From Thermosipho africanus Ob7 (lineage in GTDB: Bacteria; Thermotogota; Thermotogae; Thermotogales; Fervidobacteriaceae), in contig NZ_NKRG01000007.1 of NCBI RefSeq assembly GCF_003351105.1, positions 1 through 64,000 on the forward strand: a stretch of 64,000 nt of DNA, read 5' to 3'. The notes below the pieces were generated by a model, which was not told the origin of the DNA, did not search any database, and saw only the letters and a list, made by a program, of their open reading frames with translations. Of the stretch, positions 1-64,000 are shown piece after piece; the first letter of the stretch is position 1, and each line of letters opens with the position of its first letter. The translations under genes were made by a program, and so were the position numbers.

Positions 1-298
1 TCTTGAGCTTTATACTTTTTTTAATAATTTTTTCAATCTATAGTGTATTGTCTAAAAAGATATTTTCTTAGATACACTCATTTAGATTTATCAAAGACAA
101 TGTTAGAAAATTTATTGAGTAATTTTTGTTGTTAAACAATATTGAAGTGAATATTATTGGGCTACACCTCCTTGTTGGTGATGTTTAGTACAAAAACAAT
201 TTTAACAAGTGTAGCCCTTTTTTACTTTTTACATTGGCCAGGGTCTTTGATTTTTGCCAATCTTAAATCAAAAACTTGACTATATTAATAAATGGCTA
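1..298. other. intergenic region at left window edge
   Basis: No open frame in this stretch looks like a gene. Apart from the hairpin at 159-225 it is AT-rich and without a recognisable RNA. A weaker inverted repeat (TTTGATTT ... AAATCAAA, about 251-277) lies just past the stop of the minus-strand permease and could help end that operon, although no T-run follows it on that strand. The upstream gene served by the forward terminator lies outside the window. Confidence 0.5.
159..225 (+). terminator. rho-independent terminator-like hairpin
   Basis: GGGCTACA (159-166) pairs with TGTAGCCC (210-217). An inner stem CTTGTT (171-176) pairs with AACAAG (204-209) across a 4-nt one-sided bulge. The T-rich tract starts at 218, so it reads as a plus-strand terminator for a gene left of the window. 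The long loop (about 27 nt) is unusual for a simple terminator. Confidence 0.55.
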
Positions 299-1054
299 TT
301 AATATTGTGAAATTTCACCTCTTTTTCTAACTACGTCTGCAAAGTAATTAAATAAGATAATTCCTACAAAAATATAAAGTAAAGAAGATGTTATCATATA
401 AATCCAATCATTAAATCTAACAGAAGATCCTTCTATCAAATTACTTAGTATTTTCATATAACCATTTGCTGGAACAATATATTTTACTATTCCTTTGTAA
501 TCACCTAGCAAAAGACCTATAATAGCAAATTGTGCTATATTTAGTAATGCTTGAGTTCTTTTGAATCTAAGAGTTATACCCGCTAAAATAAGACCTATAC
601 CATAACCTTGAAGCATTAGCAAAATTAAAGTGATTATAAAACTCATTGGTATAATTAAAGGTATCCCGGCTATTTTAAAAACAACTATAAGTATTAAAAA
701 TTCAAAAGGAATCATTATTAAAAAATTAGAAAATTGGTAAAAAAGGTAGATTGTTGAAGGGCCAACTGGTGAAATAAATGCCTGTTCAATTAATCCTATA
801 CTCATTTCATTTATAATAGTCCACGACAAATCTGTAATGGTTCCCAAAAAAGTAAACCATACAATATAACCTATTGCAAGTGCTTGAATACTTTCTCCTA
901 AATTTGCAGGATTTCCAAACTTTGTAACCCCCAAGACCATAAAGTAAAACAGCATTGTCATAATTGTGAAAAAAGATATTGTATTTAAATAATATCTTTT
1001 AAGTTCCGAAATTACCCTCAAAACGGTTCCTTTAAACACATTAAGATAGACCAT
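299..1054 (-). CDS. ABC-2 type transporter permease
   Basis: This is a 251-residue integral membrane protein with about six hydrophobic segments, the size and pattern of ABC-2 exporter permeases. A short cytoplasmic N-terminus precedes the first membrane helix at about residues 25-45. It should form a homodimer energised by the ATPase encoded just upstream, whose 3' end it overlaps by 14 bp. The start is the ATG at 1054, six bases behind a GAGGTG ribosome site; a longer GTG start at 1063 would sit on that site. It is the last gene of the minus-strand operon starting at 4499. The exported substrate cannot be told from sequence; lipids, peptides or drugs are typical of the family. Confidence 0.85.
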   Translation of the reverse strand: MVYLNVFKGTVLRVISELKRYYLNTISFFTIMTMLFYFMVLGVTKFGNPANLGESIQALAIGYIVWFTFLGTITDLSWTIINEMSIGLIEQAFISPVGPSTIYLFYQFSNFLIMIPFEFLILIVVFKIAGIPLIIPMSFIITLILLMLQGYGIGLILAGITLRFKRTQALLNIAQFAIIGLLLGDYKGIVKYIVPANGYMKILSNLIEGSSVRFNDWIYMITSSLLYIFVGIILFNYFADVVRKRGEISQY

Positions 1055-1976
1055 TTTCATCACCTCTTACAATATTTACAAAAACTTCTTCAAAGTTCAC
1101 CATAACACTTTCAAGGCGCTTTATTTCAATGTTTTTACTCTTAAAGTGTTCAAGGACTTCATATAATTGATCTATATTATCTATTTGAATGTTTAAAATC
1201 TTTTCTCCGTTTTCTTCGACAAGTGTTCCGAATTTTTTAAGCTCTTTATAACCATTATTGCTTAAAAAACTTATTTTAAATCTTTTTTTCTTGAAAGCAT
1301 CCAAAAGTTTTTCTTTTTTATCACTAACAACGACCTTACCTTTATTTATAATCAACACATGATTTGCCACTTTTTCAACAAGTTGCATATCATGAGTAGA
1401 TAAGAGTATGGTCTTTCCATCTTTTGCAAGTTTTTCAAGCATTTGTCTTACTTTTAATGAAGATTCAACATCCAAGCCGAGTGTTGGTTCATCTAAAAGA
1501 ATTAGCGGAGTATCAGGCAGTAATGCTATTCCAATTGCTAACCTTTGTTGCATACCTCTTGAAAGTTTTCCAGCAAGTTCGTTCTTTTTTTCAGTTAACT
1601 CTACAAAATCCAAAATTTCAGAAATTCTACTTTTTAAGTATTTTCCTCCTAAACCTCTTATATGACCAAAGTATTTTAGGTTTTCATAAACTGTCATCTT
1701 CCAATGAATATTTCTATTTCCTTCTAAAACTGCAGAAACATATTTTAGTGCATGTGAAGGATGTTTGTGAACATCTATGCCGTTTATATAGATTTCACCT
1801 TCATCTGGAATTATAAGCCTTAATATCGACTTTATAGTTGTAGTCTTTCCCGCACCGTTTGGTCCTAGAATTGCAAAGATTTCTCCCTTTTCAGTCTCAA
1901 AACTAATTCCTTTAATTGCTTCTACTTTTTTCCCTTTTGAAACATAGGTCTTTTTAAGATTTTTAACCTGCAGCAT
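1041..1976 (-). CDS. ABC transporter ATP-binding protein (ABC-2 exporter)
   Basis: The 311-residue protein is a single nucleotide-binding domain with a C-terminal extension typical of DrrA/CcmA-type exporter ATPases. Visible motifs are Walker A GPNGAGKTT (about 38-46), the signature LSRGMQQR, Walker B LILLDEPTLGLD and the switch histidine in STHD. The last 80 residues resemble the C-terminal domain of lipid and drug exporter ATPases. The start is the ATG at 1976 behind a GGGGGG ribosome site; an in-frame upstream extension to 2036 lies inside the MFS gene and lacks one. It overlaps the MFS gene by 14 bp and the permease by 14 bp, so the genes are translationally coupled. Substrate unknown. 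Confidence 0.9.
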   Translation of the reverse strand: MLQVKNLKKTYVSKGKKVEAIKGISFETEKGEIFAILGPNGAGKTTTIKSILRLIIPDEGEIYINGIDVHKHPSHALKYVSAVLEGNRNIHWKMTVYENLKYFGHIRGLGGKYLKSRISEILDFVELTEKKNELAGKLSRGMQQRLAIGIALLPDTPLILLDEPTLGLDVESSLKVRQMLEKLAKDGKTILLSTHDMQLVEKVANHVLIINKGKVVVSDKKEKLLDAFKKKRFKISFLSNNGYKELKKFGTLVEENGEKILNIQIDNIDQLYEVLEHFKSKNIEIKRLESVMVNFEEVFVNIVRGDENGLS

Positions 1977-3255
1977 CAAAATCCCCCCCAGCTTTTGGTT
2001 CATATACCTGTTGTGGTGCAATAACAAAGAAAACAATGGATATAGCTAGGGCTAAAAAGTTAACTACCAAAAAAAGAATATGTGCGGCCATAACATCAAT
2101 TAAAAATCCATATATGACCGCACCAAGTGGTACCATAATCTGAGAAAAAATTTCAAGCGTTGAAAAAACTCTTGACCTTATTTCAGAGGGGGTCATGAGT
2201 TGCAAATTTGTTGAAATTGGGATATTTACCAAAGTATTAAATGTACCAACTATAAAGTAGATAATAGATGTAAGCCAGAAAAATTTCCATATGGAAAATT
2301 TAACAAGAACGTTTGGGAAAATCAATATTGTAAATGCAAAAATTGCTAAACTTTGAATAGATATTCCAGATATCATTAAAGTTTTGTTTTTTGCATTTTT
2401 TAAAAGGGACATTAGAAAGACGTTTCCTGCAAGCATTCCAATTGTAAAAAATGTTTGCACAAAACCATATTGTTGAGCACTCATTTTTACTATCTGCCTT
2501 AAAACATACGGCTCAACTACCTGGAATAATGGAGACATTAAAAAGTTAATTATCATTGCAAATGTAAATAGATATTTTAATCCTTCATTTTTAAAAATGA
2601 AAGTTAAGCCTTCCTTGAATTCACTAAAAAACGAAGAAACACTTAATTTAGACCTTTTAGAAAATTTTACTTTATATACAATAAACATTTCACTAATTGC
2701 CGATAGTACAAATGAAGTACCGTTAATTAAAAATACAGCAAATATTCCAAAAAGTCCATATATAATTCCACCTAAAATTGGTCCGATTATCATAGAAAAA
2801 GAATTAACACTACCAAGTACAGAATTTGCTGATCTTAGTTTATCCTCAGAAACTATATCAGGGATCATGGCTGTAGTTGCAGCTCCAAAAAAGCCATCAA
2901 AAACTGCAACAAATGCCTGAATAACAAATAAAATTAATATATTAAGACTATTAGTATATGAAAGTAATGCAAGAAAAAGTATTAAAAATCCGCGGACAAA
3001 GTCTGTGAAAACCATTATATTTTTTCTATTAAACCTATCTCCCAAGACCCCGGCAAAAGGGGCAACCGAGAGTCTTGGAAGAATACTAAGTAAAGTAAAT
3101 ATTCCCATTGCAGCTCCTGAACCTGTAACGTCTAAAATATACAAAGGAATTGCAATCATCTGTATTCCTGAACCTATTAAAGATACTAATCTTCCAACAA
3201 TATAAAGCAAAAAATTCTTTGTAAAAAGTTTATTTGTTGAGTCTGTTCTCCTCAC
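1963..3255 (-). CDS. major facilitator superfamily transporter
   Basis: This is a 430-residue MFS carrier with about twelve hydrophobic helices and the loop-2/3 motif GDRFNRK (residues about 75-81), as in the MFS_3/enterobactin-exporter-like group (macrolide and siderophore efflux relatives). The GTG at 3255 follows a GGGGTGG ribosome site by seven bases and is preferred; an upstream in-frame ATG at 3273 is possible. It overlaps the bactofilin-like gene upstream and the ABC ATPase downstream. With the ABC exporter it gives the operon two different export systems. The substrate is not readable from sequence. Confidence 0.85.
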   Translation of the reverse strand: MRRTDSTNKLFTKNFLLYIVGRLVSLIGSGIQMIAIPLYILDVTGSGAAMGIFTLLSILPRLSVAPFAGVLGDRFNRKNIMVFTDFVRGFLILFLALLSYTNSLNILILFVIQAFVAVFDGFFGAATTAMIPDIVSEDKLRSANSVLGSVNSFSMIIGPILGGIIYGLFGIFAVFLINGTSFVLSAISEMFIVYKVKFSKRSKLSVSSFFSEFKEGLTFIFKNEGLKYLFTFAMIINFLMSPLFQVVEPYVLRQIVKMSAQQYGFVQTFFTIGMLAGNVFLMSLLKNAKNKTLMISGISIQSLAIFAFTILIFPNVLVKFSIWKFFWLTSIIYFIVGTFNTLVNIPISTNLQLMTPSEIRSRVFSTLEIFSQIMVPLGAVIYGFLIDVMAAHILFLVVNFLALAISIVFFVIAPQQVYEPKAGGDFDAAG

Positions 3256-4132
3256 AGTTAAGCCACCCCGCATTCAATTTTCCATTTCCCCAGATAACTT
3301 CGCATGTAACATTTCCTGATGAAATAACTCCATTTAGTTCTATATTTTCAGCATGTACATTTCCTGAACTAATTGATCCATCCTGATAAACTGTTATATT
3401 CTCAGCCTTTACGTTTCCCGTTTTCACAGTTCCTTCAACTATTAATTCTTCTGTTTCAATATTTCCACAAGAAATGGTTCCAATAGCTCTTATCTTATCT
3501 GCTTTTAGATTTCCACAGGCTAATTTTCCTTTAACTATTACTTCTTCAGCTACAATATCATCATCGGTTTTAAATTCTTTACCTTCTTCTACAATCAATG
3601 TTTCAAATTTTTGAGTCTTTTTAGACTTTTTAAAATTTCCATTTTTAATTTCAAACCCTGACAAAAATGGTTTTAAAAATACTTTAAACAATCCCTTCAA
3701 TAATAAATTGTTTACTCTTGTAAGTCCTCCCTTAACTTTTGGTGGAGTACCTTCTTCTTTACTTGCTACAATATTTAAACTTCCGTTTATAACTCCCCCG
3801 TTCCATTTTACCCTTGAGCCAACAATATTCATGTCCCCTTTTACTTCACCAGAAAATGTTAGTTTTCCCATAACAATCGAACAATCACCATTTACAATTC
3901 CTTTTATAACAGCTTCTCCATTTACGATATTAATATCACCTTCAAAAACCTCTCCCTCTTCTATTACTGTTATTTCACCTACTTTTGTCTCGACATTTTC
4001 GTCTGAACTTTCAAAATTTTCATCTTTATAATCTTCTCTTTGTTTTATTGCTTCAATAAGTGCTTCTGCCTCTTCAGTTGTAATTTCTCCATTTTTAAGA
4101 GCTTCTAAAACTTTTCTAATTTCTTCATTCAT
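3230..4132 (-). CDS. bactofilin-like polymer-forming beta-helix protein with short N-terminal helical domain
   Basis: The 300-residue protein begins with a helical segment (residues 1-32, ending in TTEEAEALIEAIKQR) like the small N-terminal modules found in front of YvlB/DUF4097-type and SHOCT-like proteins. The rest is a succession of short strands with a periodic G-(N/D)-x-x-(A/V) pattern, for example GNLKADKI, GNIETEEL, GNVKAENI and GNVHAENI, as in bactofilins and other right-handed beta-helix polymer formers. A basic or hydrophobic insert near residues 140-165 interrupts the helix. There is no signal peptide, so it should be cytoplasmic, possibly membrane-associated. It overlaps DUF2089 upstream by 8 bp and is co-transcribed with it. 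The family link is by repeat pattern; its cellular role here is unknown. Confidence 0.7.
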   Translation of the reverse strand: MNEEIRKVLEALKNGEITTEEAEALIEAIKQREDYKDENFESSDENVETKVGEITVIEEGEVFEGDINIVNGEAVIKGIVNGDCSIVMGKLTFSGEVKGDMNIVGSRVKWNGGVINGSLNIVASKEEGTPPKVKGGLTRVNNLLLKGLFKVFLKPFLSGFEIKNGNFKKSKKTQKFETLIVEEGKEFKTDDDIVAEEVIVKGKLACGNLKADKIRAIGTISCGNIETEELIVEGTVKTGNVKAENITVYQDGSISSGNVHAENIELNGVISSGNVTCEVIWGNGKLNAGWLNCEENRLNK

Positions 4133-4499
4133 TTTTCTCTCCCCCTTTTCTCTTAATAATGTTTAAAGCATCTTCCACTGAAATCAATTTCTTCTTTAAT
4201 TTTTCAAAAACATCATCTTGATCATCAACTTCAGAATCTCCTATTGGTTTAAGTCCCATTTTATCGAGTAGCTTTTCAAGTCTTCCACGAAGGGTAAAAT
4301 ATCCAATCCCTGTTACACGTTCCATTTCTTTTAAGTTTCCTCTACTTCTCAAGAACAAAATTATAAAATTCATATCCTCTTCTTCCAAAAATGCAAGTGG
4401 CGAAACTGTGAACATTCCAGAAACTGTAACATTATCATGCACACATTTTAGTTGAGTTACCTTCATTGGTTTTCCGCAAACCGGACATTTTGGTAGCAT
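4125..4499 (-). CDS. DUF2089 family zinc-ribbon/HTH putative regulator
   Basis: This is a 124-residue protein of the DUF2089 family. It starts with a zinc-ribbon-like CPVCGKPM and a second cysteine in LKCVHD. A helical region follows (about 40-85), with RSRGNLKEMERVTGIGYFT then LRGRLEKLLDKMG, that resembles a winged HTH or sigma region-4-like DNA-binding segment. The C-terminal tail (about 98-124) is a helix also seen in short regulator tails. It is the first gene of the operon, behind a near-perfect promoter with repeated TTCAAAATTT boxes, which suggests it may autoregulate this operon. The regulatory role is inferred; family membership is fairly firm. Confidence 0.8.
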   Translation of the reverse strand: MLPKCPVCGKPMKVTQLKCVHDNVTVSGMFTVSPLAFLEEEDMNFIILFLRSRGNLKEMERVTGIGYFTLRGRLEKLLDKMGLKPIGDSEVDDQDDVFEKLKKKLISVEDALNIIKRKGGEKNE

Positions 4500-4514
4500 T
4501 CACTCTCACCTCCA

Positions 4515-4542
4515 AAAATTTTGAACAACGATTCAAAATTTT
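4515..4542. promoter_or_regulatory. inverted repeat in leader of the DUF2089 operon (putative operator)
   Basis: AAAATTTTGAA (4515-4525) and TTCAAAATTTT (4532-4542) form 11-bp perfect arms around CAACGA. Further TTCAAAATTT copies occur at 4611-4620 and 4632-4641, on either side of the -10 box. A regulator encoded in the operon is the simplest reader. A purely AT-rich coincidence is possible. Confidence 0.5.
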
Positions 4543-4620
4543 AAAATAATTAAATCGGCAATTTTTGCTTTTTAATACAAATGATATGTCCTATTGTTCT
4601 ATTTCCTCTTTTCAAAATTT

Positions 4621-4649
4621 ATTATACTCTTTTCAAAATTTTTTGTCAA
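4621..4649 (-). promoter_or_regulatory. consensus sigma-A promoter of the DUF2089-bactofilin-MFS-ABC operon
   Basis: On the minus strand TTGACA (4649-4644) and TATAAT (4626-4621) are separated by exactly 17 bp, a full match to the vegetative consensus. The leader to the DUF2089 start at 4499 is about 115 nt long and contains the inverted repeat at 4515-4542. Confidence 0.8.
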
Positions 4650-4720
4650 ATTGCAAAAAAATTTGATTATTATATGAAATATTTAAAAAATATATGTATT
4701 TTAATGCAAATTGCAGTTTA

Positions 4721-4748
4721 TTGACAATAAATGTATTTTTGATAAAAT
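4721..4748 (+). promoter_or_regulatory. promoter of tRNA-Thr
   Basis: TTGACA (4721-4726) and TAAAAT (4743-4748) are separated by 16 bp. Transcription would begin about 12 nt before the mature 5' end of the tRNA. Confidence 0.7.
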
Positions 4749-4767
4749 TGCTATGAGGAGTAATAGC

Positions 4768-4843
4768 GCCAACGTAGCTCAACCGGTAGAGCGGCGCATT
4801 CGTAATGCGTAGGTTGCGGGTTCGAGTCCCGCCGTTGGCTCCA
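4768..4843 (+). tRNA. tRNA-Thr (anticodon CGT)
   Basis: The 76-nt cloverleaf has acceptor arm GCCAACG (4768-4774) paired with CGTTGGC (4833-4839), discriminator T4840 and encoded CCA 4841-4843. The D arm is GCTC/GAGC, the anticodon stem GCGCA/TGCGT with loop TTCGTAA, and the T arm GCGGG TTCGAGT CCCGC. The anticodon is CGT, which reads the threonine codon ACG. It lies alone between its own promoter and terminator, upstream of obgE. Confidence 0.97.
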
Positions 4844-4868
4844 TTCCCCCGTTGAAGGGGGAATTTTT
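4843..4868 (+). terminator. terminator after tRNA-Thr
   Basis: ATTCCCCC (4843-4850), loop GTTGAA, then GGGGGAAT (4857-4864) and a T-run to 4868. The stem begins at the last base of the tRNA CCA end. Confidence 0.85.
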
Positions 4869-4899
4869 GTTTTGGTAAAATAATTGTGAGGTGATATAA

Positions 4900-6204
4900 A
4901 TGCAAAAGGCAGATTTTATTGACAGAATAGTTATATATGTAAAAGGTGGAAAAGGCGGAGATGGTTCTGCAAGTTTTAGACACGAAAAGTACGTACCAAA
5001 AGGTGGTCCTGATGGTGGAGACGGTGGAAATGGTGGCTACGTATTTTTAAAGGCTAATCCAAATCTTTCAACTCTTTTAAGTGTATCAGAAAAGAAAAAA
5101 TACATTGCTGAGAATGGTGAAAATGGAAAAGGAAAGAAAATGCATGGAAGAAATGGAAAAGACGTTGTAATAGATGTTCCAGTTGGCACTGTTGTGAAAG
5201 ACTTTGAAACAGGGGAAATAATAGCAGACCTTGACAAGCCTGGAATGGTTGTCTGTGTAGCTCGTGGAGGAAAAGGAGGTCGTGGAAACGTCCATTTTAA
5301 ATCTTCTACGATGAGAGCACCAAAAATATCAGAAAGAGGTTTTGAAGGAGAAGAGAGAAAGTTAGTTCTTGAACTAAAACTTCTTGCAGATGTAGGACTT
5401 GTTGGCTATCCAAATGTTGGGAAAAGTTCATTTATATCAAAAATAAGCAACGCAAGGCCAAAAATTGCAAATTATCCGTTTACAACCACGATACCTAATC
5501 TTGGTGTTGTAACGGTAAATGAACTACAGTTTGTAGTTGCAGATATTCCAGGACTTATAAAAGGTGCAAGTAAAGGAGCAGGGCTCGGAAATGTGTTTTT
5601 AAGACATGTTGAAAGATGTAGTGTAATAGCGCATATCGTAGATATTTCGGGAATGGAAGGAAGAGATCCTGTCCAAGATTACTTTGACATTAGAAATGAA
5701 CTTGAACATTTTAGCAGTGAACTTGCTCAAAAAGAAGAAATTATAATAGCCAACAAAATAGACCTCATATCCAAAGAGGAATTAGAAAAAAGACTTGAAA
5801 AATTAAGAAAAGAGACTGGAAAACAAATTTTTCCTACAAGTATAATAACAGGAGAAGGAATAGAAAAAATTGTTTACAAACTTGCGGAAATAGTTAAGGA
5901 AAGTAAAAAATTCCATACTCAATCGGAAGTTGTAAACGAACAAATTAAGCGTCCAAAGCCTCTCTGGAAAGAACTACCTGAAAGGTTCAATATTGAGATT
6001 ATAAAAGAAGGCAATGACTTTATTGTTACCGGCACTTATGTCGAAGAATGGGCTAAGAGGTTGAATTTAAATCAAAAAGATGGTTATAGAAAATTTATGG
6101 AACTTCTAGAGAAAAATGGTCTTGAAAAGAAATTAAAAGAGGCAGGGATAAAAGATGGCGATACAGTTTGGGTTGCCCAAAGAGCTTTTGAATACAAAGA
6201 ATAG
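4900..6204 (+). CDS. obgE: GTPase Obg/CgtA
   Basis: The 434-residue protein has the three-domain Obg architecture. The glycine-rich Obg fold (residues 1-158) contains repeats such as GGKGGDGS and GPDGGDGG. The G domain (about 159-330) has Walker [14 protein letters not shown] and NKID. The C-terminal OCT domain (about 350-425) includes [12 protein letters not shown]. Obg is an essential ribosome-associated GTPase acting in 50S maturation and stress signalling. The ATG at 4900 follows a GAGGTG ribosome site. It overlaps nadD by about 50 bp. A weak TTGAAG-N18-TAAAAT (4852-4881) overlapping the tRNA terminator may be its promoter. Confidence 0.97.
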
Positions 6205-6781
6205 TCTTGTAATATTTGGAGGATCATTTAATCCTCCTCACAATGGGCATATAATAATTGCACAATTAGTAAGAGAAATGTTTAAATATGCAGATATGCA
6301 TATTGTAACAAGTTCAACACCTCCTCACAAGCATGTTGATGTTGATTTTAAAACAAGATTTTATTTAACAAAGAAAGCATTTGAAAAGGTAAAAGGTGTT
6401 GAAATAAGTGATATTGAAAATAAGCTTGGTGGTATAAGTTATGCAATTAACACTATAGAATATTACGAAAAATATTACGAAAGCATCTTCTTTTTGGTCG
6501 GAGAAGATGCTCTTTTTTCTATTGAAAAATGGTATAGATATGAAGATATTTTAAAAAAAGTAAAGATGCTTGTATATCCAAGATACAAAGACAAAACTTT
6601 ATATGAAAGGGCAAATAATGTGCTAAAAGAACTTTCAAATTCTATATATATACTAGATCTTCCCCTTATTCAAATTTCATCAACGATTGTAAGGGAAAGG
6701 GTTAAAAATAAACAAAGTATATATGGTTTTGTCCCAGAAAGCATTATTGAATTAGTCGAGGAGGTATACGGTGATAGGTAA
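6155..6781 (+). CDS. nadD: nicotinate-nucleotide adenylyltransferase
   Basis: The protein (208 residues from the ATG at 6155) carries the nucleotidyltransferase signature [12 protein letters not shown] and the C-terminal [10 protein letters not shown], typical of NadD, which transfers AMP from ATP to NaMN in NAD synthesis. Family members begin only a few residues before the FGGSFNPPH motif, so the true start may be one of several in-frame TTG codons between 6167 and 6200. The 6155 ATG creates a 50-bp overlap with obgE. The stop overlaps dus. A terminator-like hairpin with a T-run lies inside the gene (6482-6517). The obgE-nadD order is common in bacteria. Confidence 0.93.
6482..6517 (+). terminator. 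terminator-like hairpin inside nadD
   Basis: AGCATCTTCT (6482-6491) pairs perfectly with AGAAGATGCT (6502-6511) over a 10-nt loop and is followed by CTTTTTTCT. It has the shape of an intrinsic terminator but lies in the coding sequence, where it encodes the conserved GEDAL region of NadD. Function uncertain. Confidence 0.4.
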
Positions 6782-7661
6782 AATTGGTCTTGCTCCAATG
6801 GCCGGAGTAACTAACTGGAGCTTTAGAAAGCTCTGCTTTGGATTTGGGGCAGAGTTTGCATACACAGAGATGATAAGTGCTGAAAGTGTAATTAGAAATT
6901 TAAAAATAAACGAGTATTATTTTCCAAAACCTGAGGAGAAAGACAAAGTAGCAATCCAAATCTTTGGATCTGACCCATTTGTTATGGCGAAAGCTGCTTC
7001 AATGCTTGAAAATATGGGGGCGTGGATAGATATAAATGCAGGGTGCCCTGTAAAAAAAGTTGTAAAAAAAGGTGCTGGTAGCGCCCTATTAAAAGATCTA
7101 AATAGGTTAAAAAATATAATTATGCAAGTAAAGTCAGCTGTAAGTTGTAAAGTTTCAGTTAAGGTAAGGATAGGATTTGAAAAAGATGAATTTGAAAAAA
7201 TATATGACACAGTTGTTGATGCTGGAGCCGATATGATCGCAGTGCACGGTCGAACCGCAAAACAAATGTACTCTGGAAAGGCTACGTGGAATATAAAAAA
7301 CAAAGGTTATATTCCACTTTATATTAACGGAGATATACATTCACTTTCTGATGCAAAACGTGCTATGGAAATTTCAAAAGCTGATGGAGTATTGATAGCA
7401 AGAGCAAGTATTGGAAAACCATGGGTATTTAATGATAAACCCCCTTCATTGTCTGAAATTAAAAAGATCATTTTGTATCATATAGATCTTCTTTACAGTG
7501 AAATAGGAGAACGTGCTGCCCAAGAATTTAGAAAATTTGTAGCAGGTTATACAAAAAATTTACCAAATTCAAGACAATTTAGAGCAAAAGTCATGAAAAT
7601 AAATGACGTGGAGACTTTAAAGAAAGCTTTCGAAGAATATCTTACATCTATTTCATTTTAG
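6771..7661 (+). CDS. dus: tRNA-dihydrouridine synthase
   Basis: This 296-residue FMN enzyme reduces uridines in the D-loop of tRNA. It shows the Dus N-terminus LAPMAGVTNWSFRKLC, the catalytic-cysteine motif NAGCPVKKV (about residues 90-98), VKVRIGF, the flavin-contacting VHGRTAKQMYSG and NGDI. The GTG start at 6771 lies six bases behind GAGGAGG and overlaps the nadD stop by 11 bp. Its specificity (DusA, B or C type position) cannot be set from sequence alone. The enzyme is slightly short at the C-terminal helical domain compared with 320-residue homologues. Confidence 0.93.
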   Translation: MIGKIGLAPMAGVTNWSFRKLCFGFGAEFAYTEMISAESVIRNLKINEYYFPKPEEKDKVAIQIFGSDPFVMAKAASMLENMGAWIDINAGCPVKKVVKKGAGSALLKDLNRLKNIIMQVKSAVSCKVSVKVRIGFEKDEFEKIYDTVVDAGADMIAVHGRTAKQMYSGKATWNIKNKGYIPLYINGDIHSLSDAKRAMEISKADGVLIARASIGKPWVFNDKPPSLSEIKKIILYHIDLLYSEIGERAAQEFRKFVAGYTKNLPNSRQFRAKVMKINDVETLKKAFEEYLTSISF

Positions 7662-7734
7662 CGTTTCATTCTTAAAGATTTTAAATTGGAAGTGCGTTGA
7701 AAATCATAATAAAATATTAGTGAGGTGAAAATAT

Positions 7735-8712
7735 ATGAAAAAAATAGTCATTTTTCTGTTATTATTTTCATTTATTTCTTTTTCAAACATTGTTATATTT
7801 ATATACCATCGCTTTGATGATGAAAGATACCCTACAACAAATACATGGACAAGTGAACTTGAAATGCATATAAATCTTGTCAAAAAGCTTGGGTATAAAA
7901 TTTGGACGCTTAAAGATTTAGAAGACTATGTATATGGAAACAAAGAAGAAGAAAATGCGGTTATATTCACTGTAGACGATGGATATGTTACAACATATAC
8001 AAAGGCATTTCCTGTTTTTAAAAAATATAATGTACCATTTTCTGTGTTTTTGTATTTTGGAGGAGTAGGTGTTTCAAAAGAATATTTAACATGGGATATG
8101 ATAAGAGAGATGGCGGAGTGGGGTGTTGAATTTGGTCATCATTCAACAACCCACGAAAAATTTCCGTTACTGCTTAAAAAGATGGATCTAGAAAGTTTTA
8201 AAAAATACTTTGAGGATGATTTAGTAAAGGGTCAAAAAATTTGGCAAGAAAAAATGAATACATCTCTAAAGTATTATGCATACCCGTATGGATACTATAA
8301 CGAAGAAATGATTGAAATATTAAAAAAATATGGTTTTAGACTTGCGTTTATACAGCTTTCTGGTCCATACAACAAACAAATTTCACCTTTTGAAATACCA
8401 AGAGAAGCGCTCCTTGAAGATTGGGCAACAGAGTCACATGTTCGATATGTTTTAAGTAGGCAGCCATTGATTTTGAAAGAAAAGCCATATTTTTGGAAAG
8501 ATGGAAAGCTTTATGTAAAAGCTAAATTGGATCCTTTTTATTCAAATCCAGTTGTGTATATTAGAGAAAAAGGAATTGTTGAAAGTACTTTTAAAGATGG
8601 ATATCTTCAGGCAGGTCCATTTGAAATAAACAATGATATAAACAGCTTGATGATAAGTGCAAGAGGAAAAGATAGAAAAGAATATGTAAGATACTATTTA
8701 ATCATAAAGTAG
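7735..8712 (+). CDS. secreted polysaccharide deacetylase family protein
   Basis: The 325-residue protein starts with a signal peptide (MKKIVIFLLLFSFISFS) and carries the NodB homology domain. The acid pair is in FTVDDGY (about 80-86), the metal-binding histidines in HHSTTHE (about 134-140), and the PYG turn is at about 185. It should remove N-acetyl (or O-acetyl) groups from an extracytoplasmic polysaccharide. After the NodB domain comes a C-terminal domain of about 85 residues of beta-rich character without a recognised name. It has a GAGGTG ribosome site and is followed after 13 bp by the aminotransferase gene. Substrate not determinable; peptidoglycan or an exopolysaccharide is likely. Confidence 0.85.
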   Translation: MKKIVIFLLLFSFISFSNIVIFIYHRFDDERYPTTNTWTSELEMHINLVKKLGYKIWTLKDLEDYVYGNKEEENAVIFTVDDGYVTTYTKAFPVFKKYNVPFSVFLYFGGVGVSKEYLTWDMIREMAEWGVEFGHHSTTHEKFPLLLKKMDLESFKKYFEDDLVKGQKIWQEKMNTSLKYYAYPYGYYNEEMIEILKKYGFRLAFIQLSGPYNKQISPFEIPREALLEDWATESHVRYVLSRQPLILKEKPYFWKDGKLYVKAKLDPFYSNPVVYIREKGIVESTFKDGYLQAGPFEINNDINSLMISARGKDRKEYVRYYLIIK

Positions 8713-8725
8713 GGAGGTCTTTCAA

Positions 8726-9847
8726 GTGAATATTATAGATGAAATATCGTCATCTAAAACACTGGAAATAAATGCTCTTGCATCAAAATTAAAAAGTGAA
8801 GGAAAGGATGTTATCAACCTAACAGCTGGTGAGCCAGATTTTCCAACCCCTGATGTTATAAAGCAAAAAGCACATGAGGCATTAGATATTAATTTTACAA
8901 GGTACACCGACAGTAAAGGAATTGTCCAACTTCGTGAAACTATCTCAAAAATTATGCAACAAAAAGGATTTAATTTTTCAAAAGACGAGATAATTGTAAC
9001 AAATGGAGGAAAACAGGCACTTTTTAATGCAGTTTTATCTACTGTTGATAAAGATGAAGAAGTTATATTGATTTCTCCTTACTGGGTAAGTTATCCTCCA
9101 ATGATAATGCTAGCTGGAGCAAGTATAAAAGTTTTAAATACAACTTTTGAAGAAGGTTTTGTTCCAAACATAGAAGAATTAAAAGCATTGATTTCGGATA
9201 AAACTAAGGCGATAATCATAAACTCTCCGAATAATCCAACCGGGGTTATCTATCCAGAAGAGGTATTAAGAAAGATTGCTGAAATTGCAAATAAAAATAA
9301 AATTTTTGTTTTAGCAGATGATGTTTACGATTCTCTTGTATACGATGGAAAATATACATCAATTGCAAATTTTGTTGACCCAGAATATCTTATATATATC
9401 AATGCATTTTCAAAATCTCATGCCATGACAGGTTGGAGAGTTGGATATATTGCTACAAAAAACAAAAAAATATACAAAAGAATAGCAAAAATTCAAGCTC
9501 ATACAACTTCATCTGTAAATTCAATTGCACAATATGCAGCATCTTTTGCACTAGAAGCTGATACTTCATATATGTTTGAAGAATTCAAAAAAAGAAGAGA
9601 TTTTACAATTGAAATGGCACAAAAAATTGGTCTTGAATTTGTAAAACCAAACGGTGCGTTTTACCTTTTCTTTAAATCTCCAATGGAAAATGATGAAGAG
9701 TTTTGTAAAAAGTTGCTTGAAGAAAAACTAGTTGCACTTGTTCCTGGAAGCGCATTTATGGCCCCAGGTTTTGTCCGAATGTCCTTTGCAAACTCTCTAG
9801 AAGCCATAAACGAAGCATTTAATAGAATAAAAGAGTTTTTAGAATAA
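8726..9847 (+). CDS. aspC: pyridoxal-phosphate aminotransferase, aspartate aminotransferase family
   Basis: The 373-residue class I fold-type I aminotransferase shows AGEPDFPTP, the PLP-contacting NSPNNPTG (166-173), the aspartate in VLADDVY, the Schiff-base lysine in FSKSHAMTGWRVGY (K230) and the C-terminal arginine in PGFVRMSFA. Members of this subgroup (AspC/AspB of thermophiles) transfer amino groups between aspartate or aromatic amino acids and 2-oxoglutarate. The GTG at 8726 follows GGGAGG by ten bases. Its stop is embedded in the terminator that begins at 9846. Confidence 0.92.
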   Translation: MNIIDEISSSKTLEINALASKLKSEGKDVINLTAGEPDFPTPDVIKQKAHEALDINFTRYTDSKGIVQLRETISKIMQQKGFNFSKDEIIVTNGGKQALFNAVLSTVDKDEEVILISPYWVSYPPMIMLAGASIKVLNTTFEEGFVPNIEELKALISDKTKAIIINSPNNPTGVIYPEEVLRKIAEIANKNKIFVLADDVYDSLVYDGKYTSIANFVDPEYLIYINAFSKSHAMTGWRVGYIATKNKKIYKRIAKIQAHTTSSVNSIAQYAASFALEADTSYMFEEFKKRRDFTIEMAQKIGLEFVKPNGAFYLFFKSPMENDEEFCKKLLEEKLVALVPGSAFMAPGFVRMSFANSLEAINEAFNRIKEFLE

Positions 9848-9870
9848 GGGCCATTGGCCCTTTATTTTTT
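9846..9870 (+). terminator. terminator after aspC
   Basis: GGGCC (9848-9852), loop ATT, GGCCC (9856-9860), extended by A/T pairs on both sides and followed by a T-rich run to 9870. The stem starts at the last base of the aspC stop codon. Confidence 0.8.
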
Positions 9871-9898
9871 GTGGTAGAATATCATTGAGGTGATTAAT

Positions 9899-10579
9899 TT
9901 GTTAGATGTAAGATTGGTCCCGACAAAAATTAAAGATTATCAAGCTATAGTTGTAATAGATGTCTTGCGGGCTACCACAACAATGATTACTGCTATTTCA
10001 AATGGAGCACAATTTTTAGTTCCAGTGGAAACAGTTGAACAAGCAAGAATTTATAGAAATGATGGTTTTTTACTATGTGGAGAAAGGGGTGGGGTAAAGC
10101 CAGAGGATTTTGACCTTGGAAATTCGCCTCTTGAATACACAAAAGATGTAGTTAAAGATAAAAAATTGGTTATAACCACCACAAACGGTACAAAAGCATT
10201 AGCAAAAGCAAGGGAGCATTCAAAAAATATAATTCTCGGTGCCTTTGTAAATTTTTCAAAAACTCTTGAATACATTAAAAAATTTGATGATATACTATTT
10301 GTATGTTCGGGAAATGACGGTGAAGAGTCCTTTGAAGATACTCAGGTAGCAGGTGCATTTATTGAAAAATTAGTGTTATTTAAAGAATATGAACTATCAG
10401 ATAGTGCTTTAATATCTCTAAATTTTTGGAAATCAATTAAAATGCCAAATTTTACAGGAAAGCATTCTCGTGTACTAAAAGCGTATGGCTTTAAAGATGA
10501 CATTATCTTTTCACAACAACTAGACATTTTCAACACAGTTGTGATTTACGATGGTGATAAGGTAATTAAAGGAGAGTAG
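9899..10579 (+). CDS. ComB family 2-phosphosulfolactate phosphatase-like protein
   Basis: The 226-residue protein carries the ComB family signatures VIDVLRATTT (about residues 20-29), CGERGG, the FDLGNSP motif, TTTNGT and VCSGNDGE. In methanogens ComB makes sulfolactate for coenzyme M synthesis. Bacteria such as this one have no coenzyme M, so the natural substrate is probably another phospho-acid. The TTG at 9899 sits six bases after GAGGTG; a GTG nine bases upstream would overlap that site. It is followed closely by the FecR-domain gene. Confidence 0.87.
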   Translation: MLDVRLVPTKIKDYQAIVVIDVLRATTTMITAISNGAQFLVPVETVEQARIYRNDGFLLCGERGGVKPEDFDLGNSPLEYTKDVVKDKKLVITTTNGTKALAKAREHSKNIILGAFVNFSKTLEYIKKFDDILFVCSGNDGEESFEDTQVAGAFIEKLVLFKEYELSDSALISLNFWKSIKMPNFTGKHSRVLKAYGFKDDIIFSQQLDIFNTVVIYDGDKVIKGE

Positions 10580-10584
10580 GGGAT

Positions 10585-11481
10585 ATGAAAAAAATTATAT
10601 TCTTGTTATCTTTAATACCTTTAATTTTGTTTTCAAATTCGTTTACATTGTTTACTGGAGAATCTACTACAATAAAAATTTTAAGCAAGGGAAATTTTAA
10701 AGTTTCGGTAATAGATGTACTAGGAGGTGTTTTACCAGAGGAAATTTTAATTGATGAGCTTTCTTTTAAAGATATTGCAACTATTACGTATATAGCGCCA
10801 ATTGTTCCAATGGATACTTATTTAAAATTAAAGGTAAATGATAAAACTATTGACTATAACTTTAAAGTAGTTGAGCCTTCTTTTCCTCAAGATGCTACAT
10901 TTGTAACGCTGGAAGAATTCAGTGGAAATGTAGCAATTTCCAAAGACGGTCAAAACTGGAGTCCTGTCTCAAAAAAGGAAAAATTATATGAAGGTATCAT
11001 CTTAAAAACTCTTGATAACTCGTATGCAGTAATTTCTGGAAATTGGGGTAAGTTATATGTAAAACCAAATAGCACAGTGAAAATTTTGAGAAGTAGAAGC
11101 AATAATGAGGATTTTGACTTTATAGTGGAAGTAGAAAAAGGCGAAGTAATTGCAGATGTTTTAAAGTTTATAATGTCAAAATCAAGGTTTCAGATAAAGA
11201 AAGATTCTGTAACGGCAGGTGTTCGTGGAACAAGGTTTGGAGTCAAAGATAATAACTGGTTTGTCTTTGAAGGAACAGTTTATCTTTTCAATGGAAATAG
11301 ACTAATAAGTCTTGGTGCAAAAAAACTTGTAAAGGTAATTGGAAATACGTTTGAAAATCCACAAGATTTTGAAGAAGAATTTGAAACATACATAGATACT
11401 TTTGACAAGCTATTTGAAGATTTAGAAGAGGAAATTGACAAACAAATGGAGGAGTGGGACATTGAACTACCAGGTATTTAA
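10585..11481 (+). CDS. exported FecR-domain protein
   Basis: This 298-residue protein has a signal peptide (MKKIIFLLSLIPLILFS) and no later membrane segment. Residues about 110-255 form a FecR-like domain: WSPVSKKEKLYEG, the SYAVISGNWGKLYVKPNST strand pair, VEKGEVIADV and the core TAGVRGTRFGV. The final 45 residues are strongly acidic and helical. FecR domains in such secreted proteins probably serve as a beta-rich binding scaffold. No sigma factor or TonB receptor is nearby, so iron signalling is unlikely. Its 3' end overlaps the next gene by 20 bp and it shares an operon with a cell-wall synthase. Confidence 0.75.
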   Translation: MKKIIFLLSLIPLILFSNSFTLFTGESTTIKILSKGNFKVSVIDVLGGVLPEEILIDELSFKDIATITYIAPIVPMDTYLKLKVNDKTIDYNFKVVEPSFPQDATFVTLEEFSGNVAISKDGQNWSPVSKKEKLYEGIILKTLDNSYAVISGNWGKLYVKPNSTVKILRSRSNNEDFDFIVEVEKGEVIADVLKFIMSKSRFQIKKDSVTAGVRGTRFGVKDNNWFVFEGTVYLFNGNRLISLGAKKLVKVIGNTFENPQDFEEEFETYIDTFDKLFEDLEEEIDKQMEEWDIELPGI

Positions 11482-12037
11482 AACCTCTGGAGCTCTTGCG
11501 ACCAATACATATGTCTTTGAAAATGAGGGCAAGACCTACGTTGTAGATCCTGGATTTGGTATTGGCAAATTTGTATCTGACAAAGAAGTATATGTTCTTT
11601 TAACCCATGGACATTTTGATCACATTATGGGACTTTCTGAATTAAATGTTAAAAAAATCTTTATTTCTAAAGAAGATAAAGAAATGTTAACTAATCCATC
11701 TTTAAATTTTTCACAGTTGTTTGGTCAGGGTTTTTCTTTTAATGGCGATGTTGAAGATATAGACGAACATTTTGAAACTATTAAAGCGCCAGGACATACG
11801 ATGGGATCGAGGATAATTATAATTGATGATCTAATTTTTACAGGAGATACGGTTTTTTGTAGTACAATAGGTAGAGTTGATCTTTCAGGCTCAAGAGAAA
11901 AAATGATAGAAACGTTGAAAACTTTGAACGAAAGATTTTCTAAGATGGACAAAAATTTAAAAATTCTACCTGGTCATAATGAGCAATGTACCATTAAAAC
12001 TCTTTTTAAAATAAATCCATACTTTAAAACGAGGTAG
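11462..12037 (+). CDS. metallo-beta-lactamase fold hydrolase (glyoxalase II-like)
   Basis: The 191-residue protein has the metal-site motifs of the metallo-beta-lactamase superfamily in order: THGHFDH (about 53-59), APGHT, TGDT and PGHNE. The compact size and lack of a C-terminal helical domain match the small YcbL/glyoxalase II-like hydrolases. The preferred start is the TTG at 11462, nine bases behind GGAGG. An earlier in-frame TTG at 11435 has no ribosome site. It overlaps the FecR-domain gene by 20 bp and is followed by the PBP gene 4 bp later. The substrate, a thioester or other, is not readable. Confidence 0.85.
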   Translation: MNYQVFKTSGALATNTYVFENEGKTYVVDPGFGIGKFVSDKEVYVLLTHGHFDHIMGLSELNVKKIFISKEDKEMLTNPSLNFSQLFGQGFSFNGDVEDIDEHFETIKAPGHTMGSRIIIIDDLIFTGDTVFCSTIGRVDLSGSREKMIETLKTLNERFSKMDKNLKILPGHNEQCTIKTLFKINPYFKTR

Positions 12038-12040
12038 TAA

Positions 12041-13948
12041 ATGAGATACGTTATAGCTTTCTTAATAGGTTTTTCACTAGTGTTTTTTTCACTGCTTTTT
12101 TTATACACAAATATCACTAAGAATCTTCCTGAGCCAGAAACTAAAATTCCATCCAGCCTTATTATAGAGTATGCAGATGGAACACCTTTTTATTTTCCAA
12201 GAGCCTACTGGTACAATCTAGATGAATATCCAGAAAAACTCATCACTGCGCTCATAATTTCTGAAGATGAAGACTTTTTCAATCATCCAGGTATAGATAT
12301 CTTTGGAATGCTAAGGGGGATCTTTTATACCGTTGTAAAAAAAGATGTCCAGGGTGGGAGCACACTGACTCAACAGCTTGCAAGAAGTTTATATTTAACA
12401 CAAGCAAGAACAATTGAAAGAAAAATAAAGGAAATATTTATAGCAATTTATCTAGAAAAGATAAGAACAAAGGAAGAATTACTTGAATTATATCTCAACA
12501 GTGCTTATATGGGAAATGGAATATATGGTTTCGGTACAGCCGCAAAGTATTATTTTAATAAAGATCCAAAAGATCTTAATCTTGCAGAGATTGCCCTGTT
12601 AGTCAATACTGTAAAATCTCCTGAAAATTTCAATCCTCAAGATTTAAAGGGAAGATATAAAAGAGCGGAAATAGTCCTAAAAAGGTTATTGAATGAAGGA
12701 GTAATTTCAACGAGTGATTATGAAAAATATGCTAAAATGCTTCCAAATGTACGCTCATACAACGTAATCGAATCAAAGTACATTGAAGAAGTCTTTTGGA
12801 GAGTTATAAGTGAACTAGAAGAAATAGGTTTTTCACTTGATACACTTAGAAAGGGTTTCACTGTTAAAACCACACTCGACAAAGACTATCAAGCTTTACT
12901 TGAAAAAAACTTAGGTAAGAACAATGCTGGAATAATTTTAAATTATAGAACTGGAGAAATATTGGGATATTATGGTAAAGGTGTTGATAATGGAAGAAGA
13001 CAAATAGGTTCTTTAGTTAAGCCATTTTATTATTACAAAGCTTTACTAGAAGGTTTTAATCCAGACTCTAAACTTTTTGATTTACCTATTAAAATAGGAG
13101 ATTGGACTCCAAAAAATTTTGAAAAAAATTATTACGGTCAAACTACTCTCAAGCAAGCACTTATTCATTCAAGAAATATACCATCAGTTAATCTGTATTT
13201 AATGCTTGGTGATATTGTTGTGCGTGATTTTTTGAAAAACAAGCTAAAAATAGATGGTTATTATCCAGAGGATTTAACACTTGCACTTGGAACAATTGAA
13301 ACATCGCATGAGGAAATTGCAAAGGGCTTTTCTGGAATATTTAACAGTGGGGTTGTTGTAAAGCCTCACATTGTAGACGAAGTTATTAACTACAATGGTA
13401 TTGTACAGTACAAAGCAAGTCCGAGAATAGTTAATGTAATTCCTTCCTCAAAAAGGAGCACTATGGAAGCAAGTTATTTGATGATTAATCTACTCAAAGA
13501 TGTCGTAAAATATGGAACAGGTGTTAGAGCATACATAGATGGTAGGGAAATTGCGGGGAAAACTGGTACGGCGGAACAATTTGCATGGTTTATGGGTGCA
13601 GATGGCGAAAAAATGATGATTATTTCACAGAATGGAAAAGATCTACTTGGTGGAAGAGATGTTGCACCTATCTGGCGTAAAATTGCATTAAATACAGATA
13701 TAGGGAAAACTCCTTTTGTAATAAGCTCAACATATAGAAAATTAAATGTAATTAGAAATGATCCTATGAAATACATTGACTATGAATACCTATACAACAT
13801 GATAAAAGAAGGCACTCTGACAATTGAAGAGCTTGCAGATATCTTAAAAACTTTTGATGAAGATTCACTTCTTGAATTTCTTTCATACATGAATACGGTT
13901 TCTCAAGAGATTACAATAACTTTATGGAATATGCTTGGAGGTGGTTAA
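12041..13948 (+). CDS. class A penicillin-binding protein (glycosyltransferase/transpeptidase)
   Basis: This is a 635-residue bifunctional peptidoglycan synthase. A membrane anchor lies at residues 3-22. The GT51 domain shows EDEDFFNHPG (E75), GGSTLTQQLAR and LNSAYMGNGIYG. The transpeptidase domain carries SLVK (S324/K327), SRN (377-379) and KTG (507-509), so all catalytic motifs are present. The transpeptidase part is short and has an extra C-terminal tail of about 75 residues. It polymerises lipid II and cross-links the stem peptides at the outer face of the inner membrane. The gene follows the hydrolase by 4 bp and is coupled to the enolase-domain gene. Confidence 0.93.
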   Translation: MRYVIAFLIGFSLVFFSLLFLYTNITKNLPEPETKIPSSLIIEYADGTPFYFPRAYWYNLDEYPEKLITALIISEDEDFFNHPGIDIFGMLRGIFYTVVKKDVQGGSTLTQQLARSLYLTQARTIERKIKEIFIAIYLEKIRTKEELLELYLNSAYMGNGIYGFGTAAKYYFNKDPKDLNLAEIALLVNTVKSPENFNPQDLKGRYKRAEIVLKRLLNEGVISTSDYEKYAKMLPNVRSYNVIESKYIEEVFWRVISELEEIGFSLDTLRKGFTVKTTLDKDYQALLEKNLGKNNAGIILNYRTGEILGYYGKGVDNGRRQIGSLVKPFYYYKALLEGFNPDSKLFDLPIKIGDWTPKNFEKNYYGQTTLKQALIHSRNIPSVNLYLMLGDIVVRDFLKNKLKIDGYYPEDLTLALGTIETSHEEIAKGFSGIFNSGVVVKPHIVDEVINYNGIVQYKASPRIVNVIPSSKRSTMEASYLMINLLKDVVKYGTGVRAYIDGREIAGKTGTAEQFAWFMGADGEKMMIISQNGKDLLGGRDVAPIWRKIALNTDIGKTPFVISSTYRKLNVIRNDPMKYIDYEYLYNMIKEGTLTIEELADILKTFDEDSLLEFLSYMNTVSQEITITLWNMLGGG

Positions 13949-13949
13949 G

Positions 13950-14489
13950 TTGAAGTTCTTTTATAGTCTTAAAAAAGCAGATTTTGGAGAGTATGTAGTA
14001 ATAGAAATTACAGATGACAAGAATATTGGGAAAGGAGCAATCATACCTGAAAGATCAAAAGGAGAAAATTATAAAACGATAATGGGAGCTATTGAAGAAT
14101 ACAGATATATTGTAGAAAAAGCTAATATAGAAGATGCATTTGAAATTCCATATAAACTTGAAAAGTATTTTCCAAATCATCCAAAGGTTATCTTTGCAAT
14201 AGATGCAGCATTCAAAGAACTTTATTCTAAAACATACAATATTCCACTTGTTAAACTAATCGGTCAGGAAAACGTTCAAGAATGTAAGGAACCCATAGAA
14301 CAAGAAAAGGTCTTTCCAGAAGAGTATGGATTTATTGATATAGTAAAGGTTTTACCAAAAGTTTATCTTGAAGACTCAACATTTGTTTTAACAAAATATC
14401 CTGAGGGGGAAATGTTTGAAGTTTTAAAGGCGCTTTCAACAAATTATAAATACGTGGAAGTTTTAAGTTATAAAGATAGGTTCATATAG
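13950..14489 (+). CDS. stand-alone N-terminal domain of the enolase superfamily (muconate lactonizing enzyme-like), barrel missing
   Basis: The 179-residue protein resembles the capping domain of dipeptide epimerases and related enolase-superfamily enzymes: IGKGAIIPERSKGEN, then the helix and loop AIDAAFKELYSKTYNIPLVKLIG. A complete enzyme would continue about 220 residues into a TIM barrel with Lys and metal-binding Asp/Glu. Here only about 60 unrelated residues follow before a stop and a clear terminator. The TTG at 13950 lies five bases behind GGAGGTGG, and the frame starts right after the PBP stop. Relatives of the full enzyme epimerise L-Ala-D-Glu from murein, so the PBP context is suggestive. 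It could be a decayed enzyme or a functional lone domain. Confidence 0.65.
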   Translation: MKFFYSLKKADFGEYVVIEITDDKNIGKGAIIPERSKGENYKTIMGAIEEYRYIVEKANIEDAFEIPYKLEKYFPNHPKVIFAIDAAFKELYSKTYNIPLVKLIGQENVQECKEPIEQEKVFPEEYGFIDIVKVLPKVYLEDSTFVLTKYPEGEMFEVLKALSTNYKYVEVLSYKDRFI

Positions 14490-14509
14490 AAAGTAAATAT
14501 TACTTAATT

Positions 14510-14542
14510 TAGAGCATCCAATCTAGGATGCTCTATTTTTTT
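14510..14542 (+). terminator. terminator of the comB-FecR-MBL-PBP operon
   Basis: AGAGCATCC (14511-14519), loop AATCTA, GGATGCTCT (14526-14534), followed by ATTTTTTT. This is a canonical intrinsic terminator 20 bp after the enolase-domain stop. Confidence 0.9.
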
Positions 14543-14600
14543 AAAATATATGGCTTTTTATGTTTTAACTTTTAAATTTTTTATTTTTCTTTATACTATC

Positions 14601-14654
14601 TTAACATTTCAGATTTTACAGGATTATAATTGTAAACATTTACATTGGTATAAT
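14601..14654 (+). promoter_or_regulatory. promoter and LacI-type operator of the mannan/glucan oligosaccharide operon
   Basis: TTAACA (14601-14606) and TATAAT (14625-14630) are 18 bp apart. Directly behind lies the perfect inverted repeat TGTAAA-CA-TTTACA (14631-14644), close to the LacI-family consensus TGNAANCGNTTNCA except for the central CA. A second TATAAT follows at 14649-14654. The site would block initiation. The LacI-family gene of the same operon (22575) is the likely reader. Confidence 0.65.
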
Positions 14655-14719
14655 TCAAATGTAGTCTTGTGTAGCAAGTATTTTAAGCCTATATTTATAC
14701 TTTAAAAGGAGGGGGTAGT

Positions 14720-16402
14720 ATGAAAAAGATTTTCACACTTTTGGTAATTTTGTCAGTATTTGCATTAGTCGTTTTTGCAGATGATGTTGTTTACAAAAGG
14801 GATGAAACATTGTATGCTGGAGGAGGTCTTTGGGCGCCACCATCAAACTGGAACCCAATTACTCCATGGAATGCTGTAACAGGAACTGTTGGTTTGATTT
14901 ATGAAACACTTTTTGCATATGATCCTTTAAAAGACGAAATGATTCCTTGGCTTGCTGAAAGCGGAAAATGGACATCAAGTAATACCTATGAAATCAAAAT
15001 TAGAAAAGGCGTAAGATGGCACGATGGTTATCCATTCACTTCAAAAGATGTGAAATTTACATTCGAAATTGCAAAAAAATACTCTGAAATTTCCTACAGC
15101 TCAATATGGACTTGGCTTTCAAAAGTAGAAACTCCTGATCCTTACACAGTTGTTTTCACATTTGATTCTCCAAGATACCATGAATGGACCTACCAACTTT
15201 ATCAACTTCCTATCATTCCTGAACACATTTGGGCAAATCGCACAAAAGAAGAAATATTAAGTGGTTCAAATGAGAAATCAATCGGAACAGGTCCTTACCT
15301 ATTTGAGACTTACAGTGATGATAGAATGGTTTACCTTAGAAATGAAGATTGGTGGGGAATTGATGTATTTGGAAAACCAAAACCAAAAAGAGTTGTATAT
15401 CTAAGAGTTTTGAGTAATAATGTAGCACTTGGAATGATAATGAAAGGTGAACTTGATATCTCAAACTTCTTCCTTCCAGGTATCCCAACCTTGAAGAAAA
15501 TGTACAGCACAGTACATACATGGTACGATAATAAACCATATATGCTTTCAGACAATACAGCTTTCTTATTCTTAAACACAACGAAAAAACCACTTGATGA
15601 TCCAAAACTAAGAAGAGCACTTGCATTTGCAATAAATCCAGCAGTTATATCAGAAAAAGTATTTGAAGGGCAAGTTCTTACATCAAATCCTGTTGGATTC
15701 TTACCAGTTAAAGGTTGGATGAAGTTCTATCCAGAAAATGCAGTAAAAAAATATGGATTCAGGCCTGATAAAGAAATGGCTAAAAAATTACTTGATGAAG
15801 CAGGATACAAAGATGTAAATAATGATGGATTCAGGGAAACTCCAGATGGAAAGCCATTTAAATTTGATATAATTGTTCCATTTGGTTGGACAGACTGGAT
15901 GGAATCTATAAAGATAATTGCAGCACAATTTAGAGAAATTGGTATAAATGCTGAAGCAAAATTCCCAGATTACAGTAAGTATTGGGAAGATTTAACAAGT
16001 GGAAAATTTGATATGGCTATAAATAACTTCAATAGTAATTTGACTGCAACTCCATGGACTATGTATAACTGGTTGTTCAATTCAAATATAGATAAATACA
16101 TGTACAATGGAAACTTTGGAAGATATGTAAATCAAGAATTGTTTGATCTTATTACACAAATGAATATGACACCAATGGATGATATCCAAGCAAACAAGGA
16201 AATTACAGAAAAAATAGCAACTATATTCCTTAATGAAATGCCAGCAATTCCACTTTGGTTTAATGGTCTTTGGTTCCAAGCAAGTACTCAGGTATGGAAG
16301 AATTGGCCAAGCGAAAAGAATCCATATGCCTATCCAGTCACTTGGGCAGGAAGATGGCAAACTGGTGGAGTTATGATGTTATTAGGGCTTGATAATAAAT
16401 AA
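14720..16402 (+). CDS. ABC transporter substrate-binding protein, family 5 (oligosaccharide/oligopeptide type)
   Basis: The 560-residue periplasmic solute-binding protein has a signal peptide (MKKIFTLLVILSVFALVVFA) and the family 5 hallmark KIRKGVRWHDGYPFTSKDV (about 95-113) and GTGPY. In Thermotogales proteins of this class carry mannobiose, cellobiose or other beta-linked oligosaccharides instead of peptides. The four ABC genes and glycosidases behind it support that. It is the first gene behind the operator, with the strong ribosome site AGGAGGGGG. Ligand identity (mannan or glucan oligomers) is inferred from neighbours. Confidence 0.92.
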   Translation: MKKIFTLLVILSVFALVVFADDVVYKRDETLYAGGGLWAPPSNWNPITPWNAVTGTVGLIYETLFAYDPLKDEMIPWLAESGKWTSSNTYEIKIRKGVRWHDGYPFTSKDVKFTFEIAKKYSEISYSSIWTWLSKVETPDPYTVVFTFDSPRYHEWTYQLYQLPIIPEHIWANRTKEEILSGSNEKSIGTGPYLFETYSDDRMVYLRNEDWWGIDVFGKPKPKRVVYLRVLSNNVALGMIMKGELDISNFFLPGIPTLKKMYSTVHTWYDNKPYMLSDNTAFLFLNTTKKPLDDPKLRRALAFAINPAVISEKVFEGQVLTSNPVGFLPVKGWMKFYPENAVKKYGFRPDKEMAKKLLDEAGYKDVNNDGFRETPDGKPFKFDIIVPFGWTDWMESIKIIAAQFREIGINAEAKFPDYSKYWEDLTSGKFDMAINNFNSNLTATPWTMYNWLFNSNIDKYMYNGNFGRYVNQELFDLITQMNMTPMDDIQANKEITEKIATIFLNEMPAIPLWFNGLWFQASTQVWKNWPSEKNPYAYPVTWAGRWQTGGVMMLLGLDNK

Positions 16403-16420
16403 TTCTAAGAGGTGTATCAG

Positions 16421-17410
16421 ATGAAAAAATACTTGAGAAATAAGATAATCATTTACATTCTTACTTTCATTTTCGCTGTAACTATAGATTGGTTGATTCC
16501 CAGGCTGATGCCTGGGAATCCCATACTCGTTCTTGTTTCAAGGTTTTCCGGTCTTCCTGATGCAGCAAAAGTTATGTACAGTTATCTTACAAAAGCTTTT
16601 GGCCTTGATCAACCACTATGGACTCAGTATGTGAATTTTTGGATAGCCTTCTTTAAAGGTGATTTAGGAATTAGCATTTATCTTTATCCAAAACCTGTAC
16701 TTGATGTTTTAAAAAGCGCATTACCATATTCCTTGGGATTACTAATTCCTTCAATTTTAATAAGCTGGATTATAGGAAATAATCTTGGTGCATTTGCTGC
16801 AAGAAGAAAAAAGTTTGATTCATTTATGTTACCAGTAATGTATTTCTTAACTGGTGCACCATATCTTTGGCTTGGTATTTTGCTTGCATACTTTTTTGGT
16901 GTTGTTTTAAGATGGGTACCTATTGCAGGTGCTTACAGCTTTTCCTTAAGACCTCATTTTTCCTGGACTTTTATAGCTGACTTTTTAAAACATTGGATTT
17001 TACCATTTTTATCACTTTTCATTGTCCAATTAGGTGGTTGGGCTATTGGTATGAGAAATATGGTTATTTACGAACTTGAAAACAATTACGTAAGGTTTTT
17101 AGAAACAATGGGAGTTAAAAGAAGCCTTATAAAAAAATACACTTTTAGAAATGCAATACTTCCTCAGGTAACTGGTCTTGCACTTCAACTTGGTACAGTA
17201 ATTGCAGGACAAGTGGCAACTGAAGTTGTATTTTCTTACCCAGGAGTTGGATATATATTAACGCAAGCAATCTTAAACCAAGATTATTTCCTAATTCAAG
17301 GATGTTTCTTATTTATAATCATTGGTGTTCTTGTTGCAAATTTCACGGTCGATCTTGTGTATATGATTCTTGATCCAAGAATTAGATATTCTTACGGTGG
17401 TGAAGCATAA
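16421..17410 (+). CDS. ABC transporter permease, DppB type
   Basis: This 329-residue inner-membrane permease has about six helices. It shows the DppB-type IPRLMPGNP near residue 27 and the EAA-loop region ETMGVKRSLIKKYTFRNAILP (split over about 222-242), which contacts the ATPases. The ATG at 16421 follows AGAGGTG by seven bases; an upstream GTG at 16412 lies on that site. It pairs with the DppC-type permease that starts in its stop codon. A perfect 11-bp inverted repeat lies in the codons at 16495-16520. Confidence 0.93.
   Translation: MKKYLRNKIIIYILTFIFAVTIDWLIPRLMPGNPILVLVSRFSGLPDAAKVMYSYLTKAFGLDQPLWTQYVNFWIAFFKGDLGISIYLYPKPVLDVLKSALPYSLGLLIPSILISWIIGNNLGAFAARRKKFDSFMLPVMYFLTGAPYLWLGILLAYFFGVVLRWVPIAGAYSFSLRPHFSWTFIADFLKHWILPFLSLFIVQLGGWAIGMRNMVIYELENNYVRFLETMGVKRSLIKKYTFRNAILPQVTGLALQLGTVIAGQVATEVVFSYPGVGYILTQAILNQDYFLIQGCFLFIIIGVLVANFTVDLVYMILDPRIRYSYGGEA
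16495..16520. repeat. perfect inverted repeat within the DppB-type permease gene
   Basis: GATTCCCAGGC (16495-16505), loop TGAT, GCCTGGGAATC (16510-16520). It lies about 75 nt into the permease gene, directly after the substrate-binding protein gene, and no T-run follows. It may only reflect codons for the conserved PRLMPGN stretch, or it may tune expression between the two genes. Confidence 0.6.
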
Positions 17411-18252
17411 TGAGGGAAATAATGTTTTTTGCATTTAGGAATAAAAAATTAAATATTGGGCTTTCAATTGTTTTATTTTTCCTCTTGCTTGCAATTTTTG
17501 GTCCCTATATATCAAAATATAAAGATCCACTAGAATATGTTGGTATGGGATACCAACCTCCAAGCAAAGAATTTTGGCTTGGTACAACAACCTTTGGTCA
17601 AGATGTTTTTACCCAACTTGTATTTGGTCTAAGAAGCTCATTTTTTGTAGGTTTGATTGGTGGAGGACTTGCAACTTTTGTGGGGCTAATTGTAGGTTTT
17701 TTTGCAGGATACGAAGGCGGAATTATTGATGAAATTTTAATGATGTTTACTAACATATTACTCGTTATTCCAACTCTTGCTCTATTAATTATAGTTGCAT
17801 CTTATTTACCATATAGAGGAGTCTTTATACAGAGTGTAATAATAGGTCTTACTGCATGGCCTTGGACTGCAAGGGCCGTAAGATCTCAGACATTGTCGTT
17901 GAAAATGAGGGAATTTGTAAATCTTGCCAGAATTACAGGAAGATCTCATTTAAAAATAATCATTTATGAAATACTTCCAAATATGCTTTCATATGTTTTT
18001 ATGGTATTTATATTACAATTTGGTGGTGCTATCCTTGCAGCTGTTGGTCTTGATTTTATTGGTCTTGGCCCAACTCAAGGAATATCTTTAGGATTAATGA
18101 TGCAAAATGCAGTTCTATGGAATGCAATTCAGCTTGGAATGTGGTGGTGGGCAATTCCACCTGGATTGGTTATAACCCTCATTGTAGGTGCTTTGTACTT
18201 TATGAATACAGGGCTAGATGAAGTATTTAATCCAAAATTAAGAGAAATGTAA
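17410..18252 (+). CDS. ABC transporter permease, DppC type
   Basis: The 280-residue second permease has the DppC-type N-terminal helix followed by a conserved loop (GYQPPSKEFWLGTTTFGQDVF, about 46-66) and the EAA-loop around LARITGRSHLKIIIYEILPN. The ATG at 17410 shares one base with the TAA stop of the preceding permease, so the two are translationally coupled. Together with the two ATPases downstream it forms the importer for the ligand of the 14720 binding protein. Confidence 0.93.
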   Translation: MREIMFFAFRNKKLNIGLSIVLFFLLLAIFGPYISKYKDPLEYVGMGYQPPSKEFWLGTTTFGQDVFTQLVFGLRSSFFVGLIGGGLATFVGLIVGFFAGYEGGIIDEILMMFTNILLVIPTLALLIIVASYLPYRGVFIQSVIIGLTAWPWTARAVRSQTLSLKMREFVNLARITGRSHLKIIIYEILPNMLSYVFMVFILQFGGAILAAVGLDFIGLGPTQGISLGLMMQNAVLWNAIQLGMWWWAIPPGLVITLIVGALYFMNTGLDEVFNPKLREM

Positions 18253-18274
18253 GCAAAAAGAGTTGGTATAGAGA

Positions 18275-19231
18275 ATGCTTGCCGTTAACGGTTTGAAATT
18301 GTACTATAAAACACTAAAAGGCTATGTTAAGGCTGTTGATGACGTTAGTTTTGATCTTAAAGACAATGAAATTTTGGGACTTGCTGGTGAATCAGGTTGT
18401 GGTAAATCAACTTTAGTAAATGGCCTTATACTTTTAAAACCTCCTTTAAACTATTTTGGAGGAAACGTAATTTTAGATAATGAACTTTTACCAATAAACG
18501 ATTTTGAAAAGATGAATGATTTTAGGTATAAACGATTATCAATAATTCCTCAGTATGCAATGGATGCTTTAAACCCAACAAGAAAAATAGGTGTTTATAT
18601 AAAAGAAGTATTAAAGAGTAAAGGTATAAACTACGACAGTATACATGATAGATTAATAGAGAGGTTAAAATTTGTAAATCTTCCAGAAAGAGTTTTAAAA
18701 ATGTATCCTATTGAACTTTCAGGAGGTATGAAGCAAAGATTGGTAATGGTTATAAGCACGTTACTTAATCCCTCATTGTTAATAGCAGATGAGGTAACTT
18801 CAGCTTTGGATGTATCTTCACAAAAATCCGTTTGTTTAATGATTAAAGGTTTCAAAGATGAAGGGATTGTAAAATCATTAATCTTTGTAACTCATGATCT
18901 GTCAGTCTTATATCAAATTGCTGATAGAATAATGGTAATGTACGCAGGAAAAGTTGCCGAAATAGGTACCACACAGCAAATAATAGAAAATCCTGTACAT
19001 CCTTATACCAAAATGCTTCTTTCTTCACTTCCGGAGGTTGGAATCAGATATACAGATACAAGATTAAAAGGAATACCAGGAAGACCTCCACAACTTTTAA
19101 ATCCTCCAAAGGGTTGTAGATTTAAAGATAGATGTCCATTTTATTCGAGTCAATGTGATAATGAACCACCTAAAGTTCAAGTAGAAGATAATCATATTGC
19201 TTACTGTTGGAAGGTGAATAAAAATGATTGA
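18275..19231 (+). CDS. ABC transporter ATPase, OppD/DppD type
   Basis: The 318-residue ATPase has Walker A GESGCGKSTL (about 36-45), signature ELSGGMKQR, Walker B LLIADEVTSALD and switch THDLS. The C-terminal oligopeptide-transporter extension has GRPPQLLNPPKGCRF and cysteines in CRFKDRCPFYSSQC, which in this family can bind an Fe-S cluster. The ATG at 18275 follows the DppC-type permease by 22 bp with a weak ribosome site. It overlaps the second ATPase by 8 bp. Confidence 0.92.
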   Translation: MLAVNGLKLYYKTLKGYVKAVDDVSFDLKDNEILGLAGESGCGKSTLVNGLILLKPPLNYFGGNVILDNELLPINDFEKMNDFRYKRLSIIPQYAMDALNPTRKIGVYIKEVLKSKGINYDSIHDRLIERLKFVNLPERVLKMYPIELSGGMKQRLVMVISTLLNPSLLIADEVTSALDVSSQKSVCLMIKGFKDEGIVKSLIFVTHDLSVLYQIADRIMVMYAGKVAEIGTTQQIIENPVHPYTKMLLSSLPEVGIRYTDTRLKGIPGRPPQLLNPPKGCRFKDRCPFYSSQCDNEPPKVQVEDNHIAYCWKVNKND

Positions 19232-20141
19232 AGTTACAAACTTGACAAAAGCCTATAACATTGGTTCGTTTGGTAAAGAAAAGTTTTATGCGGTTGATAA
19301 CGTTTCTTTTAAAATAGATGACAATCAAATAGTTTCTTTGATAGGAGAAAGCGGAAGTGGAAAGACAACTATAGGAAAGTTGATATTAAAACTTATAAAA
19401 CCAACGTCTGGTGAGATTCTTTTCCAAGGAAAGAATATTAAAAATCTTAAAAACAAAGAATACTATAGGTATGTGCAGGGAGTTTTTCAGGATCCGTTTA
19501 GTTCGTACAATCCTATATTTAAGATCAACAGAATTTTTGATATGGTAAGAGAAGAGTTTTATCCAAAAACTGACAAAGATAAATGGAATGAAAAAGTAGA
19601 AAAGGTCATATCAGAAGTAGGATTAAATCCAAAAGAAATTCTTGGTAAATTTCCACATCAATTAAGTGGAGGACAACTTCAAAGATTATTAATTGCTCGT
19701 ACTCTATTAATGGAAACAAAGTTTTTGGTTGCTGATGAAATTATAAGTATGCTTGATGCTTCAACAAGGATAGATATATTAAATATTTTGATTGATTTAA
19801 AGGAAAAGGGACTTTCGGTATTATTTATAACTCATGATTTATCACTTGGATATTATACAAGTGATAAAACAATAATTTTATACAGAGGATCAATAATGGA
19901 ATATGGTGATACGGAAAAGGTTTTTAATAATCCAGTACATCCTTACACTATAATGTTGATGAATTCAGTTCCAACTATGAATAAGAAATGGACAAAGGAA
20001 GAACTCATTGCAGAAAGTAGACGAACTCCTCCAGGATACTGCAAATTTTACGATAGATGTCCTTTGGCGGATAAAGAATGTAAAAATGTTCAGCTAAAAA
20101 AGGTTGAAGAAGAACACTACGTTGCTTGTGTAAAAAAATAG
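19224..20141 (+). CDS. ABC transporter ATPase, OppF/DppF type
   Basis: The 305-residue partner ATPase has Walker [19 protein letters not shown] (Q-loop), signature LSGGQLQR, Walker [13 protein letters not shown] and switch THDLS. Its C-terminus contains the family cysteines in [14 protein letters not shown]. The start follows GGAAGGTG by seven bases and overlaps the preceding ATPase by 8 bp. It completes a five-gene OppABCDF-type sugar importer. Confidence 0.92.
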
Positions 20142-20160
20142 ACTAAGGAGTGATAGTAGA

Positions 20161-21135
20161 ATGAAAATTTTTGCGGGAAAACTTTCAAATATTCCTTGGC
20201 AGGAAAGACCAAAAGATTCAAGTGAGATCATTTGGCGATATTCAGATAATCCAATTATTAAAAGAGATCAAGCAAAGGATGCTAACAGTATATTTAACAG
20301 TGCAGTTGTTCCATTCAAGGATACATTTGCAGGTGTATTTAGAGTAGATGATAGGGCAAGAAATATGAATATAAGAAGGGGATTTAGTAATGATGGAATC
20401 AACTGGAAGATAGATGACAAACCAATAGAATTTATTCAGGAAACAAGAGATGAGTTAAAAAGTGAATACAAGTATGATCCAAGAGTTACTTTTATTGAGG
20501 ACAGATACTGGATAACCTGGTGTAATGGTTACAATGGCCCAACTATTGGTGTTGGTTATACATTTGACTTTGAAAAATTTTATCAAATGGAGAATGCATT
20601 TTTGCCTTTTAATAGAAATGGAGTCCTTTTTCCAAGAAAAATAAATGGAAAATATGCAATGCTCAGCAGGCCTTCTGATAACGGACATACTCCATTTGGT
20701 GATATATTCTATAGCGAAAGTCCAGATATGATACATTGGGGTGTGCATAGACTCGTTATGAAAAGTGGTTATACGCCATGGCAATCTCTTAAAATAGGAG
20801 CAGGACCTTCTCCAATTGAAACGGATGAAGGTTGGCTTTTATTTTACCACGGTGTTTTGCTCTCCTGTAATGGTTATGTGTACAGCTTTGGTGCTGCATT
20901 ACTTGATTTGGATAAACCATGGAAAGTAATTAAGAGGTCAAAGTCTTACCTTTTATCACCGCAAAAACCGTATGAATGCGTCGGTGATGTACCAAATGTT
21001 GTTTTTCCTGTTGCTTGTTTAGTAGATTCAGAAACCGGTAGATTAGCTCTATATTACGGAGCAGCTGATACGGTTGTTTCCCTTGCTTTTGGATACGTAC
21101 ATGAAATTATTGACTGGCTAAAGTATGAAAACTAA
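20161..21135 (+). CDS. glycoside hydrolase family 130 beta-mannoside phosphorylase
   Basis: The 324-residue protein is a cytoplasmic five-bladed-propeller GH130 enzyme without a signal peptide. Readable features are the NPI region near residue 30, the FNSAVVPF segment, [15 protein letters not shown] (residues about 104-118), and later [21 protein letters not shown]130 enzymes phosphorolyse beta-1,4-mannosidic bonds, for example mannobiose or mannosylglucose, to mannose 1-phosphate. It would split imported oligomers while saving ATP. The Thermotoga maritima mannan locus has a similar gene. The exact acceptor, mannose or glucose, is not determined. Confidence 0.9.
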
Positions 21136-21157
21136 TTATAGATTTGGAGGGATTAAA

Positions 21158-22555
21158 ATGTTTTCTAAAGACTTTTTATTTGGAGCATCTTTGTCTGGAT
21201 TTCAGTTTGAAATGGGAAATCCAAATAATGAAGAGGAATTAGACAAAAACACAGATTGGTTTGTTTGGGTAAGAGACTTAGGAAATATAATTAATGGAAA
21301 AGTTAGTGGAGATCTTCCTGAATATGGTGCAGGATATTATACTAATTACAAGGCAGTTCACAATCTTGCAAAAGAATTTGGAATGAATGCTTTAAGAATT
21401 GGAATAGAATGGTCAAGAATTTTTAAAGAAAGCACAAAAGATATTAGCCCAGATGATCCTAACATGTTAGAAAAACTTGATCAACTAGCTGATAAAAAGG
21501 CGATTGAACATTATAGAGATGTATTAGAAGACATAAAAAGTAAAGGACTTGTAGCTATTGTTAATTTGTCGCACTTTACTTTACCACTTTGGCTTCATGA
21601 TCCAATAAATGTACACAAAGGAAAGGAAACAAAAAAGCTTGGTTGGGTAAGTGATGATGCACCAATAGAATTTGCTAAATACGCAGAATACATCGCATGG
21701 AAATTTAAAGATATTGTTGATATGTGGTCTTCAATGAATGAACCTCACGTGGTAAGTCAGCTTGGTTATTTTCAAACAAGTGCAGGTTTTCCACCAAGCT
21801 ATTTTAATCCTTCATGGTATCTAAAAAGTCTTGAAAATCAAGCTTTAGCACATAACCTTGCTTATGATGCTATAAAAAAACATACAGACAAGCCAGTTGG
21901 AGTTATTTATTCATTTACGTGGTATGATACAGTTAATAATGATGAAGAAATATTCGAAAGTGCAATGTTTTTAAATAACTGGAATTATATGGATAGAGTA
22001 AAGGATAAAATTGACTTTGTAGGTGTAAATTATTATACAAGGGCTGTTATAGACCGACTTTTGGTTCCTATAAAAATTGATAATTATGAATTAAATTGGT
22101 ATACTCTTAGTGGTTATGGGTATTCATGTGTTGAAGATGGTTTTGCAAATTCAAAAAGACCTTCAAGCGAAATTGGTTGGGAGATATATCCAGAAGGGCT
22201 TTATAATATTCTCAAAGAAATATACAATAGATATGGAAAGCAAATCTATATAACGGAAAATGGTATAGCAGATTCAAGCGATAAATACAGAAGCTTTTAT
22301 ATTATTTCCCACCTTTATGCAGTAGAAAAAGCAATAAACGAAGGAGTACCAGTAAAAGGATACCTTCACTGGTCAATAATAGATAATTATGAATGGGCAA
22401 AAGGTTATGGTAAAAGATTTGGACTTGCCTATACAGATTTTGAAAGAAAAACTTATATTCCAAGACCTTCTATGTATATTTTAAGAGAAATAATAAAAGA
22501 AAGAACTATTGATAAGTTTAAAGGATATGATCCGTACGGATTAATGAATTTTTGA
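21158..22555 (+). CDS. glycoside hydrolase family 1 beta-glycosidase, archaeal (LacS/beta-mannosidase) type
   Basis: The 465-residue GH1 TIM-barrel enzyme has acid/base Glu in SSMNEPHVV (E195) and nucleophile Glu in YITENGIAD (E367). It lacks a signal peptide, so it acts on imported oligosaccharides. It reads like the Sulfolobus/Pyrococcus beta-glycosidases and not like the usual bacterial BglA: FQFEMGNP near the N-terminus, NTDWFVWVRD, SGDLPEYGAGY, the long inserts, GYGYSCVEDG and GYLHWSIIDNYEWAKGYGKRFGL. The ATG at 21158 follows GGAGGG; an in-frame ATG at 21125 lies inside GH130. Beta-mannosidase activity is plausible from context. Confidence 0.93.
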   Translation: MFSKDFLFGASLSGFQFEMGNPNNEEELDKNTDWFVWVRDLGNIINGKVSGDLPEYGAGYYTNYKAVHNLAKEFGMNALRIGIEWSRIFKESTKDISPDDPNMLEKLDQLADKKAIEHYRDVLEDIKSKGLVAIVNLSHFTLPLWLHDPINVHKGKETKKLGWVSDDAPIEFAKYAEYIAWKFKDIVDMWSSMNEPHVVSQLGYFQTSAGFPPSYFNPSWYLKSLENQALAHNLAYDAIKKHTDKPVGVIYSFTWYDTVNNDEEIFESAMFLNNWNYMDRVKDKIDFVGVNYYTRAVIDRLLVPIKIDNYELNWYTLSGYGYSCVEDGFANSKRPSSEIGWEIYPEGLYNILKEIYNRYGKQIYITENGIADSSDKYRSFYIISHLYAVEKAINEGVPVKGYLHWSIIDNYEWAKGYGKRFGLAYTDFERKTYIPRPSMYILREIIKERTIDKFKGYDPYGLMNF

Positions 22556-22574
22556 TTAAAAGAGGGTGAGATTT

Positions 22575-23579
22575 TTGGTAACTATAAAAGATGTTGCAAA
22601 ACATGCAGGTGTTTCTATAGCAACAGTTTCAAGAGTAATAAATGGCGCAAAAAATGTAAGTGATGACACTAGAAAAAAAGTTATTAAAGTTATTAAAAAG
22701 CTAGGGTATAAACCCATGCCATCACTGAGGAATCGCTCAGAACTATTTTATACTCTAGGAGTTATGGTCCCTGATTTAAAGGGATATCATTATAATGAAA
22801 TACTTATGGCAATTGAAGAATACGCATTTGTTCATGGCTTTGAAATAATGGTTTCAGTTCCTAAAATGTCTCCAGAAGAAGAAAAACATGTATTAGACCA
22901 ATATTTCAAGAGAAAAATAGATGGTATTATTCTTTGTGAATTGTTTGGGGATACCGACTACTTAGAACCATTTATTAACAGTGGTGTTCCCATTGTTGCA
23001 TTAGACTATTATATTGATGAAATTCTTTGTGATTCTGTCAATATCGATAATGTTTCAGGTGCACGTAGTGCAATGAAATATCTTTACAATATGGGGCACA
23101 GGAATATTTTATACATAAGAGGGGTTGAAAAATCTCCTGCATCTAAAAATAGAGAAAAAGGTATAGAAAAATTTTTAAGAAAGCATAAAGATGTACAAGT
23201 ATACTTTTCAGAACATAGTGGATATAATCCCAACGACGGATATGAGGCAGTAGAAAGTTTTTTAAAAAAATACGGTTTAAAATTTACAGCCATTTTTGCT
23301 GTAAATGACTGGGCATCGATTGGTGCTTTAAGGGCATTGTACGATCATGGCCTCAGGGTTCCAGATGATGTTTCAATAATTGGATACGATAACGGTCCAT
23401 TTTCTGAGTACTTATGCCCACCTCTTACAACAATACATCAACCAAGACGGGAAATGGGGTTAACTGCTGCACAACTTTTAATAGAAAGAATACTTGGAAA
23501 AGGCCCAAAGATACCAAGAAATGTTGTTCTTCCTACAAAATTAATAGAGAGAATGTCTGTAAAGAAGGTGGAACCATGA
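22575..23579 (+). CDS. LacI-family transcriptional regulator
   Basis: The 334-residue repressor has an N-terminal LacI helix-turn-helix (VTIKDVAKHAGVSIATVSRV) and hinge (VIKVIKKLGYKP), then a periplasmic-binding-protein-like sugar sensor domain (about 60-330) with GYDNGPFSEY and PPLTTIHQP. The TTG at 22575 lies six bases behind GAGGGTG; an upstream GTG overlaps the site. It probably binds the TGTAAA-CA-TTTACA site at 14631 and controls the whole operon, so it would be autoregulated. The inducer should be an imported oligosaccharide. In Thermotoga maritima the equivalent mannan locus is recalled to use a ROK-type regulator instead. Confidence 0.9.
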   Translation: MVTIKDVAKHAGVSIATVSRVINGAKNVSDDTRKKVIKVIKKLGYKPMPSLRNRSELFYTLGVMVPDLKGYHYNEILMAIEEYAFVHGFEIMVSVPKMSPEEEKHVLDQYFKRKIDGIILCELFGDTDYLEPFINSGVPIVALDYYIDEILCDSVNIDNVSGARSAMKYLYNMGHRNILYIRGVEKSPASKNREKGIEKFLRKHKDVQVYFSEHSGYNPNDGYEAVESFLKKYGLKFTAIFAVNDWASIGALRALYDHGLRVPDDVSIIGYDNGPFSEYLCPPLTTIHQPRREMGLTAAQLLIERILGKGPKIPRNVVLPTKLIERMSVKKVEP

Positions 23580-24583
23580 GGAACTTTTTTAAAGTCTTTA
23601 CATTAGTTTTGGTGGTGATTTCTGTGATGCTGTTTGGTGAAAATAAAAAACTTACGGCATTTGATTACAATAAAATGATAGGTATTGGAATTAACATGGG
23701 AAATGCGCTTGAAGCACCATTTGAAGGTGCATGGGGAGTGGTTATAAAAGATGAATATTTTAAAATAATAAAAGAAAAAGGATTTGATTCAGTTAGAATA
23801 CCTATTAGATGGTCAGCGCATATTTTAGATAAACCACCTTATACAATAGAAAAGGATTTTTTAGAAAGAGTAAAACATGTAGTTGATAAGGCTTTGGAAA
23901 ATGATTTGGTTGTAATAATTAATTGCCATCATTTTGAGGAGTTATATGAAAACCCTGAAAAGTACGGAGAAGTTCTTTTAGAAATTTGGAAACAAGTATC
24001 AGATTTCTTTAAAAATTATTCTGACAAGCTTTATTTTGAAATTTATAACGAACCTGCAAATAATTTAACCCCAGAAAAATGGAATGATTTGTATCCAAAA
24101 GTTTTAAAAGAAATCAGGAAAACAAACCCAACAAGAATTGTAATAGTAGATGTGCCTCATTGGGGAAATTACAATTACATCAATCAATTAAAACTTGTAA
24201 ATGATCCATATTTAATCGTATCTTTTCACTATTATGAACCATTCAACTTTACTCACCAAGGTGCTGAATGGATAAACCCGCGCCTTCCAGTGGGGGTTAA
24301 ATGGAGTGCAAAAAGTTATGAAATAGAACAGATAAAATCACATTTTGAATATGTAAATTCTTTTTCAAAAAAGTACAATGTTCCAATATTTTTAGGGGAA
24401 TTTGGGGCTTACTCAAAGGCAGATATGGATTCTCGAATCAAATGGACAAAAGCGGTTAGTCAAATTGCTAGAGAATTTGGATTTTCAATTTGTTATTGGG
24501 AATTTTGTTCTGGTTTTGGGCTTTACAATAAAATAACAAATACTTGGAATGAAGGATTGTTAAACGCTGTTTTTGGAAAATAA
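23576..24583 (+). CDS. secreted glycoside hydrolase family 5 endo-glucanase/mannanase
   Basis: The 335-residue enzyme has a signal peptide (residues 1-21) and a single GH5 (alpha/beta)8 domain. The acid/base is in EIYNEPANN (E159) and the nucleophile in FLGEFGAYS (E275). The sequence reads strikingly like Thermotoga maritima Cel5A (GINMGNALEAPFEG, FHYYEPFNFTHQGAEW), an enzyme known to attack both glucans and mannans. The ATG at 23576 overlaps the LacI stop (ATGA) and follows GAAGGTGG; the open frame reaching upstream to 23414 is inside lacI. It would cleave mannan, glucomannan or glucan outside the inner membrane to feed the importer. It ends just before a strong terminator. Confidence 0.93.
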   Translation: MRNFFKVFTLVLVVISVMLFGENKKLTAFDYNKMIGIGINMGNALEAPFEGAWGVVIKDEYFKIIKEKGFDSVRIPIRWSAHILDKPPYTIEKDFLERVKHVVDKALENDLVVIINCHHFEELYENPEKYGEVLLEIWKQVSDFFKNYSDKLYFEIYNEPANNLTPEKWNDLYPKVLKEIRKTNPTRIVIVDVPHWGNYNYINQLKLVNDPYLIVSFHYYEPFNFTHQGAEWINPRLPVGVKWSAKSYEIEQIKSHFEYVNSFSKKYNVPIFLGEFGAYSKADMDSRIKWTKAVSQIAREFGFSICYWEFCSGFGLYNKITNTWNEGLLNAVFGK

Positions 24584-24603
24584 AATGATTTATATTTGCT
24601 TTT

Positions 24604-24632
24604 TAATCCAGCCAATATGGCTGGATTTTTTG
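24604..24632 (+). terminator. terminator of the mannan/glucan operon
   Basis: AATCCAGCC (24605-24613), loop AATAT, GGCTGGATT (24619-24627), then a T-run. It closes the operon that starts at 14720. A TATAAT at 24636-24641 follows it and may serve ndk. Confidence 0.9.
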
Positions 24633-24673
24633 TTGTATAATATTAATGTACTTATTAAATTGGAGGTGTAAAT

Positions 24674-25117
24674 ATGGAAAGAACTTTTGTGTATTTAAAG
24701 CCAAATGCAGTAAGAAGAGGTTTAGTTGGGGAAATAATAAAAAGATTTGAACAAAGGGGAATAAAAATAGTAGCATTAAAACTTTTATGGATGAGCAAGC
24801 AACAAGCAGAAAAATTGTATGAAATGCACAAAGGTAAAAGCTTTTACAACGATTTAATGGATTTTGTAACAGGCGGACCAATCGTTGCAATGATAGTTGA
24901 AGCGCCACGAGTAATCGAAATGGTAAGACATATAATTGGAGATACAGATCCGTTAAAGGCAGGAACCGGTACAATTAGAGGTGAGTTTGCGCTTACAATA
25001 ACTAAAAACTTAATTCATGCTAGTGATTCAAAAGAGAACTTTGAGAGAGAATACAAAATATTCTTTTCTGATGATGAAATTATAGACTACTACCTTGATG
25101 TTCAAGATGATATTTAA
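24674..25117 (+). CDS. ndk: nucleoside diphosphate kinase
   Basis: The 147-residue enzyme has the usual NDK length and motifs: ERTFVYLKPNAVRRG at the N-terminus and the phospho-histidine motif NLIHASDS (H115). It exchanges the gamma phosphate between nucleoside triphosphates and diphosphates in the cytoplasm. It is a monocistronic gene between two hairpin terminators, with a TGGAGGTG ribosome site and a TATAAT at 24636. Confidence 0.97.
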   Translation: MERTFVYLKPNAVRRGLVGEIIKRFEQRGIKIVALKLLWMSKQQAEKLYEMHKGKSFYNDLMDFVTGGPIVAMIVEAPRVIEMVRHIIGDTDPLKAGTGTIRGEFALTITKNLIHASDSKENFEREYKIFFSDDEIIDYYLDVQDDI

Positions 25118-25118
25118 A

Positions 25119-25148
25119 ATAAGTGGCCAAGTGCCACTTATTTTTTTG
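25119..25148. terminator. terminator between ndk and the convergent ABC-2 permease
   Basis: AAGTGGC (25121-25127), loop CAAGT, GCCACTT (25133-25139) and a T-run for the plus strand. The stem includes part of the stop codon of the minus-strand permease, so it may serve both directions, although the T-run is poor on the minus side. Confidence 0.8.
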
Positions 25149-26241
25149 AAAATTCCTTTCTAATTAACAAGAGCATAACAATAAATGTTGCGATTGATAA
25201 ATATAAAAGGTATAAAAAGTCGCTTTTTATACTAACGCCATTAAGTTGATAATTTCTAATAGCATAAGTTAATCTATATGCTGGAGTGAAACTGGAAAGT
25301 TTGAACATGAATTTTGGAAGTGTGGTGACTGGCGTTATACTTCCGCTTGTAAAAAAGAAAAACATTGACAGAGAAACGCCAAATATATTCGAAATTGCCC
25401 TGTTTTGAGAAAGACAAGACATTATTAATGCAAGTGATGCATGAAATACTATTCCAACAATGGATAAAGGTAAGAATATAGAAAGTTCTATCTTTATTCC
25501 CAAAAAATATCCTGCTATGTAAACAGCTATTGACACAAATAGTCCTAGCAGGAACAGTGCCAAAAATTTGTTTAATCCATATACATGCCATTTTTCATTA
25601 TTTACTTTGAATATTGAAATTAATCCAAGATCTCTGTCATTAACAACCGTTAATACACCAATAGATAAAATTATAAAGATCACTGATAAAAATAAAATAG
25701 CGGGGGAAAATAAATAACCAAAATCAGTTTTAAAGTTTTTTGTTTTGGGGACAAAACTTGGAGCAGGCGTTTCATTGCTAACAAATAAATACCTTAAAAC
25801 TTGTGGATTAAAAAATGGTGAGCCGCTTAAATCATTAAATACAGAATTTAAAACATTATAAATTCCAACAGAAAGTTGTAAATCAACAGGGCTAGGGATA
25901 AAGTCAATATTTACCTTTTCGCCTTTATATAGTGCATCTGTAAAGTTTTCAGGTATAACCATTACGGCATTTAGCTCACCATTTTGTAGAAACCGCGAGT
26001 AATCTCCATCTACGTAAGTTAGGGTTCCTCCTTTAAAAAATGACATAACAAGCTTAATAGTAAACTTTGATAGAGGTGAATTATCTAGATTATATACTCC
26101 TAGCTTGATACTAGTAACTCCAAATCCGTTAAAAAATATTATACTTGCTATTGTTAAAACAACTGGTAATAAAATAATTAGAATTATATTTAAAGGTTTT
26201 CCAAGAAGCCTTTTAAATTCATACCATACTCTCACAGACAA
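25138..26241 (-). CDS. ABC-2 type transporter permease, orphan
   Basis: The 367-residue membrane protein has one N-terminal helix (about 15-35), a large extracytoplasmic domain (about 40-170) and five C-terminal helices, the topology of the YhgE/LinearmycinR-type ABC2_membrane_3 permeases. The likely start is a TTG at 26241 or a GTG at 26235 downstream of GGGG. The upstream gene is the VWA protein, 10 bp away. No ATP-binding subunit is encoded in this operon, so it must borrow one from elsewhere, possibly the 1041 ATPase class. Substrate unknown. Confidence 0.8.
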   Translation of the reverse strand: MSVRVWYEFKRLLGKPLNIILIILLPVVLTIASIIFFNGFGVTSIKLGVYNLDNSPLSKFTIKLVMSFFKGGTLTYVDGDYSRFLQNGELNAVMVIPENFTDALYKGEKVNIDFIPSPVDLQLSVGIYNVLNSVFNDLSGSPFFNPQVLRYLFVSNETPAPSFVPKTKNFKTDFGYLFSPAILFLSVIFIILSIGVLTVVNDRDLGLISIFKVNNEKWHVYGLNKFLALFLLGLFVSIAVYIAGYFLGIKIELSIFLPLSIVGIVFHASLALIMSCLSQNRAISNIFGVSLSMFFFFTSGSITPVTTLPKFMFKLSSFTPAYRLTYAIRNYQLNGVSIKSDFLYLLYLSIATFIVMLLLIRKEFSKK

Positions 26242-26251
26242 TCTACCCCTT

Positions 26252-27409
26252 TTACTTTAAAATTACTATTGAACTTCTTCCATATATTCTTACTGCATCT
26301 TCTATGAAATCAGGATTATGCTTTGAAGATAGAACAAATAGAACTCTTCTTTTTACAACAGGTACATCAACATGGCCATCTGTAAATATAATAATCCCTT
26401 CAACATTGTGCGATTGTGCTAAATCAACTGCCGGTTGTAAGTTTGTCTCTCCTCCACCATATATTTCTAAATCTTTCCATTTTCCTGAAGAATACTCCGT
26501 AACCATAGTAACTGCCTGGTCAACTTGTATTAAAAGAAGTTTTGAATCGTATTTTGCTATTTTTTCAATTTCAGTTAGAAACTGATTTAATTCTTCTTCA
26601 ATAATACTCGCGCTTGTGTCTACAATAACGGCAAGTTTTGAGTTGTATTCATATTTCCAGCCAGGTTGGTCATCATATCTTCTGTTTGGCCTTAAAGGTG
26701 TCCTATATTTGTCTCCCTTTATACTAGCATTTGAAAATCTTCTTATTAAAGTCTCCCAGTCAAGAGTTGATTTTTGAAGTGATATGTTGATATTTTGTTT
26801 CAGTCCCGATTCAAGTTCTTTTCCAAACATGTTGAATGCTTTTCCTACTTTGTCTTTAGTTATTTCTATTATCATTTCTATTGGTAAATCTGATTCAAAG
26901 TTATGATCATCCAAAGAATCTGGCAGAGCTTCTATATCAAAATCTCCTTTTTTTTCAAATTCCTTCATCATCCAATCAAAATATTCCTCAGCGGTTTTGT
27001 TAATCATAAATGGTGGTGGTGCAGCAAACATATATTCATTATCAACGCCATGGCCTTCTTGAATCAATACGTTTAATGGAACACTTCTTGCATCGAGTTC
27101 TGGAATATATTGATTGATAGCAGCATCCATTGCAAGATCCCATATCTTTTTTTCTCTATTATTTTTTGGCTTTATCCTAAAATGCTGATTTATAATGTGC
27201 ATAAGTTCGTGTAATATCAATGATTCAACAAACCAAATTGGTTTTTTGTTTATCTTTTTGTTGTATAAAAAAAGAATTTCACCATTTTTGGTGAATTTAA
27301 TTGACATTGTTTTAACATTATTGTCTTCTTTTAAAACAACTCCTAAAAGAAGGTAAGCATAGAAAGGACTTTTTTTCATTAAATTTTGAAAGGCTTTTTC
27401 AATAACCAT
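26252..27409 (-). CDS. VWA-like protein with putative metallopeptidase domain (DUF2201 type)
   Basis: The 385-residue protein has two parts. The N-terminal half (1-250) carries a zinc-protease-like LILHELMHIINQH (about 66-78) and DLAMDAAINQYIP, typical of the DUF2201_N domain. The C-terminal 130 residues are a VWA-like domain with VIVDTSASI (metal site), GGGETNLQPAVD and IIIFTDGHVD. Such proteins are usually co-encoded with a MoxR-type AAA+ ATPase that acts with them as a chaperone-like module. None is present here. It overlaps the upstream beta-barrel-like gene by 11 bp. Confidence 0.82.
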   Translation of the reverse strand: MVIEKAFQNLMKKSPFYAYLLLGVVLKEDNNVKTMSIKFTKNGEILFLYNKKINKKPIWFVESLILHELMHIINQHFRIKPKNNREKKIWDLAMDAAINQYIPELDARSVPLNVLIQEGHGVDNEYMFAAPPPFMINKTAEEYFDWMMKEFEKKGDFDIEALPDSLDDHNFESDLPIEMIIEITKDKVGKAFNMFGKELESGLKQNINISLQKSTLDWETLIRRFSNASIKGDKYRTPLRPNRRYDDQPGWKYEYNSKLAVIVDTSASIIEEELNQFLTEIEKIAKYDSKLLLIQVDQAVTMVTEYSSGKWKDLEIYGGGETNLQPAVDLAQSHNVEGIIIFTDGHVDVPVVKRRVLFVLSSKHNPDFIEDAVRIYGRSSIVILK

Positions 27410-28031
27410 TTACTTCTACCTCTATTCCAAAGCTAACGAGCTGATCATTGAAAAGTGGCAATGAAAGATAATCAATCCATCTATACTTGAAACTCATTCC
27501 TAGAAAGATTCTAATATCTTTCATAAAGTATGATACAAGTAATTCAATGTTGTACCTAAAAATATCTTCAGTATTAAAAATAGAAGGAAAACCAGTTTCG
27601 CTTCCAGGATCATAGTATAAATATACAGCGGAATACTCAAAATTAAAATCTAATCTAATATTTTTTGTAAAATAATATGCCGGAGCCATACCAACGTATA
27701 TTCTTCCGGTCTCAGTAGTTTCATCGTAATTTTCTGGCGCGTGGAAGGAAGTTTTTACAAAAGATTTAAAGTAAAAATTGTTAATAGAAGTATCAAAGAA
27801 TACTTCTAGTAAACTATTTGAATTGTTTAACAAATAGCCTATATTTATACCATAGTCTAAGAATTCAGAAGGAACAATCAAGCCAAACTGAGAATAAGGA
27901 TAGCCTATCCTTATTCTAAAATTTTCTATTTTTTCAGAAAACCATACTCCTTGAGAAGTTGAGAATCCAAATTTCATTGAGAAGGAGAAAATAGAGATAG
28001 ATATAAGAATAATTGTAATTAATTTTTTCAA
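27399..28031 (-). CDS. exported protein of unknown function, possible outer membrane beta-barrel
   Basis: The 210-residue protein has a signal peptide (MKKLITIILISISIFSFS) and then alternating aromatic and hydrophobic strands (for example FRIRIGYPYSQFGL, RYNIELLVSYFM) ending with short polar turns. This pattern fits a small outer-membrane barrel or porin-like fold. The TTG at 28031 follows GGAGGGG by six bases; an in-frame upstream extension to 28097 has no ribosome site. It is the first gene of the operon with the VWA protein and the ABC-2 permease. I do not recognise a family. A 13-bp-arm perfect inverted repeat lies in its codons at 27891-27917. Confidence 0.6.
   Translation of the reverse strand: MKKLITIILISISIFSFSMKFGFSTSQGVWFSEKIENFRIRIGYPYSQFGLIVPSEFLDYGINIGYLLNNSNSLLEVFFDTSINNFYFKSFVKTSFHAPENYDETTETGRIYVGMAPAYYFTKNIRLDFNFEYSAVYLYYDPGSETGFPSIFNTEDIFRYNIELLVSYFMKDIRIFLGMSFKYRWIDYLSLPLFNDQLVSFGIEVEVNGY
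27891..27917. repeat. 13-bp-arm inverted repeat inside the beta-barrel-like gene
   Basis: AGAATAAGGATAG (27891-27903), one base, then CTATCCTTATTCT (27905-27917) make a perfect palindrome with a single-base centre in coding sequence for an RIGYPYS stretch. It may be a coincidence of codons or a binding site. Confidence 0.5.
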
Positions 28032-28101
28032 AAAAAGCCCCTCCTTTACCAAAAAAATTATATCATAAATTATAACCCAATGGAAATTTAAAAACAAAAA
28101 A

Positions 28102-28375
28102 GTTTAGAATCTACCTATGAGGAAGTAATTGATTTAACATAAAGGTTAACTAAAGATAGGTAAAAAAAAGATGAAAAAAAGAAAGTAACTAATTAACTAT
28201 CTAAAAAATAAAAGGGAAAGAATGATATTTTCAAAAAATTAAGAAAAAAACAAGTTTCAAAAAGCTAATTAAAAATATTTCTTTGAAGAGGAGTGAAAAC
28301 CTGACAATTCCTCAAGTTTTGAATAGCTCTTGGGTTTATCCCGTTTAGAATCTACCTAGAGCAATAGAAGAAAAC
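28102..28375 (+). CRISPR. remnant of a decayed CRISPR array (two degenerate repeats)
   Basis: Two copies of GTTTAGAATCTACCTA stand in the same direction at 28102-28117 and 28343-28358. The first continues TGAGGAA and the second GAGCAATAGAAG. The shape (GTTT start, CTACCTATGAGGAA core, expected end ATTGAAAC) is that of CRISPR repeats of thermophilic bacteria, but both copies are altered in their 3' half. The 241-bp interval is not a whole number of about 66-bp units and no intact intermediate repeat or cas gene is present. A weak third echo, GAGGAGTGAAAAC (28288-28300), is uncertain. Confidence 0.5.
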
Positions 28376-28617
28376 CTCTATCTAAGTTTAGCTATTTAAA
28401 GTGCTATTTATGTTTAAAATATGTCTATGAAGAAGAAATAGTTTTAAAATTTGTTTTTGAAAAATAAGGCAACCAATATCATATTTGAATAATAAAAAGG
28501 AGGGCTTTTGGCTCTATTTTTGTTTAATATATATTAATAAATTTGATTTTTTTCAAAAACAAGGCTTAAAAACAGAAAAATTAATTTTAAGTGACTGTAT
28601 GCTAAAAAATTCACGTG

Positions 28618-28646
28618 TTGACATATTTGAATTATCAGGTTAAAAT
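28618..28646 (+). promoter_or_regulatory. promoter of the hydrogenase operon
   Basis: TTGACA (28618-28623) and TAAAAT (28641-28646) are 17 bp apart, an almost perfect vegetative promoter. Transcription would begin at about 28653, inside the palindrome that follows. Confidence 0.8.
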
Positions 28647-28648
28647 AA

Positions 28649-28680
28649 TCGTGAAAATAATAACGTTATATTTTTCACGA
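28649..28680. promoter_or_regulatory. 32-bp near-palindrome, putative Rex operator of the hydrogenase operon
   Basis: The arms TCGTGAAAA (28649-28657) and TTTTCACGA (28672-28680) plus the centre ATAACGTTAT give 14 of 16 complementary pairs. TCGTGAA/TTCACGA resembles the Rex half-site TTGTGAA/TTCACAA, and rex is the last gene of this operon. The half-sites are too far apart (18 nt) for one classical Rex site, so two overlapping sites, each with one good and one poor half, are possible. A further TTCACGT lies at 28610-28616, near the -35 box. Confidence 0.5.
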
Positions 28681-28697
28681 ATAAAATAGGTGATTAT

Positions 28698-28925
28698 ATG
28701 GTTATAAAAATTTGTATGGGAAGTTCTTGCCATTTAAAGGGTTCGTATGAAGTAGTAGAGAAAATCAAAGAGATGAATCTTGAAGGTGTTAAGTTGTATG
28801 GTTCGTTATGTTTTGGAAAATGTGCTAATGGAATAAACATTGAGATAGATGGAGTGTTGATTTCTAGTGTTACTCCGGATAATGTTAAGGAAAAAATTGA
28901 AAAATTCCTAAAAGAAGGGAATTAA
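28698..28925 (+). CDS. thioredoxin-like [2Fe-2S] ferredoxin
   Basis: This 75-residue protein has four cysteines in the spacing of the thioredoxin-like 2Fe-2S fold: CMGSSC near the N-terminus and CFGKC mid-protein. It strongly resembles the C-terminal 2Fe-2S domain of the HydA subunit in the same operon ([13 protein letters not shown] ... CVENC). It probably carries electrons to or from the HydS-like protein encoded next. The ATG follows a weak AGGTG ribosome site. It is the first gene of the hydrogenase operon, and the stop lies 1 bp before the next start. Confidence 0.88.
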   Translation: MVIKICMGSSCHLKGSYEVVEKIKEMNLEGVKLYGSLCFGKCANGINIEIDGVLISSVTPDNVKEKIEKFLKEGN

Positions 28926-28926
28926 T

Positions 28927-30517
28927 ATGGAAAAGTATATTATTTCAAATCAAGCTAATTGTAAATATTGTTATAAATGCCTTAGGAATTGTCCTGTAAA
29001 GTCTATATCGTTTTCTGATAATATTTCGAAAGTTATTGATAGTGAATGTGTATTGTGTGGTAAGTGTATTGAAGTTTGCCCGCAAGATGCAAAAAAATAT
29101 TTATTTGAATATGAACGATTGAAATATTTTTTTGGAAAGAAATTCTTGGTATCTGTTTCTCCTTCGTTTTTTTCTCACTTTGATGAACCTTTCAAAGTTA
29201 TTTCTTATTTAAAGAAAAATGGAGCTATTATTAGTGAAACTTCAATTGGAGCTGAATTAGTTTCCAATGAGTATAAAAAGCTTTCAGGAATAAAGATTAG
29301 CACAGCATGCCCAGTGGTGGTTGATTTAGTTGAGAAATATTATCCTGAAAAAATTAAATATTTATCACCGGTAGTTTCTCCAGCAATCGCACATGCAAGG
29401 TTCTTAAAGCAATATTTTGGAAATTATCCCCTAGTTTTTATTGGTCCTTGTATAGCTAAAAAGCGTGAGCTTGAGGAAGAATATGATTTGGTCTTAACAT
29501 TTGAAGAACTTGAAAAATTTTTAGAATCTGAAAAGGTAGATATATTTGATTTTGAAGATGATTTTCCACAGGAGCCGCATCCAAAATTAGCAAGATTTTA
29601 TCCTATTTCTGGTGGAATATTAAAAACTCTTGGAGAAACTTTTGAACAAGTTTTTAATGTTGAGGGAGTAAAGAATATAAAAGATTTTTTAGATAGAGTT
29701 GATGATATAGATGGGAATTATTTTGTAGAAATGTCTGCATGTATTGGAGGGTGTATAGAAGGTCCTGCATCAAGAAAAGATATAAGTCAGCTTGAAAAAA
29801 GAATAAGATTATCTCAAAATATTAAAAAAATTCCCGAAGGACTGGCAATAGAAAATGTTGAATTAGATTTAAAAAGAGAGTTCAAGGATAAAAAACATTA
29901 TCACAATTACACAGAACAACAAATTCAAGAAGTTTTATTCTCGATAGGTAAAACAGACAAATCTAAGGAGTTAAATTGTAGTGCGTGTGGGTATGATACT
30001 TGCAGAGAAAAGGCAATTGCAGTTCTTGAAAAGAAGGCTGAAAAGGAAATGTGTATAACTTACCTTATAGATAAAGTTTCTACTGTCAGTAATATGGTTG
30101 TAGAAGAAACACCAAACCTTATATTAATTGTAAAAGATGGAAATATAAATTACAAAAATAAAGCAGCTCGCCTTACTTTTATGAGTTTATCTAACAAAAA
30201 GTTATGGGAAATTTTAAAAGATGTAGAGCAAAGTGAATTCAAGGAGATAGCTTTAAATAACAAAAATTTGAAGTTTTTCGTTAAAAAATTTAGTTTACCA
30301 GAGGATAGTGGTGAAGTATTTATTTTAACAGATGTTACAAAAGAGCTAGAGCAAGAAGAAAGGGTAAAGATAATAAAGAAGCAGACAATTGAAAAGATTG
30401 AAGAGGTTTTAAATAAACAAATGCTATTAGCTCAAGAAATTGCAAGCCTTTTAGGAGAATCTATTGCAGAAACAAAGTCTCATTTTACGGAATTTAAAAG
30501 ATACATGGAGGAAGAAA

Positions 30518-30531
<14 letters not shown>
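28927..30531 (+). CDS. sensory-type [FeFe] hydrogenase (HydS-like) with PAS-like domain
   Basis: The 534-residue protein has two 4Fe-4S ferredoxin motifs (C12/15/18/22 and C41/44/47/51) and an H-cluster domain with degenerate signatures: STACP (C128), GPCIAKK (C175) and SACIGGC (C272, C276). A four-cysteine Fe-S motif (C351, C354, C359, C376) follows, then a PAS-like domain (about 388-480) and a helical tail. All four H-cluster cysteines are kept, but the proton-shuttle cysteine of TSCCP is an alanine (A127), as is known for group C sensory hydrogenases of slow turnover. Its gene overlaps a SpoIIE-type phosphatase by 14 bp, suggesting it passes an H2 or redox signal to it. Confidence 0.87.
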
Positions 30532-32142
<1,611 letters not shown>

Positions 32143-32143
32143 T

Positions 32144-34021
32144 ATGTTTAAGACAATTCAAGAAGCATTAAGCTATATAGAAAAACAACAAGAACTTAGA
32201 GAACAAAGATTAAAAGATAAGTCAATATATGTTTGTGTTGGAACAGGTTGTACTGCAAATGGTTCAAGAAAGGTATACAAGAAATTTGTTGAAGTTATTA
32301 GAGAAAAAGGTCTTGATGTGAAAGTTGAAACAATAGATGATGATGAAAGTGATGTAGTAAGGAAAACAGGGTGTTGTGGACTTTGCTCGCTTGGGCCACT
32401 TGTAAAAATAATGCCAGAAGGAATTACATATTCACATGTAAGGTTAGATGATGTTGAAGAAATAGTTGAAAAAACTATAGAACGCGGAGGACTAATTGAA
32501 AGGCTTCTTTTAACGGATTCAGTTACAGGCCAAAAAATAACCAAGCTTGAAGATGCAACATTCTTTAAAAACCAAACCTTCTACATTATGGAAGGTATTG
32601 GTACGAGTGAATGTGAAAAGATAGAAGATTATATGGGACGTGGTGGATACAAATCACTTTTAAAAGTTTTATCCTCAATGAAACCAGAAGAAGTAATCGA
32701 AACGGTTAAGGCATCTGGACTTAGAGGTAGAGGTGGTGGAGGATTTCCAACTGGACTAAAATGGGAATTTACATACAAAGCAAAAGGTGATAAGAAATTT
32801 GTTGTTTGTAACGCAGATGAGGGTGACCCAGGTGCGTTCATGAATAGAACACTTCTTGAAAGGGATCCACATTCAGTTTTAGAAGGAATGATAATTGCAG
32901 CATATACAGTTGGAGCTCAAAAGGGATATGCCTATATTCGTGCAGAATATCCGATTGCTGTAGAAATGTTTAATAAAGCAATAAATGATGCAAAGAAAAT
33001 GGGATTACTTGGAGAAAATATTCTTGGAACTGGTTTTTCTTTTGATCTAGAAGTAAAAGAAGGAGCCGGTGCATTTGTATGTGGAGAAGAAACGGCACTT
33101 CTTGCTTCAATTGAAGGAAAAAGAGGGGTTCCAAGACCAAGACCACCATTTCCTGCACAAAAAGGACTATGGGGTTATCCAACACTCATAAATAATGTCG
33201 AAACATATGCAAATATTGCAAAGATAATTAGAGATGGTGTTGAAAATTACAGAAAACGTGGCGTAGAAAAATCACCTGGAACGAAGATGTTTTCTGTTAC
33301 AGGTCCTCTTAAACTAACTGGAATTATTGAAATAGAATTTGGAACAACAATAAGGTACGTTTTAGAAAATATTTGTGGAGGAACAGTAGAAGGTAAGAAA
33401 CTAAAAGCAATTCAGATCGGAGGACCATCAGGTGCATGTTTGCCAGAAAAGTATTTTGATTTGCCACTTGACTACGATACGTTGAAGTCTGTTGATGCAA
33501 TGGTTGGTTCAGGAGGTATTGTTGCTATAACTGAAGATAGTTGTATGGTTGAAGTTGCAAGGTTTTTCCTAGACTTTACCAAGAGGGAATCATGTGGAAA
33601 GTGCGTGCCTTGTAGAGAAGGAACAATGCAATCTTATACAATTTTAGAGAAATTTACCCAAGGAAAAGCAACACATGAAGATCTTGAAAACCTTGAGAGC
33701 CTTGCAAAAATAGTAAAAACAGCTTCTTTGTGTGGACTTGGAAAAACTGCTCCAAATCCAATTTTGAGTACTTTAAAACACTTTAGAGATGAATATATGG
33801 AACATATTAACGGAAAATGTCCAAGTGGAACCTGTACGGCACTCAGAAAATACGTTATTAATCCAGAGCTTTGTAAGAGCTGTAGCCTTTGTGCAAGAGC
33901 ATGTCCACAAGGAGCAATTAGCGGTGAGAGAGGTAAACCATATGTAATAGACCAGGAAAAATGTGTAAAATGTGGTATTTGTTTCGAAAAATGTAAATTT
34001 AACGCAATAGAATTGGTTTAA
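32144..34021 (+). CDS. hydB: electron-bifurcating [FeFe] hydrogenase subunit B (NuoF-like, NADH/FMN)
   Basis: The 625-residue subunit has an N-terminal 2Fe-2S domain (CVGTGC, CCGLC), a NuoF core with the glycine-rich NADH/FMN site GRGGGGFPTGLKWEF and GAFVCGEETAL, the 4Fe-4S motif ESCGKCVPC ... SLCGLG, and two C-terminal ferredoxin motifs (CKSCSLCARAC, CVKCGICFEKC). It oxidises NADH with FMN and, with HydA and HydC, couples NADH and reduced ferredoxin to H2 formation. The MFK start at 32144 fits Thermotoga HydB; an in-frame ATG at 32132 directly follows the ribosome site and is less likely. Confidence 0.94.
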   Translation: MFKTIQEALSYIEKQQELREQRLKDKSIYVCVGTGCTANGSRKVYKKFVEVIREKGLDVKVETIDDDESDVVRKTGCCGLCSLGPLVKIMPEGITYSHVRLDDVEEIVEKTIERGGLIERLLLTDSVTGQKITKLEDATFFKNQTFYIMEGIGTSECEKIEDYMGRGGYKSLLKVLSSMKPEEVIETVKASGLRGRGGGGFPTGLKWEFTYKAKGDKKFVVCNADEGDPGAFMNRTLLERDPHSVLEGMIIAAYTVGAQKGYAYIRAEYPIAVEMFNKAINDAKKMGLLGENILGTGFSFDLEVKEGAGAFVCGEETALLASIEGKRGVPRPRPPFPAQKGLWGYPTLINNVETYANIAKIIRDGVENYRKRGVEKSPGTKMFSVTGPLKLTGIIEIEFGTTIRYVLENICGGTVEGKKLKAIQIGGPSGACLPEKYFDLPLDYDTLKSVDAMVGSGGIVAITEDSCMVEVARFFLDFTKRESCGKCVPCREGTMQSYTILEKFTQGKATHEDLENLESLAKIVKTASLCGLGKTAPNPILSTLKHFRDEYMEHINGKCPSGTCTALRKYVINPELCKSCSLCARACPQGAISGERGKPYVIDQEKCVKCGICFEKCKFNAIELV

Positions 34022-36635
<2,614 letters not shown>

Positions 36636-36672
36636 AAAAGTGAAAAAGCCAACATGGACACCACACCATCCC

Positions 36673-36705
36673 ATCCCCCCAACCTCCCATTGGGGGGATT
36701 TAATT
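36673..36705. terminator. GC-rich hairpin between rex and the convergent Mur ligase gene
   Basis: ATCCCCCCAA (36673-36682), loop CCTCCCA, TTGGGGGGAT (36690-36699). This is a strong ten-pair stem between convergent genes, but the following sequence is TTAATTAATTA and not a clean T-run. It probably ends both operons. Confidence 0.6.
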
Positions 36706-38248
36706 AATTATAATTATCTGGAAGGTCATTTTCAAATAACACTACATCGCCGGGTTGTAAGAAAGTTTTAAATTTTTCTATAACCTCGTTGAGATCTTCC
36801 ACAATGAATATTTTACCTTCAAAGTTTGAATCAATCAATCCTTTGTAAATTTTTTCTGTTCTTTTTTCTCCTATTAAGAATACAACATCTACATATTTAG
36901 CTATTTCTTTTCCTATTTTGTAATGTTCTTCATCTTCCTTCTCACCAAGTTCTACAAATCCTGGAGTTACAAGGATTTTTCTTTTGTTTTCAAAAAGTGA
37001 GAGATATTCGAGTGCCATTTTAAATCCTTTTGGATTTGAATTAAATGTGTCATCTATAACGGTTATAGTATCGTTTCTTACTATTTCAAGTCTGTGTTTT
37101 GGTTTTACAATATTTTTTGCCCTTTCTATTACTTCTTCTACTGGGACTTTTAGTTCAAAGCTTGCAACTATAGCAAGAAGAAGGTTTCTAATATTTTCGT
37201 ATCCGTATACATTAGTTTCAAAGTAAAATTTTTGATTATTTGGAGTAATAATTGCAAAGTTAGCTCCATCTTTTGAAATTTTTAATTCTTCTACTTTATA
37301 CTGTGCATTTTTTTCATTGATTGCACAGGTAATTATTTCTTTTTTGGTGTCTATATTTTCTAAAACATTTTTAATATTTTCGTCGTCTATGTTTGCAATT
37401 ATTTTTTTTCCTGAGCGCTCATCAAGAATAAAGTTTTTAAAGTTTTGAATAATATTGTCCAGACTTTCAAATTCTTCAAAATGTTGAATCCCAATTGAGG
37501 TTAGAATAGATATTTGAGGTTTTATAAGTTCTAACAATTTAGAATAGCCATAATTATCATTTTCGGCAAGTTCAACAATAAAAACTTCATGGGATTTATC
37601 TAATTTTTCACGTATTGTTTTTGTTATTCCCATTGTTGTATTGTAACTTTCAGGCGTCATTAAAGATTTATAATGCTCGGCTACAAGATGGTGGAGATAG
37701 TACTTTGTACTGGTTTTTCCATAACTTCCTGTAACTGCAACTGTTAAAGGGTTAAGCCTTGATATTTTTCTTTTTGCATCTTTATAGTAATGTTCATTAA
37801 TTAACCTTTCTATTGGTATTAAAATTCCATTGGTTATGTAATAAAAAAGAGAATTGAATAAGACAAACGTAAATGTTATGATTTCATAGATTATGTTATT
37901 ATATATAAATGTTAAAGACAAAAAAATTGCGAATAAGAAAAATGAGGTGTACATTAACCTTCTAAGTCTTTTTGTAAAAACTAATCTTTTCTTTTTCTTT
38001 TTCAAAAGAAATAGCTTTAAATCAAGAAATATTGATATTAATAATATTAAAGAAGCAAATAGTGGGTGGAAAAAGTATAATATAAAAGATGCTATTAGTA
38101 GAATATTAATTATGTATTTATTTATGTGAGAAAAGATCCACCTTATATATTTTTTTTCTGAGTATTCTTCCAATTGTAGCATGTGAAGTGAGTAAAGAGA
38201 TCTAATAACAAAATTAGCAGCTAAAAGTGATAGAAATACCTTATCCAT
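36704..38248 (-). CDS. Mur ligase family protein (MurF-like) with N-terminal membrane domain
   Basis: This 514-residue protein has four or five predicted membrane helices in the first about 145 residues (for example IINILLIASFILYFF), then a Mur ligase core with ATP loop VTGSYGKTSTKYY (about 172-184) and DDTFNSNPKGF (about 390-400). The catalytic part resembles MurF, which adds D-Ala-D-Ala to the UDP-MurNAc peptide. The D-Ala-D-Ala ligase gene two genes upstream agrees with this. A membrane anchor is not part of classical MurF, so the protein may work on lipid-linked precursors or at the membrane. The ATG at 38248 follows AGGAGAG. It overlaps the hydrolase gene by 8 bp. Confidence 0.8.
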   Translation of the reverse strand: MDKVFLSLLAANFVIRSLYSLHMLQLEEYSEKKYIRWIFSHINKYIINILLIASFILYFFHPLFASLILLISIFLDLKLFLLKKKKKRLVFTKRLRRLMYTSFFLFAIFLSLTFIYNNIIYEIITFTFVLFNSLFYYITNGILIPIERLINEHYYKDAKRKISRLNPLTVAVTGSYGKTSTKYYLHHLVAEHYKSLMTPESYNTTMGITKTIREKLDKSHEVFIVELAENDNYGYSKLLELIKPQISILTSIGIQHFEEFESLDNIIQNFKNFILDERSGKKIIANIDDENIKNVLENIDTKKEIITCAINEKNAQYKVEELKISKDGANFAIITPNNQKFYFETNVYGYENIRNLLLAIVASFELKVPVEEVIERAKNIVKPKHRLEIVRNDTITVIDDTFNSNPKGFKMALEYLSLFENKRKILVTPGFVELGEKEDEEHYKIGKEIAKYVDVVFLIGEKRTEKIYKGLIDSNFEGKIFIVEDLNEVIEKFKTFLQPGDVVLFENDLPDNYN

Positions 38249-38999
38249 TGTTGATCTCTCCTATAAACTTTTTTAAATCATATAGAAAACTATCAAAATT
38301 TTCCAAAAAAGGAAAATGCCCTGCGTTTTCATAAACTATTAATTTTGAATTTTCAATATACTGGTTGAATTTGATTCCTACTTCTACTGGAACTGCATCG
38401 TCGTTTTTTCCAAATATTATTAAGGTATCCTTTTTGATCTTTTTTAATTCTGTAGATATATCTTCATTGATAACATTTTTTAAAATTTCTCTCATAATAC
38501 CTTTTGATGATTTATAATCTTGTGAGCCAAATTTATTTCTTAGTTTTTCAAGACTTTTTTTTAGACCAAAGGTATAAAAAATTTTTGCAAGTAGTTTATA
38601 AGTAAAAATTTTAAGTCTAGTCTTAAATTTTTTCTTAGTCTTAATCCCAGGTGAGGAAATTATAACAACTTTCTCAAGCCAGCATGGGTTTTTGCTTGCA
38701 ATTAATGAAGCAATTTTTCCTCCAAATGAGTGTCCAACCAGTATTAAACTATCTAAATTTAACTCGTTTATAAAGCGTTCAATTAAGTTAGCATAATCAT
38801 AGCTTGAATAAATTGAGTTTGGAAGAGAGCTTTCACCAAATCCTGGTAAATCAATTAAAAATGACCTGCATTTTAGTTCTTTTGCAACGGGCAAAAAAGA
38901 ATTTAAATTTGCTCCCCAACCGTGTAAAAACAGGATGTTTTTTGTGCCATTTTCAATAACTTTGTAGTTTATTGTAATATCTGAAATTTTTTTCTTCAT
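38241..38999 (-). CDS. alpha/beta hydrolase
   Basis: The 252-residue alpha/beta-hydrolase fold protein has the oxyanion-hole LFLHGWG (about 24-30), nucleophile elbow GHSFGG, the acid in FGKNDDAVP and the histidine in NAGHFPF. A helical lid with many lysines is inserted near 130-170. It overlaps ddl upstream by 4 bp and the Mur ligase downstream by 8 bp. Its substrate, an ester or amide, is not readable; a role in cell-envelope metabolism is only suggested by the neighbours. Confidence 0.85.
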   Translation of the reverse strand: MKKKISDITINYKVIENGTKNILFLHGWGANLNSFLPVAKELKCRSFLIDLPGFGESSLPNSIYSSYDYANLIERFINELNLDSLILVGHSFGGKIASLIASKNPCWLEKVVIISSPGIKTKKKFKTRLKIFTYKLLAKIFYTFGLKKSLEKLRNKFGSQDYKSSKGIMREILKNVINEDISTELKKIKKDTLIIFGKNDDAVPVEVGIKFNQYIENSKLIVYENAGHFPFLENFDSFLYDLKKFIGEINNG

Positions 39000-40099
39000 T
39001 TTTCCACCTTTAAGTCGAATAGATTTGTATCTATGGAGTATATTTTGGATTTTTTGTCTTTAAAAGCTTCAAAAGCAATTGAAATCATGTTATCAATTAC
39101 CTGAGAAAATGTGAAACCGCTCATTTGCCATAGATAGTATGAAAGTGCACCAGGAATGCTATTAACTTCGTTAACGTATATTTTATTATCTTTAGATAGC
39201 AAAAAGTCAATTCTTATATTTCCATGACATTCCAGTGCATTAAATGTATCACGCGCTATAGATTTTATGGTATTTTTTAAATTTTCATCTATTGGTGCGG
39301 GAATTATATGATTTGAAAATTTTTTACCTTTTTGAACGTATTTTTCGTTGTAATCAAAAAAATCTTTTTGTTTTTTTATTTCTTCTATTTCTGATACAAC
39401 TATGTTTTTATATCCCATTACTGCACAATTTAACTCTCTAGAATCTATCCACTTTTCAACTATAACTTTGTCATCGAAAGAAAAAGCAGTTTCAATTGCT
39501 TCTTCTAGCTCGCATTTATCATTTACTTTTTTTACTCCAATACTTGAACCAAGCCTTGCAGGCTTAACTATCATTGGATATTCAAGAACTTCTTTACAAT
39601 GATTTAAAAAGTCATTTGTGTAATTTTTTTTGTTTGTGTATAGAAAATCAACTACAGGAATATTTTTTTCTTTTAAAATAAGTTTTGTTATAACTTTATC
39701 CATTGTGTACATTGAAGAGTACATTCCACAACCCGTATAAGGAACATTTAGAAATTCGAGCATTCCCTGGATGCTACCATCCTCACCGTTGCTTCCGTGA
39801 AATGTTAAAAGACAGACATCGATAGTAATTTTTTTTATACTGCTATGTAAGATTAATTTTCCATCTTTTGCAGAAATAGATAAAATTTGTTTTGCTTTTT
39901 TTTCAAGTCTTTCAAGATTTTTAAAATTTTCAAGGTCTTCGAGAATCTTTCCCGTTAGCCATTTTCCATCTTTGGTAATATATATGGGAATTATATTGTA
40001 TTTGTTTTTATCAACAAAATTCAGCACTTGATGTGCTGTTATTATAGAAATCTCGTGCTCTACGCTTTTTGAACCAAAGAATAATCCAACGTTTATCAT
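38996..40099 (-). CDS. ddl: D-alanine--D-alanine ligase
   Basis: The 367-residue ATP-grasp enzyme shows GLFFGSKSVEHEIS at the N-terminus, HGSNGEDGSIQG, the ATP-site VKPARLGSSIGV and the C-terminal NEVNSIPGAL. It joins two D-alanines for the peptidoglycan stem. The C-terminal region (ALSYYLWQMSG) departs from the usual TIPGFT-type sequence and resembles a Thermotogales/VanA-like variant, so D-Ala-D-Lac activity cannot be ruled out. The ATG at 40099 lies four bases after GGAGGT; an upstream TTG at 40111 overlaps that site. Confidence 0.92.
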   Translation of the reverse strand: MINVGLFFGSKSVEHEISIITAHQVLNFVDKNKYNIIPIYITKDGKWLTGKILEDLENFKNLERLEKKAKQILSISAKDGKLILHSSIKKITIDVCLLTFHGSNGEDGSIQGMLEFLNVPYTGCGMYSSMYTMDKVITKLILKEKNIPVVDFLYTNKKNYTNDFLNHCKEVLEYPMIVKPARLGSSIGVKKVNDKCELEEAIETAFSFDDKVIVEKWIDSRELNCAVMGYKNIVVSEIEEIKKQKDFFDYNEKYVQKGKKFSNHIIPAPIDENLKNTIKSIARDTFNALECHGNIRIDFLLSKDNKIYVNEVNSIPGALSYYLWQMSGFTFSQVIDNMISIAFEAFKDKKSKIYSIDTNLFDLKVEK

Positions 40100-40111
40100 A
40101 TCTACCTCCAA

Positions 40112-40765
40112 TTATAGAAGATGTTTTTCAAGCATTTCAGCAACTATTGCTGAAGGGAACGGAGCAAGTTTTTTAAGATTTTGTTGTATTTCAATAGTAC
40201 TTCCTTCAACACTTCTGTCAAGTGCAATTTTTATTGCACAAAATTCAACATCGTTTTCATAACAAACCTTTGCAATTGCAGCACTATCCATATCAACTAA
40301 TTCAGCTTTTGTTTCGTTGAATATTCTTGTTTTTTCTTCTACTGAATCAACAAATATATCTCCACTTGCGATTGGTCCAAGTATAACCTTGTTATACACG
40401 TCGGATATACGTTCGATAAGTGTTTGAGAGGCTTTAATTTTTTTAATTTGCTTTTGTCTAAATTTTATATCATGTTCAATATATTCTGTTCCACAGACAA
40501 TATCGCCAATTTTTCTTTCGCTGTTAATTATTCCAGCGCCTCCGCAATGTATAAAGTATTTTGGATGAAAATTATCAATAAGTGCTTGGGCCATCATTGC
40601 AGATTCTACTTTCCCTATAAGACCGTAGACAAGGAGGACTTCGTTGGCACCTATAAGTCCTCTCATATATGGCCTTTTGAGAATTTCTCCGTTTTCCAAG
40701 ACTGGCATTAACTCTCTAAATGCCCCCACTATTTCTTCGCGCAAAACACTTGTTATTACTATCAT
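40112..40765 (-). CDS. nucleoside phosphorylase/MTA-SAH nucleosidase family protein
   Basis: The 217-residue protein belongs to the PNP/MTAN fold: MIVITSVLREE at the N-terminus, HCGGAGII, a conserved VDMDSAAIA segment and IKIALDRS with the catalytic aspartate. Classical MTA/SAH nucleosidases have glutamate in the VEMEGAAIA motif, so D-for-E replacements here make the exact substrate uncertain. Likely roles are cleavage of methylthioadenosine or adenosylhomocysteine. It has a strong GGGGGG ribosome site, and its start shares a base with the cheX stop. Confidence 0.75.
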   Translation of the reverse strand: MIVITSVLREEIVGAFRELMPVLENGEILKRPYMRGLIGANEVLLVYGLIGKVESAMMAQALIDNFHPKYFIHCGGAGIINSERKIGDIVCGTEYIEHDIKFRQKQIKKIKASQTLIERISDVYNKVILGPIASGDIFVDSVEEKTRIFNETKAELVDMDSAAIAKVCYENDVEFCAIKIALDRSVEGSTIEIQQNLKKLAPFPSAIVAEMLEKHLL

Positions 40766-41232
40766 TATTTCCCCCCGCTTCTGATTACCATATGTATTTC
40801 AAAGTCTCCTTCTGAGAAAATATTCAAAGGAAGTTTTAGTATAACACCTTCAGCCGTAATTTGTATTTCTTTTCCTGTTATAACTGTTGGAGGTGTTATG
40901 TCAACTTTATAATTGTTTTTTTCAAGGTTCATTGCTATTGAACCACTTGCCATATTTCCAAGTTCCCCTAATGCACTTAACGCAAGTTCGTCAAGATTGT
41001 CATATGGCATCCCCATCATTTTACTTACAACGTTTTTTGCGGTTTCTTCATTAAATGAGTAAATTAAATTTCCATCTATATCTCCGTTAAAACCTATAAC
41101 TGTGACTATAGGATATTTTGGTTCTATACCCTTTGCGATCTCTGGTTTTAAGACCTTAGGTTCTACCTGTAATACCATGTTAAAAGTTGAATTAACCGCA
41201 GTTATTAAAGAATTTATTATCTTTGCATCCAT
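40765..41232 (-). CDS. cheX: CheX-like chemotaxis phosphatase
   Basis: The 155-residue protein has the CheX signature E-x-x-N in ELGNMASGSIAMNL (about 90-103) and the fold typical of CheC/CheX/FliY phosphatases (KYPIVTVIGFNGDIDGNL). It dephosphorylates CheY-P in chemotaxis. No other che gene is in the window, but fliG and fliF are in the same long gene run. Its ribosome site is AGGAGGTG. Confidence 0.88.
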   Translation of the reverse strand: MDAKIINSLITAVNSTFNMVLQVEPKVLKPEIAKGIEPKYPIVTVIGFNGDIDGNLIYSFNEETAKNVVSKMMGMPYDNLDELALSALGELGNMASGSIAMNLEKNNYKVDITPPTVITGKEIQITAEGVILKLPLNIFSEGDFEIHMVIRSGGK

Positions 41233-41993
41233 AGTTGCACCTCCTTATCAAATGTCATTCTTCCAAATTTACCTTCAGCAACAGCCTTAAAAAAGTTGTT
41301 TTTTGCCCTTTCAAAATCTACAAGTCCACCTTTTGCTAGATATCCGCGCTTTTTTCCAAAATTTTCTATAAATTCTTCAAATGTTTCTTTAATATTTAAT
41401 TCATTACTAAAAATTTCATACGCACGTGTAATTATATCATATTTATCAACCGATTCTACAGGAATACTACCAATTAAAAGTAATTTTGCGGTCACATCTT
41501 TATTAAAAAGTTTTGAATATAGTATTCCAGGAGTATCAAGTAGCTTTACTTTACCAAGGTTTATCCATTGAAGACCCCTTGTAATTCCAGGAGCCATTCC
41601 TGTTTTTGCAAGTTTTCTTCCAGAAACTTTGTTTATTATAGATGATTTTCCAACATTTGGAACACCAGCTATTAGTATCCTTGTCTCTTTTAATTTTTCT
41701 TTTGAATAGGTTTTAATAAACTTTTTAATTTTTTCAACGGACTCTTTCTTTGAAAATGTTATAACAGGATTGGTTTTGCTAATTTCCTTAACCCAGAGGT
41801 TATTGTATGTTTCATCTGAAAGGTCAGCTTTGTTTAAGACAAACAAAACATCTTTATTGGAGAATATATTTTCTTCAAAGGCAGTAGTTGCAAGGGGTGC
41901 TCTTGCGTCTAGAATTATCATTATAGTATCGACAGCTTTTAGGTATTCTTTTATTTTTCTTTTTGCCTTACTTATATGACCAGGATACCACAT
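41217..41993 (-). CDS. rbgA: ribosome biogenesis GTPase RbgA (YlqF)
   Basis: The 258-residue GTPase is circularly permuted: the G4 motif NKAD (about 54-57) precedes G1 GVPNVGKSS (about 109-117) and G3 DTPG. The N-terminal WYPGHISKAKR and the C-terminal domain are typical of RbgA, which matures the 50S subunit. It lies directly after pyrH and overlaps cheX by 16 bp. Confidence 0.95.
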   Translation of the reverse strand: MWYPGHISKAKRKIKEYLKAVDTIMIILDARAPLATTAFEENIFSNKDVLFVLNKADLSDETYNNLWVKEISKTNPVITFSKKESVEKIKKFIKTYSKEKLKETRILIAGVPNVGKSSIINKVSGRKLAKTGMAPGITRGLQWINLGKVKLLDTPGILYSKLFNKDVTAKLLLIGSIPVESVDKYDIITRAYEIFSNELNIKETFEEFIENFGKKRGYLAKGGLVDFERAKNNFFKAVAEGKFGRMTFDKEVQLWMQR

Positions 41994-42695
41994 TTATTTT
42001 GGCACCACCAAAGTACCAACATTTTCTTCTCTAATTGCACGCAGTAAATTTCCCTTTTTGAAGAAGTCCATTACCAAAATTTTCATGTTATATCGTCTAC
42101 AAATTGAAAATGCTTCTGTATCCATAATTTTTAATTCTTTTTCAATTGCCTCGTCAAAGGTCAATTTATCAAATTTTATTGCATCTTCGTATTTTTTTGG
42201 ATCCTTATCAAATATTCCTGAAACTTTTGTGCCTTTAATTAATATATCTGCTTTCATTTCAACGGCTCTCAAAGCTGCAGCAGTATCAGTTGTAAAGAAT
42301 GGGTTACTTGTACCACCTGCAAAGATTACAAGGTATCCTGCATCAAAATAAAGATTTATATCATCATAATGAATGGGCCTAATTGATGGAAGAGAGGTAA
42401 CCTGTGAAACTACAACAGTTCTTAATCCGTGTTTTTCAAATAGGTCTTTTAGGTATAACGCGTTGATTACGGTGCCAAGCATTCCGATTTGATCTGCAAT
42501 TGTGGGTGACAATTCTTTCATTTCTCTTCCCCTGAAAAGGTTTCCGGCCCCTATTACTATCCCAATATTTGTACCGTATTCCAGAACAGACTTTAATTCA
42601 TCAATAAGGTAAATAATTTTGTCAATATTGAATCCTTTTTCACCTTCACCGCTAAGTACCTCACCGCTTAATTTTAGAAGAACCCTTTTGTACAT
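41994..42695 (-). CDS. pyrH: UMP kinase
   Basis: The 233-residue protein is a typical bacterial UMP kinase of the amino-acid-kinase fold: RVLLKLSGEVLSG at the N-terminus, GIVIGAGNLFRG, and TDTAAALRAVEMKAD. It phosphorylates UMP in pyrimidine synthesis and is allosterically controlled by GTP and UTP in many bacteria. The ATG follows GGAGGG. It ends one base before rbgA begins and follows the YhaN-like gene by 3 bp. Confidence 0.97.
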   Translation of the reverse strand: MYKRVLLKLSGEVLSGEGEKGFNIDKIIYLIDELKSVLEYGTNIGIVIGAGNLFRGREMKELSPTIADQIGMLGTVINALYLKDLFEKHGLRTVVVSQVTSLPSIRPIHYDDINLYFDAGYLVIFAGGTSNPFFTTDTAAALRAVEMKADILIKGTKVSGIFDKDPKKYEDAIKFDKLTFDEAIEKELKIMDTEAFSICRRYNMKILVMDFFKKGNLLRAIREENVGTLVVPK

Positions 42696-42698
42696 CTT

Positions 42699-45155
42699 TT
42701 ATCCCTCCAATATCATGACTTCTTTAAATTTGGCTTTAAGTCTTTCATCGCTTGTTAATAGGATTATCTGTCTTCTTTTTGATTCTTCGTCTAATATTTC
42801 CAGAGTTTTTTGTAACCTAGTATTGTCATATCTTATAAGTGCGTTATCTATTACAAGGGGTAAATTATGCTCAGACATAGTTCTATATAGCGCTATTTTA
42901 TATGCAAACAACAATTGATCAAATGTTGCAGCGCTTAAAAATTCATTTGGATTAAGTTTTTCACCATTAATGTTCAATCTAACTGATAGGTTTTCTTCAA
43001 CTATTAATGGTAAGGGTTCGTTTGTAATAGAAAGAAGTATTTTGGTAAATTCTTCTTTAAATTTCTTACCATAAGTTTCAACGTATTCTTCAAGATTTTT
43101 TTGAAGAATTTGTTTTGATACTTCAATGTTTGAATAATATCCTTTTAGAGTTTCAAGTTTTCTTGAAAGTTCATCTCTCTTTTTTAAATTTTCAAGTATT
43201 TCACTAAATTCTGGAGCTTTTTCAATATCTTCTTGTAGATCCTTTTCATATGAATTTAGTTCATCTCTTAATTTCTCGGTTTCATAGATTTTTGACATTA
43301 TATATTCCGGATATATTTCTTCAGAAAGAATATTTTCAAATTTTTCAATTTCAGAATCTATTTTTGTTATTGTTTCTTTAATCTTCAAATATTCATTGTA
43401 GATATTCTCAAAGTCTTTGATTTCATCAATAGAAATTTTAAGATTATCCAGCATTTTATTTAAGCTGGTAAAGCTTTCTTCTCTTTTTGCTTTCATTCTT
43501 TCCAATTCTTCGTTTAATTTATCAATTTCTCTTTCAATGGAAGATTTTGAAAGGAGTAGTTTTTGGATATCATTGTATATTTTTTCAAGGTATGCAATAC
43601 CTGAGTCAATTATTTGGGCTGCGCTTCCCAAGTTAAAGTCTTTTAACTCTCTAAGTATTTCAGATTCTAAGTTTTTAAATTCTTCACTAACTTGATTATA
43701 TTCTCTTTTTCTGGTTTTCCATTCTATGAATTCATAGTATTTCTGTCTTAATTCCTTTATTGATTTTAGATTATAGTCCTTTAAAATGCTCAAATAGTTT
43801 GGACGTATCATTTTCTTCTTTGTAAGCTCTTGAATTTCTGCTTTTACATCATCAATTTTTGATTCTATTTTTCTCCAAAGAATTGTTTCAAATAAGCCTA
43901 TAAAGCCGGTAAATGCTGCTCCAAAAAATAACCATGTATTTATATTTCTCATAGCAAATCCAAGAAGCAATGATATTATGGCAGCAAAAAAGAATACAAA
44001 CGAAAAGTCTTTGTGGACTTTTATAGATGAATTCAATTTTTTTAATACTTTTTCGTTTTCTTCGATTTTATTTTGAATCTTTGCTTGATTTTCTCTATAA
44101 ATTGCTTCTTGCTTTTCAACTTCTTCAATTATCTCTTCATTTTCCGTAAATAACTTCCAGAGAGGATTTTCTTCTAATATATTTTCAAGTTTTGCTTTCT
44201 TTTCATCGTATAACTTCTTTAAAAGTGATAAATTTTTGATCTTTAAATGTACCTTTTCAAGGTCTTTTTCATTTTCTATATTTAAGTTTTTCATTTTTTC
44301 ATTAAGGGCATTTTCTATTGAAGAAAAGTTGTTTTCAAGTTCTTCAAGCTGAGAAGAAATTGATTTGATGTTGTTTTCTAAAACCTCAATTGTTTCCAAG
44401 AGTTCTTTTGCTTGAGAAACTGTATCTCTGTCAATCTTTGAAAATTTGAGATATTCTTTGAGGTTTAAGTTAAGTTTATCTCTTTCAGTTTTTAAAGAAT
44501 TAATTTTTTCGGTTATTTCTTGAATATATTCTCTTTTTAAGTTTGATATTTCTTCTTCTTTTTCTTCTAATATTTGCTTTAACTGCTCACTCTTTCTTTT
44601 TAGTTCATTTTTTTTCAATATTTTATTGTTATAATTTTTTATTTTTTCCTTTACTGACTCAATGTAGCTATCAATTTCAGATATTTGTTTGCTTATATTT
44701 TCAATACATAATTGAATTTCATTTGCATACTCATCAGTTTTGTTAATTGCATCTGTTAGTTTTAAGCCCCATTCATTTTTTTGCATTCTTTTTTTCATGT
44801 AACTTATTACAAAAGTATCTTTTTCCTTTATTGTATCCAGTTTTTCATCTTCCATTATAAATCCAATAGTTTCTAAAAGTTCTCTGTCAACTAAAGAGTT
44901 AAATTCACCGTTGAGAAAGTCGACTTTAAAATCTCCTTCGTCGGTTGAAATTTCTCCGCCAAATTCAAAATGATTCCATGGCTCGTACTTCTTTATTTCA
45001 TTTCCTGGCTTTGAAAGAGAATTTAATAAAAAATATGCAAGTGTTGTTTTTCCAGATGAATTTGGTCCAAAAATAACATTTAAGCCTGGCTTAAATTTTA
45101 TTTCTTTATTTTTTAGTTTTCCAAATCCATTTATTTTGACTTTTTTGATCAACAT
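42699..45155 (-). CDS. YhaN/SbcC/Rad50-like ATPase with a central membrane hairpin
   Basis: The 818-residue protein starts with an ABC-type head (VKINGFGKLKNKEI; Walker A GPNSSGKTT, 30-38) and continues into long coiled coils (about 140-380 and 440-700). Two membrane helices lie in the middle (about 384-400 and 407-425). The C-terminal head has FLSAATFDQLLFAYKIAL (signature; LSGGT in relatives) and Walker B LPLVIDNALIRYD. This organisation is that of bacterial YhaN and not of soluble SbcC. The membrane hairpin at the coil tip would tether it to the membrane. The upstream gene is the 185-residue partner, overlapping by 7 bp. Role in DNA or membrane processes unknown. Confidence 0.8.
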   Translation of the reverse strand: MLIKKVKINGFGKLKNKEIKFKPGLNVIFGPNSSGKTTLAYFLLNSLSKPGNEIKKYEPWNHFEFGGEISTDEGDFKVDFLNGEFNSLVDRELLETIGFIMEDEKLDTIKEKDTFVISYMKKRMQKNEWGLKLTDAINKTDEYANEIQLCIENISKQISEIDSYIESVKEKIKNYNNKILKKNELKRKSEQLKQILEEKEEEISNLKREYIQEITEKINSLKTERDKLNLNLKEYLKFSKIDRDTVSQAKELLETIEVLENNIKSISSQLEELENNFSSIENALNEKMKNLNIENEKDLEKVHLKIKNLSLLKKLYDEKKAKLENILEENPLWKLFTENEEIIEEVEKQEAIYRENQAKIQNKIEENEKVLKKLNSSIKVHKDFSFVFFFAAIISLLLGFAMRNINTWLFFGAAFTGFIGLFETILWRKIESKIDDVKAEIQELTKKKMIRPNYLSILKDYNLKSIKELRQKYYEFIEWKTRKREYNQVSEEFKNLESEILRELKDFNLGSAAQIIDSGIAYLEKIYNDIQKLLLSKSSIEREIDKLNEELERMKAKREESFTSLNKMLDNLKISIDEIKDFENIYNEYLKIKETITKIDSEIEKFENILSEEIYPEYIMSKIYETEKLRDELNSYEKDLQEDIEKAPEFSEILENLKKRDELSRKLETLKGYYSNIEVSKQILQKNLEEYVETYGKKFKEEFTKILLSITNEPLPLIVEENLSVRLNINGEKLNPNEFLSAATFDQLLFAYKIALYRTMSEHNLPLVIDNALIRYDNTRLQKTLEILDEESKRRQIILLTSDERLKAKFKEVMILEG

Positions 45156-45706
45156 ACTTTATCACCTCTTAAAACCTTTAACAAGAAAGATTTTGTGGTG
45201 TCGTCTTGGGTAAGATCTGTTACTTTTCTTTCAAGAAGATTTTTGTATTCTAGTTTTTCAAAATCTCCTATTACAATATAATCTTCAGCTAATTTTTCAT
45301 ACGTTTGTTGGTCAACAACTTGCTTTAAAACAATGATATTTTTTGAGTATTTCTTTTCAGGAAGATTTGAAAGATCAGAAGGATAAAAAATTCCAATTGT
45401 TTCAGTTTCAAATTTTTGCTTTTCATTATCTATTTGTATAATTGGTATATTGTTTATAGGTGAGGAGTTAAAATCAAATTCTTCTTCAGTTATACTGTAG
45501 TTTTTAAAATATGCAGAAAGAATTTCATTTACCTTATCATACACTCCAAAATCTCCAAGAATGTTTGAAAACACAAAATGAGCATTTTCGTATTGCTTTG
45601 ATAGTTTGTCAAGAAGATTTATTTTTGCTTGAAAAATAAGATTCCAGAGAACACTTATTCCAAATGGAACACTGAATAATTCTAAATTAGAAACTTTTAT
45701 TTCCAT
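45149..45706 (-). CDS. protein of unknown function coupled to the YhaN-like ATPase (possible degenerate metallophosphoesterase)
   Basis: This 185-residue protein has no recognised domain. It overlaps the ATPase by 7 bp, where the partner of YhaN or SbcC is normally a metallophosphoesterase (YhaO or SbcD). The tail LAEDYIVIGDFEKLEYKN followed by KSFLLKVLRG has the spacing of the phosphoesterase end (LDYIALGHIHK then a Gly-Ser and FLL strand), but the catalytic Asp, His and Asn motifs are absent. It may be a pseudoenzyme or an unrelated adaptor. The start ATG at 45706 is ten bases after GGGGG. Confidence 0.55.
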   Translation of the reverse strand: MEIKVSNLELFSVPFGISVLWNLIFQAKINLLDKLSKQYENAHFVFSNILGDFGVYDKVNEILSAYFKNYSITEEEFDFNSSPINNIPIIQIDNEKQKFETETIGIFYPSDLSNLPEKKYSKNIIVLKQVVDQQTYEKLAEDYIVIGDFEKLEYKNLLERKVTDLTQDDTTKSFLLKVLRGDKVC

Positions 45707-45721
45707 ATATCTAAAACCCCC

Positions 45722-46954
45722 TTAGAGAAGATTTGCTGCTTCACTAGCAAGTAGTGAACGTTCGCCTTTTTTTAGAACAACGTGTGCAGATAATTTGCTA
45801 TTTAAGAATTTTGTTGCAGCGTATACAAGTCCGTTGCTGTCTTTGTCAAGGTAAGGTGTATCTATTTGATATGGATCGCCGAGGAGAACAACTTTTGTAT
45901 TTTCTCCTGCTCTTGTAAGAATAGTTTTTATCTCATGTGGTGTCAGGTTTTGCGCTTCATCAATAATGATGAATTGATTAGGAATTGATCGGCCTCTAAT
46001 ATATGTTAAAGCTTCTATATCTATTATTTCCTTTTTCATAAATTCTTTCATATTTATGTTTGAAATTTTGAAAAGATATTCAAGATTATCATATATTGGT
46101 GACATCCATGGTTTCATTTTTTCTTCAATATTTCCTGGTAAATACCCTATGTCTTTCCCTCCCATAGCGACAAGGGGTCTTGCAACAATTATCTTTTCGT
46201 ATTTTTGTTCTGTTACAGTCTTTTCAAGAGCGCAAGCCAGTGTAATAAAGGTTTTACCAGTTCCAGCTATTCCAATCAATGAAACAAGTTTAATATCATC
46301 ATTTAGTAATGCGTCCATTGCAAAAAATTGCTCTCTATTTCTTGGTTTTACATTCCATGCTTGAATATGTTTTTTCATTTCAAGTAAATTTTCTCCATCA
46401 TATCTAAAATATTTATCTCTGGAAATTATATAGGAATTAGGAAATAAATTTGATTTATCGAGCATATCAACGTTGGATGTTTCAAAATAACCAGGGTTTA
46501 GTGTTTCAAGGTCTGATCTATCAGTTAGATAATCTTGAGATGGGATTCCAAGAGCATCGGCTTTGACCCTTAAATTAATATCTTTTGAAACTAAAAAGGT
46601 AGGATTCTTGGAGTTTTTCATAACGTGTAGTGTGTAAACTAATATCCAATTGTCGATGTATTTTTCATACAAAAAATCTATATTTTCGTGATCGCTTTTT
46701 TTTAGCGAAATTACCTTTAAAGTCCCGCCATTTTTTAATTTTATACCTTCTGAAAGTTTTCCAAGTTTTCTTAAATTGTCTAACTCTCTTATAGCATCTC
46801 TTGCGAATTTTCCAAGTCCCCCAGAATGTCTTTTCAAGTTATCTAATTCTTCTAAAACTGGAAGAGGTATTATTACATTATTATCTTCAAAAGAATAAAT
46901 TGATTGTGGATCATGTATTAAAACATTGGTATCTAAAATAAAATTTTTGACCAT
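45722..46954 (-). CDS. PhoH family ATPase with PIN domain
   Basis: The 410-residue protein fuses an N-terminal PIN nuclease domain (FILDTNVLIHDP, residues about 5-16) to a PhoH-type ATPase with Walker A IGIAGTGKTFI (about 228-238), ARPLVAMGGKDIGYLPG and Walker B FIIIDEAQNLTP. This PhoH2 arrangement is thought to couple RNA unwinding to RNase cleavage; some relatives act in toxin-antitoxin-like pairs. No antitoxin gene accompanies it here. It begins one base into the exonuclease stop codon. Confidence 0.92.
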   Translation of the reverse strand: MVKNFILDTNVLIHDPQSIYSFEDNNVIIPLPVLEELDNLKRHSGGLGKFARDAIRELDNLRKLGKLSEGIKLKNGGTLKVISLKKSDHENIDFLYEKYIDNWILVYTLHVMKNSKNPTFLVSKDINLRVKADALGIPSQDYLTDRSDLETLNPGYFETSNVDMLDKSNLFPNSYIISRDKYFRYDGENLLEMKKHIQAWNVKPRNREQFFAMDALLNDDIKLVSLIGIAGTGKTFITLACALEKTVTEQKYEKIIVARPLVAMGGKDIGYLPGNIEEKMKPWMSPIYDNLEYLFKISNINMKEFMKKEIIDIEALTYIRGRSIPNQFIIIDEAQNLTPHEIKTILTRAGENTKVVLLGDPYQIDTPYLDKDSNGLVYAATKFLNSKLSAHVVLKKGERSLLASEAANLL

Positions 46955-47514
46955 TACCTATCCCCCCAAATTCTTATAAATTCGTTTATGTTATTGTAGC
47001 CTATTTTTTCGTAAAGTTTTAAGAAGACCTTCGCTGTTAATATGGCATCTTCAAGAGCGCGGTGCGGTACTTTATCTGCTATTTTAAATTCTTTTACAAG
47101 GCTTTCCAAGCTTCTTTTTTTATTGTACAGTACCTGTGAAATTTCAAGTGTATCAATATATCTAAAATTTATAGGGAACTCACCTATTTCTTTTGTAGCA
47201 ATATCTATAAAAGAAAGGTCAACATATGCGTTATGCATTACAAAAATAGTTCCTTTTGCATATGCTCTAACATTTGAAATAATATTTTCAAGAGATGGAG
47301 CATCTGTTATTGCATCATTAGATATTCCGTGTATCTTTTCAGTAAGAGCAGGTATCCTTATATTCGGGTTTACAAGAGAGTGGTAGATCCATTTTTTTAC
47401 GATTTTATTTTTGTATACAGGTACAATTGCAATCTCGATTATCCTATCACCAAAATAAGGATTTAATCCCGTTGTTTCCGTATCCATGACACAGTATACA
47501 TTTTCATCTAACAT
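46954..47514 (-). CDS. DnaQ-like 3'-5' exonuclease (DEDD family)
   Basis: The 186-residue protein has the DEDDh exonuclease motifs DTETTG (Exo I), the HNAYVDLSFI segment (Exo II) and HRALEDAILTAKVF (Exo III). It resembles the epsilon proofreading subunit of DNA polymerase III or stand-alone relatives. Thermotogales have PolC with built-in proofreading, so a separate repair or RNA role is possible. The start follows AGGAGG. Confidence 0.87.
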   Translation of the reverse strand: MLDENVYCVMDTETTGLNPYFGDRIIEIAIVPVYKNKIVKKWIYHSLVNPNIRIPALTEKIHGISNDAITDAPSLENIISNVRAYAKGTIFVMHNAYVDLSFIDIATKEIGEFPINFRYIDTLEISQVLYNKKRSLESLVKEFKIADKVPHRALEDAILTAKVFLKLYEKIGYNNINEFIRIWGDR

Positions 47515-47525
47515 TAAGTTTCCTC

Positions 47526-48536
47526 CTAAACTATTAGTTCTTCTCCTCCACCTCTTGCAATAACAATTTCTCCTGCTTCCTCAAGTCTTCTTACAACGTT
47601 AATAATTTTTTGTTGTGCTTCTTCAACATCTTTAATACGAACTGGCCCCATAAACTCTAGTTCGTCTTTTAATAATTGAGCTGCTCTCTTTGACATATTG
47701 TTGAATATCTTTTCTTTTAGTTCTTCAGAAGCTCCTTTTAGTGCTACAGCAAGGTCTCTTGTATCAACTTCACGCAAAACAAGTTGTACGGATCTATCAT
47801 CAAGTTTAAGCAGATCTTCAAAGACAAATAACCTTCTCCTAATCTCTTCTGCAAGCTCAGGTGATTCATAGCCGAGCTTTTCCATGATGGATTTTTCAGT
47901 GGCTCTATCGATGTTGTTGATAATTTCAGCAGCAGTATCTATACCGCCAACCTGACTTAATGTTTGAACACCAAGACCACTGAATTTCTTTTCAAGGTTC
48001 TTTTCAATCTCTCTAACAACATCAGGTGAAGCTCTATCAAGCAAAGCAATTCTTTTAACGACTTCTGCTTGAATTTTTTCTGGCAGTGCAGATAAAACTT
48101 TTGCTGCAAGTGGTGGATCTAAAAAGCTTAATACAAGAGCTATAGTTTGAGGATGTTCCGATTGCAAAAAGTTAACAACTTGCATGGGATCTGCAAGTCT
48201 CATAAACTCAAATGGTTTAACTTGCAGGTTAGAAACAAGTCTTTCTATTACTTTCATTGCCCTTTCTGGGCCAAATGCCTTTATGAGCATTTCTTTTGCA
48301 TATTCAATTCCACCTGATAGTAACATTTCACGAGCTTTTGAAAGTTCTTTAAATTCTTGTAAAACTTCTTGCTTTTCATCGTCTTTAACATTCCCTAAAT
48401 TTGCAATTTCTATTGTCAACTGTTCTACATCTGATTCGTCAAGATTTTTAAGTACATTTGCAGCATTTTCAGGCCCCATTAAAACAAGTAAAATAGCGGC
48501 TTTTCTTTTTCCAGGTATACTAGTTTTCTCGGCCAT
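47526..48536 (-). CDS. fliG: flagellar motor switch protein FliG
   Basis: The 336-residue protein has the FliG length and motifs: PGKRKAAILLVLMGPENAANVL at the N-terminus (FliF-binding), the central EHPQTIALVLSF region and the C-terminal torque segment (DDRSVQLVLREV) with conserved charged residues. FliG links the MS ring to stator torque. It follows fliF by 4 bp. Confidence 0.96.
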   Translation of the reverse strand: MAEKTSIPGKRKAAILLVLMGPENAANVLKNLDESDVEQLTIEIANLGNVKDDEKQEVLQEFKELSKAREMLLSGGIEYAKEMLIKAFGPERAMKVIERLVSNLQVKPFEFMRLADPMQVVNFLQSEHPQTIALVLSFLDPPLAAKVLSALPEKIQAEVVKRIALLDRASPDVVREIEKNLEKKFSGLGVQTLSQVGGIDTAAEIINNIDRATEKSIMEKLGYESPELAEEIRRRLFVFEDLLKLDDRSVQLVLREVDTRDLAVALKGASEELKEKIFNNMSKRAAQLLKDELEFMGPVRIKDVEEAQQKIINVVRRLEEAGEIVIARGGGEELIV

Positions 48537-48540
48537 ATGT

Positions 48541-50145
48541 TCACCCTCTTTCCGAAATCCAGATCTTTATTATAGATGCTACTTCTTCTGGTGATTTTAC
48601 TGCAAGTTGTTTTGCATAATTTCTAAGCTCTTCAATAACTTTTTGAGCTTCTGAAAGTATTTGTTCAGCTTCTTCGCCTGTTTTTTCTTCCATAACCTTT
48701 TGAACTTCTTCTTCAAGCATTTTATATCGTTGCAAGACGAGCTTTCTTGATTTTACTTTCTTTAATTGTAACAAGAATCCATATGTTCCAAAAAATACAA
48801 GAATTGTAGCAATTAAAAGTAAAGTTGCTTTGTAAAAAAACTCTTTTTGTTTTGTTTGTTGTTCTATTATTTTTGAAAATTCTTCTTCCATTTCTCTATT
48901 GAATGGAATAAATGCAAGAGAGTATGAAATTGCGGATGGGCTTGAATTTGCAGCTATACTTTTTTCTATAACATCTGAAACCATTTTATTTATTTCATCT
49001 TTTGAGATTTTGTTGAACACTGTTGAGGATGAATCTATAATAACGGAGAGTGATATGTTTTCTATCTCACCTTCGTTATTTTGAACAATGTTTTCAACTA
49101 TTTGATTTAGCTCATAATTTGTAATTTGATGATTTTTTTCATATAGGGTAATGTTTGAGCCTTCAATGCTTTGATAATATGTAGTTGGTATATTTGATTC
49201 AGTTCCAACTGGACCACCATCTGCAGGAGCAGTGGTACTTTTTTCACTTTCAGTTTCTTGGCTTCTGATAAGTCCTCCCTTTGGTGTGCTGTATGTAGTT
49301 ATTGTTTTTTCTGCCTTTTGCCAATTCAATTTTACATCCGGAATAACTTCTACTGTTCCAAAGCCAAACACTGTTTCAAGTGCAGGTTGAATCTTTTTTT
49401 TGTAGTAACTTTCTAATTGCATTTTTAACTCCACTTTTGTTGAAGCAGCAACTGTATTATCATCGAAGTTTACTAAATCACTTAAAGCCCGTCCATAGTT
49501 GTCAACAACCTTAACATTTTCAGGCTTCAAGCCTTCTACTGCACCAGTCAAAAGGTAGATGATTCCTTTGATTTGTTCTTTTGAAAGAGTAACACCTGGA
49601 TCAAGTACTAACTGGACAGAGGCTCTTGTTTCTGCCATTTCACCACGAACATAGTATGTATATTTTGGCAAAGTAAGGTGTACCCTTGCAAATTTTACTC
49701 CATTGATTGTTGCAATTGTCCTTTCTAATTCACCTTGTAATGCTCTCTGATAGTTTACTTGTTTGTCAAAGCTTGTGGCACCAAAACTACTTTGGTCAAG
49801 TAATTCAAATCCTTTGGATGAAGAACCCAAAGCCCCGCTAGATGCTAGTTTCATTCTTACTTCGTATACGTTATAAGATGATGGAATAAATATTCTATTT
49901 CCAGCCTCTACTTTGTAAGGTATTCCTTGTGATTCAAGCTGCTGAATGATAGCTCCAGCATCTGTTTCGTTATTGGCTGAGATTAAGAGAACATACTTTG
50001 GAGCATTTAATATTACTGTTAAAACTACTGCAATTAAAATTGCCACTAAAAGTGAAAGCATAGTAATTTTTTGATTCTTTTTTAAACCTTTCCAAAAATC
50101 AGGAAACTTAGAAAATGAATCTAAAAATTTTCTAAACCATTCCAA
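48541..50145 (-). CDS. fliF: flagellar MS-ring protein FliF
   Basis: The 534-residue protein has an N-terminal membrane helix (about 25-47), ring-building domains (YNVYEVRMKLASSGALGSS, ARVHLTLPKYT) and a second membrane helix (about 435-455), with a C-terminal tail that binds FliG. The start is a TTG at 50145, six bases after GAGGTG. It is the base of the flagellar export apparatus and rotor. Confidence 0.96.
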   Translation of the reverse strand: MEWFRKFLDSFSKFPDFWKGLKKNQKITMLSLLVAILIAVVLTVILNAPKYVLLISANNETDAGAIIQQLESQGIPYKVEAGNRIFIPSSYNVYEVRMKLASSGALGSSSKGFELLDQSSFGATSFDKQVNYQRALQGELERTIATINGVKFARVHLTLPKYTYYVRGEMAETRASVQLVLDPGVTLSKEQIKGIIYLLTGAVEGLKPENVKVVDNYGRALSDLVNFDDNTVAASTKVELKMQLESYYKKKIQPALETVFGFGTVEVIPDVKLNWQKAEKTITTYSTPKGGLIRSQETESEKSTTAPADGGPVGTESNIPTTYYQSIEGSNITLYEKNHQITNYELNQIVENIVQNNEGEIENISLSVIIDSSSTVFNKISKDEINKMVSDVIEKSIAANSSPSAISYSLAFIPFNREMEEEFSKIIEQQTKQKEFFYKATLLLIATILVFFGTYGFLLQLKKVKSRKLVLQRYKMLEEEVQKVMEEKTGEEAEQILSEAQKVIEELRNYAKQLAVKSPEEVASIIKIWISERG

Positions 50146-50156
50146 CTTAAATCACC

Positions 50157-51131
50157 TCATATTGTTATACTAAGGAATAAATTATCATACTCTGGTTCGA
50201 ATCCAAAGTTTATCCTCCAGTATTTATTTCCATACCCTATAGAGATAAAAAAGTTACTTAAACTAAATCCTTTTGAAAAATCGTAGTATATCTCGTAGCT
50301 TTCACCTATAGGTCTAAAATGAGAATAGCCAATTATTGGGCCAATGGATATATCATTTTCATAATTTAAATTATACCCCAAATTATATCCAATTACAAAA
50401 GAATCAAAGTGATTTATTCTAATGTAGGATTTTGTCCCCAATTCAATTGAGAAATAACCTTTTCTAAAATGAATATTTGAAGAAATATCAAAATAAACTA
50501 TTCCTAAATAATCAAAAATGCCACCAAAAGAAAAAGCAGTGTAAGTTTGACTGGAATTTTCTGTGAGCGTTCCTTGTAAATATAAAACGTATCGGTCGTA
50601 TAAATAAGACTTTCTACTCACAGTTCTTGAAGCAGAAATTACTTTGTTTGCATATGCATTGCCTTGCTCTATATATTTTCCTTTTTTGTAATTTGTCTCA
50701 CCTATGTTATATATAGCCAATACTTTATAGATATCGTTGTATTTTTGATAATAGTATCTTATCATCCTATCTGCACCCAGGAGTGCTTGCTGAGGATTCC
50801 ATGCGTTGAATACTCCATAATCAATTGCGGCATCAGCTTTGAATTGAGCTACTCCCATTGCACCTACGTTAGAAAGTGCATGTATATTAAAACCAGACTC
50901 AATATATGCAAGTCCTTTTACTATTTCAGGGAATCTCATGGTTTCAGTAAAGTTATCAAATGAAACAATTTTGTAAACAAAGGGATTATATATGGAAATT
51001 TTACCACCTTTGTTATAAAATTGTAATTGTAGACCAACGTTGGATTTTGTTATATAATTTAAAGGATCAAATAAAAAAGATAAAGTTATTGTTGAGATAA
51101 ATAAAATGACCAGAAAAAATATTTTCTTCAT
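50157..51131 (-). CDS. exported lytic transglycosylase (SLT) fused to a beta-barrel-like domain
   Basis: The protein has about 324 residues. A signal peptide (MKKIFFLVILFISTITLS) precedes an SLT domain (about 65-170) with catalytic glutamate in YIESGFN, then GAMGVAQF and YNIGETNY. The last about 140 residues are aromatic-rich strands without helices, like a small outer-membrane beta-barrel. The ATG at 51131 follows GGGAGGGAA by four bases; an upstream in-frame ATG at 51146 lies in that site. It starts the minus-strand gene run containing fliF and fliG, so it may clear the wall for flagellar assembly. The fusion is unusual. Confidence 0.78.
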   Translation of the reverse strand: MKKIFFLVILFISTITLSFLFDPLNYITKSNVGLQLQFYNKGGKISIYNPFVYKIVSFDNFTETMRFPEIVKGLAYIESGFNIHALSNVGAMGVAQFKADAAIDYGVFNAWNPQQALLGADRMIRYYYQKYNDIYKVLAIYNIGETNYKKGKYIEQGNAYANKVISASRTVSRKSYLYDRYVLYLQGTLTENSSQTYTAFSFGGIFDYLGIVYFDISSNIHFRKGYFSIELGTKSYIRINHFDSFVIGYNLGYNLNYENDISIGPIIGYSHFRPIGESYEIYYDFSKGFSLSNFFISIGYGNKYWRINFGFEPEYDNLFLSITI

Positions 51132-51144
51132 ACACTTCCCTCCC

Positions 51145-51154
51145 ATTATATAAT
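51145..51154. promoter_or_regulatory. back-to-back -10 boxes of the divergent SLT and DUF177 genes
   Basis: ATTATATAAT (51145-51154) contains TATAAT on the plus strand (51149-51154) and TATAAT on the minus strand (51150-51145). The region between the two divergent starts is only 54 bp. No convincing -35 box is visible on either side. Confidence 0.4.
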
Positions 51155-51185
51155 ACCATAAAAATGAAAAGATGAGGTGAATTAA

Positions 51186-51737
51186 ATGAAATGGAAAATA
51201 AAAATAAAGGATATAATTGCTAAAAAAAATGTTAAGATTGAGGACTATTATGAAAGTGAATACATTGAATTACACACAGGAACGTATAAAGTAATTGATA
51301 AAAGATTTAAAGTAAAAATTTCTATAGTTTTTACAGATGATACAATTGTAGTTGGAGGATATGTTTCCGGGAAAGTTGAAAGACCATGTGATAGATGTCT
51401 TGAAATGACTGTAATGCCTTTGGAAGGAACGATAGAGGCTGTGTATGACTTAAAAAATGAACCAAATTTTAAAAATTCTGAAATAGAAAATTTGAAAAAT
51501 GTGATATACTACAAAGGAGAAGAAATAGATCTTGAGGAAAGAATACTTGAAGCACTTGTTGTTAGTGCTCCTGATGTTTTTGTTTGCAAAGAAGATTGTA
51601 AAGGGTTATGCCCTTTCTGTGGTGAGAATTTGAATGAAAATCCAGATCATGTTTGCAAAGAAATGGAAGTATTTAATATAGATCCAAGATTTGAAAAGCT
51701 TTTAAAACTAAAAGAAGAAATGCAAAATAAGAATTGA
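51186..51737 (+). CDS. DUF177 (YceD) family protein
   Basis: The 183-residue protein carries the DUF177 signatures: a central PCDRCLE zinc-like motif, EEIDLEERILEALVVSAP and the C-terminal CKGLCPFCGENLNENPDHVC. Members precede rpmF and plsX in many bacteria and have been linked to 23S rRNA accumulation. It starts the rpmF-plsX-glmS gene row. Ribosome site GAGGTG, ATG at 51186. Confidence 0.92.
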   Translation: MKWKIKIKDIIAKKNVKIEDYYESEYIELHTGTYKVIDKRFKVKISIVFTDDTIVVGGYVSGKVERPCDRCLEMTVMPLEGTIEAVYDLKNEPNFKNSEIENLKNVIYYKGEEIDLEERILEALVVSAPDVFVCKEDCKGLCPFCGENLNENPDHVCKEMEVFNIDPRFEKLLKLKEEMQNKN

Positions 51738-51762
51738 TATAAATTAAAAGGGAGGGATTTAT

Positions 51763-51945
51763 ATGGCAGTACCTAAGCAAAAAAGGTCAAGAAGCAGAAC
51801 ACATCACAAGAGGGCAAAAATATACAGAGCATTTTCAGTTCCTGTTTCCGTATGTCCAAATTGTGGTGCACCAAAACTTCCTCACAGAGTTTGTTTAAAT
51901 TGTGGACATTACGGTAAAAAACAAGTATTTGAAGTTGCAGAATAA
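51763..51945 (+). CDS. rpmF: 50S ribosomal protein L32
   Basis: The 60-residue L32 has the typical AVPKQKRSRSRTHHKRA start and a four-cysteine zinc ribbon (CPNCGAPKLPHRVCLNCG). It sits between DUF177 and plsX as in many bacteria. Strong GGGAGGG ribosome site. Confidence 0.97.
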   Translation: MAVPKQKRSRSRTHHKRAKIYRAFSVPVSVCPNCGAPKLPHRVCLNCGHYGKKQVFEVAE

Positions 51946-51947
51946 TT

Positions 51948-52931
51948 ATGAAAAAAATAGCGATTGATTTAATGGGAGGAGATTATGCGCCAGCGGAAAT
52001 TTTAGCTGGTGCTCTTTCCTTTGCAAAAGAAAATGAAGATGTGGAACTTTATCTTGTAGGAATTGAAGAAAATTTTAAAGATGTGCAACTACCAAAAAAT
52101 TGTGTAAAGGTAGTAACCGACGATTTTTTGCCAATGGATGTAAAACCCACAGAAGCGGTTAGGCGAAGAAAAAGCACAATGTATGTTAGCTGTCAACTTG
52201 CTAGAGAAAAGAAAGTTGATGCAGTTGTTAGTGCTGGGAATACTGGTGCACTTTTGGCGTGCGCAACTTTTGTAGTAGGAAGAATTAAAGGAATTGAAAG
52301 GCCTACCCTTGCAGTACCAATTCCGACTAAGAATGATTTTTGTGTTTTAGCTGACGCAGGAGCAAATATAGATGTAAAACCTTCTAACCTTCTCCAGTTT
52401 GCCATTATGGGGGTTGAATATGCAAAGTTGCTTGGAAAAGATAATCCTACTATTGGGCTTTTGAATGTTGGAACGGAAGAAAATAAAGGAACGCAAAAAG
52501 AAAAAGAAGCATTCCAGATTTTAAAAGAAAGATTTGGTAATCAATTTGTTGGGAATGTTGAAGGGAACGATTTAAATGCAGGGAAAGTAGACGTTGTTGT
52601 TGCAGACGGTTTTCATGGAAATATAGCTATGAAAACCATGGAAGGTGCTGCAAAAATGATTACAGAACTTATAAAGTCTGAAGTAAAAAAGAATATAATA
52701 TCTGCCTTGGGTGCTCTTTTAATGAAACCTGTATTTAGTTCTTTGAAAAATAAACTTGATCCAAAAAAATATGGAGGAACATTCTTTATTGGTGTAGAGG
52801 GAGTAGTAGTAAAGGCCCATGGTAATTCAAATAGGACTGCTATATTTAACGCGTTAAAGGTTGCAAAAAAAGGAGTAGAGGAAAAACTTCCTTTGAAAAT
52901 TAAGGAGGCACTTTTAAAATGTGCGGAATAG
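51948..52931 (+). CDS. plsX: phosphate acyltransferase PlsX
   Basis: The 327-residue enzyme has the PlsX hallmarks IAIDLMGGDYAP, VSAGNTGALLA, LADAGAN and DGFHGNIAMKTMEG. It converts acyl-ACP to acyl-phosphate for phospholipid synthesis. The start follows the L32 stop by 2 bp, and its end overlaps glmS by 13 bp. The usual fatty-acid genes (fabD, fabG, acpP) do not follow; glmS does. Confidence 0.95.
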   Translation: MKKIAIDLMGGDYAPAEILAGALSFAKENEDVELYLVGIEENFKDVQLPKNCVKVVTDDFLPMDVKPTEAVRRRKSTMYVSCQLAREKKVDAVVSAGNTGALLACATFVVGRIKGIERPTLAVPIPTKNDFCVLADAGANIDVKPSNLLQFAIMGVEYAKLLGKDNPTIGLLNVGTEENKGTQKEKEAFQILKERFGNQFVGNVEGNDLNAGKVDVVVADGFHGNIAMKTMEGAAKMITELIKSEVKKNIISALGALLMKPVFSSLKNKLDPKKYGGTFFIGVEGVVVKAHGNSNRTAIFNALKVAKKGVEEKLPLKIKEALLKCAE

Positions 52932-54724
52932 TAGGAATAATTGGAACGGAATTTAGTATAAAAGAACTTGTTGATGATTTGCAAAAGTTAGAATATAGAG
53001 GTTATGACTCTGCAGGAATAGCTTTTTATAAAGATGGAAGTATTGTTATTCAAAAGGCTACCGGAAAAATATCAAATTTAAGAGATCAAATTACAAATTT
53101 TAACACTTCAGTTGGTATTGCTCATACTAGATGGGCGACACATGGAGCGCCTACTCATGAAAATGCCCATCCTCATACGGATTGTACTGGAAAAATTGCA
53201 ATTGTTCATAATGGAATAATAGAAAATTATGCAGAGATAAAAGAAGAGTTAAAGAGAAAGGGACATAAATTCAAATCAGAGACTGATACGGAAGTTATTG
53301 CACATTTGATTGAAGAAAATTTTGAAGGGGATCTCTATAAAGCAGTCTTAAAATCTGTGAAAATGCTTAAAGGTGCATATGCTATAGTTGTTATGCATTC
53401 TGACATGAAGGATACTTTAGTTGCAGCAAGAAAAGGAAGCCCTCTAGTATTGGGCAGGGCAGAAAATAAAGTTATTTTAGCTTCAGATGTTACACCAATT
53501 ATAAAATATACAAAAGACGTAGTTTTTTTAGAAGATGGGGATGTTGCACTGTTAAAAAATGGAGAGTATAAAATTACAGATGTAAATGGAAATATTGTTC
53601 TAAGAAAAGTTTATCATATTGATTGGGACGAAGCTTCTGCGGAAAAAGGTGGATACAAGCATTTCATGTTAAAAGAAATAAATGAAGAACCCGAAGCAAT
53701 AGAAAGTGCATTTGTAGGTAGAATTACTAATGAAGGCCCAATACTTACGGAATTAAAAGAGTTTAATTTAGAAAAAGTTGAAAAAATAAAACTTGTTGCT
53801 TGTGGAACAAGTTATCATGCTGGGCTTGTTTTCAAATATTTCTTAGAGAAGCATTCAAATATTGATGTAGAAGTTGATGTAGCATCAGAATTTAGATATA
53901 GAAACATACATATAGATGATAAAACGTTGGTAATTGCAATTTCTCAATCTGGTGAAACTGCAGATACTCTTGAATCTGTTAGACTTGTAAAATCAAAAGG
54001 AGCAAGAGTGGTTGCAATTTCTAATGTAGTAGGTTCTACCATTACCCGAGAAAGTGATGTTACAATTTTGATGAATGCTGGTCCAGAAATTGGTGTTGCT
54101 GCTACTAAAACTTATGTGAATCAACTTGTTGTTTTATACATTCTTGGAATGTATATTTTAAAAGAACAAAATATGTGGAATGATGAACTTGAAAAAGATT
54201 TCGAATTTTTGAAAAAAGCACCAGAAATTTTCAGAAAATTGTTGAACGATATAAACTTAGAAGAATATGCAGCATATTACAAAAATTACCATCATTTTAT
54301 GTACATAGGTCGCGGAATCAATTATCCATCTGCTTTAGAGGGCGCTTTAAAATTGAAAGAAATTAGTTATATTAATGCCACTGCATATCCTGCTGGTGAG
54401 TTAAAACATGGTCCAATTGCTTTGCTTGACCCAACATTTCCTGTTTTTGCTATTGCGCCTAAGGATAGATTGTTTGAAAAAACAAAAAGTAATATTGAAG
54501 AGTCAAAGGCAAGAAAGTCAAGAATAATTTCTGTAACTAATGAATCAAATAAGGATTTGGAAGGTATTTCGGATGACATAATTTATGTTCCAGATAGTCC
54601 GGAAGACATGTATCCGCTTACTATTTCTCCTGTTATACAGCTTTTTGCATATTTAATTGCTGATATGAGAGGTTATGATCCTGACAAACCAAGAAATCTT
54701 GCAAAGAGCGTTACTGTTGAATAA
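52919..54724 (+). CDS. glmS: glutamine--fructose-6-phosphate aminotransferase (isomerizing)
   Basis: The 601-residue enzyme has the N-terminal glutaminase (MCGIVGIIG with catalytic Cys2; RWATHGAP; NGIIENY) and two sugar-isomerase (SIS) domains (ACGTSYHAG, SQSGETADT, GPEIGVAATKTY). The C-terminus ends KPRNLAKSVTVE as in other GlmS. It makes glucosamine 6-phosphate, the entry to peptidoglycan amino sugars. Translation probably couples to plsX through the 13-bp overlap. A strong terminator follows. Confidence 0.97.
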   Translation: MCGIVGIIGTEFSIKELVDDLQKLEYRGYDSAGIAFYKDGSIVIQKATGKISNLRDQITNFNTSVGIAHTRWATHGAPTHENAHPHTDCTGKIAIVHNGIIENYAEIKEELKRKGHKFKSETDTEVIAHLIEENFEGDLYKAVLKSVKMLKGAYAIVVMHSDMKDTLVAARKGSPLVLGRAENKVILASDVTPIIKYTKDVVFLEDGDVALLKNGEYKITDVNGNIVLRKVYHIDWDEASAEKGGYKHFMLKEINEEPEAIESAFVGRITNEGPILTELKEFNLEKVEKIKLVACGTSYHAGLVFKYFLEKHSNIDVEVDVASEFRYRNIHIDDKTLVIAISQSGETADTLESVRLVKSKGARVVAISNVVGSTITRESDVTILMNAGPEIGVAATKTYVNQLVVLYILGMYILKEQNMWNDELEKDFEFLKKAPEIFRKLLNDINLEEYAAYYKNYHHFMYIGRGINYPSALEGALKLKEISYINATAYPAGELKHGPIALLDPTFPVFAIAPKDRLFEKTKSNIEESKARKSRIISVTNESNKDLEGISDDIIYVPDSPEDMYPLTISPVIQLFAYLIADMRGYDPDKPRNLAKSVTVE

Positions 54725-54780
54725 GCTTGAAAAGTAACAGGTAGCAAATATATGAGGAATTATTTTTTATTTTTAAATCA

Positions 54781-54820
54781 AAGCCCCCCAATAGTTTTAC
54801 TATCGGGGGGCTTGTTTTTG
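54781..54820. terminator. bidirectional terminator between glmS and the M16 peptidases
   Basis: AAGCCCCCC (54781-54789) pairs with GGGGGGCTT (54805-54813), with an inner ATAG/CTAT stem. A T-run follows on the plus strand. On the minus strand the sequence after the stem is also T-rich, fitting convergent termination. Confidence 0.85.
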
Positions 54821-56296
54821 TTATTTGTTTTCTATAACTTCATAATCTTTAATACCGTTATTTTCTAGATTTTCTATAATCTTTTCTTTATTTCCAACTA
54901 TGATAGTTACAAAGTTATTTGGATATGTAAATCTTGAGAATGCCTTTTGAACATCTTCAGCACTAAGGGAGTTATACATTTTTATAAATTCATTTATATA
55001 ATTTTCATTGATTTTCCTGATTTCTACATCAAATGCAACACTATCAAGAACAGTGATTTTGTCCTTATAAGCATTTGGGAATAATGCGTTATAAAGATTA
55101 ACTTCATTGAATAATTCTTCGGAAGTTAATGGTTCTTTATAATATTTTATATCTTCCATAATTTTCTTAACATCTTTTATTAAATCTGCTAATGCGTCAT
55201 ATCGTACAGTGGTTGTTACATAGAAATTTCCTAAGTAACTTCCGGTGGAAAAGCTTGAGTTAATTCCATAGACATAGCCTTTTTCAGTTCTTAACACTTT
55301 CATCAATCTAGATTTAAATGCACCACTACCATAAATTCTGTTTGCCATTAAAAATGCAACTCTATCGTATAGTTTATCTTTAAAGAATTCAAAGTTTGGA
55401 AATCTGTATCCCATTTTTATTTTTGCTTGGGTAGAGTCTTGTCTGTCAACAACTACAATTTTTGGAGTAGTTTTTAAAGAAGAATCATATACAAACAATG
55501 GTTCTGAAGATGCTGTATTTTTCCAATTTGCAAAGTATTTTTTTATTAATTCTTTTACATTATCGATTTCAAAATTTCCTGCTATTGAGATTATAATTCG
55601 GTTAGGGCTAATTGTTTTATAATAAAAGTTCCTAAGCTTTTCAGGAGTTAAAGAAGAAATGTTAGCATAAAGTAATTCCAAATTGTCTGAGAATGAGTAC
55701 GGATGATCTTTACCAAAAATGTTTATTGAATAGTACATATTTAATAAACCATCTTCCGTTGTATAACTTTGACCAATACTTTGTAGATATTCTTTAACTA
55801 TCCTTTCAAAATGACTTCCTTCAAATTGTGGTTCGATTAATTCAGATGCAAGAGCTTCAAAGAGAGCTTCTAAATCTTCTGAAAGGGAATTTGCAGAGAT
55901 AGTGTAATAATCGTTATTCGCAGAGAAAGAAATTTCTAAACCATTTAATTCTTTGAAATCAATTAATTCTGTCTCACTGAATTTTTTGGTAGCAGTATTC
56001 ATTATATCTAACATTACTGATGAATAACCAGCCGTTTCAATTGTTTCGTTCATTTTTCCAAACTTAATGTATCCTTTTATTTCAACAATAGGGAGAGTAG
56101 TATCTTTTGAGATGTAAAATACCATACCGTTATCCAATTGTACTCTTTCATATTCAGGTATTTCTATTGTAGGAATTTTATTTTTTGCACCAGCAAGTTT
56201 ATCGAATAATTCTTTAGAAAATTCAACTGCGAATAAATTAGCAGAGAAGGCAAGTATAATTAGTATATAAATTAGATTTTTAAATATTTTTTTCAT
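54821..56296 (-). CDS. exported M16 peptidase family protein, inactive-type subunit
   Basis: The 491-residue protein has a signal peptide (about 1-23) and two M16 domains. The HxxEH zinc motif is missing at its expected place (TAGYSSVMLDIMN), but the C-terminal domain keeps the substrate-binding FKSRLMKVLRTEKGYVYG with Arg and Tyr. It is the complementary, non-catalytic partner of the active M16 protein encoded just upstream, as in heterodimeric M16B peptidases. It acts in the periplasm or at the envelope. Confidence 0.85.
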   Translation of the reverse strand: MKKIFKNLIYILIILAFSANLFAVEFSKELFDKLAGAKNKIPTIEIPEYERVQLDNGMVFYISKDTTLPIVEIKGYIKFGKMNETIETAGYSSVMLDIMNTATKKFSETELIDFKELNGLEISFSANNDYYTISANSLSEDLEALFEALASELIEPQFEGSHFERIVKEYLQSIGQSYTTEDGLLNMYYSINIFGKDHPYSFSDNLELLYANISSLTPEKLRNFYYKTISPNRIIISIAGNFEIDNVKELIKKYFANWKNTASSEPLFVYDSSLKTTPKIVVVDRQDSTQAKIKMGYRFPNFEFFKDKLYDRVAFLMANRIYGSGAFKSRLMKVLRTEKGYVYGINSSFSTGSYLGNFYVTTTVRYDALADLIKDVKKIMEDIKYYKEPLTSEELFNEVNLYNALFPNAYKDKITVLDSVAFDVEIRKINENYINEFIKMYNSLSAEDVQKAFSRFTYPNNFVTIIVGNKEKIIENLENNGIKDYEVIENK

Positions 56297-56308
56297 TCTC
56301 TATCCCTC

Positions 56309-57619
56309 CTATTTTTTAGGTACTATGTAACCAACATATCTATTTTTGCCGTAGAAGTATTTTTTAGCTACTCTCTGTATATCTTCACTTGTTAATTGAT
56401 TTAATTTTTCGAGTTTTTGTTTGTATAGCTCAGGATTATCAAATCTTAGTTTACCAAGAACAATTTCAGAAGAGAATTCTTTTAAATCTTTTTGTGCAAA
56501 TATAAGTGATTTAATCATTTGTTTTTTTACCTTTTTCAATTCTTCTTCGCTAATTCCTTCATTAATAATCCTTTCAAGCTCTTTATCTATTCCATCTTTT
56601 ATTGCATCTAAATCTTCTTCTTTATAACCGAATGCATATATTACTGCCATTCCAGGTATTCTTAGATCATAAATAAAACCACCAGTACCAAGGATGAGTT
56701 GCTTATTAAAGTAAAGTTCTTTATTTACTCTTGAATTTTTACTATTTAGCCATATATCTAAAAGTGCTTCAATTGCAGGAATATCTTCGTGATCTGCCTT
56801 TGGAATAGTGTAAAGTTCCATTAATAAGGAAAGTCTTGTCATTCTTGGTAGTTTAAGTATAGTCTCGCCTTCAATTTTTGGTTCGACATATTCAGGTCTT
56901 TTAACTTGCTCTGGGGAATATTCTCCAAAGTATTTTTCAACAAGTTTGATTGCTTCTTCTGGGTTTACATCGCCACTAATTGAAAGTATGGCATTGTTTG
57001 GTGCATAGAACATTTCATAGAAATTTCTTACATCCACGTGTGTAATTCTTTTAAGATCTTCCATGAAGCCTATAACAAAGTGACCTAATGGAGTTCCTTT
57101 AAAAGCATTTGCTTGTAATTCTTCCCAACCTGATTGAATGTAATTGTTTTCTATTCTCATTCTTCTTTCTTGTTTTACAACTTCTTTTTCTCTATAAAAA
57201 TCATCTGGATCGATTTTTAAATTCCTCATTCTATCAGCTTCTATTGCAAGAGCAAGTTCGAGCTTTGCAGAGGGTACTAATTCATAATAAACGGTATAGT
57301 CATAGGAAGTAGCAGCATTATTAGAACCACCAACTGAAGTTATTAAATCATCAATTCCACCTTTTGGTAAAGCATTTGTTCCATTGAACATAGTATGTTC
57401 TAGTAAATGTGCTATACCAGTTTTTCCTTCTTCTTCATCGATTGAACCAACTTTATACCATATCTCTACTTTTACAAGTGGAACACTGTGATCTTCAAAA
57501 ATAAAAACTTTTAAACCATTGTTAAGAGTGTACTCGACAAAATTAACATTTGGAATTTCTACTGCGAACAAAAATAAAGCAAAAATATATAGCATCAATA
57601 ACAACAACAGTCTTTTCAA
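56309..57619 (-). CDS. exported M16 peptidase family protein, catalytic subunit
   Basis: The 436-residue zinc peptidase has a signal peptide (about 1-19) and the inverted zinc motif HLLEHTMF (about 69-76), with the distal glutamate about 76 residues later in EKEVVKQER. Its C-terminal domain lacks the Arg-Tyr pair that the downstream partner has. The two would form one heterodimeric chamber for degrading or processing peptides in the envelope. The TTG start at 57619 follows GGAGGGG. Confidence 0.88.
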   Translation of the reverse strand: MKRLLLLLMLYIFALFLFAVEIPNVNFVEYTLNNGLKVFIFEDHSVPLVKVEIWYKVGSIDEEEGKTGIAHLLEHTMFNGTNALPKGGIDDLITSVGGSNNAATSYDYTVYYELVPSAKLELALAIEADRMRNLKIDPDDFYREKEVVKQERRMRIENNYIQSGWEELQANAFKGTPLGHFVIGFMEDLKRITHVDVRNFYEMFYAPNNAILSISGDVNPEEAIKLVEKYFGEYSPEQVKRPEYVEPKIEGETILKLPRMTRLSLLMELYTIPKADHEDIPAIEALLDIWLNSKNSRVNKELYFNKQLILGTGGFIYDLRIPGMAVIYAFGYKEEDLDAIKDGIDKELERIINEGISEEELKKVKKQMIKSLIFAQKDLKEFSSEIVLGKLRFDNPELYKQKLEKLNQLTSEDIQRVAKKYFYGKNRYVGYIVPKK

Positions 57620-57678
57620 CTTAATCCCCTCCTTAAGTTAAAGTTTGAAAAAGTGAAAAAAATCCTATATCAAACCTA

Positions 57679-57706
57679 ATTATATCAAAATTTAAATTAT
57701 TTGCAA
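57679..57706 (-). promoter_or_regulatory. promoter of the M16 peptidase pair
   Basis: On the minus strand TTGCAA (57706-57701) and TATAAT (57684-57679) are 16 bp apart, with the extended -10 TGATATAAT. The leader to the TTG start at 57619 is about 50 nt. Confidence 0.65.
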
Positions 57707-57814
57707 TATTTATAATTTAAAAATTAATAAATGTAAATAAAAATAAATCTTTATTTAAATATTTTTCATCTAATTTTTCTAAGAAAATTATTGATAAAAG
57801 ACAAAAGATGGCCT

Positions 57815-57850
57815 AAATAAAAAATGGCCCTTGCATTAAGCAAGAGCCAT
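57815..57850 (-). terminator. terminator of the mreB/flagellar rod operon
   Basis: On the minus strand ATGGCTCTTGC (57850-57840) pairs with GCAAGGGCCAT (57834-57824), with one G-U pair and loop TTAAT, followed by a T-run. It lies 31 bp after the flgG stop. Confidence 0.85.
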
Positions 57851-57880
57851 ACTTTATATTTTCTATATTTTATTTTTTAA

Positions 57881-58666
57881 TTACCTTTTCATACTCGATG
57901 CAGTTCTCAACATTTCATCTGCAGTTTGGATTGTTCTTGAATTTAATTCATAAGCTCTCATAGCACTGATCATATCAACCATTTCTTTAACTATATCTAC
58001 ATTTGATTTTTCTACATAGCCTTGCAATATAGAACCAAAACCATCTTGTCCTGCGGTGCCTTCAACTGGAGTACCACTTGCTGGAGTTTCTAAGAAAAGG
58101 TTATCTCCAATTGCTTTTAAGCCAGAAGGATTGATAAATCTTACCAATGTAATTGTTCCAAGATTTTGTAGGGTTCCATCTTGAAGCTCAGCGGTAACTA
58201 TACCATCTGGAGATATACTCAGTGATACAGCATTTTGTGGTACAACTATGTTTGGTGATAATAAATTTCCATTGCTGGTAATTATCCTACCATTGCCATC
58301 AATTTTAAATTGTCCGTCTCTTGTATATGCTATTCTACCATCTTGAAGTTGGATTTGGAAAAAGCCATCACCGGAAATGGCTAGATCAAGAGAATTTCCC
58401 GTTCTTTCTAAATTTCCTTGAGTAAAAATTCTTGTGGTTGCTGATAATTTTGTTCCGTGACCTACATATAAACCTGTTGGATGCAAAGAATTTTGTGCGG
58501 TTGCAGCACCAGCATTTTTTGAATAATCATAAAGAAGGTCTTGAAATTCTGATTTAACTTTTTTATACCCAGCGGTATCTACGTTTGCAATATTATTTGA
58601 AAGCGTGTCTAGTTTAAATTGTTGTGCCCACATTCCTGTTGCAGCTGTATAAAGTCCATTAATCAT
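57881..58666 (-). CDS. flgG: flagellar distal rod protein FlgG
   Basis: The 261-residue protein has the rod-family N-terminus (MINGLYTAATGM, LDTLSNNIANVDTAGYKK), a central domain with DLAISGDGFFQI, and the C-terminal coiled coil VEKSNVDIVKEMVDMI and AYELNSRTIQTADEML. FlgG forms the distal rod of the flagellum outside the inner membrane. It follows the FlgF-type gene by 12 bp with an AGGAGGTG ribosome site. Confidence 0.95.
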   Translation of the reverse strand: MINGLYTAATGMWAQQFKLDTLSNNIANVDTAGYKKVKSEFQDLLYDYSKNAGAATAQNSLHPTGLYVGHGTKLSATTRIFTQGNLERTGNSLDLAISGDGFFQIQLQDGRIAYTRDGQFKIDGNGRIITSNGNLLSPNIVVPQNAVSLSISPDGIVTAELQDGTLQNLGTITLVRFINPSGLKAIGDNLFLETPASGTPVEGTAGQDGFGSILQGYVEKSNVDIVKEMVDMISAMRAYELNSRTIQTADEMLRTASSMKR

Positions 58667-58678
58667 TTACTACACCTC

Positions 58679-59386
58679 CTACTTTAAATTACCCGCAGAA
58701 TTAATAGATTTGTTAAGCAATTCATCATGTACAGTTACAGCTTTTGATAAAACTTCGTAATGTCTATTTGCTTCTATCATTTTTACCATTTCCTTTACAA
58801 TGTTCACATTTGATTTTTCTACATATCCTTGTAAAATCCTAAAATTTTCTTTTTCAATTTCTTGACCTTTGTAGAAGGTGTAACCAATCTTTCTTGGATT
58901 ATCAAGATCTACAACTTTGATATTATTAATAAGATCTGATTTATCTAATACTTTAATTCTTTGATCATTTTTATCTAATACGTAATACCCTTCACTTGTA
59001 ACTAAGAAACCGTCGCTGCTAATTTTAAAATTTCCTGCTCTTGTATATAGTTTTTCTCCGTTTTTTTCTACTACAAAGAATCCAGAACCATCAATTGCAA
59101 AATCTAACATATTTTCAGTATGTTCAATATTTCCCTGACTGAAATCAGTTTTTACTTCATCTAAAATAACTGCTTGCTCGAACTTCCCAATATTCTTAAT
59201 TTCGACATTTTTTTCTTGAGGCATTGGTTTAAAAGAGTGTAATCTTTTTTCAAGATATGTCTTAAATGCCAAATTATCAGCTTTATAGCCAATAGTTTCT
59301 GCATTAGATATATTATTTGAAAGCGTATCAAGTTTTGTAATATCAGCCAACATTCCCATAGAAGCAAGGTAAACGCCTTTGTACAT
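58679..59386 (-). CDS. flgF: flagellar hook-basal body protein, FlgF/FlhO type
   Basis: The 235-residue rod protein has the conserved N-terminus (MYKGVYLASMGM, LDTLSNNISNAETIGYKA), the DFAIDGSGFFVV strand and the C-terminal YVEKSNVNIVKEMVKMIEANRHYE. Shorter than FlgG and encoded just upstream of it, it matches the proximal rod protein FlgF, also called FlhO in Gram-positives. Ribosome site GAGGTG. Confidence 0.88.
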   Translation of the reverse strand: MYKGVYLASMGMLADITKLDTLSNNISNAETIGYKADNLAFKTYLEKRLHSFKPMPQEKNVEIKNIGKFEQAVILDEVKTDFSQGNIEHTENMLDFAIDGSGFFVVEKNGEKLYTRAGNFKISSDGFLVTSEGYYVLDKNDQRIKVLDKSDLINNIKVVDLDNPRKIGYTFYKGQEIEKENFRILQGYVEKSNVNIVKEMVKMIEANRHYEVLSKAVTVHDELLNKSINSAGNLK

Positions 59387-59405
59387 TTTTAATCACCTCA
59401 AATTT

Positions 59406-60413
59406 TTATTCGTAGGTTTCAGCTACTTCATTTAATAATTCTTCATCATCTAATAAAATTCCTGTACCTCTTGCAACACAAGTTAATGGATCTTCGGCTA
59501 CCTTGCAGGGAACGCCTATTTCATCGTAAATTGCCTTATCTATTCCTCTTAATAATGCACCACCTCCGGTAATTACAATTCCTTTTTCCATAATATCTGC
59601 AGAAAGTTCTGGTGGAGTCTTTTCAAGAACTACCTTAATCCTTGAAATAAGGCTTTCAATAATTGGTTTTAGCATGCCGTAAACTTGCGATGAATTTAAT
59701 TTATCTGTTCGTGGAAGGCCGGTTACTGCGTCACGGCCCTTTACTTCCATTTCAAAATCTTCTATATCCGGGTGTGCTTTTCCGATTCTTTTTTTAATTT
59801 CTTCTGCTGTTGAATCACCAATTATTAAACCAAGAAGTTTTCTTACACTTTTTACTATTGCATCATCCATTGCATCACCTGCAAGCTTTACAGAATCTCC
59901 TACCACGACTCCTCCAAGACTTATAACTGCGATATCTGTAGTTCCACCTCCGATATCGATAATTATATTTCCTTCAGGTTTTGTAACATCAATGCCTGCA
60001 CCTATTGCAGCTGCAAGCGGTTCAGAAACAACAAAAACTTTTTTTGCGCCTGCGCTTGATGCAGCGTCAAAAACAGCCCTTTTTTCAACGGTAGTTGTCT
60101 TTGCAGGAATACCTATAACCATATTTGGTTTAAACAAAAATCCTTTAGTTACCTTTTTTATAAATATTTTTAAGACCTCTGATATTATCGTATAATCTGC
60201 AATTACTCCGTCTTTCATAGGTCTTACAGCTGTAATTGTATCTTCTGGAGTTTTTCCTAGCATTTCTTTTGCTTCTTCACCAATTGCAATTATTTTTCCA
60301 TTTTTTTTAGAAATAGCTACGACAGATGGTTGATACAGGACAATTCCTTTTCCTTTCTGATAAACCAGAAAATTTGCTGTTCCAAGGTCTATTCCTAGAT
60401 CATTTTTTCCCAT
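59406..60413 (-). CDS. mreB: rod-shape determining protein MreB
   Basis: The 335-residue actin homologue shows GIDLGTANFLVYQKGKG (phosphate 1), IDIGGGTTDIAVISLGG (phosphate 2), the VVSEPLAAAIGAG connection and GIVITGGGALLRGID. It polymerises under the membrane and guides lateral cell-wall synthesis. It overlaps the EamA gene by 14 bp and is followed by the two flagellar rod genes. Confidence 0.96.
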   Translation of the reverse strand: MGKNDLGIDLGTANFLVYQKGKGIVLYQPSVVAISKKNGKIIAIGEEAKEMLGKTPEDTITAVRPMKDGVIADYTIISEVLKIFIKKVTKGFLFKPNMVIGIPAKTTTVEKRAVFDAASSAGAKKVFVVSEPLAAAIGAGIDVTKPEGNIIIDIGGGTTDIAVISLGGVVVGDSVKLAGDAMDDAIVKSVRKLLGLIIGDSTAEEIKKRIGKAHPDIEDFEMEVKGRDAVTGLPRTDKLNSSQVYGMLKPIIESLISRIKVVLEKTPPELSADIMEKGIVITGGGALLRGIDKAIYDEIGVPCKVAEDPLTCVARGTGILLDDEELLNEVAETYE

Positions 60414-61269
60414 GATTTACTCCCCTTTCTTCAAATTTTTCAAATATTAAAAGTCCTATAATCACTAATATTATACCCGAAATAAGTAATATTGATGGAA
60501 GCTTTTTGAATATTAAGCTTTCAAACACTGCTGTTACAACTGGAATTATATATACAGCATTTGTGGTGGTTCTATCTCCAAGTGTTTCAATTGCTTTATT
60601 CCAAAGAAGATATCCAATTGCAGAACATAAAATTCCCAGATAAAGTAGCGAAAAAATAATATTAATATTTAAATTAAAATTAGTTTCAAAGAAAATAGTT
60701 TCAATAAAAGTAAAAGGAATTAATGTTATTACACCCCAAAAAGTAATTTCAAATATAGCATTAATTGATGAGTGATCATCAAGCTTAATAATATGATGTG
60801 TGTATAAAACCCATGATATTGCAGCAAAAAAGGCAAGTAAATCACCAATAGGGTTTAATTTTAAAATAATTCTTCCATTTAAAATCACAAGCCCCACACC
60901 AAAAAGTGCAATTAGAGAACCAACATATTGTAGAGAATGAGTTTTTCTTTTATGAGCAATTTGTGTAAACAAAACGTACCAAATTGGAGCTGTTGAAACT
61001 ATTAAAGCAGCATTTGTTGGAGTAGTAAATTTAAGCGCAAAATTTTCTGAGACAAAATAGATTGTAATTCCCCAAAATCCAGCAAGAACTTTGTGAATAT
61101 TAAACAAGTTAATTTTTCTATTTTTTGGAATGACAAGTAGTGTCAAAAGAGCTATAGAAAATCTAATAAAAGCAGCAAGTAAAGGTGAAATATTTTGAAC
61201 TATAATACTTGTTGCAATAAATGAAAGTCCCCAAACTATTATTACTAAAATAAGTGAAATATATTGCAT
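60400..61269 (-). CDS. EamA/DMT family transporter
   Basis: The 289-residue carrier has ten hydrophobic helices in two five-helix EamA repeats (about 3-130 and 140-275), with typical GTIxW-like and PVxxxxxxxxxLGE-like positions: PTNAALIVSTAPIWYVLF and LGDRTTTNAVYIIPVVTAVFESL. DMT carriers export amino acids, nucleosides or other metabolites; the substrate is not readable. The start shares a TGATG overlap with the upstream SLOG gene. Confidence 0.85.
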   Translation of the reverse strand: MQYISLILVIIVWGLSFIATSIIVQNISPLLAAFIRFSIALLTLLVIPKNRKINLFNIHKVLAGFWGITIYFVSENFALKFTTPTNAALIVSTAPIWYVLFTQIAHKRKTHSLQYVGSLIALFGVGLVILNGRIILKLNPIGDLLAFFAAISWVLYTHHIIKLDDHSSINAIFEITFWGVITLIPFTFIETIFFETNFNLNINIIFSLLYLGILCSAIGYLLWNKAIETLGDRTTTNAVYIIPVVTAVFESLIFKKLPSILLISGIILVIIGLLIFEKFEERGVNHGKK

Positions 61270-61778
61270 CAGCTACCTCCTAAGATTTTTTCAAGAATTT
61301 TTAAAATTTTATCTATACTATCTGCTATGTATATCTCTGAATGTTTCCTATTATCAAGATATTTTCCATCAATTAAAACATTTTGTATTCTATCAGTCCA
61401 ACCACCTGTACCTTTGAATAAAATTAGGGGTTTTTTGTATGCGTATGCTCCAAATATCTCAATTGCTGTGCCACATTCTCCTGCAATTGAAATAACAGCA
61501 TCTGCATTTCTTAATATGATAAATGATCTTGTAGAAAAATCAAGACCTGTTGAAAATTCTATAGTGTTAAATTCATTTCCTTTTTCATCATATGGCAAGA
61601 TACCGATAGAAGTTCCTAAATTGTTTTTAACACCTTTTGAAACAGCTTCCATTACTCCATCTCTTCCACCTGTAATTACTATATAATTTTTTGACAGCTC
61701 TTCGCCAAGTTTTACACATAATTTTTCAAGATTTTCATCTATTTTTCCTGAAGAGCCTATTACTGCTACTTTTTTCAT
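61269..61778 (-). CDS. SLOG/LOG-like nucleotide-binding protein (TIGR00725 type)
   Basis: The 169-residue Rossmann-like protein has VAVIGSSGKIDE at the N-terminus, TGGRDGVMEAVSKG (about 48-61), STRSFIILRNADAVIS and GECGTAIEIFGAY, the PGGxGT-like loop of the LOG/TIGR00725 group. Such proteins bind nucleotides or nucleotide-like signals; some relatives cleave cytokinin phosphates. The ATG at 61778 follows AGGAGTG. The longer in-frame start at 61832 has no ribosome site. It is the first gene of the operon leading to mreB. Confidence 0.8.
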   Translation of the reverse strand: MKKVAVIGSSGKIDENLEKLCVKLGEELSKNYIVITGGRDGVMEAVSKGVKNNLGTSIGILPYDEKGNEFNTIEFSTGLDFSTRSFIILRNADAVISIAGECGTAIEIFGAYAYKKPLILFKGTGGWTDRIQNVLIDGKYLDNRKHSEIYIADSIDKILKILEKILGGS

Positions 61779-61817
61779 TTTTTCACTCCTATATAATTTT
61801 TTGAACAATAATATTAT

Positions 61818-61837
61818 ATCATTTAATATCAAATGAT
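61818..61837. repeat. 20-bp palindrome upstream of the SLOG-EamA-mreB operon
   Basis: ATCATTTAATATCAAATGAT (61818-61837) is a palindrome with a single mismatched pair. It abuts an extended -10 (TGATATAAT on the minus strand, ending at 61813). It could be an operator for the minus-strand operon; no regulator is assigned. Confidence 0.4.
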
Positions 61838-61908
61838 TTTTTTAAAAAATTCACTTTATCAATTATTTTTTAAAGAATATTCAGTTTCATTTTTTAAAAT
61901 AAAATTGT

Positions 61909-61940
61909 TATAATAATGTTACCGTTAACGTTACCGTAGC
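61909..61940 (+). promoter_or_regulatory. promoter -10 box with operator-like repeats before the GPH transporter gene
   Basis: TATAAT (61909-61914) is followed by GTTACCGT (61918-61925), TAAC and a second GTTACCGT (61930-61937). The overlapped centre CGTTAACG (61923-61930) is a perfect palindrome, and the CG-centred TAACGTTA (61926-61933) resembles LacI-family operator cores. It differs in sequence from the 14631 site, so another regulator is implied. The -35 box is poor (TTTCAT, 61885-61890). Confidence 0.55.
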
Positions 61941-61963
61941 AATATTATGAAGGAGGGATAGTT

Positions 61964-63311
61964 TTGGTAGAGAAGTTACCTTTTTGGAAAAAAAATTATT
62001 TATGCCTTGGGACAGCTTGGGTGGTCATTGACAAGCTTTGCAATTGCAAATGTTCTTGTTTATTTTTATATGCCACCGGAGGGTGTTAACTTTCCAGAAT
62101 TTATTAAAAGGGGACCGGTTTTTTTAGGTCTAACTATTGTAGGTCTTGCGCTAGGTGTATCTAGATTGTTTGATGCGGTAACTGATCCTTTGGTTGCAAC
62201 TTTGTCTGATAGAAACAGGATGAAACTAGGAAGAAGAAGAGGTTTTTTAGCAATTAGCGTTCTTCCTTTTGCAATATTTTCATTCTTGCCTTTTTTTCCA
62301 CCTTCAAGTGACCATACAATTAACACTATTTGGTTGTTTTTGACCGTTATTCTTTTTTACTGGTTTATGACAATGTATGTTACGCCTTATTTTGCATGGA
62401 TGAGTGAACTTGGTCATACACCAGATGAGAGGCTTCTATTGAGCACTTTAATATCAATAACTTGGGCAATTGGTTATGTTTTAGGAACACAGATATACCT
62501 TTTCCAAACAATTTTGGAAAATAAAGGATTGACTCCATTAAAAGCTTTTCAAACGATAACCTTAATATACGGATTAGTTGGTTTTGTATTTATGCTTTTG
62601 CCGGTAATTTTCATTGATGAGAATAAATATTGTGAAAAGCATACAGTTAAAGAGAAGGGTTTAGAATCAATTATAAACGCTTTTAAAGAAAGAAATTTTA
62701 GATTATTTGTTCTCCAAGATTTCATATATTGGTTTGGTCTTACAGGGATTAGTCTTGGACTTGTTTACTATATAACTGTTTTACTTAAATTACCAAAAGA
62801 GCATGCATCACAAGTTCAGTTGTTAATGTTTTTACTTTCATTTATTTTTTATATCCCTGTTAACTTTTTGGCAAAAAAGTTTGGAAAGAAAAATTTGTTA
62901 ATAATAGGATTTATAGTCTTTTCATTGGATTTTGCGGTTGCAGCAATGCTTGGAAAATTAAGTTTTTCTCCGATTATGCAAAGTTATATAATTGCAGTAC
63001 TTTCTTCAGTACCACTTGCTATTTTTGGAATATTACCAAATGCAGTTATTGCAGATATTGCAGAAGCACATGGAAAAGAAACGGGGAATTACAAAGCAGC
63101 AGTATTTTTTGGTGCAAGAACATTTATGCAGAAGATGGGACAAACATTTGCTGGACTAATTTATCCTTCATTATTTATCCTAAACAGTGAAACAATTGGA
63201 GAATTTGGGTTAAGAATTAGTGCAATATTTTCTTTAATATTGATGGTTTTGGGAACAATAATTTTAGTTTTCTTTAATGAAAAAAAGATACTTGAGATAT
63301 TAAAAAAATGA
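61964..63311 (+). CDS. GPH-family sugar:cation symporter (MFS), frameshift in A8 near the start
   Basis: From the TTG at 62007 the frame reads a 434-residue glycoside-pentoside-hexuronide carrier (about twelve helices, GLALGVSRLFDAVTDPLVATLSDR near the start). Family members begin about 14 residues earlier with a PFWKK segment. That segment is encoded at 61964-61993 in another frame, behind AAGGAGGGATAG at 61949-61960, and the two frames meet at eight A residues (61988-61995). With seven As the reading frame would be continuous. Options are a sequencing error, slippage during transcription, a recent mutation, or a true start at 62007. The operator-like repeats upstream suggest sugar-regulated import. 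Confidence 0.75.
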
Positions 63312-63342
63312 AGGTGCTTGAAAGCACCTTCATTTATTTTCT
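63302..63342. terminator. bidirectional terminator between the GPH carrier and ileS
   Basis: TGAAGGTGCT (63309-63318), loop TGAA, AGCACCTTCA (63323-63332). T-rich runs follow on the plus strand (63333-63340) and on the minus strand (after 63309), and the stop codon TGA of the GPH gene is in the stem. It also terminates ileS from the other side. Confidence 0.85.
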
Positions 63343-64000
63343 TAAACCTTTTAAAACAGCAGCACATCTTGGGCATGTATTTGGATATTCTTCATCTTTT
63401 CCTGTTTCCTCACTATATTTCCAGCATCTTTGACATTTTTCGCCACTTGCCTTTTCTACACTTACATTTGCAAATTCACCTTTAACTTTTCCTTCTCCAA
63501 TTTCAACTTGAGAGACAATGAAAATTTCTTCAAGGTAATCTTTATACTTTACAAGAACGTTGTTAATTTGTTCATTTACACCATTTAAAGTTACTTTTGC
63601 ATCTAAAGAATGGCCTATTATATCATTTTTCCTTGCATTTTCTAAGGCTTTTAGTACGTCATCTCGTACCATGAATAGTATTTTAAATTCCTCCATTAAT
63701 TTTTCATCTACAAACTCTTTTCTTACTTGTGGCCAATACTCAAGATGTACTGTGTCAAATTCTTTGAGTGGGCTTAATTGATAAGCTTCTTCTGAAGTGA
63801 ATACAAGTACTGGAGCAAGCATTTTAATTAATGCATCTAAAATGTAGAACATGACAGTTTGTGCTGAACGTCTATATATCGAATCTTTTGTTTCAACGTA
63901 CAACCTATCTTTTAATATATCAAGATAAGTTGCACTTAATTCCACGGTGCAATATCTGTTTATAAGGCTATATACCTTTGAAAATTCGTATTTTTCATAA
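63334..64000 (-). CDS. ileS: isoleucine--tRNA ligase, C-terminal part (5' end outside window)
   Basis: The frame enters at the right edge and ends at 63334. About 220 residues of the C-terminal part are visible: the anticodon-binding helices with [18 protein letters not shown] and [10 protein letters not shown], then a zinc-binding end CQRCWKYS ... CPRCAAVL. This matches the bacterial IleS C-terminus that reads the isoleucine anticodon. The catalytic domain lies beyond the window. An ATG inside this stretch (at 63945) is not the start. Confidence 0.93.

Follow-up and report, generated by a model that had tools for sequence, protein, structure and literature searches.

An apparent frame break at a run of eight As near the start of a GPH-type sugar carrier gene in Thermosipho africanus Ob7, probably a homopolymer miscount

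The gene for a GPH-type sugar carrier in Thermosipho africanus Ob7 is split close to its start by a run of eight As. The eighth A probably arose when this homopolymer was miscounted in the Ion Torrent/Newbler assembly, and the carrier is probably an ordinary, intact one. This reading is favoured because of the type of assembly together with an excess of similar breaks at A runs in other conserved genes of the same genome. In the cell the run would most likely consist of seven As, and the carrier would be translated from a TTG codon at 61964 behind a strong ribosome site. That the extra A of this run belongs to the data and not to the DNA is our inference.

The split start of the carrier gene

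The carrier gene lies near the end of the window, which is the whole stretch of DNA analysed (64,000 nucleotides). The features at and around the gene are as follows.

61921–61939, + strand: operator-like palindromic stretch with a core GTTAACGTTACC at 61924–61935, one mismatch from GGTAACGTTACC
61949–61960, + strand: Shine–Dalgarno region AAGGAGGGATA, read from the sequence
61964–61987, + strand: 5' coding segment of the carrier with a TTG start (LVEKLPFW), matching the N-termini of orthologues
61988–61995, + strand: A8 run where the frame breaks; it is most likely an A7 that was miscounted, judged by the orthologue codons, the Ion Torrent assembly and the census of A runs
62007–63311, + strand: long open frame of 434 amino acids, the body of a GPH/MFS_2 cation:sugar symporter
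63306–63335, either strand: two-way terminator-like hairpin of 13 pairs that separates the carrier from the convergent gene below and has a T-rich tail on each strand

The start of the gene is laid out as AAGGAGGGATAGTT-TTG(61964)-GTAGAGAAGTTACCTTTTTGG-A8(61988–61995)-TTATTTATGCC-TTG(62007), with TTATTTATGCCTTG directly 3' of the run. Read straight through, the frame that opens at 61964 encodes LVEKLPFWKKNYLCLGTAWVV... (its protein is also given as LVEKLPFWKKNYLCLG...) and ends at a stop after 41 codons. With one A removed, the 61964 segment and the 62007 frame fuse to give LVEKLPFWKKIIYALGQLGWSL. The spacing of the Shine–Dalgarno region suits TTG 61964, and the sequence holds no ribosome site before TTG 62007. 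The latter codon was considered as the main start and rejected, as it has no ribosome site and its use would remove the conserved WKK. The run is unremarkable in itself, the 64-kb window containing 14 A/T runs of 8.

The split start at 61964 and the A8 tract had been described in an earlier note on this DNA and are confirmed here from the sequence and the N-termini of the orthologues. Its statement that seven As would fuse the frames also holds, as the A7 version matches the orthologues without a gap. The note had given the protein start as MVEKLPFWKK; the position of the start and the ribosome site stand, but the codon is TTG rather than ATG, so that the segment reads LVEKLPFWKK.

Orthologues and the state of the long frame

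The long frame from 62007 matches the Pfam MFS_2 family with 151.4 bits (cut-off 27; E = 3.5e-44; residues 2–386), which bears out the assignment to the GPH sugar carriers made in the note. It misses the curated cut-off of the NCBIfam model TIGR00792 (gph), with 116.5 against 231.35 bits. The carrier is thus GPH-related but falls outside the curated TIGR00792 subfamily, so that the label 'GPH-type' is safe for the family but does not extend to a substrate.

Using the protein read across the break as query, a search of the family, which returned 20 genomes, found orthologues in eight, of which seven are full-length and one (in genome G001) is broken, with about 73–79% identity. All eight copies start xE[KR]LP[LM]WKKWMYALGQLGWSL in one frame, the N-terminus of the G001 copy being intact. 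The two lysine codons are AAAAAG, AAGAAG or AAGAAA in the orthologues; none of them has a run of 8 As, and TGGAARAAR is read in a single open frame. Compared with the family, the frame break at the A8 run is, on the aligned sequences, exactly one surplus base. As the joined N-terminus aligns with the orthologues free of gaps, the eight upstream codons represent the real 5' end of the gene and not a chance frame.

Upstream of the orthologue, GGTAACGTTACC or its TAACGTTACC part is found in all of these family copies except L059, and the Ob7 genome contains one other copy of the operator-like 12-mer with one mismatch (C3:20965). This pattern suggests that the site before the carrier may be a conserved control site of the LacI type.

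The 434-codon frame contains no further stop or frame break. Carrier dN to the orthologues is 0.165–0.189, against 0.161 between two intact relatives (L053 and L054) at a similar distance; dS is saturated in all comparisons but one (2.4), and hence no ratio is given. By this measure the long frame is evolving no faster than its relatives. A long-standing pseudogene was rejected on account of the normal dN and the lack of extra lesions, and the same two observations indicate that the break, if real, is recent.

The broken orthologue in G001 (L060/L071, G001:C6, about 106.5k) loses its frame in the middle of the gene, at about codon 105. This break falls in a TTTC-rich stretch that, on visual comparison, is about four bases shorter than in the family, and there is no long A run near it. 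The contig that carries this orthologue is also present as L001, a Thermotogota MAG.

More distant relatives of the carrier, with 39–56% identity, come mainly from spirochaetes. The carrier is thus distributed over T. africanus Ob7, other genera of the Fervidobacteriaceae and spirochaetes, with only distant homologues in three other congeners (G012–G014). This distribution would point to transfer or differential loss. A second T. africanus copy of the carrier was found neither among the 20 family genomes nor in viral contigs.

Breaks at A runs elsewhere in the Ob7 assembly

The Ob7 assembly (NKRG00000000) was published as 23 contigs of 1,933,435 bp, sequenced on an Ion Torrent PGM (PMC6211235, Table 1) and assembled with Newbler 2.6, Ob7 being the sole strain of that study on this platform (PMC6211235). 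The assembly used here is identical in both contig number and length (23 contigs, 1,933,435 bases). With the kit studied by Bragg et al. (2013, PMC3623719), the per-read accuracy of PGM homopolymer calls falls to about 68% for runs of six bases; the same paper names frame-shifts in assemblies as a result of indel errors.

A census of frame breaks compared 864 kb of Ob7 (45% of the genome, window included) with the 1.9 Mb genome of T. melanesiensis BI429 (G014; 1,915,238), which is a 454/Sanger assembly (PMC6211235). Genes were compared both ways by tblastn, and 740 Ob7 genes were tested. Six further conserved genes (6/740) have a single break at a run of seven to nine As and are otherwise collinear. 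The breaks, and the loci of the six genes, are listed below.

Breaks at A9: C1:207.2k, C1:236.4k, C3:142.3k and C2:102.6k
Break at A8: C1:180.6k
Break at A7: C1:151.0k
Genes with a surplus A: L141 near 7215–7232, L142 near 16380, L158 near 2297, L096 near 2603, L090 near 570 and L088 near 11020

Each of the six breaks is mended by the removal of one A and none has a missing A; this direction in 6/6 cases gives p = 0.03 under an even split. For one of the A9 breaks the evidence depends on a first segment that is short, at 17 residues. By appearance, the proteins encoded would include a FliA-type sigma factor, a glutamate-synthase-like oxidoreductase, an M42-type peptidase and an ABC permease. 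Breaks outside homopolymers are nearly absent from the Ob7 sample, and no other break was found among the 46 genes tested in the window.

Coding A9 runs are broken in 4/7 cases in Ob7 against 0/12 in BI429 (Fisher p = 0.009, indicative as the junctions were sorted post hoc), and A/T runs of at least 8 in 5/159 against 0/249 (p = 0.009, indicative for the same reason). A8 runs are broken in only 1/136 cases in the tested Ob7 genes, which means that most A8 calls in the assembly are right. Positions close to the start of a gene, the A8 run of the carrier among them, mostly escape the census. Twelve Ob7 junctions were listed, and visual inspection removed six of them, which were extensions upstream of a start, an antisense frame judged spurious or a gene resembling a transposase. 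Most of the 12 BI429 junctions were likewise accounted for by extensions of this kind, overlaps with tRNAs, the knock-on effect of an Ob7 break or one multiply broken cluster (1356–1365k). This decayed cluster contains one BI429 break at an A7 run, in the missing-base direction, and when it is counted the contrast per gene is weaker (6/740 against 1/741, p = 0.07). Sorting of the junctions followed sight of the data, so that all of these p-values are indicative only.

The tested genes of Ob7 contain fewer long A/T runs than those of T. melanesiensis (A8 136 vs 189, T8 16 vs 45, T9 0 vs 3), although G+C content is similar.

The excess of single surplus As in Ob7 looks like homopolymer miscounting. 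For the carrier, such a miscount is also consistent with the conserved family sequence on both sides of the break, the ribosome site, the retention of the operator-like site, and a long frame free of further lesions with an ordinary dN. The low share of A8 runs that are broken (1/136) counts against it, and so does the direction of the breaks, since an A is in excess in the six sampled genes and in the carrier and is lacking in none. The PGM has been reported to under-call long homopolymer runs (PMC3623719), and the direction expected is therefore the opposite; the direction seen is unexplained.

Alternative explanations and comparison with known systems

If the eighth A were real, a +1 slip at a replication hotspot of seven As might recently have inactivated the carrier in Ob7, leaving a young pseudogene. 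Long A runs are mutational hotspots, the carrier is dispensable within the family, given the three congeners with distant homologues only, and the G001 orthologue is broken by a different lesion at another site. Yet a null allele of this kind is unlikely: the gene has no second lesion and its dN is not raised, hardly any breaks lie outside homopolymers, and six other conserved genes with the same type of break, including the FliA-type sigma factor and M42-type peptidase (by appearance), exceed what real inactivation would be expected to produce.

A real eighth A could also be tolerated, with RNA polymerase slippage on the A8 run, or a rare ribosomal shift, yielding some in-frame messages and some carrier, and likewise at the other A8 and A9 breaks. 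A runs are slippage sites: in insect endosymbionts 12–50% of the transcripts of poly(A) runs are corrected, and the dnaX gene of T. thermophilus makes use of slippage (PMC5009743). A surplus A lengthens the run, as rescue by slippage would favour, and all seven breaks are of this kind. However, insertions predominate in slippage at A/T runs: in Buchnera 151/157 insertions are located in homopolymers compared with only 16/57 deletions (PMC5574713), whereas the frame of the carrier is restored by the loss of one base or the gain of two. In addition, the orthologues do not have the tract, and the platform alone could yield the pattern. These points make it very unlikely that the carrier is expressed in this way. 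It is highly improbable that T. africanus carries a whole set of genes with real surplus As (A8/A9) expressed through RNA polymerase slippage, as a free-living counterpart of the poly(A) rescue of endosymbionts.

The RNA fold of 61988–62090 is no better than shuffles (z = -0.76), giving no sign of a stimulatory 3' structure, and programmed ribosomal frameshifting with such a structure was rejected on this result. A slippery tract conserved in relatives was likewise rejected, as the orthologues do not have the run of 8. A regulated or tolerated shift, put forward in the earlier note, is thus disfavoured by the absence of both tract and fold and by the predominance of insertions in published cases of slippage. 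The note had left sequencing error and slippage side by side; error is now favoured by the platform and the census, and slippage has gained no positive support.

The run lies at codons 9–11, and phase switches are known to occur at homopolymers near the 5' ends of genes, so the gene might be on with A7 and off with A8, the assembly having caught the off state. Carriers of the GPH kind are not usually known as phase-variable genes. Homopolymers are proposed as phase switches in PMC2831843, but A8 runs are common in Ob7, at the counts given above for the tested genes and the window, and mostly in frame, and relatives have not retained the tract. A switch at this run is extremely improbable.

A miscounted A7 remains the preferred explanation of the break. 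As the Ob7 assembly has an excess of breaks with a surplus A, claims of gene loss or recoding made from it need checking. Should the bases prove real, the genes concerned would be a good place to seek slippage rescue in a free-living thermophile.

The carrier can be compared with three known systems. It shares with poly(A) slippage rescue, as in T. thermophilus dnaX and the endosymbionts of insects (PMC5009743), a run of at least eight As, a frame-broken gene and an AT-rich genome, but would need the rarer direction of slippage at a tract that is not conserved. With the homopolymer errors of the PGM (PMC3623719) it would have in common a single-base error in the length of a long A run, in an assembly from that platform, that breaks an otherwise intact gene, although the literature describes mostly under-calls, and the carrier and the six genes have runs one base too long. 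Relative to the GPH/MFS_2 symporters of the Fervidobacteriaceae and spirochaetes the Ob7 carrier has TTG in place of ATG, an apparent frame break, and LPFWKKII where its relatives have LP[LM]WKKWM. To those of the Fervidobacteriaceae it is similar over its full length (74–78% identity), with the same N-terminus and the operator-like GGTAACGTTACC upstream.
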